64,000 nt of DNA, from the NCBI RefSeq assembly GCF_024331145.1, contig NZ_JANDJO010000002.1, positions 434,001 to 498,000 of the forward strand, written 5' to 3'. Shown piece after piece: positions 1 through 64,000 of this stretch. This DNA is from Shimia sp. CNT1-13L.2. Lineage in GTDB: Bacteria > Pseudomonadota > Alphaproteobacteria > Rhodobacterales > Rhodobacteraceae. The first letter of the stretch is position 1, and each line of letters starts with the position of its first letter. The position numbers and the translations under genes were made by a program. The notes beneath the pieces are model-generated. The model ran no database searches. It was not told the origin of the DNA and saw only the letters and a list, made by a program, of their open reading frames with translations.

Positions 1-99
1 GATTCTTGGGGCGAACTTGTCTTGTATTACAGGGGATAGGCGTCAGGTCACCTGTGGTGCATCGTCTAAAGCCTTTGTTTTGATTGGGAAACTTCCCGC

Positions 100-1206
100 C
101 TACGCCTCGTAGGTGGCGACCGGCGCACCAAGGCTTTCAAAGTCCGGCGTAACGCCCAGACCAGGCGTATCGGGCGCATAAAGCTTGCCGTTCTTCACCG
201 TCGGGCCGCCGATTCCCGTGCTGCGGGTCACGTAGTGGTGCAGGTCGGTGGTGTTTTGCAGCATCTCTTCCGGAGTCGAGGTTGCAAAATGCGCCACCGC
301 CGAGGATGTGATCTGGCCGCCCCACGTGTCTTCGCTGACCACCGGAATGCCGTGATCAATCAGGAAATCGCGCACCCGGCGGGCCTTGGACAATCCCCCA
401 AGGTTCGAGATTTTCAGACAGCAGATCTCGGCCCCGCGATCCTCTACAATGCGGCGCGCCATCTGGATACCGGTCACGCATTCATCCAGCTTCATCGGCT
501 GTTCGGCGACGCGGCGCACCTGCTGGCATTCCTCGTAGGTGTGGCAGGGCTGTTCGAGGATAAAGTCGAGATCGCGGGTGGCACGGGCCACGCGGATCGC
601 ATTGTCGACGCGCCATCCCTGGTTGGCATCCGCCATCGCCTTTTCCCCCGGCTTGAGAAGCGGCACGGCCTGACGAATGCGGTCAATATCCGTGACCCAG
701 TCACCGCCCACCTTGATCTGGAACTGGCGATAGCCGCTTTCCCGATGCGCCTCCAGCTCCTTGATGGTCTCGGGAACCGATTTCTGCGGTGCCACGCGGT
801 ACATCGGAGCGCCGTTGGTCAGCTTGCCCCCCATCAGCATCCAGACCGGCTGGTCCGTGGCCTTGCCCAGAATGTCCCAGAAGGCGGCATCAAAGGGGGC
901 CTTGGCATAGCCGTGGCCCTGCGTGATGCTGTCCATCAGCCGTTCCATCCGCCAAAGCTGGCGGGGGTCTTCCCCAAGAAGGCGCGGTGCGGCCAGTCGG
1001 GCAAAGGCCTCGACCCCTTCGGAATGCGCCACCATGTAGTTCTCGCCACAGGGGGTGAATTCGCCACAGCCCTGAAGGCCCGCGTCGGTATCCACCACCA
1101 CGACCGAGGCCATGGCCGTCTCGATGGCATTTCCCGCCCCCCAGACATAGGCCCCGTCCACATAGGCCAGCGGGGTCTTGTAGATGCGAATGCGGGTGAT
1201 CTTCAT
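100..1206 (-). CDS. Enolase-superfamily enzyme, mandelate racemase/muconate lactonizing type (4-hydroxyproline-betaine epimerase-like)
   Basis: This 368-residue protein has the enolase-superfamily layout: an N-terminal capping domain (about 1-125) and a TIM barrel. Metal ligands are readable as D193 (in MADANQGW), E218 (in ILEQPC) and D241 (in KLDECV). Two barrel lysines, K165 (in QFQIKVGG) and K265 (in CLKISNLGG), are placed for proton transfer on both faces of a substrate carbon, as known for proline-betaine and hydroxyproline-betaine epimerases (HpbD type). The usual first lysine of the KxK motif is glutamine (Q163). It is the last gene of a four-gene minus-strand operon and starts 3 bases after the stop of a second enolase-superfamily gene. 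Epimerase on a proline- or betaine-like acid is an inference from the lysine pair; cis-3-hydroxyproline dehydratase is an alternative. The family assignment is firm, the substrate is not. Confidence 0.85.
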   Translation of the reverse strand: MKITRIRIYKTPLAYVDGAYVWGAGNAIETAMASVVVVDTDAGLQGCGEFTPCGENYMVAHSEGVEAFARLAAPRLLGEDPRQLWRMERLMDSITQGHGYAKAPFDAAFWDILGKATDQPVWMLMGGKLTNGAPMYRVAPQKSVPETIKELEAHRESGYRQFQIKVGGDWVTDIDRIRQAVPLLKPGEKAMADANQGWRVDNAIRVARATRDLDFILEQPCHTYEECQQVRRVAEQPMKLDECVTGIQMARRIVEDRGAEICCLKISNLGGLSKARRVRDFLIDHGIPVVSEDTWGGQITSSAVAHFATSTPEEMLQNTTDLHHYVTRSTGIGGPTVKNGKLYAPDTPGLGVTPDFESLGAPVATYEA

Positions 1207-1209
1207 GGT

Positions 1210-2334
1210 CTATGCCTCCCAAACGGCGATCGGGTCGCCCATCACGTCCATATCCGGTGTCACGCCAAGGCCGGGGGCGTCGGGCGCTTCGGCCCCGCCG
1301 TCCTGCAGGGGCGCGTCAAAGGCGGCGGTTGTCACCGACACCATCGACCGCGTGTCGAGCGCCTGCCGCAGCATGTGGCGCGGCGTGGATTGCGCCATGT
1401 GCAGGATCGCGGCAAAGGCGATGTCCGATCCGGTGGTGTCCTGCACCGAGGCCACGAGGCCTGCCGCGCGGGCAATCTCGCGCTGGCGGCGCGTGCGGGT
1501 CAGTCCGCCCTGTTTCGAGATCTTGAGACCCACCCCGTCACAGGCATCACGATCAATCGCGTGGATGATGTCTTCCTCGCTCTGGACCAGTTCATCGAGC
1601 AGGATCGGCACGCGGCATCGCTGGCGCAGCGAGAGCGTCTCGCGCCATGTGGGGCAGGGCGCTTCCAGCACGAAATCCAGCCCCTCGGGCAACAGGGACA
1701 ACAGCCGCAGCGCGTGTTCCGGTGTCATGCCGTTGTTGGCGTCTGCCAGAAACCATTCGCCGGGGCGACGGTCTGCCAGACAGGCCCGGATGCGCTCGGC
1801 GTCGATCATCGGGCCGCCCTCGGCCTCCTCGGCACCGATCTTCACCGAATGCCCCATGAACCCCATCTCGCGATGGCGTGCCACGTTGGCCCGCATGGCG
1901 TCGGGCGTGTCGCTGCCAATCGACGAGATCATCGCGACCTTGCCGGGAATGCGCCCGCCCAGAAGGTCACAGACCGGCATGCCCGCCGCCTTGCCGAACA
2001 CGTCCCAACAGGCCACGTCGATCGGCGTCTTGGCGTGATGGTGCCCCATCAGCGCCATGTCCATCGCGTCATTGATCCGGTCCACCTGACGGGGGTCCAT
2101 CCCCAGAACGGCAGGGGCCAATTCCTCAAGGCCCGCACGCACGCCACGGGCATGGGCGGCGATATAGGTGCTGCCGAACGGCGTGCTTTCGCCCCAGCCA
2201 TCAAGGCCGCTGTCGGTGACGATCCGCACGAAGGTCGCGTCGAAACTCTCGTAGGTGCGGCCCCCCGACAGGCGATAGACGCCACCGGCATAGGGCAGGT
2301 CGACCTGATAGGCCTCAATCCGTTTGATCTTCAT
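1210..2334 (-). CDS. Second enolase-superfamily enzyme, mandelate racemase/muconate lactonizing type (cis-3-hydroxyproline dehydratase-like)
   Basis: The start at 2334 gives 374 residues beginning MKIKRIEAYQ. Its ATG overlaps the TGA of the upstream cupin gene (ATGA at 2331-2334), so a longer reading inside that gene is not needed. Metal ligands are D198 (in FLADANNG), E224 (in VLEAPCP) and D247 (in ILLDELV); the acid/base lysines are K165 (in HSVKIGA) and K271 (in GLKISKQGG). The first KxK lysine is serine (S163). It is a clear paralogue of the neighbouring gene at 100-1206, not a duplicate: the substrate loops differ. Members of this branch act on proline-like or betaine-like carboxylates, so a dehydratase or epimerase step in the same pathway as its neighbour is likely. 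The exact reaction cannot be read from sequence. Confidence 0.83.
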   Translation of the reverse strand: MKIKRIEAYQVDLPYAGGVYRLSGGRTYESFDATFVRIVTDSGLDGWGESTPFGSTYIAAHARGVRAGLEELAPAVLGMDPRQVDRINDAMDMALMGHHHAKTPIDVACWDVFGKAAGMPVCDLLGGRIPGKVAMISSIGSDTPDAMRANVARHREMGFMGHSVKIGAEEAEGGPMIDAERIRACLADRRPGEWFLADANNGMTPEHALRLLSLLPEGLDFVLEAPCPTWRETLSLRQRCRVPILLDELVQSEEDIIHAIDRDACDGVGLKISKQGGLTRTRRQREIARAAGLVASVQDTTGSDIAFAAILHMAQSTPRHMLRQALDTRSMVSVTTAAFDAPLQDGGAEAPDAPGLGVTPDMDVMGDPIAVWEA

Positions 2335-2915
2335 GCCGCATCCATCGTTGGCAGCCCCGCCAGACCGGCCCCGCGCCACAGAACAAGGGTCAGGATCGGC
2401 TGATCCGTGGTGACCATGGCGTGGGGTTGGTTGGTTGCGTGGAACAGTGTTTCGCCCGCCGACAAGTCTACCGGTTCGCGCCCCTCGGCATAAAAGGTCG
2501 CGCTGCCGGCAAGGCAGACATAAAGCTCTTCGGCCTCGTGGCGGTGCCAGTCATAATTCAGGCCCGGCCCCCAGTAGGCGACATAGGCGCGAAGGCTGTC
2601 GCTCTGGAAATGCCCCGTCGGGCCGACCAGTTCGAAATAGCCATAGTTCTCTCGGAAATGCGCGCCGACCTCTTCCTCGGTATAGGTGCGGATCCAGTAG
2701 CCATCCCGCGCCGCCGCCCTGATCGCGTCGATCAGGGGCTGGGTGCTGTCGGTTCCGGCGCGGTCAAATGCTGCGACAATGTCGGTCGCCGGGATGTGGC
2801 GCATCATCTTGCCGGTGCTGGGCGTGTCATCCGGCCAGTCGACAAAGGCCTGCATGTCGGGATGCGCCGCAAAAAGGGATTTCGCGGCGGCCAAAACACG
2901 ATCCAGCCCGGTCAT
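2331..2915 (-). CDS. dddQ: Cupin DMSP lyase-like protein (DddQ family)
   Basis: This 194-residue single-cupin protein has its metal/active-site motif at residues 121-132: Y121, H124, H126, E130 and Y132, with a final H165 on the second cupin strand (NQPHAM). The spacing Y-x2-H-x-H-x3-E-x-Y matches, almost residue for residue, the zinc/iron site described for DddQ-type dimethylsulfoniopropionate lyases, which cleave DMSP to acrylate and dimethyl sulfide. The length also fits DddQ. Both ends overlap neighbours by ATGA (2331-2334 and 2912-2915), so it is translationally coupled to the oxidoreductase upstream and the enolase-fold enzyme downstream. No acrylate-detoxification (acuI/prpE) or dddW/dddP gene is nearby, and reported DddQ activities are often weak. 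The native substrate in this operon may therefore not be DMSP. Confidence 0.75.
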   Translation of the reverse strand: MTGLDRVLAAAKSLFAAHPDMQAFVDWPDDTPSTGKMMRHIPATDIVAAFDRAGTDSTQPLIDAIRAAARDGYWIRTYTEEEVGAHFRENYGYFELVGPTGHFQSDSLRAYVAYWGPGLNYDWHRHEAEELYVCLAGSATFYAEGREPVDLSAGETLFHATNQPHAMVTTDQPILTLVLWRGAGLAGLPTMDAA

Positions 2916-4033
2916 GGCAGGACCACGATGTTGCCGGTGTGGGCTTTTTCGATGAACGCGGCCTGCGCCTCGCGCAGTTCTGCAAGCGGGTAGGTCGCGG
3001 CCAGTGCCGGTTTGATCTCGCCCGCCTCGATGTATTTCACGAGGTTCTCGGTCACGACAGGGTCGATCACGGTCGAGCCGGTAAAGGTCAGGTCACGCAG
3101 ATAGAAGGTGCGCAGATCGAAGTCGACCATCGGGCCAGCAATCGCCCCGGAACAGGTATACCGCCCGCCGCGTTCAAGGATGTCGATCAGCTTGGGCCAG
3201 TAATCGCCGCCAACGACATCGGCGACCACGGTGATCTTCTCGTCACCAAGCGCGGCGCGCAGGTCTTCGGGGCCACGCGGCAGGATACGGTCGGGGCCAA
3301 GCTTTGCCACATCGTCATGTTTGGCTTCCGAGGCCAGCGCGATCACCCGCGCGCCCCGGCGTTTGGCCAGTTGCACCAATGCGCCGCCAACACCGCCCGA
3401 AGCGCCGGGCACAAGCACAGTGTCCCTGGCGCAGACATTGGCGCGGGTCAGCATGCCTTCGGCGGTCGAATAGGAGCAGGAAAAGGTGGCCAGTTCCGCG
3501 TCCGAAAGATCGGATTTCACGGCAATGACATTGGTCGCGGGAATGGTGGTGTATTCCGCATAGCCGCCATCGCATTCCGATCCGTAATACCCGGTCTTGT
3601 CCATGTTGGTCGGGTCTTCGGGATCGCGCAGCCAGTTGTCGGTGATGACGCGTTCGCCGATGCGGGCCGGGTCAACGCCGTCGCCCACGGCGACGATAAC
3701 GCCGCAGACATCCGCGCCCTGGATGCGTGGAAAGGTGAGGGGGCGTCCGCCCCAGGTGGGGTCTTCCTCGTTGACCTCGTCAAAGGCGCCGCCGGTGGTG
3801 GCTTCGTCCACGGCCTTGGAATACCAGCCCGAGCGCGTGTTCACATCGGTGTTGTTGAGGCCGCAGGCCCCCACCTTGACCAGCACCTCGCCGGGTGCGG
3901 CTGTCGGGGTCGGCCAGTCTTCTTTCCAGTGGTATTGATCCAGCCCGCCGTGACCCATGAGCACCATTGCTTTCATGGTTGCGGGAATGTCTGCCGCGCC
4001 GTTCCTGGTATCGGCAACGAGAGAATCTGACAT
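2912..4033 (-). CDS. MDR-family alcohol dehydrogenase/quinone oxidoreductase-like protein
   Basis: The start at 4033 (MSDSLVADTR) gives 373 residues. An AGGA Shine-Dalgarno lies 8 bases upstream, and a longer reading would run into the divergent promoter. It has a GroES-like N-terminal domain followed by a Rossmann domain with the nucleotide loop VPGASGGVGGALVQLA. The catalytic-zinc pattern of classical alcohol dehydrogenases is not complete (ACGLNNTD where GHE-type ligands would be expected), so a zinc-independent quinone/enoyl reductase-like activity is more likely. It is the first gene of the minus-strand operon and overlaps the cupin gene by ATGA. By position it could reduce an unsaturated or keto product made by the cupin or the enolase-fold enzymes. 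It is not clearly AcuI (acryloyl-CoA reductase): a roughly 35-residue leader and a long insert near residues 80-120 set it apart. Confidence 0.75.
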   Translation of the reverse strand: MSDSLVADTRNGAADIPATMKAMVLMGHGGLDQYHWKEDWPTPTAAPGEVLVKVGACGLNNTDVNTRSGWYSKAVDEATTGGAFDEVNEEDPTWGGRPLTFPRIQGADVCGVIVAVGDGVDPARIGERVITDNWLRDPEDPTNMDKTGYYGSECDGGYAEYTTIPATNVIAVKSDLSDAELATFSCSYSTAEGMLTRANVCARDTVLVPGASGGVGGALVQLAKRRGARVIALASEAKHDDVAKLGPDRILPRGPEDLRAALGDEKITVVADVVGGDYWPKLIDILERGGRYTCSGAIAGPMVDFDLRTFYLRDLTFTGSTVIDPVVTENLVKYIEAGEIKPALAATYPLAELREAQAAFIEKAHTGNIVVLP

Positions 4034-4102
4034 GGCCTTGATCCTGTCCGTGTTTGCGTGTCTGATGGAGACGTTATTCAATCATATGTACCAAGGTCAA
4101 CA

Positions 4103-4990
4103 ATGAATGATACAAATGTATCCGACGCAGTTCTGAACCGCCTCAGTTCGGAGTGGGACGCCCTCACACCCGAAGCGCAGAAGGCGGCGCGCTACGTGCT
4201 CGAGAACCCGCGTGACGTTGGTGTATCGACGGTGCGCGAGATCGCAGAGGCGGCGAATGTGAAGCCCAACACCGTGGTGCGTATGGCGCGGCAGGTGGGG
4301 TTTGAAGGCTACGAGGATTTCCGCGAACCCTTCCGCGAGGCGATCCGCAACGGGCAGGCCTCTTTCCCGGACCGCGCGCGATGGTTGCAGGACACCCGCA
4401 AGAACGGCGCGCTGGGCGGGCTTTATGCCGATATGGTCTCGGCCGCGCTTCAGAATGTCGAGGATACCTTTGCCGGGATTGACGAGGCCGCGCTGCACGC
4501 CGCCGCCAAAACCCTGTGGGAGTCGCGCAGCGTCTATACGCTTGGGGTGGGGGTCAACAATGCCAACGCCCGCAACTTCACCTATCTGGCCCGCACCGGC
4601 ATGGTGCAGTTCCACGCCATCCCGCGCCCGGGTTCCACGCCGGTGGATGATATCGCCTGGGCCGACGAACGGGACGTGCTGATTGCTATCACTTGCCATC
4701 CCTATCGCCGCGAAGTGGTCGAGGCGATGCAGGTTGCACGCGAGCAGGGGATGAAGATTGTTGGCATCTCCGACTCTCCGGCCTCGCCCATCGTGCGCAA
4801 TGCCGATCACGGGTTTGTCGTGGCCGCAGACACGCCGCAGTTCTTCCCGTCCTCGGTCTCGACCATCGCCCTGCTGGAAACGCTCTTGAGTTTCGTGATC
4901 GCCACCGCCGACGACAAGATCGTCGATCGGGTCGAGAGGTTCCACAAGCGACGGCACGAGCTTGGCATCTATCAGGACGATATCTCCTAA
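4103..4990 (+). CDS. MurR/RpiR-family transcriptional regulator
   Basis: This 295-residue protein starts at ATG 4103, six bases after AAGG; an upstream in-frame ATG at 4058 lacks a comparable site. The N-terminal helix-turn-helix of the RpiR type covers about residues 1-80 (STVREIAEAANVKPNTVVR). A SIS phosphosugar-binding-fold domain follows at about 125-255 (YTLGVGVNNANARN; ISDSPASPIVRNAD). Members usually respond to a sugar phosphate or small acid and regulate the adjacent catabolic operon. It is divergent from the four-gene operon at 100-4033, with only 69 bases between starts, so control of that operon and of itself is the natural reading. A strong intrinsic terminator follows at 4996-5027. 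Confidence 0.88.
   Translation: MNDTNVSDAVLNRLSSEWDALTPEAQKAARYVLENPRDVGVSTVREIAEAANVKPNTVVRMARQVGFEGYEDFREPFREAIRNGQASFPDRARWLQDTRKNGALGGLYADMVSAALQNVEDTFAGIDEAALHAAAKTLWESRSVYTLGVGVNNANARNFTYLARTGMVQFHAIPRPGSTPVDDIAWADERDVLIAITCHPYRREVVEAMQVAREQGMKIVGISDSPASPIVRNADHGFVVAADTPQFFPSSVSTIALLETLLSFVIATADDKIVDRVERFHKRRHELGIYQDDIS
4109..4122. promoter_or_regulatory. Perfect 6-bp palindrome at the rpiR start, candidate operator
   Basis: GATACA-AA-TGTATC is an exact inverted repeat with a 2-base spacer, lying over codons 3-7 of the regulator. A related AT-rich half (ATCATATGTACC, 4081-4092) lies between the two divergent starts. RpiR regulators bind inverted repeats of about this size. Assignment as the autoregulatory site is inference. 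Confidence 0.35.
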
Positions 4991-4995
4991 CCCCC

Positions 4996-5027
4996 ACGGC
5001 CCGCGATACTGCGGGCCGTTTTCGTTT
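4996..5027 (+). terminator. Rho-independent terminator after the RpiR gene
   Basis: A perfect 9-bp stem, ACGGCCCGC with GCGGGCCGT, closes a 6-base loop and is followed by TTTTCGTTT. It lies five bases after the stop codon. Confidence 0.9.
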
Positions 5028-5041
5028 GGGGTGGGTGTAGT

Positions 5042-5056
5042 TGGGAGGACATGGGA
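5042..5056 (+). promoter_or_regulatory. MraZ-box pair 1
   Basis: Two TGGGA boxes (5042-5046 and 5052-5056) are 10 bases apart start to start. MraZ of other bacteria binds TGGGN direct repeats with a 10-base period upstream of mraZ. Confidence 0.6.
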
Positions 5057-5073
5057 CGGTCGCCCGATTTTGA

Positions 5074-5097
5074 TGGGTGTTATGGGAAATCATGGGT
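5074..5097 (+). promoter_or_regulatory. MraZ-box cluster 2
   Basis: TGGGA at 5083-5087 and TGGGT at 5093-5097 have the 10-base period. A further TGGGT at 5074-5078 is one base out of phase. Confidence 0.55.
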
Positions 5098-5217
5098 GAA
5101 GCCGGTCTTCCGGCAGGGTGAGTGCCGCGAATCACCTTTGTCCGGTAAGGGAATTCGCGTCTGCGGCCCTGTTTCAGGGGCGCTTTGGGGCGGAAAATTT
5201 CAGCTCATCAAGATTTT

Positions 5218-5232
5218 TGGGAATTCATGGGA
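5218..5232 (+). promoter_or_regulatory. MraZ-box pair 3
   Basis: TGGGA-ATTCA-TGGGA (5218-5222 and 5228-5232) has exact 10-base spacing. Confidence 0.6.
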
Positions 5233-5264
5233 CGGTCTGCGCTGCTTTCCTGATTTTGGCATAT

Positions 5265-5279
5265 TGGGTAGCTATGGGA
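5265..5279 (+). promoter_or_regulatory. MraZ-box pair 4
   Basis: TGGGT (5265-5269) and TGGGA (5275-5279) are 10 bases apart. Confidence 0.55.
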
Positions 5280-5370
5280 AAATCATGCACCAAATATGGT
5301 GTGTTGAGACTCCAATCTCAGCAATCTATCGTCGGATCGCGCCCCGATTCTGGGGGAGTCCCGGAAAAAT

Positions 5371-5405
5371 TCCCAAACTTTTCAGTTGATTCCCATGCAT
5401 TCCCA
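5371..5405 (-). promoter_or_regulatory. MraZ-box cluster 5, reverse orientation
   Basis: TCCCA occurs at 5371-5375, 5391-5395 and 5401-5405, all on one 10-base phase with one missing step. On the minus strand these read TGGGA, so they face the forward clusters. Another isolated TCCCA at 5471-5475 is on the same phase. Confidence 0.5.
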
Positions 5406-5575
5406 TGTCATTCCTTAATCACACGATGAGGACGGGAAATCAAAAGGGGCGACAAAGACCCCAAAGAAAATCCCAAGTCAGGTTTCATACAGGCCCCGCT
5501 TTCATCGAACCAAGAGATCCGGCGCGCGGGCGAGCAGACATCCCCCCAGGTGGCGCGCGCAGCTGGACACCCCGC

Positions 5576-5637
5576 TAGACGGGACGAGGGCGGCGGATTG
5601 ATCAGTGGCAGCAGATCAATCCGCCGTTTCCCGTCTA
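5576..5637 (+). promoter_or_regulatory. Large imperfect hairpin in the mraZ leader
   Basis: A 9-bp outer stem (TAGACGGGA 5576-5584 with TCCCGTCTA 5629-5637) and a 13-bp inner stem (5591-5603 with 5614-5626) are separated by a 6/2 internal loop and capped by a 10-base loop. No T-run follows, so it is not an ordinary terminator. It ends 51 bases before the mraZ GTG and could be a folded 5' UTR element. Confidence 0.6.
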
Positions 5638-5688
5638 AGGGGTCACGTAACAGGTAACCGGGGACAGGTAGAGAAGGGCCAGCAGGCA

Positions 5689-6180
5689 GTGGCACGCAGG
5701 TTCAGAGGCGAAAGCGACCACAAGGTCGACACGAAGGGCAGGGTGTCTATCCCGGCCTCCTTTCGTCGTGTGATCGAAAGCTGTGACCCCGACTGGACCG
5801 ACGGCCTTCCGCCGCGCCTGATCCTTGTTTACGGCGGGGCAACCCGCGACTACATCGAAGGCTTTACCATCGAGGCGATGGATGAAGTCGATGAAAAGAT
5901 TTCCAAATTCCCACGCGGTTCGGCCAAGCGTAAGGCGATGGAACGCCTCTACTCGGCGCAGTCGGTCGAGATCGTTGTGGATGACACCGGCCGCATTGTC
6001 CTGCCGGCAAAGCTGCGCGAGAAGATCGGCCTCGATGGCATGGCCCGTTTCGTCGCCTCTGGTGACACCTTCGAAATCTGGCAGCCCGAGGCCTATGACG
6101 CGTCGATAGACGAACTGGACGAAGACGGTTTCGATCCGGATGCCGATCCTTCGATCTATCTTGACGGGGACTTGGACTGA
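5689..6180 (+). CDS. mraZ: MraZ, transcriptional regulator of the dcw operon
   Basis: I place the start at GTG 5689, giving 163 residues beginning (M)ARRFRGES, which is how alphaproteobacterial MraZ proteins begin. The longer reading from 5605 would place the coding start inside the leader hairpin. Two SpoVT/AbrB-like halves are visible: residues 3-50 with [15 protein letters not shown] and about 85-130 with [14 protein letters not shown], each carrying the DxxGR signature. An acidic C-terminal tail follows. MraZ forms ring oligomers that bind TGGGN repeats and repress the mra/dcw promoter; such boxes are abundant just upstream. It is followed at once by rsmH (one-base gap). Confidence 0.95.
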
Positions 6181-6181
6181 G

Positions 6182-7186
6182 ATGGGGGCCGAACAGCCAC
6201 ATATCCCCGTACTCCTGACCCCCATCCTGAAAACCTGCGCCCCGATCCACGGCACATGGCTTGACGGCACCTTCGGGGCGGGCGGCTATACCCGTGGTCT
6301 GCTGGACGCGGGCGCTGACAAGGTGATCGGCGTTGACCGCGATCCGCTGGCCTTCGAGATGGCCGCGCCCTGGGTGGGCGACTATGGCGACCGGATCGAA
6401 ATGGTGCAGGGCGTGTTTTCCCGTATGGATGAATATGCCCAAGGTCTTGATGGCGTTGTCCTCGATCTTGGCGTGTCCTCGATGCAGCTTGATCTGGCCG
6501 AACGCGGCTTTTCCTTCCTGCGCGACGGACCGCTCGACATGCGGATGTCGCAGGATGGCCCCTCTGCCGCCGACCTCGTGAACGAAGCGGACGAGGCCGA
6601 TCTGGCCGATATCCTGTTTCATTATGGCGAGGAACGCGCCAGCCGGCGCATCGCCAAGACCATCGTCAGGGCCCGCGCCGCCGCGCCGATCCGCACCACG
6701 CTGGAATTGGCCGAACTGATCGAAGGCTGTCTGCCGCGCGCCAAGCCCGGCCAGTCGCATCCCGCCACCCGCAGCTTTCAGGCGCTGCGCATCGCGGTGA
6801 ATGACGAATATGGCGAACTGTTCCGCGGTCTCATGGCGGCTGAACGTGCGCTCAAGCCTGGTGGCCTTCTGGCGGTCGTGACCTTCCATTCGATCGAAGA
6901 CCGCATGGTTAAGCGGTTCATGCAGGCGCGGGCCGGCCGCACCGGCAACGTCAACCGCTATGCCCCTGAAATGGAAACCGAAAAACCGGCGTTCGAGCTG
7001 ATCACCCGCAAGGCGGTTGGTCCGGATGACGACGAGTTGGCCATCAATCCGCGCTCGCGTTCGGCCAAGCTGCGCGTCGCGCGGCGCACCGATGCCCCTT
7101 CGGGTGACGTGGATGGCAAACAGATCGGCATGCCCATGACCGGTCAGCAATCCGGACAGCAAAAGGGACGGGGAGGACGCCGCTGA
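6182..7186 (+). CDS. rsmH: 16S rRNA (cytosine(1402)-N(4))-methyltransferase RsmH
   Basis: This 334-residue protein starts at ATG 6182 ([12 protein letters not shown]), one base after the mraZ stop. The S-adenosylmethionine loop is [17 protein letters not shown] (about 30-46), with [10 protein letters not shown] after it and the family motif [13 protein letters not shown] at about 110-122. RsmH methylates N4 of C1402 in the ribosomal P site. It is a standard second gene of the dcw cluster. Its stop overlaps the ftsL start (TGATG at 7184-7188). Confidence 0.97.
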
Positions 7187-7533
7187 TGCGCAGCATGATG
7201 TTTGTAATGACCGCCCTTGCCGTGATCGGCCTTGCCGTCTGGGCCTACCGCGAGAACTATCGCACCCAGCACGTGATTGACGAAACCGAGGAAATCCAGC
7301 GCGAGATCGGCACCGCCCGCGCGCGCCTTGCGGTGTTGCGTGCCGAGTGGGCCTATCTCAACCGTCCCGACCGCCTGCGCGATCTGGCCGAGTTGAACTA
7401 TAACAGCCTGCAACTTTTGCCGCTGCGCGCCGAACAGTTCGGACGCGTCGATCAGGTAGTCTATCCCCAGCAGGAGTTGCAGTTCGATCTTGATGGTGCG
7501 GTGATGGTTTCGTCCGACGGGGCAGGCCAATGA
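7186..7533 (+). CDS. ftsL: Cell division protein FtsL
   Basis: This 115-residue bitopic protein has a transmembrane helix at about residues 4-20 and a periplasmic coiled-coil region at about 25-65 (ETEEIQREIGTARARLAVLRAEW), followed by the typical NRPDRLRDLAE. FtsL joins FtsB and FtsQ in the complex that activates FtsWI. Sequence conservation is low in this family, so size, topology and position between rsmH and ftsI carry the call. It overlaps both neighbours. Confidence 0.92.
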   Translation: MRSMMFVMTALAVIGLAVWAYRENYRTQHVIDETEEIQREIGTARARLAVLRAEWAYLNRPDRLRDLAELNYNSLQLLPLRAEQFGRVDQVVYPQQELQFDLDGAVMVSSDGAGQ

Positions 7534-9314
7534 TCCGCACGCCGCTTCGCCCCCTGGCCCAGGTGCTCTGGGCACGCGACACCGGCGAAAATCCGGACGT
7601 GATCGAGCGAGAAAACATCCGCCAGCGCCACGAGGAAATGCGCGGCGCACTGCGCGTCCGTGCCGAGGGCCGTCTGCTCATCATGTCGGTGTTGTTCCTG
7701 TCGCTGTTCATCGTGGTGGGTGCACGAATGGGGATGCTGGCCTATTCCGAGGCCACCGAGCCCCGCGCCAGTGCTGCGGGCACCGCCATCGCCGCGCAAC
7801 GGGCCGATATCGTCGACCGTCAAGGCCGCATTCTGGCCACCAACCTGGAAACCCACTCTCTCTATGCGCAACCGCCGCATATGATCGACAAGGAGCGGGT
7901 GGCGGACGAGCTGATCAAGATCTTCCCCGATCTGGATCGCGCACGTCTGGTGAAGGATTTCACCGGCAAGCGCAAGTTCCTGTGGATCAAGAAGAAAATC
8001 AGCCCTGAACAGAAACAGGCGGTGCATGACATCGGGGATCCGGGCCTCATGTTCGGCCCGCGCGAGATGCGCCTTTATCCCAATGGCCGGCTGGCAGCAC
8101 ACGTCCTTGGCGGCTCTGGCTTTGGCCGCGAAGATGTGCGCGCCGCCGAGGTGATCGGCGTGGCCGGTGTCGAGAAATACTTTGACGAGGCCCTGCGCGA
8201 TCCCTCGAACGGCGGCAAGGCCCTGACCCTTTCGCTGGACCTGACCGTACAGGCCGCCGCCGAGCGTGTGCTCTATGGCGGCATGAAACTGATGAATGCC
8301 AAGGGCGCGGCGTCGATCCTGATGGACGTGCACACCGGCGAAGTGATTTCGCTTGTGTCGCTGCCCGATTTCGACCCCAACGATCGCCCCCGTCCGCTGA
8401 CCGAAGGTGATCAGAGCGACAGCCCGCTGTTCAACCGCGCGGTGCAGGGGGTTTACGAACTCGGCTCGACCTTCAAGATCTTCACCGCCGCGCAGGCGAT
8501 GGAGCTGGGCCTGCTTGGTCCGGACACGGTGATCGACACCAAGGGGCCGATGAAGGTGGGCGGGCACCGCATTGGCGAGTTCCAGAACAAGAACTATGGC
8601 AAGCTTTCGGTGACCGACATCATCGTTAAAAGCTCGAACCGTGGCACCGGGCGCATGGCGCTCAATATCGGGCCGCAACGCCAGCAGGATTTCCTCAAGA
8701 GCCTTGGTCTTTTCGAAGCAACCCCGATCCAGATTGTCGAGGCCTCGGGCGGCAAGCCGCTCTTGCCGTCGCGCTGGACCGAACTCTCGGCGGTAACGGT
8801 CTCTTATGGCCACGGCATCTCGAGCAGCCCGATGCACCTTGCCGCCGCCTATGCGACGATTGCCAATGGTGGCCGCCAGATCAAACCGACGCTTCTGAAA
8901 CAAAGCGGTCCGCAATACGGGCCGCAAGTCGTGTCTGAGCGGGTTGCCGCCGAAAGCGTGCGCATGTTGCGCAAGGTTGTCACCGAAGGCACCGCCAGCT
9001 TTGGCGAGGTCGAAGGCTATCACGTGGCGGGCAAGACCGGCACCGCGGACAAGCCCAAGCCCACGGGTGGCTACTATGACGACAAGGTCATCAACACATT
9101 TGCCTCGGTATTTCCGGCACATGACCCGAAATACGTGCTTATCGTGACGCTTGATGAACCGGTTGAGACTTCCGGCCCCGAACCCCGCCGCACCGCCGGC
9201 TGGACAGCGGTTCCGGTGGCTGCCGAAATGATCGGCCGCATCGCGCCGCTTCTGGGCCTGCGTCCCGAAGTTGAACCCACCTCGTTGACTGGTATAACGC
9301 TGACATCGAACTAA
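7530..9314 (+). CDS. ftsI: Septal peptidoglycan transpeptidase FtsI (PBP3)
   Basis: This 594-residue class B penicillin-binding protein has a cytoplasmic leader, a transmembrane segment at about 50-70, a dimerization (pedestal) domain to about 220 and a transpeptidase domain. The three active-site motifs are S313-T-F-K316, S368-S-N370 and K502-T-G-T. It cross-links septal peptidoglycan with FtsW as its glycosyltransferase partner. It starts inside the end of ftsL (ATGA overlap) and is followed by a 79-base gap before murE. Confidence 0.97.
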   Translation: MIRTPLRPLAQVLWARDTGENPDVIERENIRQRHEEMRGALRVRAEGRLLIMSVLFLSLFIVVGARMGMLAYSEATEPRASAAGTAIAAQRADIVDRQGRILATNLETHSLYAQPPHMIDKERVADELIKIFPDLDRARLVKDFTGKRKFLWIKKKISPEQKQAVHDIGDPGLMFGPREMRLYPNGRLAAHVLGGSGFGREDVRAAEVIGVAGVEKYFDEALRDPSNGGKALTLSLDLTVQAAAERVLYGGMKLMNAKGAASILMDVHTGEVISLVSLPDFDPNDRPRPLTEGDQSDSPLFNRAVQGVYELGSTFKIFTAAQAMELGLLGPDTVIDTKGPMKVGGHRIGEFQNKNYGKLSVTDIIVKSSNRGTGRMALNIGPQRQQDFLKSLGLFEATPIQIVEASGGKPLLPSRWTELSAVTVSYGHGISSSPMHLAAAYATIANGGRQIKPTLLKQSGPQYGPQVVSERVAAESVRMLRKVVTEGTASFGEVEGYHVAGKTGTADKPKPTGGYYDDKVINTFASVFPAHDPKYVLIVTLDEPVETSGPEPRRTAGWTAVPVAAEMIGRIAPLLGLRPEVEPTSLTGITLTSN

Positions 9315-9393
9315 CGCATGTTGTGCGGGGGCGAACGCCGCTTTGCCGACCTCTGACATGCGATCCTCAAAAGCCGAACCAAGGGCAGAGCAG

Positions 9394-10875
9394 ATGGCAG
9401 CAGATTCCAAACCCCTCCATGAACTCGGGCTGACGGCTGCCGCCGGACGCGATCCGCAGATCACCGGCCTTGCCGTCGACAGTCGCGAGGTGAAAGAGGG
9501 CTTTTTGTTTGCTGCCCTTCCCGGCACCCGCGTGCATGGTGGCGAATTCATCCAGTATGCCCTGCGCATGGGGGCCGCCGCCGTGCTGACCGATCCCGAA
9601 GGGGCCGAGATTGCCCGCGCCGAACTCGGCGCCTCTGATGCCGCACTGATCGTGGCCGAAGACCCGCGCCAGACCCTCGCCATGACGGCTGCGCTGTGGT
9701 TCGGGGAACAGCCCGGCATCATGGCCGCCGTCACCGGCACCAATGGCAAGACCTCGGTCTCGACCTTCCTGCGCATGATCTGGCAGGAAATGGGGCTTGA
9801 GGCGATCAACCTTGGCACCACCGGTGTCGAGGGTGACTTTACCGCGCCGCTGAACCACACCACGCCCGAGCCGATCACCCTGCACCGCACGCTCAAGGCC
9901 GCCTGCGAGGCGGGCGTTGAGTTTGCCGCCATGGAGGCCTCGTCCCACGGCCTTGAGCAGCGCCGCCTTGACGGGGTGCAGCTGCGGGCCGCCGGTTTCA
10001 CCAACTTCACGCAGGATCACCTCGACTATCACGAGACCTTTGACGACTATTTCGACGCCAAGGCTGGCCTGTTTGCCCGCGTCCTGCCCGAAGATGGTGC
10101 CGCGGTGATCAACATCGACGATCCCCGTGGCATCGACATGGCCGCCATCGCGCGCGCCCGTGGCCAGGAGGTGATCACCGTTGGCCGCGATGGGGCCGAT
10201 CTCAACCTCGATGCCCAGCGTCTGGACAGCACCGGCCAGGACATCCGCTTCACCTTCCGCAGCAAGGCCTATACCGCGCGCCTCAACCTGATTGGCGGGT
10301 TTCAGGCCGAGAACGTTCTCTTGGCCGCTGGCCTTGCCATTGCCTGTGGGGCCGAGCCGGAACGCGTGTTCGAAGTGCTGCACGAGCTGAAAACCGTCCG
10401 TGGCCGGATGCAGCTTGCCGCCACCCGCGAAAACGGCGCGGCGGTGTTTGTTGACTACGCGCATACGCCCGATGCGGTGGAAACCGCGCTCAAGGCGATG
10501 CGCCCGCATGTGATGGGTCGCCTTGTCGCCATCGTTGGTGCCGGGGGGGATCGTGATGCTGGCAAACGCCCGCTGATGGGGGCTGCGGCCACCGCCAATG
10601 CGGATGTGGTCTTTGTGACCGATGACAACCCGCGCACCGAAGACCCTGCTGCCATCCGCGCCATGGTTATGGAAGGCGCCCCCGGTGCCACCGAAGTGGG
10701 CGACCGCGCCGAGGCCATCCTGCGTGCCGTGGATGCGCTGCAACCGGGCGATGCCCTGCTGATCGCGGGCAAGGGGCACGAGACTGGGCAGATCGTCGGC
10801 GATGACGTGTTGCCCTTTGATGATTGTGAACAGGCAAGTGTGGCCGTCTCCGCACTGGATGGAGGGATCGCATGA
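9394..10875 (+). CDS. murE: UDP-MurNAc-L-Ala-D-Glu:meso-diaminopimelate ligase MurE
   Basis: I choose ATG 9394 (MAADSKPLHEL), 8 bases after AAGGG, over in-frame codons at 9343 and 9358 that lack a site; this gives 493 residues. The ATP loop is VTGTNGKTSVSTF at about 112-124. The motif TDDNPRTEDP, with the DNPR tetrad that selects meso-diaminopimelate, is at about 410. MurE adds the third residue of the stem peptide in the cytoplasm. Its stop overlaps the murF start (ATGA at 10872-10875). Confidence 0.97.
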   Translation: MAADSKPLHELGLTAAAGRDPQITGLAVDSREVKEGFLFAALPGTRVHGGEFIQYALRMGAAAVLTDPEGAEIARAELGASDAALIVAEDPRQTLAMTAALWFGEQPGIMAAVTGTNGKTSVSTFLRMIWQEMGLEAINLGTTGVEGDFTAPLNHTTPEPITLHRTLKAACEAGVEFAAMEASSHGLEQRRLDGVQLRAAGFTNFTQDHLDYHETFDDYFDAKAGLFARVLPEDGAAVINIDDPRGIDMAAIARARGQEVITVGRDGADLNLDAQRLDSTGQDIRFTFRSKAYTARLNLIGGFQAENVLLAAGLAIACGAEPERVFEVLHELKTVRGRMQLAATRENGAAVFVDYAHTPDAVETALKAMRPHVMGRLVAIVGAGGDRDAGKRPLMGAAATANADVVFVTDDNPRTEDPAAIRAMVMEGAPGATEVGDRAEAILRAVDALQPGDALLIAGKGHETGQIVGDDVLPFDDCEQASVAVSALDGGIA

Positions 10876-12317
10876 GCCTTTGGACTGCTCAGGACGCCGC
10901 CGCCGCCACGGGCGGCACCGCCACGACCGATTGGGAAGTGAACGGGGTTTCGATCGACACCCGCACCATTGCCAAGGGCGATCTGTTTGTTGCCCTCACC
11001 GCCGCCCGTGACGGCCATGACTTTGTCGCGCAGGCGCTTGAGAAGGGCGCCGCTGCCGCGCTCGTGTCGCGCATCCCCGAAGGTGTTGCCCCGGATGCAC
11101 CGCTGCTGATCGTCGATGACGTGCTGGAAGGGCTTGAGAAACTGGGGCAGGCCGCCCGCGCCCGTACTGAGGCTCGCGTGGTCGCCGTGACCGGCTCGGT
11201 CGGCAAGACCTCGACCAAGGAAATGCTGCGCTCGGTGCTCGAAGGACAGGGGCGCACCCATGCCTCTGTCGCCAGCTACAACAACCATTGGGGCGTGCCG
11301 CTAACGCTGGCGCGGATGCCCGCAGACACCGAATTCGCGGTGATCGAGATCGGCATGAACCACCCCGGCGAAATCGCACCGCTGGCCCGTTTTGCGCGCC
11401 CGCATGTGGCGATTGTCACCACCGTGGCTGTTGTGCACCTCGAGGCCTTTGAAAACGTCGAAGGCATTGCCCGCGAAAAGGCGTCGATCTGTGAAGGTCT
11501 GGAACCGGGCGGCCTTGCCATCCTGAACGGCGACGTCGACACCGCCGCGATCTTGACCGACACCGCCGCGGCGCTTGGGTTCGACGCGCAGACCTTTGGC
11601 GAGACCGACACCGCGACCCACCGCGCCACCGAGATCACGCTACAGGACGACATCACCGTGGCCCGCGCGATCACCGGCGGCACCCCGATCCTGTTCAAGG
11701 TTGGCTCTGCAGGTCGCCACTTTGCGATCAACGCCCTTGCGGTTCTGGCCGCAACCGAAGCCATGGGCGGCGATCTGGCAAAGGCCATCATCGACCTTGG
11801 CCATTGGCGCCCCGGTGGCGGGCGTGGCGCACGCGAGACCATCCTGCTTGATCCGGTGGAAACCGACCGGACCCTGACCCTGTTGGATGATGCCTATAAC
11901 GCCAACCCCACCTCGATGGGGGCCGCGCTTGAGGTTCTGGCCGCCGCCGAGGTCCAGAACGGCATTGGCCGCATCGGCAAGGGACGCCGCATCGCCTTTG
12001 TTGGTGACATGAAGGAACTGGGGCCACAGGAAAACGCCATGCACGCCGCACTGGCCGATCTTCCGGCAATGGACGCCATCGACACCGTGCATTGCATCGG
12101 GCCGCTGATGAAACATCTTCACGACGCGCTGCCGATGGACAAACGCGGCGAATGGCGAGAAACCAGCGCGGAACTCGCGCCAAAGGTGCGAAATCTGCTT
12201 GATGCAGGCGATTGTGTGCTTGCCAAGGGCTCTTTGTCGATGGGGCTTGCGCAAATTGTTGACGCGATCCGCAAATTGGGTCATCCCGCCCCGCAATCGA
12301 ATAACGAGGACGCATAA
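10872..12317 (+). CDS. murF: UDP-MurNAc-tripeptide:D-alanyl-D-alanine ligase MurF
   Basis: This 481-residue Mur ligase has its P-loop at about 105-116 (VTGSVGKTSTKE). The substrate-binding motif ASYNNHWGVPLTL follows, then EIGMNHPGEI and the C-terminal DDAYNANPTSM. It adds D-Ala-D-Ala, supplied by Ddl (22893-23807), to the UDP-MurNAc tripeptide. It overlaps murE by four bases, and its TAA is immediately followed by the mraY ATG. Confidence 0.97.
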   Translation: MSLWTAQDAAAATGGTATTDWEVNGVSIDTRTIAKGDLFVALTAARDGHDFVAQALEKGAAAALVSRIPEGVAPDAPLLIVDDVLEGLEKLGQAARARTEARVVAVTGSVGKTSTKEMLRSVLEGQGRTHASVASYNNHWGVPLTLARMPADTEFAVIEIGMNHPGEIAPLARFARPHVAIVTTVAVVHLEAFENVEGIAREKASICEGLEPGGLAILNGDVDTAAILTDTAAALGFDAQTFGETDTATHRATEITLQDDITVARAITGGTPILFKVGSAGRHFAINALAVLAATEAMGGDLAKAIIDLGHWRPGGGRGARETILLDPVETDRTLTLLDDAYNANPTSMGAALEVLAAAEVQNGIGRIGKGRRIAFVGDMKELGPQENAMHAALADLPAMDAIDTVHCIGPLMKHLHDALPMDKRGEWRETSAELAPKVRNLLDAGDCVLAKGSLSMGLAQIVDAIRKLGHPAPQSNNEDA

Positions 12318-13400
12318 ATGCTCTATTGGCTCACCGAATTGTCGGATGGCGGCGATTTCTTCAATCTGTTCCGCTATATCACCTTCCGCGCCGGTGGTGC
12401 CTTCATGACAGCCCTGATCTTCGGCTTCATCTTCGGCCGTCCGCTTATTGACGTTCTGCGCCGCAAGCAGGGCAAGGGTCAGCCGATCCGTGAAGACGGC
12501 CCCGAGGGCCACTTTGTCAAGGCAGGGACGCCGACGATGGGCGGCTTGCTGATCGTCGGTGCGCTTGTGACCTCGACGCTGCTCTGGGCGCGGCTGGACA
12601 ACGGGTTTGTCTGGATGGTCCTCTTCGTGACACTGGCCTATGGCCTGATCGGCTTTGCCGACGACTATGCCAAGGTCTCCAAGCAGAACACCGCCGGTGT
12701 TTCGGGCAAGGTGCGTCTGACACTTGGCTTTGCCATTGCCGCACTGGCGGCGTGGTGGGGCACTTACCTGCAACCGGAAGAGATGCAGATGCACCTCGCG
12801 CTGCCCTTCTTCAAGGACGCGCTTATCAACCTTGGCTTCTTCTTTGTGCCCTTTGCGATGATCGTGATCGTTGGGTCGGCCAATGCCGTGAACCTGACCG
12901 ACGGCCTTGATGGTCTGGCCATCATGCCGGTGATGATCGCCGCAGGCACGCTGGGCATCATCGCCTATGCCGTGGGCCGCGTCGACTTTACCGAATACCT
13001 TGACGTGCACTATGTGCCGGGCACTGGTGAAATCCTGATCTTTACCGCAGGCATTGCTGGCGGTGGTCTTGGTTTCCTTTGGTACAACGCGCCGCCCGCC
13101 GCCGTCTTCATGGGTGACACCGGTTCGCTTGCACTGGGCGGTGCTCTTGGCGCCATCGCCGTGGCCACCAAACACGAGCTGGTTCTGGGCATCGTCGGCG
13201 GCCTTTTCGTGGTCGAGGCGCTCTCGGTCATCATTCAGGTTCTCTACTTCAAGCGCACCGGCAAACGGGTCTTCCTGATGGCCCCGATCCACCACCACTA
13301 CGAGAAAAAGGGCTGGTCCGAACCGCAGATCGTGATCCGCTTCTGGATCATCGCCCTGATCCTCGCGATGGTCGGATTGGCGACGCTGAAAGTACGGTAA
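12318..13400 (+). CDS. mraY: Phospho-MurNAc-pentapeptide transferase MraY
   Basis: This 360-residue polytopic inner-membrane enzyme has about ten predicted helices. Catalytic signatures are GFADDYAKV (about 112-120), [13 protein letters not shown] (about 190-202) and the cytoplasmic [12 protein letters not shown] (about 320-331). It moves the phospho-MurNAc-pentapeptide to undecaprenyl phosphate, forming lipid I, the substrate of MurG. It sits directly against murF. An intrinsic terminator six bases after its stop separates it from murD. Confidence 0.97.
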
Positions 13401-13406
13401 AGATAC

Positions 13407-13428
13407 GGGCGGGGTTTCCCGCCCTTTT
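13407..13428 (+). terminator. Rho-independent terminator after mraY
   Basis: GGGCGGG-GTTT-CCCGCCC is a perfect 7-bp stem with a 4-base loop followed by TTTTC. It lies inside the dcw cluster, so murD onwards may depend partly on its own promoter or on read-through. Confidence 0.85.
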
Positions 13429-13480
13429 CATTTCCATATCCCTGCGCACGCCCGATAAACCCGCCGCTGGATCGGTTTCC

Positions 13481-13524
13481 GCACCTCCGCAATACCGACG
13501 TTATACCGACGCAAAACCGATGCC
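13481..13524 (+). repeat. Dispersed 11-bp-unit repeat, copy A
   Basis: Four consecutive 11-base units read GCACCTCCGCA, ATACCGACGTT, ATACCGACGCA and AAACCGATGCC. The array is bracketed by an 8-bp inverted repeat, ATCGGTTT (13471-13478) with AAACCGAT (13514-13521). It lies in the 220-base gap between mraY and murD, which otherwise holds only the mraY terminator and the murD ribosome binding site. Copies B (33538-33581) and C (57752-57806) share the unit. Confidence 0.65.
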
Positions 13525-13620
13525 CGTTTTGCAGAAATGCAGCCCGTTAACTTGCGTCCCCGCGTCGGGGCGGGCATTGTCTCGGCCAGAACAGATACGG
13601 CAGGACAAGAGGGCCAGACC

Positions 13621-15027
13621 ATGATTCCAGTCACCGGCTACACAGGTGCAAACGTTGCGGTTCTGGGCCTTGGCCGCTCGGGCCTCGCCACCGCGCGGGC
13701 GCTGCGCGAAGGCGGTGCGATCCCGGTCTGCTGGGATGACAATCCCGCCGCCCGCGAGACCGCAGAGGGCGAAGGGTTCACCTGCCAGAACCTTTTGAAA
13801 CAAGGCGCGTTTGACGACATCGCCTGCCTGATCGTCAGCCCCGGCATCCCGCATCTTTATCCCGAGCCGAACCCCGTGGTCGCCGCCGCCCTTGCTGCGC
13901 GCGTGCCGGTCGATAACGACATCGGCCTGTTCTTCCGCTCCTTCGCCACGCGTGAATGGGAAAACTATGACGTCACGCCCAAGGTGGTTGCGGTGACGGG
14001 ATCGAACGGCAAATCCACCACCTCTGCGCTGATCCATCACGTGCTTGATCAGGCCAGCCGCCGCACCCAGTTGGCTGGCAACATCGGCCGTGGCGTTCTC
14101 GACATCGAACCGGCCGAAGACGGCGAGGTCGTGGTGCTGGAACTGTCTTCGTATCAGACCGATCTGGCCCGCCACCTGACGCCGGATATTGCCGTGTTTT
14201 CAAACCTTTCGCCGGATCATCTGGATCGCCACGGCGGCATGGGCGGTTATTTCGCCGCCAAGCGCCGCCTGTTCGCCGAAGGCGGGCCGGACCGTGCCAT
14301 TGTCGGGGTCGACGAGATGGAAGGCCAGTTCCTTGCCAACCAGCTGTCTATGGGGCCCGCCGACGACCGCGTGATCCCGATTTCCGTCGAGCGCAAACTC
14401 ACCGGCCCCGGCTGGCAGGTGTTTGCGAAAAAGGGCTTCCTGTCCGAATACCGCAAGGGCCGTCAGGCGGGGTCCATCGACCTGCGCGCCATCAAGGGGC
14501 TGCCGGGGGAACACAACCGCCAGAACGCCTGCGCCGCCTATGCGGTCTGTCGCGCTCTTGGCCTTGCCCCAAGGGTGATCGAGGCGGGTTTTGCCTCGTT
14601 CGGTGGCCTGCCACACCGCTCGCAGATCGTGGCAGAGGCGGGGGGCGTGACCTACGTCAACGATAGCAAGGCCACCAATGTGGACGCGGCGAGCAAGGCC
14701 CTGAAGGCGTTCAAAAAGATCCGCTGGATCTGTGGCGGCCTGGAAAAGGAAGGTGGGCTTGGCGATCTTCCGGACCATGCGGGCGAGGTGATCAAGGCCT
14801 ATGTGATCGGCCGCGAAGCCGCTGGTTTTGCCATGCAGCTGAAAGGGGTCGAGGCCGAGGTTTGCACCACGATGGACATCGCCGTGGCCCGCGCCGTCGA
14901 AGATGCGCAGGACGGCGAGGTTGTCCTCCTCGCTCCGGCAGCGGCCAGCTTTGACCAATACAACAGCTTTGAACGGCGCGGCGAGGACTTTGTCCGCCTC
15001 GTTAAGGAGTTGGTAGGCGGTTCGTGA
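13621..15027 (+). CDS. murD: UDP-N-acetylmuramoyl-L-alanine:D-glutamate ligase MurD
   Basis: This 468-residue protein starts at ATG 13621 ([12 protein letters not shown]), with GAGGG about 8 bases upstream; the in-frame extension to 13537 crosses into the repeat-bearing spacer. The N-terminal Rossmann-like domain starts [12 protein letters not shown]. The ATP loop is [13 protein letters not shown] (about 122-134), and [13 protein letters not shown] marks the C-terminal domain. It adds D-glutamate to UDP-MurNAc-L-Ala. The next gene on this strand is ftsW, but an inverted gene lies in between. Confidence 0.97.
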
Positions 15028-15029
15028 TC

Positions 15030-16217
15030 TTATGAACCGCGCTTGTTTCGGATGGCCGTTCCGGCGGCCCAGCCGGAACTCCACGCCCATTGAAAGTTGA
15101 ACCCGCCCAGCCAGCCGGTGACATCAACCGCTTCGCCGATGGCATAAAGGCCGGGAACGGTTTTGGCCTCCATGGTTTTTGACGACAGGGCATCGGTGTC
15201 GATGCCGCCCAACGTGACTTCGGCGGTGCGGTAGCCTTCGGTTCCTGCGGGCGTCATCTCCCAGCCGTGCAACCGATCTGCCAGCGCCTGCAATGCCTTG
15301 TCGGACTGGTCGGCAAGGTTGCCTTTCAGCGACCAGACCTCGCCCAGGTGATCGGCAAGACGCGCCGGAAGCAGGTGGCCCAGAACCGTGTGCATCTGGC
15401 GCCGCCCGTCTGTCTGACGCTTGGCTTTCAGGGCCTCAAAGGCATTCCCGTCCGGCAGAAGGTTGACCGTGATCGTCTCACCCTCGCGCCAATAGGAGCT
15501 GATCTGGAGCATCGAGGGGCCGGACAGGCCGCGATGGGTGAACAGCAGGGCCTCGTCAAAACTCTTGCCTCCCGCCGTGGCGCGCACGGGCAGGGCCGTG
15601 CCGGAGAGGGGTTTGAACCGCCCGTCAGGAAAGGTGAACGGCACCAGACCGGCCCGCGTGGGCAGGATGTTCAGCCCGAATTGCCGTGCAATATCATAGG
15701 CCAGACCGGTTGCGCCCATCTTGGGGATGGATTTGCCGCCGGTGGCCAGAACGAGGTTTGCGGCCCTGAATGTGGCGGGTTTGCCGTGCTGTTCGGTTTC
15801 CACAACAAAGCCCGAGCCATCCTGAGACACCGACGTGATCGTGGTCTCCAGCCGCAGTTCGGCCCCAGCCTTGGCCATTTCGCCCCGCAGCATGGCGATG
15901 ATGTCCTTGGCGCTGTTGTCGCAGAACAGCTGGCCAAGGGTTTTTTCGTGATAGGCGATCCCGTGCCGCGCGACGAGGTCGATGAAATCCCATTGCGTAT
16001 AACGGCTTAGCGCGGATTTGCAGAAATGCGGGTTGGCGGAGAGAAAGTTCTCGGGGCCTGCATACATGTTGGTGAAATTGCACCGCCCGCCGCCGGAAAT
16101 GCGGATCTTTTCGCCCGGCGCCTTGGCATGGTCCAGCACAAGCGTGCGCCCGCCCGTGTGGGCCGCGCACATCATGCCGGCCGCACCGGCACCAAGTATG
16201 ATTGTGTCATAACGCAT
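15030..16217 (-). CDS. BaiN/HI0933-family FAD-dependent oxidoreductase
   Basis: I start this 395-residue flavoprotein at ATG 16217 (MRYDTIILGAGAAGMM), the point where the FAD-binding GxGxxG begins. The family signature KIRISGGGRCNFTNMY is at about 38-53, and a second GG doublet motif, ATGGKSIPKMG, at about 160. The C-terminal GEAVDVTGWLGGFNFQWAWSSG is typical of this family (YhiN, HI0933). Its biochemical role is poorly known; reduction reactions have been shown for the bile-acid BaiN branch. It is inverted within the dcw cluster and ends 2 bases after murD in convergent orientation. Confidence 0.85.
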   Translation of the reverse strand: MRYDTIILGAGAAGMMCAAHTGGRTLVLDHAKAPGEKIRISGGGRCNFTNMYAGPENFLSANPHFCKSALSRYTQWDFIDLVARHGIAYHEKTLGQLFCDNSAKDIIAMLRGEMAKAGAELRLETTITSVSQDGSGFVVETEQHGKPATFRAANLVLATGGKSIPKMGATGLAYDIARQFGLNILPTRAGLVPFTFPDGRFKPLSGTALPVRATAGGKSFDEALLFTHRGLSGPSMLQISSYWREGETITVNLLPDGNAFEALKAKRQTDGRRQMHTVLGHLLPARLADHLGEVWSLKGNLADQSDKALQALADRLHGWEMTPAGTEGYRTAEVTLGGIDTDALSSKTMEAKTVPGLYAIGEAVDVTGWLGGFNFQWAWSSGWAAGTAIRNKRGS

Positions 16218-16369
16218 GGGCGCGGCCTGCCTGATTGGCGGGCGCGGGTCAAGGGGGCGGAGAATTGCCTTCGTTACAAAGCGATTCTTTGCTTTGGCGA
16301 ATCGCCGTGGTATGATCCCGCACAGACCCGGAAAACGGGCGTTTTGAGGCACAGATCGGCAGGTTTCCG

Positions 16370-17536
16370 ATGACAGAAATGGTATATGGTTCGCTCCCCG
16401 TGCAACGCGGTGAGCCAGTTCTCCCGAAATGGTGGCGGACGCTGGACAAGTGGACGCTTGTCGCGATCCTGCTTTTGTTCGGGGTTGGTATCCTGCTGGG
16501 CATGGCGGCCTCGCCGCCGCTGGCCGCCAAGAACGGCTTTTCGGCCTTCCACTATGTGCAAAAACAAGTGATCTTTGGCGGTATGGCGCTGATGGCCATG
16601 CTGATCACCTCGATGATGAGCCCGACCCTGGTGCGGCGTCTGGCGGTGATCGGATTTATCATTACATTCATTGCTTTGCTGGGGCTGCCGTTCTTTGGCA
16701 CCGACTTTGGCAAGGGGGCGGTACGGTGGTATTCGCTTGGCTTTGCCTCGCTCCAGCCCTCGGAGTTCCTGAAGCCCGGTTTCGTGGTGGTCGCTGCCTG
16801 GATGATGGCCGCCAACGAAGAGATCAACGGCCCTCCGGGGCGGCTCTGGTCGTTCATGCTGATGGTGACAATTGTCATCATCCTCGCGCTGCAACCCGAC
16901 TTTGGCCAGGCCTGCCTGATCCTGTTTGGCTGGGCGGTGATGTATTTCATCTCCGGTGCGCCGATGCTGCTGATCGTCGGCATCATCGTGTCGATCTATC
17001 CGGCCGCGCGCTTTGCCTATAACAACTCGGAACACTTTGCCCGCCGCATTGATGGCTTTCTGGATCGGTCCATCGACCCCACGACGCAGCTTGGTTATGC
17101 GACAAATGCCATCCGCGAAGGCGGCCTTTACGGCGTCGGGGTGGGCGAGGGGCAGGTGAAATGGTCACTGCCAGATGCGCACACCGACTTTATCATCGCG
17201 GTTGCGGCAGAAGAATATGGCCTGCTGCTCGTGCTGGCGATCATCCTGCTTTATGCCACCATCGTGGTGCGCTCGTTCTTCCGCCTGATGCGCGAACGCG
17301 ATCCCTTTACCCGTCTTGCAGGCACCGGCCTTGCGGCCATGTTCGGGGTTCAGGCCTTCGTCAACATGGGCGTTGCCGTGCGTCTTTTGCCCGCGAAAGG
17401 CATGACTTTGCCGTTCGTAAGCTATGGCGGCTCATCTTTGATCGCTGGTGGTATTGCAGTCGGCATGCTTTTGGCGTTTACCCGCACCCGGCCTCAGGGC
17501 GAGATCGGTGATATTCTGCGGGGACGTGTGAGATGA
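16370..17536 (+). CDS. ftsW: Septal peptidoglycan glycosyltransferase FtsW
   Basis: This 388-residue SEDS-family protein has about ten predicted helices. Family motifs are [20 protein letters not shown] (about 122-141), [11 protein letters not shown] and the C-terminal [11 protein letters not shown]. FtsW polymerizes lipid II and works with the transpeptidase FtsI (7530-9314). It overlaps murG by ATGA at 17533-17536. The 152-base gap to the divergent FAD oxidoreductase may contain a promoter for ftsW-murG-murC. Confidence 0.96.
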
Positions 17537-18630
17537 GAAAACAGCCATTGCTGGTCATTGCGGCGGGCGGCACCGGGGGGCATATGTTCCCGGCGCAGGC
17601 GCTGGCCGAGGTGATGCTGCGCAAGGGGTGGCGGGTCAAGCTGACCACGGATGCCCGCGGCGCGCGCTATACCGGCGGCTTTCCGCATACTGTCGAGATC
17701 GAACAGGTGTCGTCCGCGACCTTTGCCCGGGGTGGGGCGCTGGCGAAACTGGCCGTGCCGTTCCGCATTCTGGGCGGTGTTCTTGCGACTTCGTTCAAAC
17801 TCTACCGCGACTGCCCCGAAGTGGTGGTTGGCTTTGGTGGCTATCCGACAATTCCGGCGATGGGCGCGGCCTGGCTGTTGCGTCTTCCGCGCATGATCCA
17901 CGAACAGAACGGCGTTCTGGGGCGGGTAAACCGCCTGTTTGCCTCGCGTGTGCATGGCGTGGCCTGTGGCACCTGGCCCACCGATCTTCCCGAGAATGTC
18001 GAAGGCATCCACGTTGGCAATCCGGTGCGCGGCGCTGTGCTTGAACGTGCTGGTGCGGGCTACATCAGCCCCGGTGACTATCCGATGTCGATCCTCGTGA
18101 TCGGCGGCAGCCAGGGCGCGCGCATCCTGTCCGACACGGTGCCGGGCGCGATTGCATCCCTGCCGCCGGAAATCCTGCGCAACATTCGCGTGGCGCATCA
18201 GGCGCGCGACGAGGATGGCGAACGGGTTGCCGCCTTTTACGCCGAACACGGCATCAGCGCCGATGTGCAGCCCTTTTTCCACGACGTGCCCGCCCGCATG
18301 AGCGAGGCGCAGCTTGTCATTTCGCGCTCGGGCGCATCGTCGGTGGCGGATATTTCCGTCATTGGCCGCCCCTCCATCCTGATCCCCTTTGCCGCCGCCA
18401 CCGGCGATCACCAGACCGCGAATGCCCGTGGGCTGGTCGAGGCAGGCGGGGCCATTCGTATCCCAGAAAGCAAGCTCACCGTTGAGGCGCTGGCCGAACA
18501 GATTGCCCTGATCATCGGCAATCCGCGCGGCGCCACACAGATGGCGCAGGCCGCCCTGTCGGTGGGCAAACCCGAGGCGACAGACAACCTTGTCGCGCTT
18601 GTGGAAATGCTGGCAAGCAAGGAAGACTAA
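17533..18630 (+). CDS. murG: UDP-GlcNAc:lipid I N-acetylglucosaminyltransferase MurG
   Basis: This 365-residue GT-B glycosyltransferase has the N-terminal loop [17 protein letters not shown] (about 9-25). The acceptor-side motif is [11 protein letters not shown], and the donor-binding region is [13 protein letters not shown] and [11 protein letters not shown]. It converts lipid I to lipid II at the inner face of the cytoplasmic membrane. It is coupled to ftsW by a four-base overlap and is followed by murC after 3 bases. Confidence 0.97.
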
Positions 18631-18633
18631 GAC

Positions 18634-20031
18634 ATGAACGCAGCAACCAAACTTCCCGGTGACGTCGGTCCCATCCACTTTGTTGGCATCGGCGGGATCG
18701 GTATGTCGGGCATCGCCGAGGTGCTGTTGAACCACGGCTATACCGTGCAAGGGTCTGATCTGAAGGCATCGAAGATCACCCAGCGTCTGGAAGAGCAGGG
18801 GGCCAAGGTCTTTGTCGGACAGGTTGCCGAGAACCTGCAAGACGCCGAAGTTGTTGTCATTTCCTCTGCGATCAAACCGGGCAATCCCGAGCTGGACGAA
18901 GCCCGTCGCCGCGGGCTTCCGGTGGTGCGTCGCGCCGAGATGCTGGCCGAGTTGATGCGCCTGAAGTCGAACATTGCCGTGGCTGGCACCCACGGCAAAA
19001 CCACCACCACCACCATGGTCTCTGCGGTGCTGGACCACGGCAAGTTTGATCCAACCGTGGTCAACGGCGGCATCATCCACGCCTATGGATCGAATGCACG
19101 CGTCGGGGATGGCGAATGGATGGTTGTCGAGGCCGACGAGAGTGACGGTACCTTCAACCGCCTGCCAGCGACGATTGCCATCGTGACCAATATCGACCCC
19201 GAGCACATGGAACACTGGGGCACCGTCGAGGCGCTGCACAAGGGGTTTTACGACTTCGTGTCGAACATTCCCTTCTATGGTCTTGCGGTCTGCTGCACTG
19301 ATGATCCGGATGTTCAGACTCTGGTTGGAAAGATCACAGATCGCCGTGTCGTGACTTTCGGGTTCAACGCGCAGGCCGATGTGCGGGCGGTGAACCTGAC
19401 CTATAAGGCCGGTGTCGCGCATTTCGACATCCAGCTTCAGAACGAAGGCACCGTGATCGAAGGTTGCACCCTGCCGATGCCGGGGGATCACAACGTTTCC
19501 AACGCTTTGTCGGCCGTGGCCATTGCCCGTCACCTTGGCATGAAACGCGACGAGATCCGCGAGGCGCTGGCCAAGTTCGGTGGCGTGAACCGCCGGTTCA
19601 CCAAGGTTGGCGAGTGGGAGGGTATCCCGATCATCGACGACTATGGCCACCACCCGGTTGAAATCGCCGCTGTTCTCAAGGCCGCGCGACAGGCCAGTGA
19701 GGGCCGTGTCATCGCCGTGCACCAGCCGCACCGCTATACGCGGCTGTCTTCGCTGTTCGAGGATTTCTGCTCGTGTTTCAACGAGGCGGATTTTGTCGGC
19801 ATCGCCGAAGTCTTTGCGGCCGGTGAGGCGCCGATTCCGGGGGCGACCCGCGATGATCTGGTGGCGGGGCTCGTGGCGCATGGGCATCGCCATGCCATTG
19901 CGATCAACAACGAAGACGACCTTGAGGCGCTGGTGCGGGACAAGGCACAACCCGGCGACATCGTGGTGTGCCTTGGGGCCGGTACCATCAGCGCATGGGC
20001 CAACGGGCTGTCCAAACGTCTGAACGGTTAG
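18634..20031 (+). CDS. murC: UDP-N-acetylmuramate:L-alanine ligase MurC
   Basis: This 465-residue protein has the N-terminal motif [16 protein letters not shown]. The ATP loop is [14 protein letters not shown] (about 115-128), with EADESDGTF and [10 protein letters not shown] further on, all diagnostic of MurC. It adds the first amino acid of the stem peptide. The Shine-Dalgarno AGGAAG lies at the end of murG. After it come an unrelated permease and two small membrane proteins before murB. Confidence 0.97.
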
Positions 20032-20127
20032 GCAACAATGTGGCCCACGCCGCCGCGTCGCCCTTGCATACCTTGATCGCAATCGAGAGACTTGCGGCAA
20101 GGGAATTTGGGCCAAGCGGGGCATGTG

Positions 20128-21315
20128 ATGGCAGAGCACCTCAAACGGCGGATCGGTCTTGGGCTTCTGACAGCTTATGGTGTCGGGGTGATGATCGGTG
20201 CCGGAATTTACGTGTTGGTTGGCGCGGTCGCCGCAGACGCGGGCATCTGGGCCCCCTTGGCCTTTCTGGTGGCCGGTTTGATCGCGACTCCGACGGCGCT
20301 GAGTTATTCCGAGTTTTCGACGCGTATTCCTGAAGCTGCCGGTGAGGCGGCCTATGTTGGCAAAGGGCTGAACTCACAGGTTTTGGCGGTCGTGATTGGT
20401 CTGGCAATCGTTGCGGCAGGCACCGTTTCCGCCGCAGCTGTGTTGCGGGGCGGCGTTGGCTATCTCACGCTTGTCGTGGATGTGCCTTATGTCGCGGCCC
20501 TTGTGGCAATCGCGCTGTTGCTGACGGGGGTGGCCGTGTTCGGGGTGATGGAAAGCCTGGCACTGGCCGCGATCTTTACGGTGATCGAGCTGGTCGGGCT
20601 TGGCCTGGTGGTCTGGGCCGGAACCGCGGCCGAGCCGGTCGCCGACTGGATCACGCAGCCAGAGATTGTCTGGAGTGGGGTCGGGGCAGGGGCGGTTCTG
20701 GCGTTTTTTGCCTTCATCGGTTTCGAGGACATCGTGAACATGGCCGAGGAGGTCTCGGAGCCGGAGCGCACTATGCCACGCGCCATACTGATTGCGCTGG
20801 TTGTGACAACGATCATCTATGCCGTTGTGGCCTGGGTCACGGTGCGGGCCGTGCCATTGGATGCGCTTGGCAGTAGTGAGCGCCCCTTGGCCCTTGTCTG
20901 GCAGGCCGGCACCGGCGGGGATGCGAAATTCCTGTCGACAATCGCTGTTTTTGCGGCGCTGAACGGGGTTCTGGCGCAGATCGTCATGGCCTCGCGGGTT
21001 CTGTTCGGCCTTGGCAAGCGCAATCCGTCTCTTGCCATCTTTCACCGTGCGAACCCGCGAACCGGCACACCGGTCCTGGCGACGGTTCTGGTTGGTGGCA
21101 TGGTCCTGATAGGGGCGCTGGTTTTGAATGTCAGCCAGCTTGCGGAAATGACATCCTCCATCCTTCTGTCGGTCTTCGTGATCGTGAACCTTGCCCTGAT
21201 TTTCGAGAAGCGCCGCAATCCCGAGGCACCGTTTCGCGTGCCCATGATCGTTCCCGTCGCGGGCCTTCTGCTGGCAGGGGCGGCGCTTGTCTTCAATATC
21301 CAGACCGCCCTATGA
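20128..21315 (+). CDS. APC-family amino acid permease
   Basis: This 395-residue integral membrane protein has about 11-12 predicted helices. I choose ATG 20128 (MAEHLKRRIGLG) over a TTG at 20092. The first helix carries the APC substrate signature GVMIGAGIYVLVGA, and FAFIGFEDIVNMAEEVSEPERTMPRA is the conserved helix 6 and loop region. It probably imports or exchanges an amino acid by cation-coupled transport; the substrate is not readable. It lies between murC and the DUF2484 pair, overlapping the first of them by ATGA, so it is transcribed with the cell-wall genes. Confidence 0.87.
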   Translation: MAEHLKRRIGLGLLTAYGVGVMIGAGIYVLVGAVAADAGIWAPLAFLVAGLIATPTALSYSEFSTRIPEAAGEAAYVGKGLNSQVLAVVIGLAIVAAGTVSAAAVLRGGVGYLTLVVDVPYVAALVAIALLLTGVAVFGVMESLALAAIFTVIELVGLGLVVWAGTAAEPVADWITQPEIVWSGVGAGAVLAFFAFIGFEDIVNMAEEVSEPERTMPRAILIALVVTTIIYAVVAWVTVRAVPLDALGSSERPLALVWQAGTGGDAKFLSTIAVFAALNGVLAQIVMASRVLFGLGKRNPSLAIFHRANPRTGTPVLATVLVGGMVLIGALVLNVSQLAEMTSSILLSVFVIVNLALIFEKRRNPEAPFRVPMIVPVAGLLLAGAALVFNIQTAL

Positions 21316-21566
21316 GCCTGACGCTGATCCTTGCCTGCCTTTGGGTGCTGGCGGCCACAGGTGTCGCCATGCTGCCGATGCGGCACCAGTACGTTCCCGG
21401 TGTCGGTCTGCTGATCCTCGCGCCGGTTCTGATCGGGGTGATCTGGTATGAGAACGGTATCTGGCTTGCGCTGGTCGCCGTTTTCGGATTTGTCTCTATG
21501 TTCCGGCGGCCGTTGCTCTATTTCTGGCGCAAGGCCCGCGGGGAAATATCGGAGACACCTGAATGA
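21312..21566 (+). CDS. DUF2484 small membrane protein, copy 1
   Basis: This 84-residue protein has about three hydrophobic segments and the family core VIWYENGIWLALVAVFG, with a basic C-terminal FWRKARGE. DUF2484 is a Rhodobacteraceae family found in the murC-murB interval of the dcw cluster; its function is unknown. Both ends overlap neighbours by ATGA, suggesting translational coupling to the permease and to copy 2. Confidence 0.8.
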   Translation: MSLTLILACLWVLAATGVAMLPMRHQYVPGVGLLILAPVLIGVIWYENGIWLALVAVFGFVSMFRRPLLYFWRKARGEISETPE

Positions 21567-21814
21567 GCACACCTTTCACTCTTGCGCTGATCTGGATGTT
21601 GGTTGCCAACGTCCGTGCCATGTTCCCAAGCAAGGATCACCACTGGCGGTTCGCCTATGCGATGATTGCGATCGGTCTGCCGATCCTCGCCTGGCTCTGG
21701 TACGAAAACGGCGTGTGGATGGCGTTGGTCTTCCTGTTGGCGGGCATGTGGATCATGCGCTGGCCGGTGATCTATCTCTGGCGATGGGCAAAGCGGCAAT
21801 TTGGGGCCGAATGA
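21563..21814 (+). CDS. DUF2484 small membrane protein, copy 2
   Basis: This 83-residue paralogue of the preceding gene shares the core LAWLWYENGVWMALVFLLAG and a Trp/Arg-rich end (YLWRWAKRQF). The two copies have diverged outside the core but keep the same length and three-helix plan. The tandem arrangement suggests a heterodimer or specialized copies. Function is unknown; its place before murB suggests a link to envelope growth. Confidence 0.78.
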   Translation: MSTPFTLALIWMLVANVRAMFPSKDHHWRFAYAMIAIGLPILAWLWYENGVWMALVFLLAGMWIMRWPVIYLWRWAKRQFGAE

Positions 21815-21880
21815 GCCTTGAGGGGCTTGCCTTGACCGGATCATTTCGCGCAAAAGGGCGCGAGTTTTCGGAGAGATTGC

Positions 21881-22807
21881 ATGACCCAGATGCCCAGCCC
21901 GCGCGGCAAACTGACCCCCAACCGTGTGCTGGCTGATCTGACGTGGCTGCGCGTTGGCGGCGAGGCCGACTGGCTGTTCCAGCCTGCCGATGTGGATGAT
22001 CTCGCCGCGTTCCTGCGCGACTTGCCGGACGGGATCGAGGTGTTTCCGATGGGCGTGGGGTCGAACCTCATCGTGCGGGATGGTGGCTTGCGGGCTGTCG
22101 TGGTGCGCATGGGACGTGGTTTCAACCAGATCGAGGTTGTGGGAAATCGGGTCACGGCGGGCGTTGCGGCGCTGGATGCGCATGTTGCCCGCAAGGCGGC
22201 AGAGGGCGGTGTCGATCTGACCTTCCTGCGCACCATTCCCGGCGCTATTGGGGGGGCTGTGCGGATGAACGCAGGCTGCTATGGTAGCTATGTTGCCGAC
22301 GTGTTTGTCAGCGCAAAGGCCGTGACGCGCGCGGGCGAGGTTGTGACGCTGACGGCTGAAGACCTGAACTTCCAGTACCGCCAGACGGATCTGCCTGAGG
22401 GCTGGGTGATTGTTGAGGCCACGTTTGAAGGCCCGTCGGGTGATCCCGAAGAGCTGGCGCAGCGCATGGAAGATCAACTGGCCAAGCGGGATGCGACCCA
22501 ACCGACCAAGGACCGCACCGCAGGCAGCACCTTCCGTAATCCGGCGGGGTTCTCGTCAACCGGGCGGGCGGATGACGTGCATGATCTGAAGGCCTGGAAG
22601 CTGATTGACGATGCGGGGATGCGCGGGGCGCAGGTTGGCGGTGCGCAAATGTCCGAGAAGCATTCCAACTTCATGATCAACGTCGGTGGCGCAACCGCCG
22701 CGGATCTGGAAAATCTTGGCGAAGAGGTTCGAAAAAAGGTTTTCCAAAACAGCGGAATAACGCTAGAATGGGAAATCAAGCGTGTTGGAGAACCGCACGC
22801 ACGATAA
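21881..22807 (+). CDS. murB: UDP-N-acetylenolpyruvoylglucosamine reductase MurB
   Basis: This 308-residue FAD enzyme has the type I MurB motifs: [15 protein letters not shown] (about 51-65), [14 protein letters not shown] (about 120-133), GSTFRNP with the catalytic-serine loop at about 211-217, and [10 protein letters not shown]. It reduces enolpyruvyl-UDP-GlcNAc to UDP-MurNAc, the entry to the Mur pathway. A GGAG site lies 7 bases before the start. MurA is not in this window. Confidence 0.97.
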
Positions 22808-22892
22808 TCCCCGGCCACAGGCACAATAACAAGGCCGGAATTGCAGAAAAAACAGGGCCTTAAGGTCCGGGGAAAACGAGGCACAGACGGGT

Positions 22893-23807
22893 ATGTCGAG
22901 CAGGGCAAACCCCAAAGTGGCGGTATTGATGGGTGGCCCCTCGGCCGAACGCGAGGTGTCACTGACGTCGGGTCGCGAATGCGCCGCCGCACTGCGGGAT
23001 GGTGGATATGAGGTAATCGAGGTCGACGCCGGCCGCGATCTTGCCTTGCAGCTTTCTGAAATCGAACCTGATGTCGCCTTCAACGCGCTGCATGGCCGTT
23101 GGGGTGAAGATGGTTGTGTGCAGGGCATCCTTGAATGGATGGGCATTCCCTATACGCACTCCGGTGTGCTGGCTTCGGCCCTTGCGATGGATAAACAACG
23201 GTCGAAGGATGTGTACCGCGCCGCAGGTTTGCCCGTTGTCGATAGCGTGATCTGTCCCCGCGAAGAGGTGAAAGCGCGCCACGTGATTGCGCCGCCCTAC
23301 GTGGTCAAGCCCAACAATGAGGGGTCGTCGGTTGGCGTCTACCTCGTCAACGAGGCCGCCAACAGCCCACCACAGCTTGCCGACGACATGCCGGATTTCG
23401 TGATGGTCGAGACCTTTGCTCCGGGCCGCGAAATGACAACCACCGTGATGGGGGATCGGGCGCTTGGGGTGACCGATATCCTGACCGACGGTTGGTATGA
23501 CTATGACGCCAAGTACAAGGCGGGCGGATCGCGCCACGTTATACCTGCGGAGATCCCCGCCGAAATCTACGACGCCTGTTTGGACTATGCGGTGCGTGCG
23601 CATGAGGCCCTTGGCTGTCGCGGTGTGAGCCGCACCGATTTCCGCTGGGATGAAGAGCGGGGGCTTGAGGGTCTCATTCTTCTCGAAACCAACACCCAGC
23701 CCGGCATGACGCCAACCTCGCTGGCGCCGGAACAGGCGCAGTTGATTGGCATGAGTTTCAGCGAATTCTGTTCGTGGATGGTGGAGGACGCGTCTTGCAA
23801 CAGGTAG
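22893..23807 (+). CDS. ddl: D-alanine:D-alanine ligase Ddl
   Basis: This 304-residue ATP-grasp enzyme begins [16 protein letters not shown]. Further motifs are [25 protein letters not shown] (ATP-binding) and [15 protein letters not shown] with the metal ligands near the C-terminus. It makes D-Ala-D-Ala for MurF. Its last codons contain the Shine-Dalgarno of ftsQ, and the two genes overlap by 13 bases. Confidence 0.96.
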
Positions 23808-24667
23808 GCGCCAAATGTGATCCGGCCCCATCCCGCTGGGTCTATCGCTACGAGCGGTTGATGCTGACGCCGCTGTTCCGCCTGTTTCTTCGGGCGGTTT
23901 TGCCTTTTGTCGTGGTGTTTGGCGCTGGCGCGATCTGGCTGTCGAGCGAAGAGCGCCGTGACACCCTGAATGCCGCGATCCACGATATCCGCACCAGCAT
24001 CGAAACCCGCCCCGAGTTCATGGTCAATGTCATGGCCATTGATGGCGCAAGCGCGGGTATTTCGGAGGATATCCGGGAAATCCTGCCAATCGACTTTCCG
24101 ATCAGCTCGTTTGATCTGGACCTTGCGCAAATTCAGGACAGCATTTCCGGCCTGCCCGCTGTTGCCGGTGCAACCGTGCGTATTCGCCCGGGCGGGATCA
24201 TGCAGATCACCGTGACAGAGCGTGATCCGGTGATCCTCTGGAGGTCGCAAGACGGCCTGGAACTGGTCGACAACGAGGGCTTTGTGGTAGCCCGCGCGGA
24301 CAGTCGTGCCGCGCATGGCACCCTGCCGTTGATGGCGGGGAAGGGGGCGGAGAACCATGTGCCCGAAGCCCTGGCGCTTTACGAGGCGGCGGGGCCGCTG
24401 TCGGGCAAGATGCGCGGCCTTGTGCGTGTGGGCGAGCGGCGCTGGGATGTGGTTCTGGAGCGCAACCAGCGCATTCTCCTGCCCGAAGTGGGGGCCGTGC
24501 AGGCGCTGGAACGTGTGATCGCGCTTAATCAGGCGCAGGATCTTCTGGAGCGTGACCTTGCGATTGTCGATATGCGCATCGCGTCGCGCCCAACCATAAG
24601 AATAGCCCAAAGGGCAGTGGAAGAGTTGTGGCGTATTCGCCAGCTGCAGGTTGAAAAGAAAGAATAA
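23795..24667 (+). CDS. ftsQ: Cell division protein FtsQ
   Basis: I start at TTG 23795, 7 bases after a strong GGAGG (23783-23787); the alternative GTG at 23774 would swallow that site, and ATG 23861 would drop the conserved DPAPSR leader. The result is 290 residues. A short cytoplasmic tail, a transmembrane helix (about 31-51) and periplasmic POTRA and beta domains follow ([37 protein letters not shown]). FtsQ anchors FtsB and FtsL at the septum. Confidence 0.93.
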
Positions 24668-24669
24668 TA

Positions 24670-26004
24670 ATGATCGAGCTTTACGAGTCCCAGAGAGCGA
24701 TGCGCAACATGCGCAAGGCCGCAATGCAACGCGGGGTCGTTGCCATTCTGGATGTGGGAACATCCAAGATTGCCTGTCTTGTCCTGCGCTTCGATGGCAC
24801 CGAGCGCCTGTCCGAGGTGGAAGGCATTGGTTCTATGGCGGGGCAAAGCGGGTTTCGTGTGATCGGTGCCGCGACCACCCGGTCGCGTGGCGTGCGGTTC
24901 GGCGAAATCGACGCGATGCAGGAAACAGAACGCGCTATCCGCACAGCCGTTCAGGCGGCGCAGAAGATGGCCAAGATCCGTGTCGATCACGTGATCGCCT
25001 GTTTCTCCGGTGCCGCGCCACGCTCTTATGGTCTGGCGGGCAAGGTTGATCTTGAGGGGCAGGTTGTCAGCGAACAGGATGTCGCGCGCGTTCTGGCGTC
25101 TTGCGACGTGCCGGACTATGGCGATGACCGTGAAGTGCTGCACGCGCAGCCCGTGAACTTTGCGCTGGACCATCGCTCTGGCCTGTCCGATCCGCGCGGC
25201 CAGATGGGCCAGCAACTGACCACCGACATGCACATGCTGACGGTTGATGCGCCGGCAGTTCAGAACCTCGCGCATTGCGTCAAACGCTGTGATCTCGAAC
25301 TGGCCGGGATTGCATCGTCTTCCTACGTGTCCGGCATGTCCGCGCTGGTCGAGGACGAACAAGAGCTTGGCGCGGCCTGTATTGACATGGGCGGCGGCTC
25401 GACAGGTCTGTCGATCTTCATGAAAAAGCACATGATTTATGCCGATGCGGTGCGCATGGGCGGCGATCACGTGACCTCGGACATTTCCATGGGCCTTCAG
25501 GTGCCTGCCGCCGCGGCGGAGCGGATCAAGACCTTTTATGGCGGCGTGCATGCAACCGGCATGGATGATCGCGAGATGATCGAGCTCGAAGGGGACACCG
25601 GCGACTGGGAACACGATCGTCGCACGGTGAGCCGTGCCGAATTGATCGGCATCATGCGTCCGCGTGTCGAGGAAATCCTCGAAGAAGTACGCGCGCGTCT
25701 GGATGCGGCGGGGTTCGAATACCTGCCCAGCCAGAAGATTGTCCTGACGGGTGGCGGCAGCCAGATCCCGGGGCTGGATGGGTTGGCCTCAAAAATCCTT
25801 GGCCAGCAGGTACGCCTTGGGCGACCGATGCGTGTGCATGGTCTCCCGCAGGCGGCAACCGGTCCCGGATTCGCCAGTGCGGTTGGCATGTGTCTCTTTG
25901 CGACACATCCGCAGGATGAATGGTGGGATTTTGACCTTCCGGTCGAACGTTACCCGGTTCGTTCGCTGATGCGGGCCATGAGATGGTTCCGGGACAATTG
26001 GTAA
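24670..26004 (+). CDS. ftsA: Cell division protein FtsA
   Basis: This 444-residue actin-like ATPase has the phosphate-1 loop VAILDVGTSKIACLV (about 24-38), phosphate-2 CIDMGGGSTGLSIF and the adenosine motif VLTGGGSQIPGLDG. The C-terminal end (SLMRAMRWFRDNW) is the amphipathic membrane-targeting helix. FtsA tethers FtsZ to the membrane. The start lies 2 bases after the ftsQ stop, with only a weak A-rich site upstream. Confidence 0.96.
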   Translation: MIELYESQRAMRNMRKAAMQRGVVAILDVGTSKIACLVLRFDGTERLSEVEGIGSMAGQSGFRVIGAATTRSRGVRFGEIDAMQETERAIRTAVQAAQKMAKIRVDHVIACFSGAAPRSYGLAGKVDLEGQVVSEQDVARVLASCDVPDYGDDREVLHAQPVNFALDHRSGLSDPRGQMGQQLTTDMHMLTVDAPAVQNLAHCVKRCDLELAGIASSSYVSGMSALVEDEQELGAACIDMGGGSTGLSIFMKKHMIYADAVRMGGDHVTSDISMGLQVPAAAAERIKTFYGGVHATGMDDREMIELEGDTGDWEHDRRTVSRAELIGIMRPRVEEILEEVRARLDAAGFEYLPSQKIVLTGGGSQIPGLDGLASKILGQQVRLGRPMRVHGLPQAATGPGFASAVGMCLFATHPQDEWWDFDLPVERYPVRSLMRAMRWFRDNW

Positions 26005-26327
26005 CGGCGAATTTCCGCCCGCTTTGCGTGCGATGTGCTATCAGGCGAAATTGCGGGCGGAAAAATACATAATATCCTAGAGGGTTGCGCGAAATAGCTG
26101 ATCCAAAAGGTTAAGATTTTTCCGCCAATTTTCCCGACTCCAGATATCGTCTTTCGAGCTAAATAGCGGGGCTTGAAGGGAAAAATCTCTATATTTTGCG
26201 GTGCTACGCGCTTTTTTGACGTGACGATTCCTGCTGCTTTGGATAATATCGCAAGCGAGTAGGGATAATAATCACCCGGAATTCGGGGCACATCACCCGA
26301 ACACGGGAACAAGACAGGCGGAAAACC
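26005..26327. other. ftsA-ftsZ intergenic region
   Basis: This 323-base gap holds no gene. It carries an 11-bp inverted repeat at 26012-26063 and an AT-richer stretch (about 26100-26270) that likely contains ftsZ promoters. The best TTGACG element (in TTTTTTGACGTGACG) lacks a well-spaced -10, so I do not call a promoter. No TTAA-N7-TTAA CtrA box was found. Confidence 0.6.
26012..26063. repeat. 11-bp inverted repeat after ftsA
   Basis: TTTCCGCCCGC (26012-26022) and GCGGGCGGAAA (26053-26063) are exact complements 30 bases apart, starting 7 bases after the ftsA stop. No T-run follows, so it may be an RNA-processing hairpin or a protein site and not a classical terminator. Confidence 0.5.
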
Positions 26328-27956
26328 ATGACTCTGAATCTGACTATGCCCGAGCAGGCGGACCTGAAGCCGCGCATCTCGGTTTTTGGTGTTGGTGGCG
26401 CAGGCGGTAACGCGGTCAACAACATGATTGAAAAGGCGCTGGAAGGTGTCGACTTTGTTGTCGCCAACACCGACGCGCAGGCGCTTCAGCAAAGCCGTTC
26501 CAAATCGCGCATCCAGCTTGGTGTGAAAGTCACCGAGGGTCTGGGCGCGGGCGCACGGGCAACCGTCGGCGCTGCGGCAGCCGAAGAAAGCATCGAACAG
26601 ATTGTTGACCAGCTGGCCGGCGCGCACATGTGCTTTATCACGGCCGGTATGGGCGGTGGCACCGGTACCGGCGCGGCTCCGATCATCGCGCAGGCCGCGC
26701 GTGAGTTGGGTGTTCTGACCGTGGGTGTTGTCACCAAGCCGTTCCAGTTTGAGGGTGCCAAGCGGATGCGTCAGGCCGAAGAGGGTGTCGAAGCCCTTCA
26801 GAAGGTCGTGGACACGCTGATCATCATCCCAAACCAGAACCTATTCCGTCTTGCCACGGAAAAGACCACCTTCACCGAAGCGTTCTCGCTTGCCGATGAC
26901 GTTCTGTACCAGGGTGTGAAGGGCGTGACCGACCTGATGGTTCGTCCGGGCCTCATCAACCTCGACTTTGCCGACGTTCGCGCCGTGATGGACGAGATGG
27001 GCAAGGCGATGATGGGCACCGGCGAAGCCGAAGGCGAAGATCGTGCGATCCAGGCGGCAGAGAAGGCCATCGCCAACCCGCTGCTGGACGAAATCAGCCT
27101 GCGTGGCGCGCGTGGTGTTCTTATCAACATTACCGGCGGCCACGACCTGACCCTGTTCGAACTGGACGAAGCCGCCAACCGTATCCGCGAAGAGGTTGAT
27201 CCCGACGCCAACATCATCGTTGGTTCGACGCTGGATGACACTCTGGATGGTGGCATGCGGGTTTCTGTGGTTGCGACCGGCATCGATGCTTCGGAAGTTC
27301 CGGCAGAACTGCCGGTGCGCCGTCCGATGTCCAAGCCTCTGGCGACCCATGTTCTTGAAGAGCCCAAGGTTGAAGATGCCCCGGTCGTGGAGGAAACCCC
27401 GGCCGTTGCCGAGGCTCCGGTTGAGGAAGAGCCCTCGCTCTTCAATGCGCTGGACGCAGAGCGTGCCGCAGCAGAAGACCAGATGGAAGATATCTTCGAA
27501 GAGGCTCCGGCCGCTGTGCAGCAGCAGGATGATGACCTGCCGCCGCCCGCGTACCAGCCGCAGGTTGCCAGCTTCAACCCGCAGCCTGAAGCCTATGAAG
27601 AAGACGAACCCGAGACTTTCGTGGCACCCAAGGCCCGCCCTGTCGGCACCCCGTCGCCAGAAGTTCTTCAGCGCCTTCGCGCCGCCGCTGAAAAGGCCCC
27701 TTCGGCCCCGGCGGCCCGCCCTGCGGCAGCTGTTGAACCCGAAGCCCCCCTTCAGCAGCCGCGTGCCGAAGAGCCGAAGCGTGGTGGTTTCGGCCTGAAC
27801 TCGCTGATTGGCCGCATGACCGGACACGGTGCGGAAAGCGCGCCTCAGGCCGCACGTCAGCAGCCGACGGTTCAGGCGGTACAGTCGGAGCCCGAGTATG
27901 ACGAGGATCAGGAGCGGATCGAGATCCCTGCCTTCCTGCGTCGCCAGGCAAACTAA
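26328..27956 (+). CDS. ftsZ: Cell division GTPase FtsZ
   Basis: This 542-residue tubulin homologue has the GTP signature [12 protein letters not shown] at about 107-118, preceded by [12 protein letters not shown]. The globular core ends near residue 330. A long linker rich in Pro, Glu and Ala follows (about 335-515). The conserved C-terminal peptide that binds FtsA and other partners, [10 protein letters not shown], is at the very end. The long linker is typical of alphaproteobacteria. The gene has its own 323-base upstream region and a strong terminator after it. Confidence 0.98.
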
Positions 27957-27977
27957 CGTAAAGTAATTTCGTAGAAG

Positions 27978-28008
27978 AGGCCGCCAAATTGGCGGCCTTT
28001 TTCTTTTT
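27978..28008 (+). terminator. Rho-independent terminator after ftsZ
   Basis: AGGCCGCCA-AAT-TGGCGGCCT is a perfect 9-bp stem followed by TTTTCTTTTT. It closes the dcw cluster. Confidence 0.92.
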
Positions 28009-28163
28009 AATTCATGGGCTTATCTGTCTTTGAGCGGTGATTTGCCGATTTGTTTCAGCGATGTTTCAGTCCGTTACAATGTTTGAATTGTGAAGCACTG
28101 CGCGACCAAGTAGGTCAGGATTGCGGTACCACTGGGGGCGTATCGCGCCATTCGGAGAAAAGC

Positions 28164-29084
28164 GTGCAACACACGGTCAAATCATCCATTCGCTTTACAG
28201 GGACAGGCCTGCACTCGGGTAAACCGGTTCACATGACGGTTCATCCGGCGTCTGCCGATTACGGCATCTGGTTCCGTCGGACGGATATTTTGATTGGTGA
28301 CGCAATGATCCCCGCCCGCTGGGATGTGGTTGAACAAACCGCTCTGTGCACGCGGATTGTGAATGACGCTGGTGTGACCGTTTCCACCATCGAACACATC
28401 ATGGCTGCACTCGCAGGTACCGGCGTTCACAACGCGCTGATTGAGATTGACGGCCCCGAGGTTCCGATTCTCGATGGCAGCTCGGCCGAGTTCGTTCGCG
28501 GGATCCTGCGTGCGGGCCTCGTTGGTCAGCGCCAGCGCACTCGTGTGATCGAAATTCTCAAGCCGGTTTCCGTGACCCGTGGTGATGCGACTGCCTCGCT
28601 TGCACCGGCAAACGAAATGAAGATCGATTTTCACATCGATTTCGAGGATGAGGCCATCGGCGTTCAGGACAAGTCGCTTGTCATGGCCAACGGCAGCTTC
28701 GTACGCGAGCTTTGCGATAGCCGCACATTCTGCCGCAAGGCCGATGTCGACATGATGCACGCCAATGGCCTTGCCCTTGGAGGCACGCTGGAAAACGCGG
28801 TTGTGGTTGATGGTGCAGATGTTTTGAGCCCGGGTGGCCTGCGTCACCGTGACGAGGCCGTGCGCCACAAGATGCTGGATGCCTTGGGGGATCTGGCTTT
28901 GGCGGGGGCGCCGATTGTTGGTCAGTACGTTGGCCATCGTGCAGGCCACGCCCTGACCAATGCTCTCTTGCGCGAGCTTTTTGCGCATCCGGATGCGTAT
29001 CGTTTCGTTGAAGTCGACGAAATGACGGCTGCGCGTCTGCCCGGTGCCGGCGTGCATATCGCAGAAATGCCTGCCGTCGCCTGA
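28164..29084 (+). CDS. lpxC: UDP-3-O-acyl-N-acetylglucosamine deacetylase LpxC
   Basis: I start at GTG 28164, six bases after GGAG, giving 306 residues beginning (M)QHTVKSSIRFTGTGLHSG as in other LpxC proteins; the reading from 28050 adds 38 unrelated residues. Zinc-site motifs are TIEHIMAAL (first His), and LDALGDLALAG with GHRAGHALTNALL (second His, Asp and catalytic His). LpxC commits UDP-acyl-GlcNAc to lipid A synthesis. Its place after ftsZ is common in Gram-negative bacteria. Confidence 0.97.
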   Translation: MQHTVKSSIRFTGTGLHSGKPVHMTVHPASADYGIWFRRTDILIGDAMIPARWDVVEQTALCTRIVNDAGVTVSTIEHIMAALAGTGVHNALIEIDGPEVPILDGSSAEFVRGILRAGLVGQRQRTRVIEILKPVSVTRGDATASLAPANEMKIDFHIDFEDEAIGVQDKSLVMANGSFVRELCDSRTFCRKADVDMMHANGLALGGTLENAVVVDGADVLSPGGLRHRDEAVRHKMLDALGDLALAGAPIVGQYVGHRAGHALTNALLRELFAHPDAYRFVEVDEMTAARLPGAGVHIAEMPAVA

Positions 29085-29193
29085 ACTTGTCTGCGATTTC
29101 CTGCCAAAGACGTTTTGCACCGCGATTTTCTGTGCTAACAGCTTTGGAAAGGGCAGTGTTGGTCTGCCTTAACCGGATAAGAGGTTGTGCAGT

Positions 29194-30051
29194 ATGACAG
29201 GTGTCGGATCGCGTTTGGGAGTTTGCGGTGCGATTCTCGCAACAACTTTGCTTGCGGCTTGCGGCAAGGGCAGCATTGCCGAGCAAGTACAGCGTGGCGA
29301 GTTGCCAATCGAGTCCTTTTCGGCCGAGCAAATCTACGAACGGGGTGAGTACGAGCTCAACAACAACGACGAAGAGAAAGCGGCGTTCTACTTCTCTGAA
29401 GTCGAACGCTTGTATCCTTACTCGGAAATCGCCAAGCGCTCTCTCATTATGCAAGCCTTTTCGTATCATGAGGCTAAGGACTATGAGAACAGCCGCGCCG
29501 CCGCGCAGCGATTCATCGACTTTTATCCGGCGGATGACGACGCGGCCTACGCACAGTATCTTCTTGCCCTCAGCTATTATGACCAGATCGACGATGTTGG
29601 ACGTGATCAGGGCCTGACCTTCCAGGCGCTGCAATCGCTGCGGAAGGTGATCGAGAACTATCCCGACAGCGGCTACTCCAAGTCGGCAAAGCTCAAGTTC
29701 GATCTCGCCTTTGACCACCTCGCTGGCAAAGAGATGGAAGTGGGGCGCTACTACCTGCGCCGTGACCACTTTGGTTCAGCCATCAAACGGTTCCGCGTTG
29801 TCGTCGAGGATTTCCAGACCACAACCCACACCCCCGAGGCGCTTCACCGTCTGGTCGAAGCCTATCTGTCCCTGGGCCTTGATGCAGAAGCCCAGACTGC
29901 TGGTGCCATCCTTGGTCACAACTACCGTTCGACCGAATGGTACGAGGACAGCTACAAGCTGCTGACGGGCCGTGGTCTCGAGTTGGAAGCGGCAAGCGAT
30001 GGCTGGCTGAAGCAAGTGTATCGTCAGACCGTGCAGGGCAGATGGCTCTGA
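29194..30051 (+). CDS. bamD: Outer membrane assembly lipoprotein BamD
   Basis: I choose ATG 29194 (MTGVGSRLGVCG), about 9 bases after AAGAGG, giving 285 residues. A lipoprotein signal peptide ends at the lipobox LLAAC (Cys near residue 23). Tetratricopeptide-type helical repeats follow (for example AEQIYERGEYELNNNDEEKA and EVERLYPYSEIAKRSLIM). BamD is the essential partner of BamA in outer-membrane protein insertion. The lpxC-bamD-recN order is common in alphaproteobacteria. Confidence 0.95.
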   Translation: MTGVGSRLGVCGAILATTLLAACGKGSIAEQVQRGELPIESFSAEQIYERGEYELNNNDEEKAAFYFSEVERLYPYSEIAKRSLIMQAFSYHEAKDYENSRAAAQRFIDFYPADDDAAYAQYLLALSYYDQIDDVGRDQGLTFQALQSLRKVIENYPDSGYSKSAKLKFDLAFDHLAGKEMEVGRYYLRRDHFGSAIKRFRVVVEDFQTTTHTPEALHRLVEAYLSLGLDAEAQTAGAILGHNYRSTEWYEDSYKLLTGRGLELEAASDGWLKQVYRQTVQGRWL

Positions 30052-30080
30052 TCAACCCGGACAGGATCTGAGGTTGTCCC

Positions 30081-31724
30081 ATGCTGCGTTCGCTTGATAT
30101 TCGCGACATGCTGATCATTGACCGGCTGGACCTCGGGTTCCAGCCGGGGTTGAATGTGCTGACCGGAGAAACCGGTGCGGGTAAATCGATCCTGTTGGAC
30201 TCGTTGGGGTTCGTGCTTGGCTGGCGGGGACGTGCTGAACTGGTGCGCGCCGGTGCCGAGCAGGGCGAGGTTGTCGCCGTGTTTGATTTGCCCGAGGGGC
30301 ACGCTGCCCATGCAATCCTTGAAGAGGCGGGGCTGCCGGGCGGTGAAGAGTTGTTCCTGCGCCGTGTGAACGGGCGGGATGGGCGCAAGACAGCCTGGGT
30401 GAACGATCGCCGCTGTTCGGGAGAGGTGTTGCGCCGTTTGTCCGAAACGCTGATCGAACTGCATGGACAACATGATGACCGTGGCCTTCTGAACCCGCGC
30501 GGGCACCGCGACCTTCTGGATGAATTCGGCCGCCTTGAAGGTCTGCGCAGTGATACGCGTTCGGCGTGGGCCGGCGTTTCCAAGGCCCGCAAAGCCCTGA
30601 GTGCAGCGGAAGAGGCGCTGGCCGCTGCGCGCGCGGAAGAAGATTTCCTGCGTCATGCTGTTGGCGAGCTGGATCAACTTGATCCGCAACCGGGCGAAGA
30701 AGCCGACCTCGATTCCCGCCGCCGCCTGATGCAGGGCGCTGAAAAGGTGCGTGAAACAGTGACGCTGGCGCATAACGCTCTCTCTCAGGGCGCAGAGAGT
30801 GCGATGGGGGATGCGCTTCGTTGGTTGGAAAGCGCGACAGAGGGCACCGAAGGTCGCCTTGACGGGACACTGGCGGCGCTTGAGCGTTCGATGAACGAAT
30901 TGGCCGAGGCCGTTGATGGCGCCGAGCGATGCCTCGAAGCACTCGATTTCAATCCGCACGAGTTGGAGCAGGTTGAGGAACGGCTTTTCGCAATCCGGGC
31001 ATTGGCGCGCAAACATGGGCAGGCTCCGGATGAACTGGGCGCTTTCGCCGATGACCTGCGCCAGAAACTGGCGGCGCTGGATGCGGGCGAAGGCAATATA
31101 GACGCATTGCGCAAGGCGGTGAGTGCAGCTGAAGCAACCTATGAGGCGACTGCGGCCAAACTGCGTGCAGCGCGTACAGAGGCGGCACAGCGGCTTGATG
31201 TTGCGGTTTCTGAGGAGCTGGCGCCGCTTAAGATGGAGCGTGCGGTCTTTACCACGCAGGTGAGCGAGGCCGAGGCCGGGCCTGATGGCACTGAAACCGT
31301 TGCCTTTACCGTTGCGACGAACCCGGGCGCGCCCGCGGGGCCACTGGCCAAGATCGCCTCGGGTGGCGAACTCAGCCGATTTCTTCTAGCACTCAAGGTC
31401 TGTCTGTCGGCCGGGACCACCGGTATCACCATGATCTTTGACGAGATCGACCGTGGCGTTGGTGGGGCCACGGCCGATGCAGTTGGTCGCCGTCTTGCCG
31501 CCCTGTCTGAAGGTGGGCAGGTGCTTGTTGTCACCCACTCGCCGCAAGTGGCGGCGATCGGCGCGCATCACTGGCGCGTGGCCAAGCGGGTTGAAAACGA
31601 TCAGACGCTGTCCGAGGTGACACCGCTGTCCGAGGGTGAGCGCGTGGACGAAATCGCCCGCATGATCTCGGGCGACAGCATCACCGATGAAGCACGTGCC
31701 GCGGCGCGGTCGTTGCTGGGCTAA
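30081..31724 (+). CDS. recN: DNA repair protein RecN
   Basis: This 547-residue SMC-like ATPase has Walker A at residues 28-36 (GETGAGKSI) and a central coiled-coil at about 155-370. The ABC signature is IASGGELSRFLLALK, and Walker B is TMIFDEIDRGVGG. It acts in recombinational repair of double-strand breaks. A GAGG site precedes the start by 7 bases. It is probably co-transcribed with bamD (29-base gap). Confidence 0.96.
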   Translation: MLRSLDIRDMLIIDRLDLGFQPGLNVLTGETGAGKSILLDSLGFVLGWRGRAELVRAGAEQGEVVAVFDLPEGHAAHAILEEAGLPGGEELFLRRVNGRDGRKTAWVNDRRCSGEVLRRLSETLIELHGQHDDRGLLNPRGHRDLLDEFGRLEGLRSDTRSAWAGVSKARKALSAAEEALAAARAEEDFLRHAVGELDQLDPQPGEEADLDSRRRLMQGAEKVRETVTLAHNALSQGAESAMGDALRWLESATEGTEGRLDGTLAALERSMNELAEAVDGAERCLEALDFNPHELEQVEERLFAIRALARKHGQAPDELGAFADDLRQKLAALDAGEGNIDALRKAVSAAEATYEATAAKLRAARTEAAQRLDVAVSEELAPLKMERAVFTTQVSEAEAGPDGTETVAFTVATNPGAPAGPLAKIASGGELSRFLLALKVCLSAGTTGITMIFDEIDRGVGGATADAVGRRLAALSEGGQVLVVTHSPQVAAIGAHHWRVAKRVENDQTLSEVTPLSEGERVDEIARMISGDSITDEARAAARSLLG

Positions 31725-31829
31725 CTTGCCCAAATTTTCCGTTTCGCAAGAAATCGTTACGGCCGCCCCCTTTGCCTTTTGCGGTGAAACCCCTAAAGCT
31801 AGGAGAAACCTTAGCAAAATCATTGGCTC

Positions 31830-33518
31830 ATGGCGAAAACCACGCGATCCTTTCTGGCCCAAAGTGCCCGTGAAGCTGTCACGACCTGTCGGGGTGGATG
31901 GAAGGTTCTGGTCGAGAAAGGGCCGAGCCAGTTCCAATTCTGGCTGATCGCGCTGCTGATCGGGATTGCCGCCGGGTTCGCGGCCTTGTTTTTCCGCAAG
32001 GGCATCACTTGGCTACAGTCCACGCTTTACGGCACCGAGGATGTGAACCTCCTGCACAGTTTCGCGGGAACCTTGCCTTGGTACATGCTTTTGGTGATCC
32101 CTACGATTGGCGGCCTGGTGGTCGGGCTGATCTTGCACAGGTTCACGCCGGACGGGCGCGTGCGCTCGGTCGCTGACGTCATCGAAGGCGCGGCGTTGCT
32201 GGAAGGGCGGGTCGAGAAGAAAGAAGGTATCGCCTCGGCCTTTGCCTCGCTGATTACGTTGTCATCGGGCGGCTCGACCGGGCGGGAGGGACCTGTGGTG
32301 CACATGGCGGCGGTCATCTCGTCTTGGGTCAGTAATCGTATCAAGGCTGACGGGATCACGGGGCGCGATTTGTTGGGCTGCGCTGTGGCGGCGGCCGTGT
32401 CCGCGTCTTTCAATGCGCCGATTGCGGGTGCCCTGTTTGCTCTCGAGGTGGTCTTGCGGCACTTCGCGGTGCACGCCTTTGCCCCGATCGTGATCGCCTC
32501 TGTCGCTGGTACAGTCATCAACCGGCTGGAATTCGGGGATGTTACCGAATTTGCCCTGCCCACCTCAGGGGCCCTGCAGTTCTATCAGGAACTCCCGGCA
32601 TTTCTCATGTTGGGAGGACTTTGCGGTTTTGTCGCCGTGGCCCTGATGTGGACGATTTTCTGGGCTGAGGACATGGCCACGCATATTCAGGACCGCACCC
32701 GGATGCCGCGTTGGCTGCGACCGGCGGTGTCTGGGGCTTTGCTTGGCGTTCTTGCTATCTGGTTCCCGCATATCATCGGTGTCGGCTACGAGACGACCTC
32801 TGCGGCGCTGACAGGCAAGCTGGTGCTGCATGAGGCCGTGGTTTTTGCCATCCTGAAGGTTGTGGCCGTGTCTATCACCATGGCCGGGCGCATGGGGGGC
32901 GGCGTGTTTTCACCTGCGCTGATGGTCGGGGCGCTGACGGGCCTGGCCTTCGGCCTGATCGCGACAGGGATCTTCCCCGAGGTGTCCGGCACGGTCACCC
33001 TTTATGCTCTTGCCGGCATGGGGGCGGTGGCCGCGGCGGTTCTGGGGGCGCCGATCTCGACAACGCTGATCGTGTTCGAACTGACCGGGGACTGGCAGAC
33101 CGGTCTGGCCGTGATGGTGTCGGTGTCCATCTCGACAGCCCTTGGGTCGCGGTTGGTGGATCGCTCGTTCTTCCTGACGCAGCTGGAACGGCGCAATGTG
33201 CATGTCGCTGCGGGCCCCCAGGCGTACCTTCTGTCCATGTTCCGTGTGGCGGGCGTGATGCGATCCAAGGATGATCCGCGAGCAGCCTCAGAGGACACCT
33301 GCTGGGAGATGATCGCGGATGGCATCTATGTCGACGGAAACGCTACGCTCGAATCCGCGATGCCGATCTTCGACAAGGCCGCCGTGCCCTTTATCCCTGT
33401 TGTCACGATAGCGGGCGAGGGGCAGCCGCCGGAACTCTGGGGGGCACTGTTCCATGTGGATGCCCTCAAGGCATACAACCGCGCCTTGGCTGCGACGGCG
33501 GCGGAAGAGCACAGCTGA
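31830..33518 (+). CDS. ClC-family chloride channel or Cl-/H+ antiporter
   Basis: This 562-residue protein has the ClC membrane domain (about 35-450) and a degenerate CBS-like cytoplasmic tail (about 470-550). The gating glutamate motif is STGREGPVV with E153, and the third ion-pathway motif is GGGVFSPAL. The first selectivity motif, normally GSGIP, reads SVADVIEGA (113-121), so anion choice may differ from the Escherichia coli exchanger. The start ATG 31830 has AGGAG unusually far upstream (24 bases). It ends convergent with the DUF427 gene. Confidence 0.87.
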   Translation: MAKTTRSFLAQSAREAVTTCRGGWKVLVEKGPSQFQFWLIALLIGIAAGFAALFFRKGITWLQSTLYGTEDVNLLHSFAGTLPWYMLLVIPTIGGLVVGLILHRFTPDGRVRSVADVIEGAALLEGRVEKKEGIASAFASLITLSSGGSTGREGPVVHMAAVISSWVSNRIKADGITGRDLLGCAVAAAVSASFNAPIAGALFALEVVLRHFAVHAFAPIVIASVAGTVINRLEFGDVTEFALPTSGALQFYQELPAFLMLGGLCGFVAVALMWTIFWAEDMATHIQDRTRMPRWLRPAVSGALLGVLAIWFPHIIGVGYETTSAALTGKLVLHEAVVFAILKVVAVSITMAGRMGGGVFSPALMVGALTGLAFGLIATGIFPEVSGTVTLYALAGMGAVAAAVLGAPISTTLIVFELTGDWQTGLAVMVSVSISTALGSRLVDRSFFLTQLERRNVHVAAGPQAYLLSMFRVAGVMRSKDDPRAASEDTCWEMIADGIYVDGNATLESAMPIFDKAAVPFIPVVTIAGEGQPPELWGALFHVDALKAYNRALAATAAEEHS

Positions 33519-33521
33519 AAT

Positions 33522-33547
33522 GAAAATTGCGCCGGTGGCACCGACGC
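33522..33547 (-). terminator. Candidate terminator after the DUF427 gene
   Basis: On the minus strand GCGTCGG-TGCCA-CCGGCGC forms a 7-bp stem with one U-G pair, followed by AATTTTCATTTC. It overlaps repeat copy B. Confidence 0.45.
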
Positions 33548-33581
33548 AATACCGACGGAATACCGCCGTGATACATATGGC
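33538..33581 (+). repeat. Dispersed 11-bp-unit repeat, copy B
   Basis: Four consecutive 11-base units read GCACCGACGCA, ATACCGACGGA, ATACCGCCGTG and ATACATATGGC (the last is degenerate). The copy fills the space between the convergent ClC and DUF427 genes. Confidence 0.6.
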
Positions 33582-33593
33582 TGTTTTGGGCGC

Positions 33594-33938
33594 TTAGATA
33601 CGCTCTACGGTGACGCCGTCACCCGTGTAGAAAGCCAGGTGATCCTTGATGCGCGCGACGTCTTCAATCGGAGCCTCATAGCTCCAGACGGCGTTCTTAA
33701 GTGTCTGGCTTTTGGTCACAATCGAGAAATAGCTGGCATCGCCTTTCTTGGGGCAATGGGTGCTGTGATCGCTGTCGTCCAGGAACGCCATCGCGATGTC
33801 TTCACGCGGGAAATAGATCACCGGCGGCAGGTCACCCTCGCACAGCTCAAGCGCATTCGAGCTCTCTCCCAGAATCGCGCCCCCTGCGCGAACAGTCCAG
33901 TTTCCTTCCGCTTTGCGGATCGTGATATTGTTGCCCAT
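33594..33938 (-). CDS. DUF427 domain protein
   Basis: This 114-residue protein starts at ATG 33938 (MGNNITIRKAEG), preceded by AGGGG; the frame open to 34100 has no support upstream. It is a single DUF427 domain with the typical motifs VIYFPREDI, HSTHCPKKGDASYF and AVWSYEAP. Function is unknown; the fold is a small beta-rich barrel and the conserved His/Cys (TH-CP) may bind a ligand. It is downstream of aminopeptidase P on the same strand with a 79-base gap. Confidence 0.88.
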   Translation of the reverse strand: MGNNITIRKAEGNWTVRAGGAILGESSNALELCEGDLPPVIYFPREDIAMAFLDDSDHSTHCPKKGDASYFSIVTKSQTLKNAVWSYEAPIEDVARIKDHLAFYTGDGVTVERI

Positions 33939-34017
33939 GCTTGTCCCCTTAAAGTCTTGCGACATCCTTTCGGATGCGTATGACACCGATGTGTCATCCT
34001 CCCGAGCGCGTACTGTG

Positions 34018-35817
34018 TCACAGTGGCGCGGTCGCGCGATCCAACCACATCTGTACTTCTTTGGGAAGCCTTGGTCCCAGAACGTGACGACACGTCTCAT
34101 GATAGGTGTCGATCCAAGCGCGTTCTTGGTCGGATAACAGCGATGTCTCGATCATGCGACGGTCGATCGGGCACCAGGTCAGGGTGCGGAAGCATAGCAT
34201 GTCCCGGTGAGAATCACCTGTTGGCAGGGCAGGAGCATCTTCGACGACGATGAGATTCTCGATGCGGATACCGAACGCGCCGGGGCGATAGTAGCCGGGT
34301 TCGTTAGACAGGATCATTCCCGGTTTCAGGGGAACATCGCTCAGGCGGCTGAGGCGTTGCGGGCCTTCGTGGACGCAGAGATACGAGCCGACACCGTGAC
34401 CGAGACCATGATCGAAATCCTGTCCTGCCTGCCAGAGCGGCACGCGACCGATGGCTTCGAGGTGCATCCCGGCAAGGCCTTTGGGCCAGCGTAGTTCAGA
34501 AATCGCGATCACGCCTTTCAGCACGCGGGTGAATGCCTCGCGTTCGTCCTGCCCGACAGGCCCGACCGGAAGAGTGCGGGTGATGTCGGTGGTGCCGTCG
34601 CGATACTGGCCGCCGCTGTCGAGGACCAGAAGGTCGCCCGATGTCAGAATGCGGTTGGTGTCTTTGGTCACGCGGTAATGGATCACGGCACCATGCGGAC
34701 CGGTTCCCGAGATTGTCTCGAAACTGATGTCGAGAAGCGCGTTGGTGTCACGGCGGCACTGTTCTAGTTTTTCGACAACGTCGATTTCGGTGATGCCCGT
34801 TTCCGCGTTTTCGTCATACCAGTGCAGGAAATGGCACATGGCCGCGCCATCTCGCAGGTGGGCTTCGACGCTGCCGGCGACTTCTGCGGGATTCTTGCAG
34901 GCCTTGGGAAGCGCGCAGGGGTCATCGCCCCATTGGATTTCGATCCCGGCGGTGTCAAGGGCGTGCGCCACCTTGTAGGGGGTTGTCGCCTTGTCGAGCC
35001 GGATTGGACCCGCCATGGAAACCAGCAGTTTCAGAAGCAGGTCTGGCGCATGAACGCGGATATCCGGGCCAAGATGATCGGCCACGTCTTCGAGTTTGAC
35101 CGGATCCATAAACAGATCGACCGTCGCGTCGTCATTCAGCAGGGCCATTCCGTGTGCAACGGGATTGCGGGGGATGTCTGAGCCGCGAATGTTGAGCAAC
35201 CAGGCGATGCTGTCGGGTTGGCTGATCAGGGCCGCGCGATGACCTTTGTGGACGAGTTCCGAAGCAAGGCGTGCACGCTTGAAGCCATGCTCTTCACCTG
35301 CGAATTCAATGGGTTGCGCAGAAGCGCGGGCACGAGGTGGATCGGGTTGATCCTCCCAGACGCGGTCAACCATGTTGTCACATGCCACCAGGGTGATGCC
35401 GCTGCCTTGCAACTTCGCTTCGAGGGTTTCGATCTGTCCGACAGTATGAAGCCACGCGTCATAGCCGATCACACCCGTGCCCTCGACATTGTCCAGAATC
35501 CATTGCCCGAGAGACACCTCGGGCCAGTCAACGGGCGTGAAGTCATCCGCGACCTGTGCCTTGACCTGGGTGCGGTAGCGGCCATCAACGAACACGCCCG
35601 CACAGTTCGCCAATGCGATACAGTAGCCCGCAGACCCCGTGAAACCGGTCAGCCAGGCGAGGCGCTCGTCGCGTGGTGCAACGTATTCGCCTTGATACAC
35701 ATCGGCACGGGGAATGATGAAACCGTTCAGCCCTTCCCGGGCAAGTTCCTGACGCAGAGCGGCGAGCCGGGGCGGACCCTGTTCCGGGCGCGCCAATACA
35801 TTGAAATCCTGGAACAC
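34018..35817 (-). CDS. Xaa-Pro aminopeptidase (aminopeptidase P, M24B family)
   Basis: I start at GTG 35817 (VFQDFNVLARPEQG), seven bases after AAGGGG; the TTG at 35832 would place that site inside the coding region. The 599-residue length matches the long three-domain M24B peptidases: two creatinase-like N-terminal domains (about 15-310) and a pita-bread catalytic domain. Metal ligands are visible in LVLDSGGQYRDGTTDITRT (two Asp), HGLGHGVG (His), SNEPGYY (Glu) and the C-terminal ENL segment. It removes N-terminal residues preceding proline, in the cytoplasm. Confidence 0.92.
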   Translation of the reverse strand: MFQDFNVLARPEQGPPRLAALRQELAREGLNGFIIPRADVYQGEYVAPRDERLAWLTGFTGSAGYCIALANCAGVFVDGRYRTQVKAQVADDFTPVDWPEVSLGQWILDNVEGTGVIGYDAWLHTVGQIETLEAKLQGSGITLVACDNMVDRVWEDQPDPPRARASAQPIEFAGEEHGFKRARLASELVHKGHRAALISQPDSIAWLLNIRGSDIPRNPVAHGMALLNDDATVDLFMDPVKLEDVADHLGPDIRVHAPDLLLKLLVSMAGPIRLDKATTPYKVAHALDTAGIEIQWGDDPCALPKACKNPAEVAGSVEAHLRDGAAMCHFLHWYDENAETGITEIDVVEKLEQCRRDTNALLDISFETISGTGPHGAVIHYRVTKDTNRILTSGDLLVLDSGGQYRDGTTDITRTLPVGPVGQDEREAFTRVLKGVIAISELRWPKGLAGMHLEAIGRVPLWQAGQDFDHGLGHGVGSYLCVHEGPQRLSRLSDVPLKPGMILSNEPGYYRPGAFGIRIENLIVVEDAPALPTGDSHRDMLCFRTLTWCPIDRRMIETSLLSDQERAWIDTYHETCRHVLGPRLPKEVQMWLDRATAPL

Positions 35818-35878
35818 AGGCTTCCCCTTCAATCAATTTCCCAAGGGTGCCCCGTTGGCATGAGCACCGAAAGACGTA

Positions 35879-37753
35879 TTAGCCGACTTTGCGCATTCCC
35901 AGAACGCGGGCGCGTTTGCGTGGGTCGCTGTCAAACAGGCTTGCCAGTTGTTCGGTCATCGCGCCAGCCAGCTGTTCCACATCGGTGATCGTCACCGCGC
36001 GTTCATAGTAGCGGGTCACGTCGTGGCCGATACCGATGGCCAGCAGTTCGACCTGACGGCGCTTTTCGACCATGGCGATCACGTCGCGCAGGTGTTTTTC
36101 AAGATAGTTGGCGGGGTTGACCGACAGGGTCGAGTCATCCACGGGCGCACCATCCGAGATCACCATGAGGATCTTGCGCGCCTCGGGGCGGCCAATCATG
36201 CGGCGGTGGGCCCATTCCAGTGCCTCGCCGTCGATGTTTTCTTTCAACAGGCCCTCTTTCATCATCAGGCCAAGGTTGTCGCGCGAACGGCGCCACGGGG
36301 CATCGGCCCCCTTGTAGATGATGTGGCGCAGGTCATTCAGGCGACCGGGCTGCTGGGGGCGGCCTTCGTTCAGCCATGCCTCGCGGCTTTGGCCGCCTTT
36401 CCAGGCGCGGGTGGTAAAGCCGAGAATTTCAACCTTGACGTTGCAGCGTTCCAGCGTGCGGGCGAGAACGTCGGCGCAGATTGCGGCGATCGAAATCGGA
36501 CGGCCGCGCATCGAACCGGAGTTGTCGAGCAGCAGCGTCACGACGGTATCGCGGAATTCGGTGTCTTTCTCGACCTTGAACGAAAGCGGCGTTGTCGGGT
36601 TGGCGACCACGCGGGCCAGACGGCCGGCATCAAGGATGCCTTCTTCGAGGTCGAATTCCCACGAGCGGTTCTGCTGGGCCTGAAGGCGGCGTTGCAGTTT
36701 GTTGGCAAGGCGGCTGACGGCCCCCTTCAGGGGTTCAAGCTGCTGGTCGAGGTAGGCGCGCAGGCGTTCCAGTTCCACCGGCTCGGCCAGCTCTTCGGCC
36801 TTGATCTCTTCGTCGAAGTCGGTGCTGAAGACGCTGTAGTCGGGATCGGCTTCGGACACCGGCTGCGGGGCAGGCGGCTCGAGCGGGGCCTCGCCGTCGG
36901 GCATCTCGACATCTTCGCCCAACTCGTCCTCGGCCATCTCGTCCATCGAGACCTGGGCCTCGGACATGTCCTGCTGTTCTTCCTGCGACTGCTCGGGGTT
37001 GGCCTCGGCCTCGTCGTCCTGACTGTCGTCCTGGCCGCTGCTGTCGGGATCGGGCTGTTCTTCGGAATCCTCTTCCGCCTCGTCCTCCTGATCCTCTTCC
37101 TGGTCGGGATCGTCGCCAAGCTGATCGCCATAGCCAAGGTCTTCGATGACCTTGCGGGCGAATTTGGCAAAGCCCTGCTGGTCAGACAGCAGTTCGTTCA
37201 GGTCGCCTAGCGTGTCGCCGGCCTGCTGTTCGATATAGCCCTGCCAGAGCTCCATGACATTGCGGGCGGCATCGGGCAGATCGCGGCCGGTGGCGAGATG
37301 ACGAATGAGATAGCCCGCGGCGACGGGCAGGGGGGCGTCGGACGAACTCTTGATCTGGTCATAGCCCTTGCCACGGGCCTCGTGTTCGATCTTGGCGTCG
37401 ATGTTGCCCGCGGTGCCGGGCATGTCGCGTGCGCCCATCGCCTCGCAGCGGGCGGTTTCCATCGCCTCATAGAGGTCACGCGCCATGCCCTGTTGCGGAG
37501 CATAGCGGGCGTGCATGCCGTCGTCGTGGTACTTGAGACGTAGCGCCAGCGCATCGGCGGTGCCACGGGCCAGCAAGACCTCGTCGCGGGTCATGCGGCG
37601 CGACACCTGCGGCAGACGCACCTGATCACCGGAGACACCCGAAGGATCAACGGTGTAGGTCACCGACAGATCGGGTTCGTTGGCCATGACCTTGGTGGCC
37701 TCGGCCAGCGCCTTCTTGAACGGATCGGCGGGGTTGTCGTTAGGTTTTTTCAT
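35879..37753 (-). CDS. cobT: Aerobic cobaltochelatase subunit CobT
   Basis: This 624-residue protein has an N-terminal helical region, a long acidic linker (about 207-306, almost all D, E, Q and S) and a C-terminal von Willebrand A-type domain. The metal-ion site is D410-N-S-G-S414. With CobS (38471-39457) and CobN (not in this window) it inserts cobalt into hydrogenobyrinate diamide in aerobic B12 synthesis. Its ATG overlaps the stop of the racemase-like gene (37750-37753), so the two are coupled. Confidence 0.96.
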
Positions 37754-38451
37754 CGCGTCTTCGTCACTTCATCCAAGCTGATCCGGCCAGTCGCAAGATC
37801 CGACAGGACCGCCACATGCACATCCAGCGCATCAATTACTTTATATCCCGGTTCCTGACCGTCAAAGGCCAGATTGAGATCCGTTCCCGCGAGAACAACC
37901 GCTTCGGCACCCAGTTCCGTTGTCATACGCTGACCCGCATCGAGAAACATGGCGCGTTGCTCTGGCGTGCAATGGCCTGCGACTGCCATGTCTTGATAGG
38001 TTTGACCTAGTTCATCGACTTCCGCATCCAAGGCGACTGCCCTTGTTTTGACAAGCTGCCCATAAAGGCGTGTCTGCATGACAACGCGGGTTCCGAGCAG
38101 TCCCACACTCTCGATCCCTTGTTCAGAGAAGAACTTGTCGAGAGGGGCGACGGCGGAAACAAGCGGGAGCGCGGAGAGCGGTATTGTTTCGTCGAAACAG
38201 AAATGCCCACCCAAGGACGTTATCGCTGCACAATCGCATCCCGCAGCTTTCAGCCTGTCGATCAGCTTTGCGTAAACCGACGCTTGCGGGGCCCGGTCAT
38301 CTGCAAGGTTGTTGCGGATCAGCTCATGCACATCGGCGTGGACGATGGTGAGGTCTAGTGTGCCACCTTTCGCCTCTACCGCCGCAACGAGGCGCTGGTA
38401 GTATACGACGGTCGCGGCAACGCCGATCCCACCAATCAAACCTATGTGCAT
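37750..38451 (-). CDS. Aspartate/glutamate racemase-fold protein lacking both catalytic cysteines
   Basis: This 233-residue protein starts [18 protein letters not shown], the typical N-terminus of the aspartate/glutamate racemase superfamily. The first catalytic site, normally CNTxH, reads S79-L-G-G-H83. The second, normally GCTE, reads AGTD with Gly at 189. Two-base racemization with thiols is therefore unlikely. C74, C85 and C161 lie elsewhere. It sits between cobS and cobT and overlaps cobT by ATGA. A lyase, decarboxylase-like or binding role are alternatives; no function can be assigned. Confidence 0.75.
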
Positions 38452-38470
38452 GGGCTCATTCCCGAACTGA

Positions 38471-39457
38471 TTACCCCAGGCTCACGCTTGCGGCGCTTTC
38501 CGGCAGTTCTTCGTCGAACAGGCGCTGGTAGAATTCGGCCACGGTCTGGCGTTCGAGTTCGTCGCATTTGTTGAGGAAGGTCAGGCGGAAGGCATAGCCC
38601 ACGTCACGGAAGATTTCCGAGTTTTCGGCCCAGTTGATCACGGTCCGCGGGGACATCACGGTCGACAGGTCGCCGTTCATGAAGGCGGTGCGGGTGAGGT
38701 CGGCAACGGTGACCATCTGCTTGACGATCTTGCGGCCCGCTTCTGTGTTGAAATGCGGGTTCTTCGCCAGAACGATGTTGGTTTCGGCGTCGATCGAGAG
38801 ATAGTTCAGCGTGGCGACCAGCGACCAGCGGTCCATCTGGGCCTGGTTGATCTGCTGGGTGCCGTGATAGAGGCCGGTGGTGTCACCAAGGCCCACGGTG
38901 TTCGCGGTGGCGAACAGGCGGAAATGCGGGTGCGGCTTGATGATCTCGTTCTGGTCCAGAAGGGTCAGCTTGCCGTCGGTTTCCAGAACCCGCTGGATCA
39001 CGAACATCACGTCGGCACGGCCCGCGTCGTATTCGTCAAAGACGATGGCGACAGGGTTGCGCAGTGCCCAGGGCAGAATGCCTTCGTGGAATTCGGTGAC
39101 CTGCTTGCCGTCACGAAGTTTGATCGCGTCTTTACCGATCAGGTCGATCCGGCTGATGTGGCTGTCGAGGTTCACACGCACGGCGGGCCAGTTCAGACGC
39201 GCGGCAACCTGTTCGATGTGGGTCGATTTGCCGGTGCCGTGGTAGCCCTGGATCATCACGCGGCGGTTACGGGCAAAGCCTGCGAGAATCGCCATCGTGG
39301 TGTCGGGATCGAACTTGTAGGTCGGGTCCACTTCGGGCACGCGGTCGCTGCGCTCTTCAAAACCTTTCACGGTCATGTCGGTGTCAAAACCGAATACATC
39401 GCGGACCGAAATCGTTTCGGTGGGTTTCGCGTTCATGTCGAGCGTGCCGTCAGCCAT
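38471..39457 (-). CDS. cobS: Aerobic cobaltochelatase subunit CobS
   Basis: This 328-residue AAA+ ATPase of the MoxR-like type has Walker A at 71-79 (GYHGTGKST) and Walker B at about 137-147 ([11 protein letters not shown]). A sensor 1-like [14 protein letters not shown] follows. CobS forms a ring with CobT and powers cobalt insertion by CobN. AAGGA lies 9 bases before the start. A racemase-like gene separates it from cobT. Confidence 0.96.
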
Positions 39458-39605
39458 GCCTATTGTCCTTATGCCTTGCCCTGGGTGAGGGGTTCAAACC
39501 CGCACTTCGTGCCTGATCTTTGGAACGTTAGCAAGAGGAAGAGCGCGGAATGTGTTCGTGACGTGGTGAATGTTCCAGAACTGGATATATAACGCGAACC
39601 CGGCA

Positions 39606-39636
39606 TTGCAAAAGCGCCCGCGAATTGTGGGCGCTT
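39606..39636 (-). terminator. Candidate terminator after the membrane methyltransferase at 39659
   Basis: On the minus strand AAGCGCCC and GGGCGCTT form an 8-bp stem around a 9-base loop. The T-run is short (TTGCAAT). Confidence 0.5.
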
Positions 39637-39658
39637 CGGGCATTTTTGCAAAGCGTGA

Positions 39659-40273
39659 TCAGAGTGACAGGCGCAGGTCGTTGCGCGCACGCATCAGGCT
39701 GCGTTCGTCAAGAAACCGGGGCGTTGAGCGCATGTAGTCGTGAAAGGCCTGTCCATAGCCTTTTACCAGCCAGCGTTCCTCGTTGAGGACAAAGAGGAAA
39801 TAGAGGGCAAAGAGGGTGGCGGCGAAGCCAAGTGTCAGGAAAGAGCCGCTGGTGATGCCAAGGCCGACGGTGGCCAGAACCGAGGTCACGTATTGGGGGT
39901 TGCGGGAATAGGCGTACATGCCGCCGGTGACGAGGCCGCCGCTCTCGCAATAGGTGTTGTCGAGGCCAAGAAAGCGATAGCCCCAAAGGGTGATGCCAAA
40001 GGCCGTGATCATGATAGGGAGACCCACGGCATAGCGCAGCCAGTGGCCCCATCCATTGACGCCGATTTCGCAGAGCGCAAAGATCACGGTCGCGCCGCAG
40101 AACAGGCGGAACAGGCCAAAGGCGAGGTGGTGGCGCCAACCATCAGAGGCGGGCCAGAGGCCAAGGTCCGGGCGTGCGAGGCTGAGCGAGAGATGACCGC
40201 CGAGGGCCAGCGCAGACAGGATTGCGGTGATGAGGGAAATCGTGTGGGCAGTGGAGAAAATGTCGAACAGCAC
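39659..40273 (-). CDS. Isoprenylcysteine carboxyl methyltransferase-like membrane protein
   Basis: This 204-residue protein has about five predicted membrane helices. The C-terminal SAM-binding motifs of the ICMT/PEMT superfamily are TGGMYAYSRNPQYV and LNEERWLVKGYG. Bacterial members methylate small lipophilic substrates, which are unknown in most cases. A similar but distinct protein is encoded at 60596-61048. The gene stands alone between cobS and the adenylate cyclase. Confidence 0.8.
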   Translation of the reverse strand: MLFDIFSTAHTISLITAILSALALGGHLSLSLARPDLGLWPASDGWRHHLAFGLFRLFCGATVIFALCEIGVNGWGHWLRYAVGLPIMITAFGITLWGYRFLGLDNTYCESGGLVTGGMYAYSRNPQYVTSVLATVGLGITSGSFLTLGFAATLFALYFLFVLNEERWLVKGYGQAFHDYMRSTPRFLDERSLMRARNDLRLSL

Positions 40274-40368
40274 GGCAAGAGGGCTCCTTTGAACGCGCCC
40301 GGCACGGTGCCTGTGCCCGGCATCTTCAAATCGGCTAGCAAGCGGATGTAACAGTTCGTTTTCGGTTT

Positions 40369-40386
40369 GGTGACGCTTGCGTCACC
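40369..40386. repeat. 18-bp perfect palindrome at the 3' end of the cyclase gene
   Basis: GGTGACGC-TT-GCGTCACC spans the stop codon of the adenylate cyclase. It has no T-run, so terminator function is uncertain. Confidence 0.4.
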
Positions 40387-41926
40387 CTGCATCTTGCGTT
40401 TTGTGCAACGCTTCGTGAACGGCCTGTGCCACCTTTTCACGCATGGTTTCGCTCATCCCTTCAAGGTCCACGACAAGTTTGTCGCCCTTGGGAATAGGGG
40501 CCGTTCCTTTTGTCTTGCGCAGAACGCGGTAGGGGGTGATGTCGCGGGCGATGCCCTTGAAGCGTGTCGGCTCAAGGGCTTCGGCTTCGATCAGGTCGCG
40601 GACATGGGCATAGGTTTCGTAGCTCATGACGATACCGCCGGGTTCGGCGATGCCCTCAAGGCGGGCCGCCAGGTTCGCCTCGGCCCCGATGATGGTATAG
40701 TCCATCCGCGCGTCAGATCCGAAGTTGCCCACGTTGCAGTAACCGGTGTTGATGCCCATGCGCGCGCGGAAGGGGTGTTCCAGTCCCTTGGCGCGCCAGA
40801 CATCGTCCAGTTCGTCAAGCCGCGACTGCATCTCAAGTGCCATGCGAACGCAGGCGCGGGCATCTTCGGCGGTGCCATTGGTGGTTGGATCGCCGAAAAA
40901 TGCGACGATGGCGTCGCCGATGAACTTGTCGATGGTCGCGCCGTGGGCTTCGGCGATCTTGCTCATCTCGGTGAAGTATTCGTTCAGCAATTCGGTCAGT
41001 TCTTCCGGCTGCAAGAGTTCCGTTGTGGCGGTGAAATCCTTGATATCAGAAAAGAAAACCGTGAGTTTCTTGCGCTCGGTCGAGATGGTGACATCCTTTT
41101 CACCGGAAAAAATCGAGCGGTAGACCTGTGGCGGCAGATACTTGGAAATCTTGAGCGAAACATCGGCCAGGAAGCTGTTGTTCGCGGCCAGTTCGTTGTT
41201 CATCTGGCTGAATGAGCGGGCCAGGCGAAATTGCATGGCCGCGAAAACAAGGCCTGCCGTTCCGGCAAGCGCGAGGTATGTGAGCATCCAGCGAAAGGCC
41301 CAGAGGTTGCTTGCGATCGGTTGATTGATGGTAACGCTCTGAACGCCACGCACGTCGCCAACGGCCCAATCCTTGTGCGTGCTTTCCGGGTGGGCGTTGT
41401 GGCAATCGACGCAGGCCTGTTCCATCAGGATGGGCGTGGCCAGTGTCAGGGTATGGTCGAAGAACGTGGCGCCGCCCATGGTGACGATTTCACGGGTCTC
41501 GGGGTTGGTCCGGAAGGTTTCAAGCGCTTGGCTTTCGAATGGAGAGAGTTCGTGAGCGGTGCGGTTCATGAAGGGAAAGTCCGAGACAAACCGGTACGTG
41601 ACCGCTTCTTCTGCATCGGCGACGAGTTGGCCGAGTTCAATCGAAAGCGTCGCAGGGATCGGGATGGCGCCGGGCGTGTCTCGGTAATTGTGCATCGCGA
41701 GCGAATTGCCATCGTGCAGTTTGACCGGGTCAACGACATTTTCGGCATAGTAGGCGCGTACAGCCGACAGGATGGCGTTCATGCTCTGGGTCTGGCGTTC
41801 CATGTGGTTGTCGGACAGGGCGTCCATGTCCTGCCAGAGGGCCAGAGGCAGCCCGGCCAGTGCGGCCAGAACAAGGCCAAGCACCCACACGGGGCGATCA
41901 ATGAAAAATCGTCCAAGCCGTTCCAT
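40382..41926 (-). CDS. Adenylate cyclase with a periplasmic c-type heme (DUF3365) sensor domain
   Basis: This 514-residue protein has a transmembrane helix at about 12-31 and a periplasmic DUF3365/Tll0287-like domain (about 35-205) with one heme-attachment motif, C172-V-D-C175-H176. A second helix is at about 213-232, and a class III nucleotidyl cyclase domain at about 285-480. Catalytic residues are complete: metal Asp D294 and D338, purine-selecting K334 and D409 (ATP type), and N418 and R422. The architecture implies cAMP production controlled by a periplasmic heme that senses redox state or a gas. A GGAG precedes the start. Confidence 0.88.
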   Translation of the reverse strand: MERLGRFFIDRPVWVLGLVLAALAGLPLALWQDMDALSDNHMERQTQSMNAILSAVRAYYAENVVDPVKLHDGNSLAMHNYRDTPGAIPIPATLSIELGQLVADAEEAVTYRFVSDFPFMNRTAHELSPFESQALETFRTNPETREIVTMGGATFFDHTLTLATPILMEQACVDCHNAHPESTHKDWAVGDVRGVQSVTINQPIASNLWAFRWMLTYLALAGTAGLVFAAMQFRLARSFSQMNNELAANNSFLADVSLKISKYLPPQVYRSIFSGEKDVTISTERKKLTVFFSDIKDFTATTELLQPEELTELLNEYFTEMSKIAEAHGATIDKFIGDAIVAFFGDPTTNGTAEDARACVRMALEMQSRLDELDDVWRAKGLEHPFRARMGINTGYCNVGNFGSDARMDYTIIGAEANLAARLEGIAEPGGIVMSYETYAHVRDLIEAEALEPTRFKGIARDITPYRVLRKTKGTAPIPKGDKLVVDLEGMSETMREKVAQAVHEALHKTQDAG

Positions 41927-41988
41927 GAAAGTCTCCGTCCATCCTTGTCCTAAGGGATAGGGCAGGGGCAGGTTTCAAATTAACTGCA

Positions 41989-42018
41989 CCAAAAGAAAGG
42001 GCGACCGTTTGGCCGCCC
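41989..42018 (-). terminator. Rho-independent terminator after the J-domain gene
   Basis: On the minus strand GGGCGGCC-AAAC-GGTCGCCC is an 8-bp stem with one G-U pair, followed by TTTCTTTT. Confidence 0.8.
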
Positions 42019-42027
42019 TGTCGAACC

Positions 42028-42651
42028 TTATTTGAAATTCCGGCTGTCCTTGATCTGGTCCCATGCCCAGACAACCTCTTGAAGCTGTTCTTCCTGGCTG
42101 CGGTCGCCGCCGTTCATATCCGGGTGCAGTACCTTGATCAGCTTCTTGTAGGCCTTGCGCACCTCGGCCTTGGTCCAGGTGTCCTTGGCTTCGAGGATCT
42201 CGATCGCGCGGCGTTCCGTGGGCGGCAGACGACGGCCAGCGCCGGCACCCTTACCGGGGTTCTGTGTCGCGTTGGCGCCAAGAACCTGATGCGGGTCTTC
42301 GATGCCAAGGCGGGCCCAGGCGCGGGCTTCGGGGTCGGTGAATGTCTTGGTTTCACGCTCCCACACCTTGTCTTTCGACTTCTGGGCATTCATCTCGGCT
42401 TCGGTCTTGCCGTCGAAGAAGTTCCATTTCAGGTTGTATTCGCGAACGTGTTCCTTGCAGAACCACTTGAATTCATCCAGCACGTCTGGCGCCCTTGGGG
42501 CGCGATAGAGGCCAGGTTCGTTGCACCCCTCATGTTCGCATACACGGGTCGAGGTTTCACTGGCTCCAGACATGCTGCGCCGCCCGCGCGGGTTCTTCTT
42601 CTTGGCAGAAGACACGGACATATCGAAACCGAATGGATCTTCTTTTGGCAT
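42028..42651 (-). CDS. J-domain (DnaJ-like) protein
   Basis: This 207-residue protein has a C-terminal J domain (about 145-205) with the essential HPD in KVLHPDMNGG and the preceding helix AEVRKAYKKLI. The N-terminal half contains a Cys/His cluster, CEHEGCNEPGLYR and WFCKEHVREYN, that may bind zinc. It likely stimulates a DnaK-type chaperone for specific clients. The arrangement with bolA and cobS/cobT is a recurrent alphaproteobacterial neighbourhood. The start has AAGGTG upstream and is divergent from bolA. Confidence 0.9.
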   Translation of the reverse strand: MPKEDPFGFDMSVSSAKKKNPRGRRSMSGASETSTRVCEHEGCNEPGLYRAPRAPDVLDEFKWFCKEHVREYNLKWNFFDGKTEAEMNAQKSKDKVWERETKTFTDPEARAWARLGIEDPHQVLGANATQNPGKGAGAGRRLPPTERRAIEILEAKDTWTKAEVRKAYKKLIKVLHPDMNGGDRSQEEQLQEVVWAWDQIKDSRNFK

Positions 42652-42725
42652 GGACTCACCTTTTCGACTCAGGGCGCAGAGTTTAGTCTAACCGGCGGCA
42701 GATAGAAGAGGCTGAGGGCAAAAAA

Positions 42726-42983
42726 ATGTCAGTGACACAGGAAATTCATACTCGGCTGGAAGCGGCCTTTGCGCCAAGCGAGTTGCAGGTCGTCGATGAT
42801 AGCGAGCGTCACCGCGGCCATGCGGGCTATCAGGAAGGTGGCGAAAGTCACTTCAATGTCAGGATTCGGTCTTCGGCCTTCGAGGGGCTGACGCGTATTG
42901 CGCGTCACAGGGCCGTTCACAAGGCGCTGGGGGCGGAACTGGTGGCGCGAATTCACGCGCTGGCATTGGACATCGACGTCTGA
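42726..42983 (+). CDS. bolA: BolA-family protein
   Basis: This 85-residue protein has the class II KH-like BolA fold; the conserved signature is SHFNVRIRSSAFEGLTR followed by RHRAVHKAL. BolA proteins bind [2Fe-2S] clusters with monothiol glutaredoxins and influence iron homeostasis and morphology. The conserved cluster histidine is in the RHRAVHKAL segment. GAGGG lies 8 bases upstream. It is the only plus-strand gene in this stretch. Confidence 0.93.
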   Translation: MSVTQEIHTRLEAAFAPSELQVVDDSERHRGHAGYQEGGESHFNVRIRSSAFEGLTRIARHRAVHKALGAELVARIHALALDIDV

Positions 42984-42986
42984 GGG

Positions 42987-43799
42987 CTATTCGGCTGCGA
43001 GGTCTGATTTCTTGTCAGGCTTGGCCTCGCCCTCGTCCGAAACGCGTCGCGCACGCGCCAGGAGAGCGGCAGGGAGAGCATTCGGGAACGGGTCATCGCT
43101 GCCTTCGTCTTCATCCGGAACAAAGCGGGTGGAGGCTGCCGCATCTGAGACAAACGCCCCTTCTTTCGGAGCAGCTTTGGGCGCAGGCCTTTCGGGTATC
43201 GAAACAGGGTCCGTCAGCATCAAATGCCCGTCTTCGGGGGATCTTTGCCAGTCGAACTGCTCAGGAAGCTGGTCTTCGGGAAGGGTCGAATTCCAGGGAA
43301 ACTGGGCCGCTGCTTCGGATCCGGCTGTCTCGGGAGCTTCGCTTTCCTCGACGTCTTGGGGCTGTTCTGGCGCAGTTTCAGCCTCCGCCGCCTCGGGAGT
43401 AGCCTCTTCGGGCAGGCGAGCGGGCGTTTGCACGTCTTCCTCTGATGGCGTCTCTTCGGCGAGGTGATGTTCCGGAATTGACGGCACTGGCACCGCTGGC
43501 AACGCATGGCGGGCAACGGCCTCGGCCAGTTGTTCGAAGGGAGCCTGTAGGTCCTCTGCCTCGGCCGACGTTGAACGGCGGAATATCAGGATGGATTTGT
43601 AGGATGTCCGGCTGGATGTCAGGCCGGTTCTTTCCTCGCATGGCAGCGTATCCGAGCGCCAGTATTCCCAGCCATCAGCGGCCAGTTCGTTCATCACACA
43701 CTCAAGCGCATGGGCAAACCGCCCATTCGTGCCCTTTACCCCACGTGCCCGTTTTCCCCGGTCCGGGGCAGGCACAACTTTGTACTCGTAGTTCGTCAT
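42987..43799 (-). CDS. DUF4177 domain protein with a long acidic disordered tail
   Basis: This 270-residue protein has an N-terminal DUF4177 domain (about 1-77: YEYKVVPAPDRG, LECVMNELAADGWEYW, SILIFRR). A tail of about 190 residues rich in E, A and P (LPEEATPEAAEAETAPEQ) is predicted to be disordered. The function of DUF4177 is unknown. Such tails often serve as flexible tethers. It converges with bolA (3-base gap). The start codon has only a weak ribosome binding site. Confidence 0.75.
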   Translation of the reverse strand: MTNYEYKVVPAPDRGKRARGVKGTNGRFAHALECVMNELAADGWEYWRSDTLPCEERTGLTSSRTSYKSILIFRRSTSAEAEDLQAPFEQLAEAVARHALPAVPVPSIPEHHLAEETPSEEDVQTPARLPEEATPEAAEAETAPEQPQDVEESEAPETAGSEAAAQFPWNSTLPEDQLPEQFDWQRSPEDGHLMLTDPVSIPERPAPKAAPKEGAFVSDAAASTRFVPDEDEGSDDPFPNALPAALLARARRVSDEGEAKPDKKSDLAAE

Positions 43800-43877
43800 T
43801 CCGAAATCGGCTCAGTCACTTAATGACATGACTATAGCAGGCGGAAGTGTGTCCGTCTGCATCCGAGTTTCGGTGGT

Positions 43878-44363
43878 TCACGTTGGTTTCTTGGGAATTC
43901 CCATAGGCCTGCCGACGCGGTCGGGCACGGGCAGGTCGGCATGTGCTTTCGCCAAAGCGCGCATGTTTTGCAGAATGTCTTCGGGCATGGGGGCGACTTT
44001 TGGGCCGCTCATGTCGATGTGCAGGCCAAGGCCCTCGCCAGTGGCGGAAATCCAACCGTCTTCGTGGATCAACTCCTGATAGAAGTGAAACCGTTTCTCA
44101 TCGTGATCCAGAAGCTGGAACGAGGCCCGTACGCGGCTGCCCAGATGCACCTCGCGGAGATAGCAAATGTGGAACTCCGCCGAAAAGGTGGTAAAGCCCC
44201 GTTTCTCGCGGTACCCGGCACCAAATCCCAGACGCTCCCAGATCTGATCGACACCACGGTCAAACAGCACGCTGTAATAGGCCATGTTGAGGTGGCCGTT
44301 ATAGTCGATCCAATCTTGTTCGAGCTCCATGAAGTCGGAGAGGAAGGGGGCGTCGAATTGCAT
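43878..44363 (-). CDS. 4-hydroxybenzoyl-CoA thioesterase-fold (hotdog) thioesterase
   Basis: This 161-residue single-hotdog protein has the active-site motif DWIDYNGHLNMAYY near residues 17-30, whose Asp and following HxN are typical of 4HBT-like acyl-CoA thioesterases. GFTTFSAEFHICYLREVHLG gives the second strand-helix core. Sequence flavour resembles thioesterases associated with carnitine/betaine breakdown (betainyl-CoA type), but the substrate is not certain. It stands alone between the DUF4177 gene and gatB. Confidence 0.82.
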   Translation of the reverse strand: MQFDAPFLSDFMELEQDWIDYNGHLNMAYYSVLFDRGVDQIWERLGFGAGYREKRGFTTFSAEFHICYLREVHLGSRVRASFQLLDHDEKRFHFYQELIHEDGWISATGEGLGLHIDMSGPKVAPMPEDILQNMRALAKAHADLPVPDRVGRPMGIPKKPT

Positions 44364-44421
44364 GAGAAGCCTGCTTTGGTTGATCTCTTGCCGTCACGTT
44401 AGGGAGAAACCGGGGACGGCG

Positions 44422-44455
44422 CAAAAAAATATCGCGCCGGTGGGGCACCGACGCG
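44422..44455 (-). terminator. Rho-independent terminator after gatB
   Basis: On the minus strand CGCGTCGGTG-CCC-CACCGGCGCG is a 10-bp stem with one U-G pair, followed by ATATTTTTTT. Its + strand half GCACCGACGCG resembles a unit of the dispersed repeat family. Confidence 0.85.
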
Positions 44456-44480
44456 ACGTGACTTTTCTTGGGGCGTGAAA

Positions 44481-45995
44481 TTAGGTGTTCAGCTTTTGGG
44501 CGACCAGCTGGTTTACAGCCTTCGGGTTGGCCTTGCCGCCGGTGGCTTTCATGACCTGACCCACGAACCAGCCCGCGAGCTTGGGGTTCACCTTGGCTTT
44601 TTCGACCTGCGCCGGGTTGGCGGCGATGATCTCGTCCAGCGCCGCTTCGATGGCGCCGGTGTCGGTCACCTGCTTCATGCCACGCTCTTCAACGATCTGC
44701 TCGGGGTCGCCGCCCTCGGTGTAGACGATTTCGAACAGGTCCTTGCCGATTTTGCCAGAGATGGCATCCGACTTGATCAGCTTGATGATACCGGCCAGTT
44801 GCACGGGCGATACGGGGCTTTCGGTGATGTCGTGGTCTTCGCGCTTGAGACGGCCGAACAGTTCGTTGATGACCCAGTTGGCGGCCTGTTTGCCGTCGCC
44901 TGCTTCGCTGGCAACCGCTTCGAAATAGACGGCGTTTTCGGCTTCGGCGGTCAGAACCGAGGCGTCATAGTCGCTCAGGCCGAAATCTTCGAGGAAGCGG
45001 GCCTTCTTGGCATCGGGCAGTTCCGGCAGGTTGGCGGCGATGTCGTCGACCCAGCCTTGCTCGATCTCGAGCGGCAGGAGATCGGGGTCGGGGAAGTAGC
45101 GATAGTCGTGGGCTTCTTCCTTGGAGCGCATCGAACGGGTTTCGTTCTTGTCCGGATCGTAGAGGCGGGTTTCCTGTTCGACTTCACCACCGGCTTCGAC
45201 GATTTTGATCTGGCGCTCGGCCTCGATCATGATCGCCTGCTGGATAAAGCGCATGGAGTTCATGTTCTTGATCTCGCAGCGGGTGCCGAGATGGCCGAAA
45301 TCACCGGTTTCGCGGTATTTCTCGTAGGCGCCGGGCGAGCAGATCGAGACGTTGACGTCTGCGCGCAGGTTGCCGTTCTGCATGTTGCCGTCGCAGGTGC
45401 CGAGGTAACGCATGATCTGGCGCAGCTTGGCGATATAGGCAGCGGCTTCTTCCGGTCCGCGGATGTCGGGACGCGAAACGATTTCCATCAGCGCAACGCC
45501 GGTCCGGTTGAGATCGACGAAAGACATGTGCGGGTCCATGTCGTGGATCGACTTGCCCGCGTCCTGCTCAAGGTGGATGCGCTCGACGCGCACGTTGCGT
45601 GCGGTGCCGTCGCCCATTTCGACCAGCACTTCGCCTTCGCCCACGATCGGGTGATAGAGCTGCGAAATCTGGTAGCCCTGCGGAAGGTCGGGGTAGAAAT
45701 AGTTCTTGCGGTCGAAAGCGGAGAACAGGTTGATGTCCGCCTTGAGGCCAAGACCCGTGCGCACGGCCTGTGCGACGCATTCCTCGTTGATGACCGGAAG
45801 CATGCCGGGCATGCCCGCGTCAACGAAGGCCACGTTCGAGTTCGGCTCGGCGCCGAACTTGGTGGATGCACCCGAGAACAGCTTGGCATTCGAGCTGACC
45901 TGCGCGTGGACCTCCATACCGATGACCAGTTCCCAGTCCTGCTTGGCGCCAGCGACGATCTTGGGCTTGGGGGATTCATATGTCAGGTCGAGCAT
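44481..45995 (-). CDS. gatB: Aspartyl/glutamyl-tRNA amidotransferase subunit B
   Basis: I start at ATG 45995 ([12 protein letters not shown]), six bases after AAGGAG, giving 504 residues; the track-length form adds seven residues that contain the site. The GatB/GatE catalytic core has the motifs [10 protein letters not shown] (about 24-33), NKYFYPD-like [17 protein letters not shown] and [18 protein letters not shown]. The C-terminal YqeY-like helical domain follows ([20 protein letters not shown]). GatCAB amidates Glu-tRNA(Gln) and Asp-tRNA(Asn). The gatA and gatC genes are not in this window. Confidence 0.97.
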
Positions 45996-46067
45996 GCCAG
46001 ACTCCTTTGAACGCAATTGGATCGCGTTCTAGGGCAGAGCTTGGACAGGAGCAAGAGGGCAGGCGGC

Positions 46068-47366
46068 TCAGGAGTTGCTTTGGGTGATGCCATCCGGGCC
46101 AAAAGTGACCGTGTGCCCTTCCTGAAGGCGCTTGAGGAAGGGCATGGCCACGGCCTTGAGGGCGGTTTGGCGACCCTTGTCGGCGAGACGCTCTTCCGAA
46201 ATGATCCGCGCGGTGTTTTCGAAGCCGATTTCCGCGTGGCCCCAGATGAGCGGATGCACCTCGCGCAGGTGATGCGTGATGATGTCTTCGAACCCCTGTC
46301 GCAGGTTGGCCGCGATCTCGGGGTTTTGGCCCGTTTCGTTGTAGCGTGAACGCGCGATCTGCCAGCTTTGATAGAGGTGGGCCGCAAGCAGGTTGGCAAC
46401 GTGCTGGTCCTGACGGCGGGCGAGGATGTCGCGCACACCATCGAGGAAGTAGTCCATCTCGATCATGTCAAAGCCGTCGGGATCGACCAATACGGCATCG
46501 AACCAGACCCAGGCATAGGCGCCAGCGCCCCAGTCTTCGTAGGTGCGGGCTGCCGTGCGGCGGGCTTCGAGATCGAGGGCCTGAAAATCTCCGTACCAGC
46601 GCGGCAGGAGGTAGTTGCCAAGCGCCCGCATATGGCGCGGGTTCATTGGATCAAGGTCGATCAGACGTTCGAATTCGCGCGACAGGTACAGCGCGGGGTT
46701 GGTCTGACCGGGTAACAGGGCACAGCGGGCGGCAGACAGGGCAGGTGATCCCTGTGCTTCGGGGCTGAAACTGTCGAGGATGGTCTGGGCGCGTTCGAAA
46801 TGCGCCTCGAAGGCTTCGCGATTTATCGGGTGAATGTCTTCATTGGATTTCGCACCACGCCATGCCCAGCCAATATCGATGTGCATGTGAGCGACAACGA
46901 GGGCCAGCGGATAGCAGTCGGGATGGTCTTCAAGAACGGACTCGAGGGCCTCTACGCCATGAAAGAATTGTGAGTCATTGGCGGGGCGGCCATGCAGAAG
47001 CGAGTGTTCGGCGGCGCGCACCACATCCGAGCGCGCACCATAAGCCAGCAGTTCGGCAATCGCGAGGCCGGCCTGCGTTGTATCGCGGCACTGGTCAGCG
47101 TCATAAATCCGGTTGGCCAATTCGCCCCATTCCTCCTGACGGGCGCAGCGTAGGCCAAGCTCTTGCGCAATAACGCCTTCCTTCTGGTCCTTGGGTGCCG
47201 AAATCACGGGAATATGCAGTTGTCCGAGCATCTTGCGGTAGGTCACGTTGCCGGGGGCAAGGGCGGGGCCGGGTACGGAAACTTCAGAGGGCTTGCGCGA
47301 AAATGCACGTAATGAGGGCGATAGCAGGTCGGCAATCTTGGACGTTGGTTTAGAAAACAGTGACAT
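46068..47366 (-). CDS. Helical protein of unknown function
   Basis: I do not recognise this 432-residue protein. It is rich in Ala, Leu, Trp and acidic residues. It has alternating helical segments suggestive of TPR or HEAT-like repeats (for example EALESVLEDHPDCYPLALVVAH and LYLSREFERLIDLDPMNPRHMRALGNYLL). There is no signal peptide or membrane helix. Codon use and GC match its neighbours. It lies 72 bases upstream of gatB on the same strand and could share its transcript. The start has only a weak GGAG about 10 bases upstream. Confidence 0.75.
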   Translation of the reverse strand: MSLFSKPTSKIADLLSPSLRAFSRKPSEVSVPGPALAPGNVTYRKMLGQLHIPVISAPKDQKEGVIAQELGLRCARQEEWGELANRIYDADQCRDTTQAGLAIAELLAYGARSDVVRAAEHSLLHGRPANDSQFFHGVEALESVLEDHPDCYPLALVVAHMHIDIGWAWRGAKSNEDIHPINREAFEAHFERAQTILDSFSPEAQGSPALSAARCALLPGQTNPALYLSREFERLIDLDPMNPRHMRALGNYLLPRWYGDFQALDLEARRTAARTYEDWGAGAYAWVWFDAVLVDPDGFDMIEMDYFLDGVRDILARRQDQHVANLLAAHLYQSWQIARSRYNETGQNPEIAANLRQGFEDIITHHLREVHPLIWGHAEIGFENTARIISEERLADKGRQTALKAVAMPFLKRLQEGHTVTFGPDGITQSNS

Positions 47367-47473
47367 TCGGGTTCAGGCTCCATCCGTTGCGATACAACTT
47401 GACGGAGCATTCAGGCCGAAACATGGCACCTTGTGGGAATGTTGCTGGCGATTTTGGCGTGCAAATAGCGCAG

Positions 47474-47905
47474 TCAGATCACCCTGAAATGGTGTCTCTC
47501 TACCTTGATGCCACGTGCTTTCATCGCCTCTTCAAGGAGTTGATGCGGGGGCGTTGCGTTCTGGGGGATACGTTGTTTGCGTTTGCCCGCAAGAATCAGG
47601 GTCACGCGCACAGAGAAGTCCCAGCGGGTATCAAAACGGGCCTTTTCGATATGAGACAGGCCGACTTCTGCATCCTGGCCGGGTGCCTGCCAGAGGATGG
47701 CCGTGTCATTCAGTTCGAACCGGGTGGTGGGGTTCTTCACCAGATCCCAGATCGCCGGAAGGATCGGAAGCGCAAAAAGAACCAGAAGCCAGGGCAGTGT
47801 CCCGACCGAATAGAGACCGGCGAGGATCGCGAGGGCGAAGAGAACGGCGATCCAGGTGCGGGGCGTGCGGCCTGACGACGTGTGGACAAGCGGAGGCTGG
47901 GTCAT
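47474..47905 (-). CDS. Small membrane protein, two adjacent helices
   Basis: This 143-residue protein is of unknown function. A double hydrophobic hairpin lies at about residues 18-54 (WIAVLFALAILAGLYS; WLLVLFALPILPAIW). A soluble PH-like domain follows (FELNDTAILWQAPGQDAEVGL), as in bacterial bPH-type membrane proteins. Its ATG overlaps the pepN stop (ATGA at 47902-47905), so it is translated with pepN. Confidence 0.72.
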   Translation of the reverse strand: MTQPPLVHTSSGRTPRTWIAVLFALAILAGLYSVGTLPWLLVLFALPILPAIWDLVKNPTTRFELNDTAILWQAPGQDAEVGLSHIEKARFDTRWDFSVRVTLILAGKRKQRIPQNATPPHQLLEEAMKARGIKVERHHFRVI

Positions 47906-50451
47906 CCCAGAATCCGCGTGATCATTTCGTTGGTGTCGCGGCTGAGGTTCGGCGTTGCGAGAATGCGTTCCAGCTCTGCCTTGATCCGCGCCTGCCGTGT
48001 CTCGTCATAGCGCCGCCACGTCTGGAACGCGGAACACATGCGTGCGGTTGTCTGGGGGTTCAGCGGGTCGAGTTTGATCAGCCAGTCTGCCAGCAGGGTA
48101 TAGGCCGCGCCGTTGTCGTGATGGAACCCTGCGTGCTGCATCTGCATCGCGCCCATGACGGCGCGGAACCGGTTGGGGTTCTTCATGTCGAAATCGGGAT
48201 GCTCGGTCAGGGCGCGGGTGGTGTCGGCCACGGCCTCGGGTTTGGCCTGAATGATCTGCAAGCTGAACCATTTGTCCATGACAAGGCGGTCGTGCTTCCA
48301 TTGGGTTTCGAAGGCGGCCAGTTCGTCCTGGCCCTTGCCAGCGTCCAGAAGGGCGCTGAGGGCGGCGAGTTGCAGGGTCATGTTGTCTGCGGCCGCATAC
48401 TGTTTCGCCGCCGCCGCGCCACCATCCAGACGGGTCAGGAGGGAGAGGGCGGCGTTGCCAAGGGAGCGTTTACCGGATTGTTCGGCGTCCGGCGCGAAGG
48501 GCTCGGTCACGGTGTTGTCGCTGTAGAGATCGGGCAGAATGTCAGCCAGCGCAGACGCCTTGGCATCACGCAGGGCTTCGCTTGCGAGGTGGATTTTGGC
48601 CGGATCAGGGGTGATGCCCTGTTCATGCAGAAGCGCGGCCAGTTCCGATTGCGTCGGCTGCCCAAGCATCAAGGCGCGGTAGGAGGCGTCAAGGTTGGCA
48701 TCGCGCACGACGGCCTTGAGGCCGTCAAGGTAGGCCGGGTTGGGGGCGGCGTCGTTGATGATGGCATTCAACAGCGAGTCGCGCGCCAGCATCCGGCCCG
48801 CTTCCCAGCGGTTGAACGGATCGGTGTCATGCGCCAGCAGGAAGGCGCGGCGGTCATTGTCGATATCCTGCTCGAGCGCAACGGGAGCCGAGAAGCCGCG
48901 CAGGACCGAGGGGATCGGGCGGGTGGCGTGGCCCTGGAAAGCAAAGCTCTGCTCTGCCTTGTCCAGTTCCAGCACACGGGTTTCCATCACCTCGTCGCCA
49001 TTGGGGTTCAGAAGACCGACGGCAACGGGGATGACTTGAGGGTGTTTCTCTTCCTGTCCCGGAGTGGGGGCAGAGGTCTGCGACAAATGCAGGGTGAAGG
49101 TGTCCCCTTCATATTCCTCGCGGACAGCAACCCGTGGCGTGCCGGACTGTGAATACCACAGTTTGAATTGCGTCAGGTCGCGCCCTGTGGCGTCCTCAAA
49201 TACTTGCAGCCAGTCTTCGATGGTTGCGGCGTCGCCGTCGTGGCGGTCGAAGTAAAGGTCGAGGGCCTTGGCATAGTCTTCGTCACCGACAAGCGTTTTC
49301 AGCATACCGATGACTTCGGCGCCCTTTTCGTAAACGGTCGCCGTGTAGAAATTGTTGATTTCCTGAAAGCTCTCAGGGCGCACGGGGTGGGAGAGCGGCC
49401 CCTGATCCTCTGGGAACTGACGGCCACGCAGGGCCAGCACGTTGTCGATACGCGCCACCGAGGCTGAGCGCATGTCGGCGGTGAACTGCTGGTCGCGGAA
49501 AACGGTCAGGCCTTCTTTCAGGCAAAGCTGGAACCAGTCGCGGCAGGTAATGCGGTTGCCGGTCCAGTTGTGGAAATACTCGTGGGCTATGATGGCTTCG
49601 ATGCGCTCAAAGTTGGCATCGGTCGAGGTTTCGGGTGAAGCCAGAACGCAGGACGAGTTGAAGATGTTCAGCCCTTTGTTTTCCATCGCGCCCATGTTGA
49701 AATCGTCAACCGCAACTATGTTGAAGATGTCGAGATCGTATTCACGGCCGTAAACGTCTTCATCCCACTTCATGGATTTCTTGAGAGCTTCCATTCCGAA
49801 GGCACATTTGTGCTCGTCTCCGGGGCGGACATAGATGTTGAGCGCGACCGCGTTGCCCGATTTGGTGGTGAAGCTGTCGGGATGCGCGACAAGATCTCCG
49901 GCCACAAGGGCAAACAGGTAGGCGGGTTTGGGCCATGGATCGGACCATTCGGCAAAACCCTTGCCGCTGGCACCGGGATTGCCGTTGGACAACAGAACAG
50001 GTTCTTCGCCTTCGATACGCACGTTGAACGTGGCCATGACGTCGGGGCGGTCGGGGTAGAAGGTAATCTTTCGGAACCCTTCCGCCTCGCATTGGGTGCA
50101 GTACATGCCATTTGACATGTATAGACCTTCGAGGGCGGTATTGGCTTCGGGGTTGATCTCGACTTCGGCCTCCCATGTGAATGGGGCGTCAGGGGCGGTG
50201 ACTTCGATGCCGCCTTCGACCTTCATGGGCGAAACCTCGGTGCCGTCAATCTTTGCCGAAATCAGCTCAAGTTGTTCACCATGCAGGAAAAAACGCCTGT
50301 CATTGGCATCCGGGTTCGGGCGGAAACGGATGGTGCTGAGGACGCGGGTCTTGGTGGGATGCAGGCGGAAGACCAGATCGACGCTGTCGATCAGATACCC
50401 GAAGGGGGTGTAATCCTTGAGATAGATCGTCTGAGGGGCCGCATCGCGCAT
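47902..50451 (-). CDS. pepN: Aminopeptidase N (M1 family)
   Basis: I start at ATG 50451 (MRDAAPQTIYLKD), preceded by AGGAG at 6-7 bases, giving 849 residues; the 80 residues upstream of it are AT-rich and not conserved-looking. The substrate motif is MGAMENKGLN, and the zinc-peptidase motif is HEYFHNWTGNR with the third ligand Glu downstream. The C-terminal helical domain of the Escherichia coli PepN type follows. It is a general cytoplasmic aminopeptidase. Confidence 0.95.
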   Translation of the reverse strand: MRDAAPQTIYLKDYTPFGYLIDSVDLVFRLHPTKTRVLSTIRFRPNPDANDRRFFLHGEQLELISAKIDGTEVSPMKVEGGIEVTAPDAPFTWEAEVEINPEANTALEGLYMSNGMYCTQCEAEGFRKITFYPDRPDVMATFNVRIEGEEPVLLSNGNPGASGKGFAEWSDPWPKPAYLFALVAGDLVAHPDSFTTKSGNAVALNIYVRPGDEHKCAFGMEALKKSMKWDEDVYGREYDLDIFNIVAVDDFNMGAMENKGLNIFNSSCVLASPETSTDANFERIEAIIAHEYFHNWTGNRITCRDWFQLCLKEGLTVFRDQQFTADMRSASVARIDNVLALRGRQFPEDQGPLSHPVRPESFQEINNFYTATVYEKGAEVIGMLKTLVGDEDYAKALDLYFDRHDGDAATIEDWLQVFEDATGRDLTQFKLWYSQSGTPRVAVREEYEGDTFTLHLSQTSAPTPGQEEKHPQVIPVAVGLLNPNGDEVMETRVLELDKAEQSFAFQGHATRPIPSVLRGFSAPVALEQDIDNDRRAFLLAHDTDPFNRWEAGRMLARDSLLNAIINDAAPNPAYLDGLKAVVRDANLDASYRALMLGQPTQSELAALLHEQGITPDPAKIHLASEALRDAKASALADILPDLYSDNTVTEPFAPDAEQSGKRSLGNAALSLLTRLDGGAAAAKQYAAADNMTLQLAALSALLDAGKGQDELAAFETQWKHDRLVMDKWFSLQIIQAKPEAVADTTRALTEHPDFDMKNPNRFRAVMGAMQMQHAGFHHDNGAAYTLLADWLIKLDPLNPQTTARMCSAFQTWRRYDETRQARIKAELERILATPNLSRDTNEMITRILG

Positions 50452-50667
50452 CGGGAACTCCTGAGTTGTGGTTGCGTTGAAACCTAATGGAATAGAGCGC
50501 GGCTTCAAGCGGCGAAAATTGGCTGTTTTGAATTCAAGGAGAGTGTTTGATATTCGATTGAAAATCTTGAAGGTAACTTTGGTAAGAAAAAATAACCAAT
50601 TTTGTTGCCTATAGGAAACTTCTGTTCTACATCGGGACGCGAGAGAGTGGAGTTGGAAGGGATAGTC

Positions 50668-52800
50668 ATGTCCGAACGTATCGAGAAACATGGGCTCAGG
50701 GTCGATCCGGCCCTTGTGGCTTTCATCGAAGAACGTGCTTTGCCGGGGACCGGCGTATCGGCTGATGCCTACTGGTCGGGCCTAAGCGCACTGGCGCACG
50801 AACTGGGGCCGGAAAATCGAAGGTTTCTGGCGGTGCGGGAAGAGGTGCAGCAGAAACTTGATGCCTGGCACATGGCCCGCAAGGGTGCAGAGCATGATGC
50901 CGAGGAATACAAGGCGTTTCTGAAGGAAATTGGCTATCTGGTCGAAGAAGGCGCGGACTTTGAAATCGAAACCGCCAATGTCGATCCCGAGATTGCCAAG
51001 GTTCCCGGGCCGCAGCTTGTGGTTCCGATCACCAACGCCCGCTTTGCACTGAATGCTGCGAATGCGCGCTGGGGATCGCTTTACGATGCGCTTTACGGCA
51101 CCGATGCGATGGGCGACCTGCCGACCGGAAAGGGCTATGACGCGGACCGTGGTGCGCGGGTGATCGCCTGGGCCAAGGGGTTCCTTGATGATGCGATTCC
51201 GCTTGCCTCGGGCTCGTGGAAAGATGTGTCGGGCATCTCGGTTGAAGGGGGTGTTCTGGCACCGGCTTTGAAGTCGGTTGACCAATTTGCGGGTTACGTT
51301 GGCGACGCGGCGGCACCGTCGCGCGTTCTTTTGAAGAACAAGGGTTTGCATGTCATCCTTGAAATCGACGCCAGTGGTGCGATTGGCGCGACCGATCCCG
51401 CAGGCATCAATGATGTGACATTGGAATCTGCCCTGTCGACCATCATGGATTGCGAAGACTCGGTTGCCTGTGTTGATGCCGAAGACAAGGTCGTAGCTTA
51501 TGGTAATTGGCTTGGCCTTATGAAAGGCGACCTTTCGGAAGAGGTTTCCAAGGGCGGCAAGAGCTTTACCCGCGTTCTGAATGATGACGTTGCCTACATT
51601 ACGCCGGAAGGTGAGGAGAAATCGTTAAAGGGGCGTTCCCTGATGCTGGTGCGCAATGTGGGGCACCTCATGACGAACCCTGCTGCGCTTGATCGCGAGG
51701 GCAACGAAATCGGCGAAGGGCTCATGGATGCCCTGACCACCGTGATGATCGCGATGCACGATTTGCAGCGCGACAGCGGGAACTCGGTGCATGGCTCGGT
51801 CTATGTCGTGAAGCCGAAGATGCACGGGCCGGAGGAAGTGGGTTTTACTGATCGCATCTTTGACAAGGTTGAAGACATCCTTGGCCTGCCGCGCCACACC
51901 GTGAAGATCGGCATTATGGATGAGGAACGCCGCACCAGTGCCAACCTGAAAGAGTGCATTCGCGCCGCCAAGCATCGCGTTGCCTTTATCAACACCGGTT
52001 TCCTTGACCGGACAGGCGATGAAATCCATTCCTCGATGGAAGCCGGGGCTTTCCTGCGCAAGGGCGCTATGAAAACCACGCCCTGGATCCTGTCTTACGA
52101 GGATCGCAACGTAGACATCGGGCTGGCCTGTGGTCTGCAGGGCAAGGCGCAGATCGGCAAGGGCATGTGGGCGATGCCCGACATGATGGGCGCAATGCTG
52201 GACCAGAAGGTCGGCCATCCGAAATCCGGTGCGAACTGTGCCTGGGTGCCGTCGCCAACGGCAGCGACGCTCCACGCAACGCACTACCACGCGATTGATG
52301 TTCTGGCCCGTCAGGACGAGATCAAGGCCGGTGGCGCGCGCGGGACTTTGGATGATCTGCTGACCCTTCCGGTTATGAGCGGTGAAAACCTGAGCGACGC
52401 CGAGATCCAGGAAGAGATCGAGAACAACGCCCAGGGTATCCTTGGATACGTGGTGCGCTGGGTCGATCAGGGTGTTGGCTGTTCCAAGGTGCCGGATATT
52501 CATGACGTGGGCCTTATGGAAGACCGCGCAACCTGCCGGATTTCCTCGCAGGCGCTGGCGAACTGGCTGCATCACGGTGTGGTCAGCGAGGCGCAGGTCA
52601 TGGAGGCCATGCAGAAGATGGCCGGTGTCGTGGACCGTCAGAACGAAGGTGATCCCCTGTATCGCGCGATGGCACCGGGCTTTGATGGCGTGGCGTTCCA
52701 GGCGGCCTGCGACCTCGTGTTCCGTGGGCGGGTTCAGCCCTCGGGCTATACCGAGCCGGTACTGCATGCGCGCCGCCTTGAGTTGAAGGCCAGCTTGTAA
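50668..52800 (+). CDS. glcB: Malate synthase G
   Basis: I start at ATG 50668 ([14 protein letters not shown]), after GGAAGG, giving 710 residues; an earlier in-frame codon at 50602 adds 22 unconserved residues. Malate synthase G landmarks are [67 protein letters not shown] and WHHG-type residues near the end (NWLHHG). It condenses glyoxylate with acetyl-CoA to malate. It is divergent from pepN across a 216-base AT-rich spacer and is followed by glcG. Confidence 0.97.
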
Positions 52801-52812
52801 CGCAAAAAATCA

Positions 52813-52838
52813 AAAAGGAGGGCGCGCGCCCTCCTTTT
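52813..52838 (+). terminator. Rho-independent terminator between glcB and glcG
   Basis: AAAAGGAGGGC-GCGC-GCCCTCCTTTT is an 11-bp symmetric stem with T and A runs. It can act in both directions. Confidence 0.88.
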
Positions 52839-52875
52839 CAACATGTTCAAATCTCCGTTGAAGGGACCAAATCTC

Positions 52876-53301
52876 ATGGCCATCTCACTCCGTAAGGCCC
52901 GGACAATCATTCGTAAGGCGCTTGAAAAAGGGCGCGAACTGGAACTGAAACCGCTTTCGGTTGTCGTGCTGGATGCAGGCGGAAACGTACAGGCGTTCGA
53001 GCGCGAGGATGGGGCAGCTCCCGGGCGTTTCGCGATTGCGCACGGCAAGGCCTATGGCTCGGTCATGCTGGGGATGGCAGGCACGGCGCAGATGGCGCGT
53101 GCGGAAGGCCAAGCCTATTTCATGGCAGCGGTTAACGGCGTTTACGGCGGTCAGGTGATCCCTGTGCCCGGTGGCGTTCTTGTGCGCGGCAAGAAAGGCG
53201 AGGTAATCGGCGCGGTTGGGGTGACCGGTGACACCTCGGACAATGACGCGATTGCCGCTCTTGCAGGCATCGAGGCAGCCGGTCTGACCGGCGAGGCCTG
53301 A
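52876..53301 (+). CDS. glcG: GlcG/HbpS-family heme-binding protein
   Basis: This 141-residue protein starts at ATG 52876 (MAISLRKARTII), with AAGGGA upstream. The GlcG/HbpS fold is shown by LSVVVLDAGGNVQAF, KAYGSVMLGM, VPGGVLVRGKKGEVIGAVGVTGDTSDNDA. Family members bind heme or small degradation products. The name comes from its usual association with glycolate oxidase and malate synthase genes, as here next to glcB. A terminator lies between the two, so the link may be loose. Confidence 0.85.
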   Translation: MAISLRKARTIIRKALEKGRELELKPLSVVVLDAGGNVQAFEREDGAAPGRFAIAHGKAYGSVMLGMAGTAQMARAEGQAYFMAAVNGVYGGQVIPVPGGVLVRGKKGEVIGAVGVTGDTSDNDAIAALAGIEAAGLTGEA

Positions 53302-53363
53302 TCCCCTTTGCCATTCCGGCGGGGCGTGCTTATGTTGAGAGCGACTAAAGGCGCGAGGACACC

Positions 53364-54143
53364 ATGACACGGCCCGTCGTAGGGATTATCGGCAACCAGT
53401 ATCTTATCAATGACCAGTACCCGGCGCATGCCGGCGGCACCATGAATTCCGAAGCGATTTCAGGGGTGTCTGGCTGTATGCCGATTTTGGTTCCGGCTGA
53501 TCCACGTTTTGTTTCCGTAGATGAACTGCTGAACATCTGTGACGGTTTCTTGCTGACGGGTGGGCGTCCGAACGTGCACCCCGAGCATTATGGTGAGGTG
53601 GCGACCGATGCGCATGGCGAATTCGACCGTGCGCGCGATGCCATCACCCTGCCGCTGGTGCGGGCCTGCGTTGAGAGCGGGCAACCGTTTTTCGGGATTT
53701 GCCGTGGCTTTCAGGAAGTGAACGTCGCCATGGGGGGATCGCTTTATCCGGAAATCCGCGATCTGCCGGGGCGTGACAATCACCGGATGCCGCCCGATGG
53801 CACGCTGGAAGAAAAATTTGCGCTGCGCCACGTGGTGACCTTCTCGGAAGGTGGCGTATTCCACGAGTTGATGGGGTCGCAGAAGGTGATGACCAATACC
53901 CTGCACGGGCAGGGGATCAAGCGGGCTGGTACCCGTGTTGAAGTGGACGGTCATGCGCCGGATGGCACGCCGGAGGCAATCTATATCAAGGATGCGCCGG
54001 GCTTTACCTTGTCGGTGCAGTGGCATCCGGAATGGGATGCCGCCAACGATCCGGTGTCTCGCCCCCTGTTCGAGGCGTTTGGATCGGCTGTGCGCGCTTG
54101 GGCCGAAGAACGGCGGCCTCAGAGGGTATTGCGCAGCGCCTGA
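53364..54143 (+). CDS. Gamma-glutamyl-gamma-aminobutyrate hydrolase family protein (class I glutamine amidotransferase, C26)
   Basis: This 259-residue protein has the nucleophile elbow FGICRGFQEVN (Cys near 113) and the His-Glu pair QWHPEWDA near 220, completing a C26 triad. The N-terminal GIIGNQYLINDQYPAHAGG and FLLTGGRPNVHPEHYGE are typical of PuuD-like enzymes, which cleave gamma-glutamyl-GABA in putrescine degradation. The true substrate is uncertain because no puu genes are adjacent. The last 25 bases overlap the convergent RTX/Hint gene. Confidence 0.85.
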   Translation: MTRPVVGIIGNQYLINDQYPAHAGGTMNSEAISGVSGCMPILVPADPRFVSVDELLNICDGFLLTGGRPNVHPEHYGEVATDAHGEFDRARDAITLPLVRACVESGQPFFGICRGFQEVNVAMGGSLYPEIRDLPGRDNHRMPPDGTLEEKFALRHVVTFSEGGVFHELMGSQKVMTNTLHGQGIKRAGTRVEVDGHAPDGTPEAIYIKDAPGFTLSVQWHPEWDAANDPVSRPLFEAFGSAVRAWAEERRPQRVLRSA

Positions 54144-56260
54144 CCTGTGTCGGGTTGTTGCGGGGCATTTGCGGGAAACAGCAGGCGGGCCTCGTGCGCC
54201 TTGAGACAGGTCCGCGCGGTCGGGCCATAGGCCGAAACATCTCCGCGCAACTCTGGAAAGGCCGAGAACATGGCGTCGCGTGTCGCGGGCCCCATGCCTG
54301 ACAGCGCATAGTCGGCAGCGTGGAAGCTTTCGGTAGCGACGCCCTCGGCATAGACGATCTGGTGCCGGTCGAACATCATGTGGATATAGGTCACCTTGGG
54401 GCAGGGCAGCTGCATCACGCTGTGGTCGTTGATCATGTGCTTGGCGGCAACCAGAACCTCTTGTTCTGCAAACAGAAGATCCGCGCGCCAGTCGTCGACG
54501 AGAAAGCGGTGTTGCGGCGAGACGATCAGCGGGCGGTTGGCGCCCTCAAGGGCGTCCCGGCCAAGGTAGATCGGGGCAAAGGCGCCCTGGCCTTCGACGG
54601 TGGTGGCCCCGATCCAGCGGATTGGTTGCAACCCGTCGTCGCGGGTCAGGACAAGGTCGCCCGCCTGTAGGCTTTCGATCGGGCGTTCCCCTTGCGCGGT
54701 CAGGATGCGGGTGCCGGGGGTGAAACAGACGACGGACTTGAGGCTTTCGTCGAAGATGTTCTCGATTTCCGAGAAGGTTACAACGGTTCCGTCATTGAGC
54801 TGGATGGTGCCGCTATAGCCGCCTGCAACGCTGTCCTCGGATGTGATGACGAGGGTGCTGACGTCTGCGACGTCGCCAAGATAAAGGAGGTCGCCACCGG
54901 TTTCGTCGCCTTCGCCGCCGGTGATGGAGATCCCGTCAGTGTTGCCTTCGCCAAGGTCCAGAAGCAGGAAGACGTCATCACCGTCGCCCCCCTCGACCGT
55001 GTCGCCGTGGCTGACTTCGAAACGGTCATCTCCGGCTCCGCCGTAAGCCTGATCCGCACCTGTGCCACCGACCAGCGTGTCGTCGCCGTCCTGACCATGC
55101 AGGATATCGTTGCCTGATCCGCCGTCGATGGAGTCATTGCCACTGCCGATTTCGACCATCGTGGTGAAGTGGATGTCGCTGACCCAGAGGGCCTGGCCGG
55201 AGGAACCGCCGTTTTCGTAGGTGATTTCGATCGAGGACACAGGACCCGCGATTTCGATCAGGGCGGAGCCGTTGGCGCTTGAGCTGCTGTCCGAGGAGGC
55301 CCCTGCGGTTATGGTGTTGCCGGACAGGGTTTCGTTGCCGTCCAGCGAGATGGTGACAGGGACGGGGTTGCCCTCGGCGTCAAAGGCGTTGACGGTGACG
55401 ATGTCCTGCCAGCCGGATTGGTCGATGTCGTTGATCCGGAAGGAAACGTCCTGAACCGAGTCGCTGATGCCATCGGTGTTCGAGGAAAAGTCGATGTTTG
55501 TCGTCGAGGTGGTGCCAACGCCCGATCCGGTCAGGCTGAGGTTTGAGTTGGCGTCGAAGGGCTCGCCGGTTTCGGTGTAGACCGTCTCGGTGCTTTCTAC
55601 CGTGATACCAGTGGTTTGTGCGGTGGTTTCGAAACTGACCGCAACGTCCATGTCGCCCGTGGTTTGCGTAAAGCCGCCGCTGAGGTCGCTCTCGTCGGCC
55701 CCCGCGGAGGACCAGTTCAGGCTTTCGGAAGCGCCGCTGTCAAAGCCGTCGCCGTAGAGAACGTCATCGCCGCTTCCGCCGTCGATCTGATCGTTGCCTT
55801 CGTCGCCATAAACAGTGTCATTGCCGGCGCCAGAAGAGATGGTGTCGTCGCCATCCGCGGCGCGGATGCTGTCGCCAAGTCCGCCGGTGCCCGATCCGGT
55901 GCCGCCGTCGACGCTGTCTCCGTCGGCGTCAGAGTAGGTGGCGTCGATGGTTTCGCTTGCGTCGGTGCCGTCGATCTCGCCGTCCGTGGTACTGAAGGTC
56001 GGAGCACTTGTGACCGAAGCACTGGTGATGGTGTCGACCGGGCCATAGTCGGGGACGAAATAGACGTTTCCATTGGTCGCGAGGTAGTAGACGCCGGGTT
56101 CCGAGGTGTTGGTATAGGTGGTGCCAGCATAGGTGCCGGACCAGACCCAGGTTCCCGAGCCCAGAACGCTATCGGTGGAAAAGGAAACAAGACCGCCGCC
56201 GATGGAATCGGTGGGGTCGAGGCTGCCGTTTTCCAATGTGACGAGATAACCGTTTGGCAT
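54119..56260 (-). CDS. RTX-repeat protein with a C-terminal Hint domain
   Basis: This 713-residue acidic protein has a Gly/Ser/Thr-rich N-terminal domain (1-80) and a first calcium-binding RTX block at about 133-172 (GNDTVYGDEGNDQIDGG). A beta-sandwich-like segment (about 180-365) precedes a second RTX block at about 371-432 (GNDILHGQDGDDTLVGG). A Hint (hedgehog/intein) domain begins at C512 in VCFTPGTRIL, with block SPQHRFLV at 581-588. There is no N-terminal signal peptide; type I secretion is typical of the class. Calcium-folded, possibly self-cleaving secreted proteins of this kind are frequent in roseobacters. A CtrA box lies 85 bases upstream of the start. Confidence 0.82.
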   Translation of the reverse strand: MPNGYLVTLENGSLDPTDSIGGGLVSFSTDSVLGSGTWVWSGTYAGTTYTNTSEPGVYYLATNGNVYFVPDYGPVDTITSASVTSAPTFSTTDGEIDGTDASETIDATYSDADGDSVDGGTGSGTGGLGDSIRAADGDDTISSGAGNDTVYGDEGNDQIDGGSGDDVLYGDGFDSGASESLNWSSAGADESDLSGGFTQTTGDMDVAVSFETTAQTTGITVESTETVYTETGEPFDANSNLSLTGSGVGTTSTTNIDFSSNTDGISDSVQDVSFRINDIDQSGWQDIVTVNAFDAEGNPVPVTISLDGNETLSGNTITAGASSDSSSSANGSALIEIAGPVSSIEITYENGGSSGQALWVSDIHFTTMVEIGSGNDSIDGGSGNDILHGQDGDDTLVGGTGADQAYGGAGDDRFEVSHGDTVEGGDGDDVFLLLDLGEGNTDGISITGGEGDETGGDLLYLGDVADVSTLVITSEDSVAGGYSGTIQLNDGTVVTFSEIENIFDESLKSVVCFTPGTRILTAQGERPIESLQAGDLVLTRDDGLQPIRWIGATTVEGQGAFAPIYLGRDALEGANRPLIVSPQHRFLVDDWRADLLFAEQEVLVAAKHMINDHSVMQLPCPKVTYIHMMFDRHQIVYAEGVATESFHAADYALSGMGPATRDAMFSAFPELRGDVSAYGPTARTCLKAHEARLLFPANAPQQPDTGQALRNTL

Positions 56261-56344
56261 CTTCGGTCGCGCTCCTGTGGGGGACGGGATCGTCCGATTG
56301 TTTCCAAATTGGTAACGGAGCGTTTTGGCGGAAAACGGAGAGTA

Positions 56345-56359
56345 TTAAGGAAAGATTAA
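56345..56359. promoter_or_regulatory. Full CtrA-type binding site upstream of the RTX/Hint gene
   Basis: TTAA-GGAAAGA-TTAA is an exact TTAA-N7-TTAA match to the CtrA consensus of alphaproteobacteria. It lies 85 bases before the start codon at 56260 in an AT-rich stretch. The 56261-56490 gap holds no gene. Confidence 0.6.
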
Positions 56360-56490
56360 GATTTGTGGCGCGGATTGCGGCAAAAATGGGGCCACGGCCT
56401 AAACCGTTCAGAGTTTCCGAATGTTGTTTTCTTTGGGTTGGCTGATTGGTCTTAAACTCTTGAGGCGAGATTAAGGCGCAGGGTTTAACG

Positions 56491-57687
56491 TCAGGTTACT
56501 TTCGAGCGCGTCTTGAACTCGGGGCGATCCCAGAGGGCATTGGTCATGACATCTTCGAGGATATCAACGGCAGCGCGAACGTCTGTTTCGTCGATGTAGA
56601 GGGGCGTGAACCCAAAGCGCATGATGTCAGGCGCGCGGAAATCGCCGATCACGCCGCGCGAGATCAGGGCCTGCATGGCGGCGTAACCCTGTTCGAAGTG
56701 GAATGAGACCTGGGAACCGCGCTGGGCGGGATCACGAGGGGTGGCCAGTTGCAGTTGCGGGCACCTGCTTTCGACCTCGGAAATGAAGAGGGATGTCAGG
56801 TCCTGGGATTTCTGCCGAACGTCGGAGATCGTGGTCAAGTCCCAGATATCCAGTGCTTTTTCCAATGCCGTCAGGGCAAGAACCGGCGGCGTGCCGACCC
56901 GCATGCGTTCAATGCCTGCGCCGGGGCGGTAATCGAGGTCGAAGGCAAAGGGGGCGTCGTGACCAAGCCAGCCGGAGAGGGCAGGGCGGGCGGTGTCGGC
57001 GTGTCGCGGGGCGACATAGATGAATGCGGGCGCTCCCGGGCCGCCGTTGAGGTATTTGTAGGTGCAGCCGACCGCAAAGTCCGCGTTGCATTCGGACAGG
57101 CGGACGTCAGTGGCGCCGGCGGTGTGGGCGAGATCCCAGACCGTGACGACGCCTTTCGCGTGTGCAAGTGCAGTGAGCGCCTTCATGTCGTGCAGGCGGC
57201 CGGTGCGGTAATCGACCTCTGTGAGCATCAGAACGGCCACGTCTTCGGTGATGTTTTCGGCCACGTCTTCGGGCGCGACGATGCGCAATTCGTGGTTTTG
57301 TTTCAGGGACTTGACGAGCCCGTCTGCCATGTAGAGATCGGAGGGGAAGTTGCCGGAATCCGAGAGGATGATCTTGCGGCCTTCTGGGGCGAGGTCTAGG
57401 GCTGCGGCGAGGGCCTGATAGACCTTGATGGACAGGGTATCGCCCATCACGACGTGGCCGGGTTCCGCGCCGATCAGTCGGGCGATGCGGTCGCCGACGC
57501 GGGTGGGCTGATCCATCCATCCGGCCTTGTTCCAGCCGGTGATCAGCATCTCACCCCATTGATTTTGCATGACTTCCTGCATGGCGGCGGGGGCGGCCGA
57601 GGGCAGGGGGCCAAGCGAATTCCCATCAAGATAGATAAGGCCTTCGGGCAGGTCGAACATGGCCTTGGTGGCTTGGAAATTTGTCAT
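56491..57687 (-). CDS. kynU: Kynureninase
   Basis: I start at ATG 57687 (MTNFQATKAMFD), after AGGGAG, giving 398 residues. It is a PLP fold-type I enzyme: YLDGNSLGPLP near the N-terminus, VWDLAHTAGATDVRLS (cofactor Asp) and VGCTYKYLNGGPGAPAF with the Schiff-base lysine. It cleaves kynurenine to anthranilate and alanine in tryptophan breakdown. No other kyn gene is adjacent. A symmetrical element and repeat copy C lie upstream. Confidence 0.95.
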   Translation of the reverse strand: MTNFQATKAMFDLPEGLIYLDGNSLGPLPSAAPAAMQEVMQNQWGEMLITGWNKAGWMDQPTRVGDRIARLIGAEPGHVVMGDTLSIKVYQALAAALDLAPEGRKIILSDSGNFPSDLYMADGLVKSLKQNHELRIVAPEDVAENITEDVAVLMLTEVDYRTGRLHDMKALTALAHAKGVVTVWDLAHTAGATDVRLSECNADFAVGCTYKYLNGGPGAPAFIYVAPRHADTARPALSGWLGHDAPFAFDLDYRPGAGIERMRVGTPPVLALTALEKALDIWDLTTISDVRQKSQDLTSLFISEVESRCPQLQLATPRDPAQRGSQVSFHFEQGYAAMQALISRGVIGDFRAPDIMRFGFTPLYIDETDVRAAVDILEDVMTNALWDRPEFKTRSKVT

Positions 57688-57713
57688 TTTTGGCTCCCTC
57701 ACTCGCGCGGCAT

Positions 57714-57736
57714 CACACTATCGGTTAACCGGTGTG
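57714..57736. promoter_or_regulatory. Candidate operator upstream of kynU
   Basis: CACAC-TAT-CGGTTAACCG-GTGTG is an imperfect palindrome with a perfect 10-bp core, starting 27 bases before the kynU ATG. Kynurenine genes are often controlled by a Lrp-type regulator; no regulator gene is nearby. Assignment is inference. Confidence 0.35.
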
Positions 57737-57751
57737 GGGCAAGGCAAAACC

Positions 57752-57806
57752 AACGTCGGTATTACGTCGGTATCGTGGCGGTATTGCGGAGGTGGCGATA
57801 CCGACG
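57752..57806 (-). repeat. Dispersed 11-bp-unit repeat, copy C
   Basis: Four consecutive 11-base units are read on the minus strand: CCACCTCCGCA, ATACCGCCACG, ATACCGACGTA and ATACCGACGTT (57752-57795). An inverted extra unit (CGATACCGACG, 57796-57806) pairs perfectly over 11 bp with 57765-57775. Flanks AAAACC and GGTTTT are also inverted. It lies between kynU and the YjbR-like gene. Confidence 0.65.
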
Positions 57807-57836
57807 CGTCGCGGTTTTACACAGGTTGCCAAAGGG

Positions 57837-58217
57837 TTAATCTGACGGGGGCGGGAATTCGAGGGGGATGCCGAGTTCGATCCGTTTCTTCCTGGACAGC
57901 CCCTTGGAGACGAGTTCGTAACTAATCGCGATGTGCCGGCGCAGCTCTTCGTCGGAGAGGCCGGGGGCCGCATAGTGTTGCAGCCACTTCATGCCGCGCG
58001 AGGCAAGATAGGGGGCGGGGCGGATGCCCGGGGTTTCCTGGAGCACTTCGAAAGCGATTTCGCTGACCTTGAAGGTGAAGGCATCCACCTTGTCCGCCCA
58101 GCCACAGATGGCAAAGACCTTGTCCGCGACTTTCCAGACGTCGGAGTTCCCCCACTGCACCACGTGGGATGTTGCCGGGAAGGTGGCGCAGTAGGTGTTG
58201 AACTCGTCGCGGGTCAT
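57837..58217 (-). CDS. MmcQ/YjbR family protein
   Basis: This 126-residue protein has the double-wing YjbR fold, with SHVVQWGNSDVWKVADKVFAICGW and PYLASRGMKWLQHYA. Family members are described as DNA-binding-like, but no clear function is established. The C-terminal segment SYELVSKGLSRKKRIELG is basic. It starts 9 bases after the stop of the SDR gene, suggesting a shared transcript. Its own ribosome binding site is weak. Confidence 0.85.
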   Translation of the reverse strand: MTRDEFNTYCATFPATSHVVQWGNSDVWKVADKVFAICGWADKVDAFTFKVSEIAFEVLQETPGIRPAPYLASRGMKWLQHYAAPGLSDEELRRHIAISYELVSKGLSRKKRIELGIPLEFPPPSD

Positions 58218-58226
58218 GGGGCGAGG

Positions 58227-58979
58227 TTACATCTCGCCGCCGGAGATTTGAATGGTCTGTCCGTTCATCGAGCCGGAATTCGGCGCGCAGAGGAACATGG
58301 CGGCTTCGGCGACCTCTTCCGAGGTGATCAGGCGGCCATGCGGGTTGACGCCAACCATCAGCTTGTGGGCTTCCTCTTCGGAGAGGCCGGTGCGCTGCAT
58401 GATCTTCTGTGTGTTGGAGGTCACGATGTCGGTGTCGACATAGGCGGGGCAGAGCGAGTTGAAGGTGTAGGGCTTGCCCGCATAGTCGGCCGAAAGGGCC
58501 TTGATGAGGCCGTTCAGCGCATGTTTCGAGGCAGAGTAGCAGGGTGCGCCCTTGAGACCGCGCAGACCCGCGATCGAAGATACACCGATAACGCGGCCCC
58601 AGTCGGTGGTGACCATGGACTTGAGGCTTTCGCGGATGGTCAGGAACGCGCCGTCGACGTTAATGCCCATCATGTGACGCCATTCGTCCAGCGTGGATTT
58701 GTGCAGGGCGCGGCCTTCGGCGACGCCGGCATTGGCGACACAGATCTGGATCGGGCCGCGCGCTTCGACGGCCGCGGCAACGCCGTTCACCACCGAGTCT
58801 TCGTTGGCCACATCCATCTGAAGCGCGTGCAGACCGTTGCCCGCGTTCTCCTCGAGAACGCTTTGGCGACGGCCTGTAATGGTGACCTGCGCCCCTTCAG
58901 CGGCCAAGGCGCGGGCGATGGCGAGGCCGATTCCGGTGCCGCCGCCGGTGACAAGCGCATGTTTTCCTTGCAGATGCAT
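58227..58979 (-). CDS. Short-chain dehydrogenase/reductase
   Basis: I start at ATG 58979 (MHLQGKHALVTGGG), preceded by GGGAGAG, giving 250 residues. The NAD(P) loop is TGGGTGIG at 11-18, CVANAG is the stabilizing motif, and the catalytic S and YSASK are in GVSSIAGLRGLKGAPCYSASKHAL. The sequence resembles 3-hydroxybutyrate or hydroxyacyl-type SDRs, including CPAYVDTDIV after the active site. The substrate is not assignable with confidence. It is followed by the YjbR-like gene. Confidence 0.85.
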   Translation of the reverse strand: MHLQGKHALVTGGGTGIGLAIARALAAEGAQVTITGRRQSVLEENAGNGLHALQMDVANEDSVVNGVAAAVEARGPIQICVANAGVAEGRALHKSTLDEWRHMMGINVDGAFLTIRESLKSMVTTDWGRVIGVSSIAGLRGLKGAPCYSASKHALNGLIKALSADYAGKPYTFNSLCPAYVDTDIVTSNTQKIMQRTGLSEEEAHKLMVGVNPHGRLITSEEVAEAAMFLCAPNSGSMNGQTIQISGGEM

Positions 58980-59119
58980 ATCTCTCTCCCTGTTTTGAAA
59001 GCAGGGTACATACCCGCCGGTATGTTTCAAGGTGCGCCGTTCCGTCACTTTATTACTTATTCACAGTTGCGAATTTGTACATTATTGCTTTGGGAGTGAC
59101 ATTTTCAGGGAGGGCGAGG

Positions 59120-60070
59120 ATGACTCGTTTTGCAGTTTGGGCCGCCGCGATGGCGCTTGGCACCGCGGCTTTGGCCAGTGAGGACATTGCCGATCAGTAT
59201 CCGCAGTCAGAGCTTTATTCCAAGCCGGTCGAGGTGATCCCGCACGTGTTTTCGGCGATCGGGGCGACGGCGCCGCCGACCTACGAGAACTCGGGGCATA
59301 ACAACAACCTGTCCTTCGTGGTGACGGACGAGGGGGTTGTCGTGGTGAATGGCGGGGCGTCGGTGCGGCTTGCCAAGGCGCTGCATGACGAGATCAAGGC
59401 GGTGACGGACCAGCCTGTGAAACTCGTAATCAATGAAAACGGGCAGGGGCACGCGATGCTGGGCAATGCCTATTGGATGGACCTTGGGGTCGACGTCCTT
59501 GCCCATGTGGACGCCATCGAGGCCTTTACCTCGGAGGCGGATTTCATCCTTCAGGGCATGGAGCGTTACAACCGTGACAAGGCGGAAGGCACGCGGACCG
59601 TCACGCCGAACCTGTCGTTCGAGGACGAGTACAAGTTCACGCTGGGCGGGGTTGAGTTTCATGTCATGTACATGGGCCCCTCGCATGATCCGGGGGATGC
59701 GCAGGTCTGGTTGCCGCAATGGGGTATGCTGATTGCGGGGGACATTGCCTTCCACGAGCGCATGTTGCCGATTTTCGAAGGCATCTGCACCAGCTGCTGG
59801 ATCGAGACATGGGATGAAAAGCTGGAACCGCTGGCACCGACCTATGTCATTCCGGGGCATGGCCACCCGACCAACCTTGCGCAGGTGCGTCGGTATACTC
59901 GCGACTATCTGGTGGATCTGCGCGAGAAGATTGGCGCGCATATCGATGAGGGTGGTGACCTTGCCGGGGCCTATTATGTCGACCAGGAACGCTGGAAGAC
60001 GCTTGATACCTTCGAGGAACTGGCGACCAAAAACGCAGGCCGCGTGTTCGAAGAGATGGAATGGGAGTAA
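59120..60070 (+). CDS. Secreted metallo-beta-lactamase-fold protein with substituted metal ligands
   Basis: This 316-residue protein starts at ATG 59120 with GGGAGG upstream, and has a signal peptide (about 1-20, cut near ALASE). It is an MBL fold, but the zinc motif HxHxDH reads N107-G-Q109-G-H111-A112, so the first two His and the Asp are replaced. The preceding VVNGGAS replaces the usual DTGAS. Later ligands are kept: H189 (MGPSHDPGD), D208 (AGDIAFH) and H247 (PGHGHP). Hydrolase function on zinc is doubtful; it may bind one metal or act as a sensor or scaffold. It is followed by a terminator and a periplasmic rhodanese. Confidence 0.8.
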   Translation: MTRFAVWAAAMALGTAALASEDIADQYPQSELYSKPVEVIPHVFSAIGATAPPTYENSGHNNNLSFVVTDEGVVVVNGGASVRLAKALHDEIKAVTDQPVKLVINENGQGHAMLGNAYWMDLGVDVLAHVDAIEAFTSEADFILQGMERYNRDKAEGTRTVTPNLSFEDEYKFTLGGVEFHVMYMGPSHDPGDAQVWLPQWGMLIAGDIAFHERMLPIFEGICTSCWIETWDEKLEPLAPTYVIPGHGHPTNLAQVRRYTRDYLVDLREKIGAHIDEGGDLAGAYYVDQERWKTLDTFEELATKNAGRVFEEMEWE

Positions 60071-60078
60071 ATCCCGAA

Positions 60079-60125
60079 ACGCCCGTACCAATGCTGTGGC
60101 ACGGGCGTAACTTTTTCCTTTTTGT
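60079..60125 (+). terminator. Rho-independent terminator after the MBL-fold gene
   Basis: ACGCCCGT and ACGGGCGT form an 8-bp stem with an inner CCA/TGG pairing, followed by TTTTTCCTTTTT. Confidence 0.85.
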
Positions 60126-60182
60126 TGCGCAGGGTCAAAATACGACATTGCGGACGCTGTAAACGTCGTTAAAGGAGATGTC

Positions 60183-60599
60183 ATGAAACGACTGGTGTCG
60201 GCAGTTCTGGCTTTGGCCTTGGCCATGCCCGCTTTGGCGGACGAGGAAATCGTTCTCGAAGCGGTTCAGGACTATATGGATTTTGCCACCTATGAGGCGG
60301 GTATCATCCTTCCTGCACAACTGACGCAGGACGTATTCGAAGCTGCGACTTTTGTCGATACCCGTGATGCCGAACAATTCGAGGCCGGCCATATTCCGGG
60401 CGCCATGCATATGGAATGGCGCGAGGTGGCTGCCCGTCTTGACGAAATTCCGGACAGCGGAATGGTGGTTTTTTATTGCAATACCGGCACGTTGTCATCG
60501 CAGGCCACTTTCGCGGCGCGTCTTTTGGGGCGGGAGAACGTGGTGGTGTTGCAGACTGGCATGAGAGGCTGGTCGGAGACGGCGGCGTATAAACCATGA
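60183..60599 (+). CDS. Periplasmic rhodanese-domain protein
   Basis: This 138-residue protein has a clear signal peptide (MKRLVSAVLALALAMPALA). A single rhodanese domain follows, with FVDTRDAEQFEAGHIPGAMH and the active-site loop YCNTGTLSS; the catalytic Cys is present. Single-domain periplasmic rhodaneses carry sulfane sulfur or act in redox relays. Here the partner could be the MBL-fold protein upstream or the methyltransferase it overlaps (ATGA at 60596-60599). Confidence 0.85.
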   Translation: MKRLVSAVLALALAMPALADEEIVLEAVQDYMDFATYEAGIILPAQLTQDVFEAATFVDTRDAEQFEAGHIPGAMHMEWREVAARLDEIPDSGMVVFYCNTGTLSSQATFAARLLGRENVVVLQTGMRGWSETAAYKP

Positions 60600-61048
60600 A
60601 GCAGTGGATTGATCTTCCTCCCGCATGGCTAGCGGGTGCGCTGGTGCTTGCCTGGGTTCAGGCCAGCCACTATGCGCTGGGCCTGACCTTCGGGCCGGTC
60701 TGGGCCGACCTTGTTGGCGGGCTTTGCGTGGGCGGCGGGATCGTCCTGATGCTGCTTGCGGTGACGGAAATGCGCCGCCAGAAAACCACGCTGATCCCGC
60801 ATCGCGACGCGGATCGTCTGGTTCAAAGCGGGATTTTCTCGCGCACGCGCAACCCGATCTATATCGGGGATGCGCTGATCCTGTTGGGATTGATCCTGTA
60901 CTGGGATGCGGTTCTTGCAGTGCCGCTGGTGCCGATCTTTGTCTGGATCATCGAAAAGCGCTTTGTCATCCCGGAAGAAAACCGTCTGCGCCGCAAGTTC
61001 CGTGCGGATTTCGCCCGCTATTGCCAGAAAACACGGCGGTGGGTGTGA
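60596..61048 (+). CDS. Isoprenylcysteine carboxyl methyltransferase-like membrane protein, second family member
   Basis: This 150-residue protein has about four predicted helices and the SAM-binding core QSGIFSRTRNPIYIGD, with EKRFVIPEENRLRRKF at the end. It is shorter than the paralogue at 39659-40273 and belongs to the small bacterial branch. It overlaps the rhodanese gene by four bases. Substrate is unknown. Confidence 0.83.
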   Translation: MKQWIDLPPAWLAGALVLAWVQASHYALGLTFGPVWADLVGGLCVGGGIVLMLLAVTEMRRQKTTLIPHRDADRLVQSGIFSRTRNPIYIGDALILLGLILYWDAVLAVPLVPIFVWIIEKRFVIPEENRLRRKFRADFARYCQKTRRWV

Positions 61049-61182
61049 TGACGTGGCGGCGCAGAAATCGGGGAGATGCCATTTTGCTTGTGCAGCATTT
61101 GGGATGTCGTTAAAACTTTTCGCAACCGCAGCATGGGTTGCGTGAAATAATCTTGCTCTTTGACCGAAGGGGGATAGGAAAC

Positions 61183-62754
61183 GTGAAAATCGGTACACCA
61201 AAAGAGGTGTTTGACGGGGAAAACCGGGTCGCAATGACACCGGACTCTGCCAAGCAGCTTCAGAAACTGGGTTACGAATGTGCCATTGAGACCGGCGCCG
61301 GTTTGGCAGCCGGGTTCTCGGATGCCAGCTATGAAGAGGCGGGCGTCGAGATCATCAAGACCCCCGCTGCTTTGTGGAAAGCGGTGGATATCGTGGCCAA
61401 GGTGCGTCAGCCGAATGAAACCGAGCTGAAGCGCCTGACCAAGGACAAGACGCTGATTTCGTTCTTCAACCCGGCAGGGAATGAAGACGGCATGGAAGTG
61501 GCCAAGTCCAAGGGCGCGAACGTGATCGCCATGGAAATGGTGCCGCGTATTTCGCGTGCGCAGAAGATGGACGCGCTGTCGTCGATGGCCAACATCGCCG
61601 GTTACCGCGCGGTGATCGAGGCGGGCAACAACTTTGGCCGTTTCTTCACTGGCCAGATCACGGCGGCGGGCAAGGTTCCCCCGGCCAAGGTTCTGGTTGT
61701 GGGTGCGGGTGTTGCCGGTCTGGCAGCGATCGGTACTTCGACCTCGCTTGGCGCGATCACCCTGGCGTTCGACGTGCGTCCGGAAGTGGCCGAGCAGGTT
61801 GAATCGATGGGCGCCGAGTTTGTCTACCTCGACTTCGAGGAAGAACAGCAGGATGGCGCGGCGACCGGCGGTTACGCCTCGGTATCGAGCCCTGAGTTCC
61901 GCGAGGCACAGCTGGCCAAGTTCCGTGAACTGGCGCCGGAAGTCGATATCGTGATCACCACGGCCCTTATTCCGAACCGCGAAGCGCCGGAACTGTGGAC
62001 CGAGGACATGGTTGCCGCGATGAAACCGGGTTCGGTAATCGTCGACCTTGCCGCCGAGAAGGGTGGTAACTGTAAGCTGACCGTCATGGACGAGAAGATC
62101 GTGACCGAGAATGGCGTGACCATCATCGGCTATACCGACTTCCCGAGCCGCATGGCAGCGCAGTCGTCGTCGCTTTATGCCACCAACATCCGTCACATGA
62201 TGGCCGACCTGACCCCCGAGAAGGACGGTCAGATCAACCATGACATGGAAGATGACGTGATCCGCGGCGCGACCGTGACCTTTGAGGGTGACATCACCTT
62301 CCCGCCGCCGCCGCCGAAAGTGCAGGCGATTGCCGCCAAGCCCAAAGAGACGGTGCCGGAACTGACGCCAGAAGAAAAACGCGCTGCCGAAGTGGCCGCG
62401 TTCAAGGCGCAGACCAAGCAGCAGGTGACCCTGCTGGCGGTAGGTGCGGCGCTGATGATGGGCGTGGGTCTCGTGGCCCCGGCAAGCTTTATGCAGCACT
62501 TCATCGTGTTCGTTCTGTCGGTCTTCGTGGGCTTCCAGGTGATCTGGAATGTCAGCCACTCGCTGCACACCCCGCTGATGGCCGTGACCAACGCGATTTC
62601 GTCGATCATCATCCTGGGTGCCGTCCTCCAGATCGGATCGGGCAGCTTCCTGGTGATCCTGCTGGCCGCGATTTCGGTGTTCTTTGCCGGGATCAATATC
62701 TTCGGCGGCTTCCTCGTAACACGGCGCATGCTCGCCATGTTCCAGAAATCTTAA
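61183..62754 (+). CDS. pntA: NAD(P) transhydrogenase subunit alpha PntA
   Basis: I start at GTG 61183 ((M)[13 protein letters not shown]), after GGGGGATAGGA, giving 523 residues. Domain I binds NAD(H): the loop [13 protein letters not shown] is at about 175, and the RQD-type loop and [12 protein letters not shown] follow. The C-terminal quarter has about four membrane helices ([29 protein letters not shown]). This is the fused Escherichia coli-type alpha subunit, not the split PntAA/PntAB. It couples proton entry to NADPH formation, with PntB 13 bases downstream. Confidence 0.95.
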
Positions 62755-62767
62755 GGAGGCCGGGACT

Positions 62768-64000
62768 ATGGAATTGGGCTTCACTACTGCCGTCTACGTT
62801 GTTGCGGCTGTTCTTTTCATCCTCAGCTTGGGTGGCCTTTCGGGGCAGGAAAGCGCGAAACGTGCTGTCTGGTACGGCATTGTCGGCATGGCGCTGGCGG
62901 TGTTTGCCACGCTGATCGGCCCCGGTGCCGGCCTGTGGTGGCTGTCGGTTATCCTGATCGCTGCCGGTGGTGTGATCGGTTATCAGCTGGCGTCGAAGGT
63001 CGAGATGACCCAGATGCCGGAACTGGTTGCCGGTATGCACGCGCTGGTTGGTCTTGCGGCCGTGTTCGTTGGCTTCAACGCGCATTTCGAGCTGGGCAAC
63101 GTCATGGCGATGAGCCCCGACGGCACCCTGCCGCTGAGCAAGGATCTGGCCAAGGGGCTTGAGGGTTTCGCGGCGCTTTTGGCCAAGAAGACCCCGGTTG
63201 AGATCAACATCCTGCGGGTCGAGGCGAGCCTTGGTATCTGGATCGGTGCCGTGACCTTTACCGGGTCTGTCATCGCCTATGGCAAGCTTTCGGGCAAGGT
63301 GACGTCGGCGGCAACCAAGCTGCCTGGTGGTCACGCGCTGAACGCGGGTGCGGCGGCGATCTCGCTTGTCTGCCTGATCTGGTACCTGAACTCGGGCAGC
63401 CTGCTGCCGCTGCTGATCCTGACCATCGCGGCGCTGTTCATCGGTTATCACCTGATCATGGGTATCGGCGGCGCCGACATGCCGGTGGTTGTGTCGATGC
63501 TGAACTCCTATTCGGGTTGGGCCGCGGCCGCGATTGGTTTCAGCTTGGGCAACGACCTGCTGATCGTGGTTGGTGCGCTTGTGGGTTCCTCGGGTGCGAT
63601 CCTGTCCTACATCATGTGTAAGGCGATGAACCGTTCGTTCGTCAGCGTTATCCTTGGTGGCTTTGGTGGCGCGGCTGGTCCGGCCATGGAAGTGGAAGGC
63701 GAGCAGATCGCCATCGACGCAGACGGCGTGGCAACCGCGCTGGAAGAGGCCGACAGCATCATCATCATCCCGGGCTACGGTATGGCCGTTGCGCAGGCTC
63801 AGCAGAACGTGGCGGAACTGACCCGTCGTCTGCGTGCCAAGGGCAAGACCGTGCGTTTCGCGATCCACCCGGTTGCGGGCCGTCTGCCGGGCCACATGAA
63901 CGTGCTTCTGGCCGAAGCCAAGGTGCCTTATGACATCGTTCTGGAAATGGACGAGATCAACGAGGACTTCCCGGAGACCGATGTTTCGATCGTTATCGGT
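62768..64000 (+). CDS. pntB: NAD(P) transhydrogenase subunit beta PntB, partial (runs off the window)
   Basis: The frame is open from ATG 62768, 8 bases after AAGGAGG, to the window edge: 411 codons of an expected roughly 475-500. The first part is membrane-embedded (about eight to nine helices, with the conserved [17 protein letters not shown] and [19 protein letters not shown]). Domain III begins near 325 with the NADP motif [13 protein letters not shown]. The C-terminal part is missing from the window. Confidence 0.95.

Follow-up and report, generated by a model that had tools for sequence, protein, structure and literature searches.

The enzyme DddQ is commonly regarded as a producer of the climate gas DMS, and marine surveys count dddQ as a marker of DMS production. 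The dddQ region of Roseovarius nubinhibens was reportedly described in 2011, and a 2018 study is said to have argued that DddQ-like cupins include enzymes without known function. In MLE-type acid/base enzymes, D-E-D residues serve as metal ligands and two lysines are catalytic. The active site of DddQ comprises Tyr120, His123, His125, Glu129, Tyr131 and His163, according to excerpts of PMC4437653. As excerpted, a review records that dddQ is induced by DMSP and that DMS output falls by 97% in a dddQ mutant of R. pomeroyi and by 20% in one of R. nubinhibens (PMC5395565). Excerpts of these two sources also give a KM of 22 mM for DddQ from R. lacuscaerulensis, and an induction of just 1–4 fold for dddP and dddQ compared with 40-fold for dddW (PMC5395565/PMC4437653).

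We analyzed a DddQ-type cupin gene and its surroundings in a 64,000-nucleotide stretch of DNA from a marine Shimia, hereafter the window. ORF and Pfam analyses bore out the preliminary description of an operon of four minus-strand genes, encoding a zinc-type oxidoreductase (MDR), the cupin and two enolase-superfamily enzymes (MLEa and MLEb), divergent from an RpiR-family regulator gene. The reported junctions are likewise real: ATGA overlaps at 2331–2334 and 2912–2915 and a 3-base gap at 1207–1209. All five reading frames are open. Both MLEa and MLEb carry the N- and C-terminal MR_MLE domains, the oxidoreductase has ADH_N and ADH_zinc_N, and the cupin belongs to the DMSP-lyase superfamily, as proposed earlier (79.3 bits for DMSP_lyase, PF16867, whose cut-off is 27). 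For RpiR, the ATG at 4103 is a more likely start than a GTG at 4058; translated from this ATG, the protein has 295 amino acids and begins MNDTNVSDAV, and its orthologue L059_13 also has 295.

Table. Features of the window operon and its divergent regulator gene; domain names are from Pfam.
Feature	Coordinates	Strand	Remark
MLEa, MR/MLE enolase-superfamily enzyme, orthologue of PDB 2RDX	100..1206	-	684.6 bits to 2RDX
MLEb, second enolase-superfamily enzyme, 2PCE type	1210..2334	-	68% identical to 2PCE
DddQ-type cupin, CupA type	2331..2915	-	residues Y-H-H-E-Y-H kept
MDR zinc-type oxidoreductase, regular cupin partner	2912..4033	-	not AcuI
Putative operator, conserved 41 bp, overlaps RpiR start codon	4083..4123	+	
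RpiR-family regulator (HTH_6 + SIS), divergent	4103..4990	+	likely start ATG 4103

Solved DddQ proteins are the closest relatives of known structure to the window cupin (E 1e-64 to 5JSO), and the DddQ DMSP lyases (4LA2/5JSO, 4B29 and 5CU1) have the same cupin fold family and the same six active-site residues. These residues are also kept in 66 of 67 aligned relatives, matches shorter than 140 residues having been dropped from the alignment, and the window cupin is 56% identical over A1 to the CupA-type protein of locus L061. Unlike the usual DddQ setting, compared here by sequence only, its context is a putative N-demethylation cluster rather than acrylate or DMSP genes, and this gene content supports the earlier view that the cupin's catabolic setting departs from the usual DMSP one. 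The MDR does not qualify as the acrylyl-CoA reductase AcuI (39.4 bits against the NF051456 cut-off of 440). A profile search of the same genome found dmdA on another contig, C16 (582 bits, over its cut-off), adjoined by an AcuI-like gene just below the cut-off of 440 (436.1 bits). The earlier claim that the usual DMSP partners are absent was checked for dmdA and AcuI. The cupin could still cleave DMSP, because it has lost none of the catalytic residues and the dddQ mutants in the literature yield less DMS.

The association of the window genes is not due to chance, because the order MDR–cupin–MLEb–MLEa recurs in other genomes. Many Rhodobacteraceae genera carry a larger cluster, arranged as Rieske–RpiR followed by FAD/GcvT–MDR–DddQ(1-3)–(MLEb)–MLEa–(small cupin)–MLE5–MLE6–aminotransferase, and the window order is a sub-order of the clusters at L188, L195 and L209. 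Described earlier as one unit, the four genes do form an operon but are incomplete as a unit, being the middle segment of this larger cluster, which is split here. Neighbourhood comparison found the set recurring in related genomes rather than absent from them: among 18 loci whose best cupin shares 45% identity or more with the window cupin, 14 have at least one other set gene within 9 kb, and four (L064, L077, L082 and L083) have none. Across 60 cupin-anchored loci, we counted MDR in 29, FAD/GcvT in 25, the aminotransferase in 24, MLE5 and MLE6 in 23 each, Rieske in 22, RpiR in 21, MLEa in 15 and MLEb in 4. Rieske or FAD/GcvT accompanies the cupin at 25 loci, and 24 of these have a class III aminotransferase. 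MDR lies just upstream of the cupin in 27/60 loci and in 38/80 loci of a second set, the best 80 of 175 from an alignment-based scan (a single-protein scan found nothing); the two sets share some genomes (L156 and L059, for example) and are not independent. Cupin loci with weaker matches at E ≤ 1e-22 were left out (G336:C139, G459:C40, G220, G158, G217, G028, G329:C7 and G263). Genes for glutathione-dependent formaldehyde-activating (GFA) proteins occur in 10/60 and 12/80 loci of these sets, the latter again the best 80 of 175, and in 4/20 loci from 20 of the 34 Rieske-positive, cupin-negative genomes.

Among 394 genomes, 28 encode both the cupin and a Rieske orthologue and 303 encode neither, while 29 have the cupin alone and 34 have Rieske alone (odds ratio 8.6; p = 5e-11 by Fisher's test, kinship ignored). 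The link between cupin and cluster is partial, because 26 of the 60 cupin loci have no cluster genes nearby and 34 of the 62 genomes with a Rieske orthologue have no cupin at E ≤ 1e-22. Neither a transporter nor a Rieske reductase was identified in the cluster gene set. Literature searches, with poor coverage of subscription journals, returned no description of the cluster, and among the matches listed for the PDB codes the titles look unrelated.

In the Shimia genome, the cluster is divided between two loci of complementary content. The window carries MDR–cupin–MLEb–MLEa without Rieske and FAD/GcvT beside the cupin; both are found on contig C14 together with MLE5, MLE6, the aminotransferase and an aldehyde dehydrogenase (ALDH), where MDR, cupin, MLEa and MLEb are missing. 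Identities of the C14 proteins to the L059 copies are 84% for Rieske, 73% for RpiR, 90% for FAD/GcvT, 86% for MLE6 and 51% for MLE5. At L059 and L080, the full cluster adjoins gene clusters 17, 23, 24 and 26, which flank the window operon and mark the same chromosomal site.

The two loci also have a promoter motif in common. The 41-bp motif is the only window site scoring above 5 with the motif matrix, and a pattern spanning 4087–4118, drawn once both Shimia sites had been seen, has two sites in the 4.1-Mb genome, both at divergent RpiR promoters, against none for the reversed control. With the matrix from 73 promoter regions (58 distinct intergenic sequences), the C14 site scores just 12.2, the others 48.8 or more. 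Conservation of the motif may be partly coding, because its right half overlaps the RpiR coding start in most regions. A 16-bp palindrome of many RpiR promoters is, by eye, not kept at the two Shimia sites, and a palindromic operator is therefore not claimed. The window RpiR is 72.5% identical to the second RpiR, on C14, and the two operons are probably run by these two related regulators acting on one putative operator.

For the C14 Rieske protein, scores were taken from its L059 orthologue, which falls below the glycine betaine monooxygenase (GbcA) cut-off (NF058607, 154.2 bits against 670) and matches carnitine monooxygenase 6Y8J better (202 bits) than 4QUP (122 bits), which we take to be stachydrine demethylase. 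As in GbcA/CntA systems with a DMGDH-type FAD/GcvT, the L059 copies combine a Rieske oxygenase nearest to the carnitine enzyme with an FAD-DAO+GCV_T protein; beyond those systems, the cluster adds several MLEs, an aminotransferase, MDR and the cupin. The class III aminotransferase usual in the cluster fits a primary amine, not proline, and the enzymes suggest N-demethylation and then transamination, which points to a methylammonium carboxylate that is acyclic, unlike proline betaine. The earlier proposal of another onium compound as substrate is plausible. Homarine was considered and dropped, the literature passages available in excerpt showing no tie to the cluster genes.

We consider it probable (roughly 0.6) that these five genes of the window make up one half of a cluster that is conserved in Rhodobacteraceae and serves to break down an N-methylated (betaine-type) carboxylate, divided in this Shimia genome between two loci and probably governed by two RpiR regulators through one operator. 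In the core step, the Rieske oxygenase and FAD/GcvT dehydrogenase would strip N-methyl groups, MLE6 would epimerise or dehydrate the carboxylate, and the primary amine thus released would enter central metabolism through the class III aminotransferase and aldehyde dehydrogenase. MDR, the cupin and further MLEs may be add-on modules widening the range of substrates or stereoisomers: MLEa and MLEb would take the proton alpha to the carboxylate, as epimerase or beta-dehydratase, and the cupin, in an optional beta-eliminating branch, would take the alpha proton and expel a leaving group from the beta position, in the manner of DddQ acting on DMSP; MDR would then reduce the unsaturated acid so formed or the carbonyl product derived from it. 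On this reading, DMSP would be at most one among the cupin's substrates. A speculative and rather unlikely extension is that the native job of the cluster cupins is a nitrogen version of DMSP lysis, the beta-elimination of (tri)methylammonium from a beta-amino-acid betaine, with DMSP cleavage as a side reaction; candidate substrates would include beta-alanine betaine and hydroxymethyl-trimethyl-beta-alanine, which forms the head group of DGTA, a betaine lipid of algae, and the MLEs would handle alpha-carbon stereochemistry or the beta-hydroxyl.

The cupin might instead be a bona fide DMSP lyase that yields DMS and acrylate from DMSP in vivo and happens to share an operon, its neighbours being unrelated or helpers for other osmolytes. 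Its catalytic set and its closeness to solved DddQs agree with this, as do the excerpted mutant and induction data from R. pomeroyi and R. nubinhibens, the dmdA and AcuI-like genes elsewhere in the Shimia genome, and the occurrence of stand-alone cupins, for example in Leisingera. However, the recurrent partner directly upstream is an MDR that is not AcuI, the common promoter motif ties the window operon to the Rieske and FAD genes, and the high KM and weak induction cited above point the same way; we regard this alternative as possible, if on balance unlikely. Decay is a very improbable explanation, with the window operon as a leftover of a degraded cluster that has little present function: although Shimia thalassica retains just the cupin and MLEb at the corresponding site and a cupin at E ≤ 1e-22 was present in only 8 of the 25 members of the genus that were examined, the operon has kept its open frames, catalytic residues, start/stop overlaps and promoter motif.

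The MLEs raise the question of proline, hydroxyproline or hydroxyproline-betaine catabolism, in which they would epimerise or dehydrate a cyclic betaine and the cupin would open or eliminate the ring. Alignments inspected by eye show the catalytic positions kept in MLEa (QIK / ADAN / LEQPC / LDEC / LKIS) and MLEb (SVK / ADAN / LEAPC / LDEL / LKIS), with lysine and metal-ligand positions common to HpbD and cis-3-hydroxyproline MLEs of the MR/MLE branch. The nearest structures uphold the earlier placement of both in the hydroxyproline/betaine branch, 4E8G, 4H2H and 4MGG being, we assume, hydroxyproline-betaine/cis-3-hydroxyproline enzymes (4E8G/4H2H presumably HpbD). On C14, moreover, two hydroxyproline genes are found close to the Rieske genes, one for a trans-3-hydroxy-L-proline dehydratase (642.8 bits against a cut-off of 550) and the other for a 4-hydroxyproline epimerase (543.8 bits against 450). 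Yet MLEa (391.2 bits) and MLEb (360.3 bits) both fall below the cis-3-hydroxy-L-proline dehydratase cut-off of 500 (NF043002) and are nearer to 2RDX/2PCE, which have no assigned function; the Rieske protein leans to the carnitine type; and the usual aminotransferase would have no role with a secondary amine. C14-type hydroxyproline genes, sought at ≥40% identity, are near the cluster in 0/160 other loci scored (60, 20 and the best 80 of 175; some genomes recur). The proline- or hydroxyproline-type substrate suggested in the preliminary description is thus improbable.

Should the true substrate of many dddQ gene products be a different onium compound, survey counts would overstate DMS potential. 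The cluster names co-substrate enzymes to assay, and strains that grow in culture (R. nubinhibens ISM and Shimia) allow a direct test of what DddQ truly acts on. In R. nubinhibens, the DMSP-lyase structure 4B29 and the MLE structures 2RDX, 2PCE and 2QDD, which carry no functional name, map to one such cluster, tying these three MLE crystal structures to one pathway. The dddQ locus of strain ISM (L188) holds the full cluster (MDR, two cupins, MLEb, MLEa, MLE5, MLE6, aminotransferase, RpiR, Rieske and FAD/GcvT) in one contiguous stretch, whereas the Shimia genome has it split, with a single cupin.

The interval 100-4990 holds five genes (table). Neighbouring minus-strand genes overlap at ATGA or, in one case, are separated by 3 bases, as the preliminary description claimed; its domain assignments were upheld by domain search, and the operon as a whole is confirmed as an observation. 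Its interpretation as a possibly undescribed pathway for a substrate other than DMSP is supported in part and redirected: the operon represents a conserved cluster in split and reduced form, and that cluster contains a well-known 'DMSP lyase' family and has as yet no assigned function.

Features of the operon and its promoter region (window coordinates)
Feature	Position	Strand	Remark
MDR oxidoreductase (zinc type)	4033-2912	minus	first in transcription order
DddQ-type cupin	2915-2331	minus	second in transcription order
MLEb	2334-1210	minus	third in transcription order
MLEa	1206-100	minus	fourth in transcription order
RpiR regulator	ATG 4103 (likeliest start) to 4990	plus	
41-bp motif	4083-4123		only site scoring >5 in 64 kb

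The cluster emerged when the cupin was used as a query against 147 relatives and 394 genomes of the family, from which 60 cupin-anchored loci were fetched and their neighbours scored with 21 seed proteins. MDR was found in 29 of the 60 (including L077, where the match is only partial and sits at the extreme end of the locus), FAD/GcvT in 25, aminotransferase in 24, the enolase-superfamily enzymes MLE5 and MLE6 in 23 each, Rieske in 22, RpiR in 21, MLEa in 15 and MLEb in 4; 26 of the 60 had no MDR, MLE, Rieske, FAD/GcvT or aminotransferase gene nearby. The genes followed one another in a remarkably stable order, namely FAD/GcvT, MDR, cupin(s), (MLEb), MLEa, (small cupin), MLE5, MLE6, aminotransferase; RpiR and Rieske diverge from these. 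As judged from four copies (L059, L060, L079 and L100), the Rieske protein is closest to carnitine monooxygenase and the FAD/GcvT protein is a DAO+FAO_M+GCV_T fusion; class III aminotransferase, aldehyde dehydrogenase, GFA, carboxymuconolactone-decarboxylase-like, sulfotransferase-like and weakly arylmalonate-decarboxylase-like proteins complete the set. Amid the accessory genes of L100, a sulfatase gene (PF00884; 4566-5969, plus strand) adjoins the sulfotransferase-like gene, a hint of a sulfate ester in some pathway versions.

The window operon lacks the cluster core genes. A separate 25.9-kb contig of the same genome, C14, carries Rieske, a second RpiR, FAD/GcvT, MLE6, aminotransferase and ALDH genes, among others, together with a 2QDD-type MLE (77% to 2QDD), and has no MDR, cupin or MLEa/b. 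Since L059 and L080 carry full clusters beside the genes that also flank the window operon, the latter appears to be a reduced in-place copy; at the corresponding place Shimia thalassica retains only the cupin and MLEb. C14 (as locus L124) also encodes a trans-3-hydroxy-L-proline dehydratase and a 4-hydroxyproline epimerase (4969-5994 and 7401-8405, both above NCBIfam cut-offs), adjoining D-amino-acid-dehydrogenase-like, DapA-family and ABC transporter ATPase genes; no such hydroxyproline genes were seen beside the cluster at any of the 160 further loci that were scored.

Twenty Rieske-anchored loci from genomes without a cupin match contained FAD/GcvT (20/20), RpiR (20/20), MLE6 (18/20) and aminotransferase (17/20), and fewer had MDR (11/20), MLE5 (8/20) or MLEa (2/20). 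The core can thus do without the cupin; MDR, MLE5, MLEa and the cupin itself appear to have been added to it. Across the 394 genomes, 28 had cupin and Rieske, 29 cupin only, 34 Rieske only and 303 neither (odds ratio 8.6, p = 5e-11, uncorrected for kinship), but many solitary cupins, such as those of Leisingera and of Pelagibacter-labelled contigs, argue against a tight link. Contigs L157, L158 and L160, labelled Candidatus Pelagibacter, encode cupins of the CupA type that are 52-54% identical to the query; cluster genes were not found near these cupins.

An alignment scan of named genomes retained the best 80 of 175 loci, with MDR in 40 (immediately upstream of the cupin in 38), FAD/GcvT in 32, Rieske in 31, MLEa in 25 and MLEb in 11. 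Among cluster genes, only MDR and cupin were detected in six Rhizobiaceae-labelled metagenome contigs (L206, L207, L208, L211, L217 and L223), and a seventh (L215) had MDR, cupin and small cupin; the MDR-cupin pair is therefore a unit in its own right. Roseovarius nubinhibens ISM (L188) has the complete cluster, to which 4B29, deposited as a DMSP lyase, maps at 100%, as do 2QDD (100%), 2RDX (99.7%) and 2PCE (99.7%). Three MLE structures without a functional name thus share one source cluster with a DMSP lyase.

MLEa is a 2RDX orthologue (684.6 bits) and MLEb is of the 2PCE type (68% identity). For both, the best NCBIfam model was cis-3-hydroxy-L-proline dehydratase, at scores (391.2 and 360.3 bits) well below its cut-off of 500; the customary catalytic positions of the branch were found by eye in both. 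The solved structures closest to the cupin are DddQ proteins (5JSO, E = 1e-64; 4B29, 1.8e-49; 5CU1, 2.3e-32). The residues listed as essential for DddQ in PMC4437653 (Tyr120, His123, His125, Glu129, Tyr131 and His163) belong to invariant columns of the cupin alignment (A1), and all six are kept in the window cupin and in 66 of 67 aligned relatives. By sequence the cupin is therefore DddQ-like and should catalyse alpha-proton abstraction and beta-elimination. The one exception, in a tandem cupin pair (L102:7418-8008, minus strand), has Arg for a metal-binding His (YHREYH) and may have altered or lost function.

If the enzymes act as their families suggest, Rieske and FAD/GcvT would demethylate nitrogen, the aminotransferase would require a primary amine and the MLE enzymes a carboxylate with an alpha proton. 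These combined requirements point to an acyclic methylammonium carboxylate as substrate, with cupin and MDR presumably forming a branch that expels a beta leaving group and then processes the product. Exchanging the sulfur of DMSP for nitrogen gives exactly a beta-ammonium propionate skeleton, so the native role of the cupin might be beta-elimination of (tri)methylammonium from a beta-amino-acid betaine, with DMSP cleavage a side reaction, a reading to which we give a probability of only about 15%. DMSP itself is a possible substrate: according to PMC5395565, dddQ mutation lowered DMS by 97% in R. pomeroyi and 20% in R. nubinhibens, dddQ expression was DMSP-induced, and R. lacuscaerulensis DddQ had a KM of 22 mM. 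PMC4437653 gives 1-4 fold induction for dddP and dddQ versus 40-fold for dddW. In the Shimia genome, dmdA and an AcuI-like gene lie side by side on another contig (G000:C16:23659-25823), apart from the cupin operon.

A 41-bp motif recurs in divergent RpiR promoters (73 regions, 58 distinct), where it overlaps the start codon of RpiR; five mononucleotide shuffles of the window gave no site above score 5. The pattern TGTACCANNGTCAANNNNNAATGANACAAATG, defined after both Shimia sites were already known, matched two genome sites with up to 3 mismatches allowed, the window and C14 promoters, both exactly, and the reversed-pattern control matched 0. Against the motif matrix the C14 site is weak (12.2 versus 48.8 to 75). 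The right half of the motif doubles as coding sequence in most genomes, but in C14 the motif precedes the RpiR start (18810) and is noncoding, which speaks for a putative operator.
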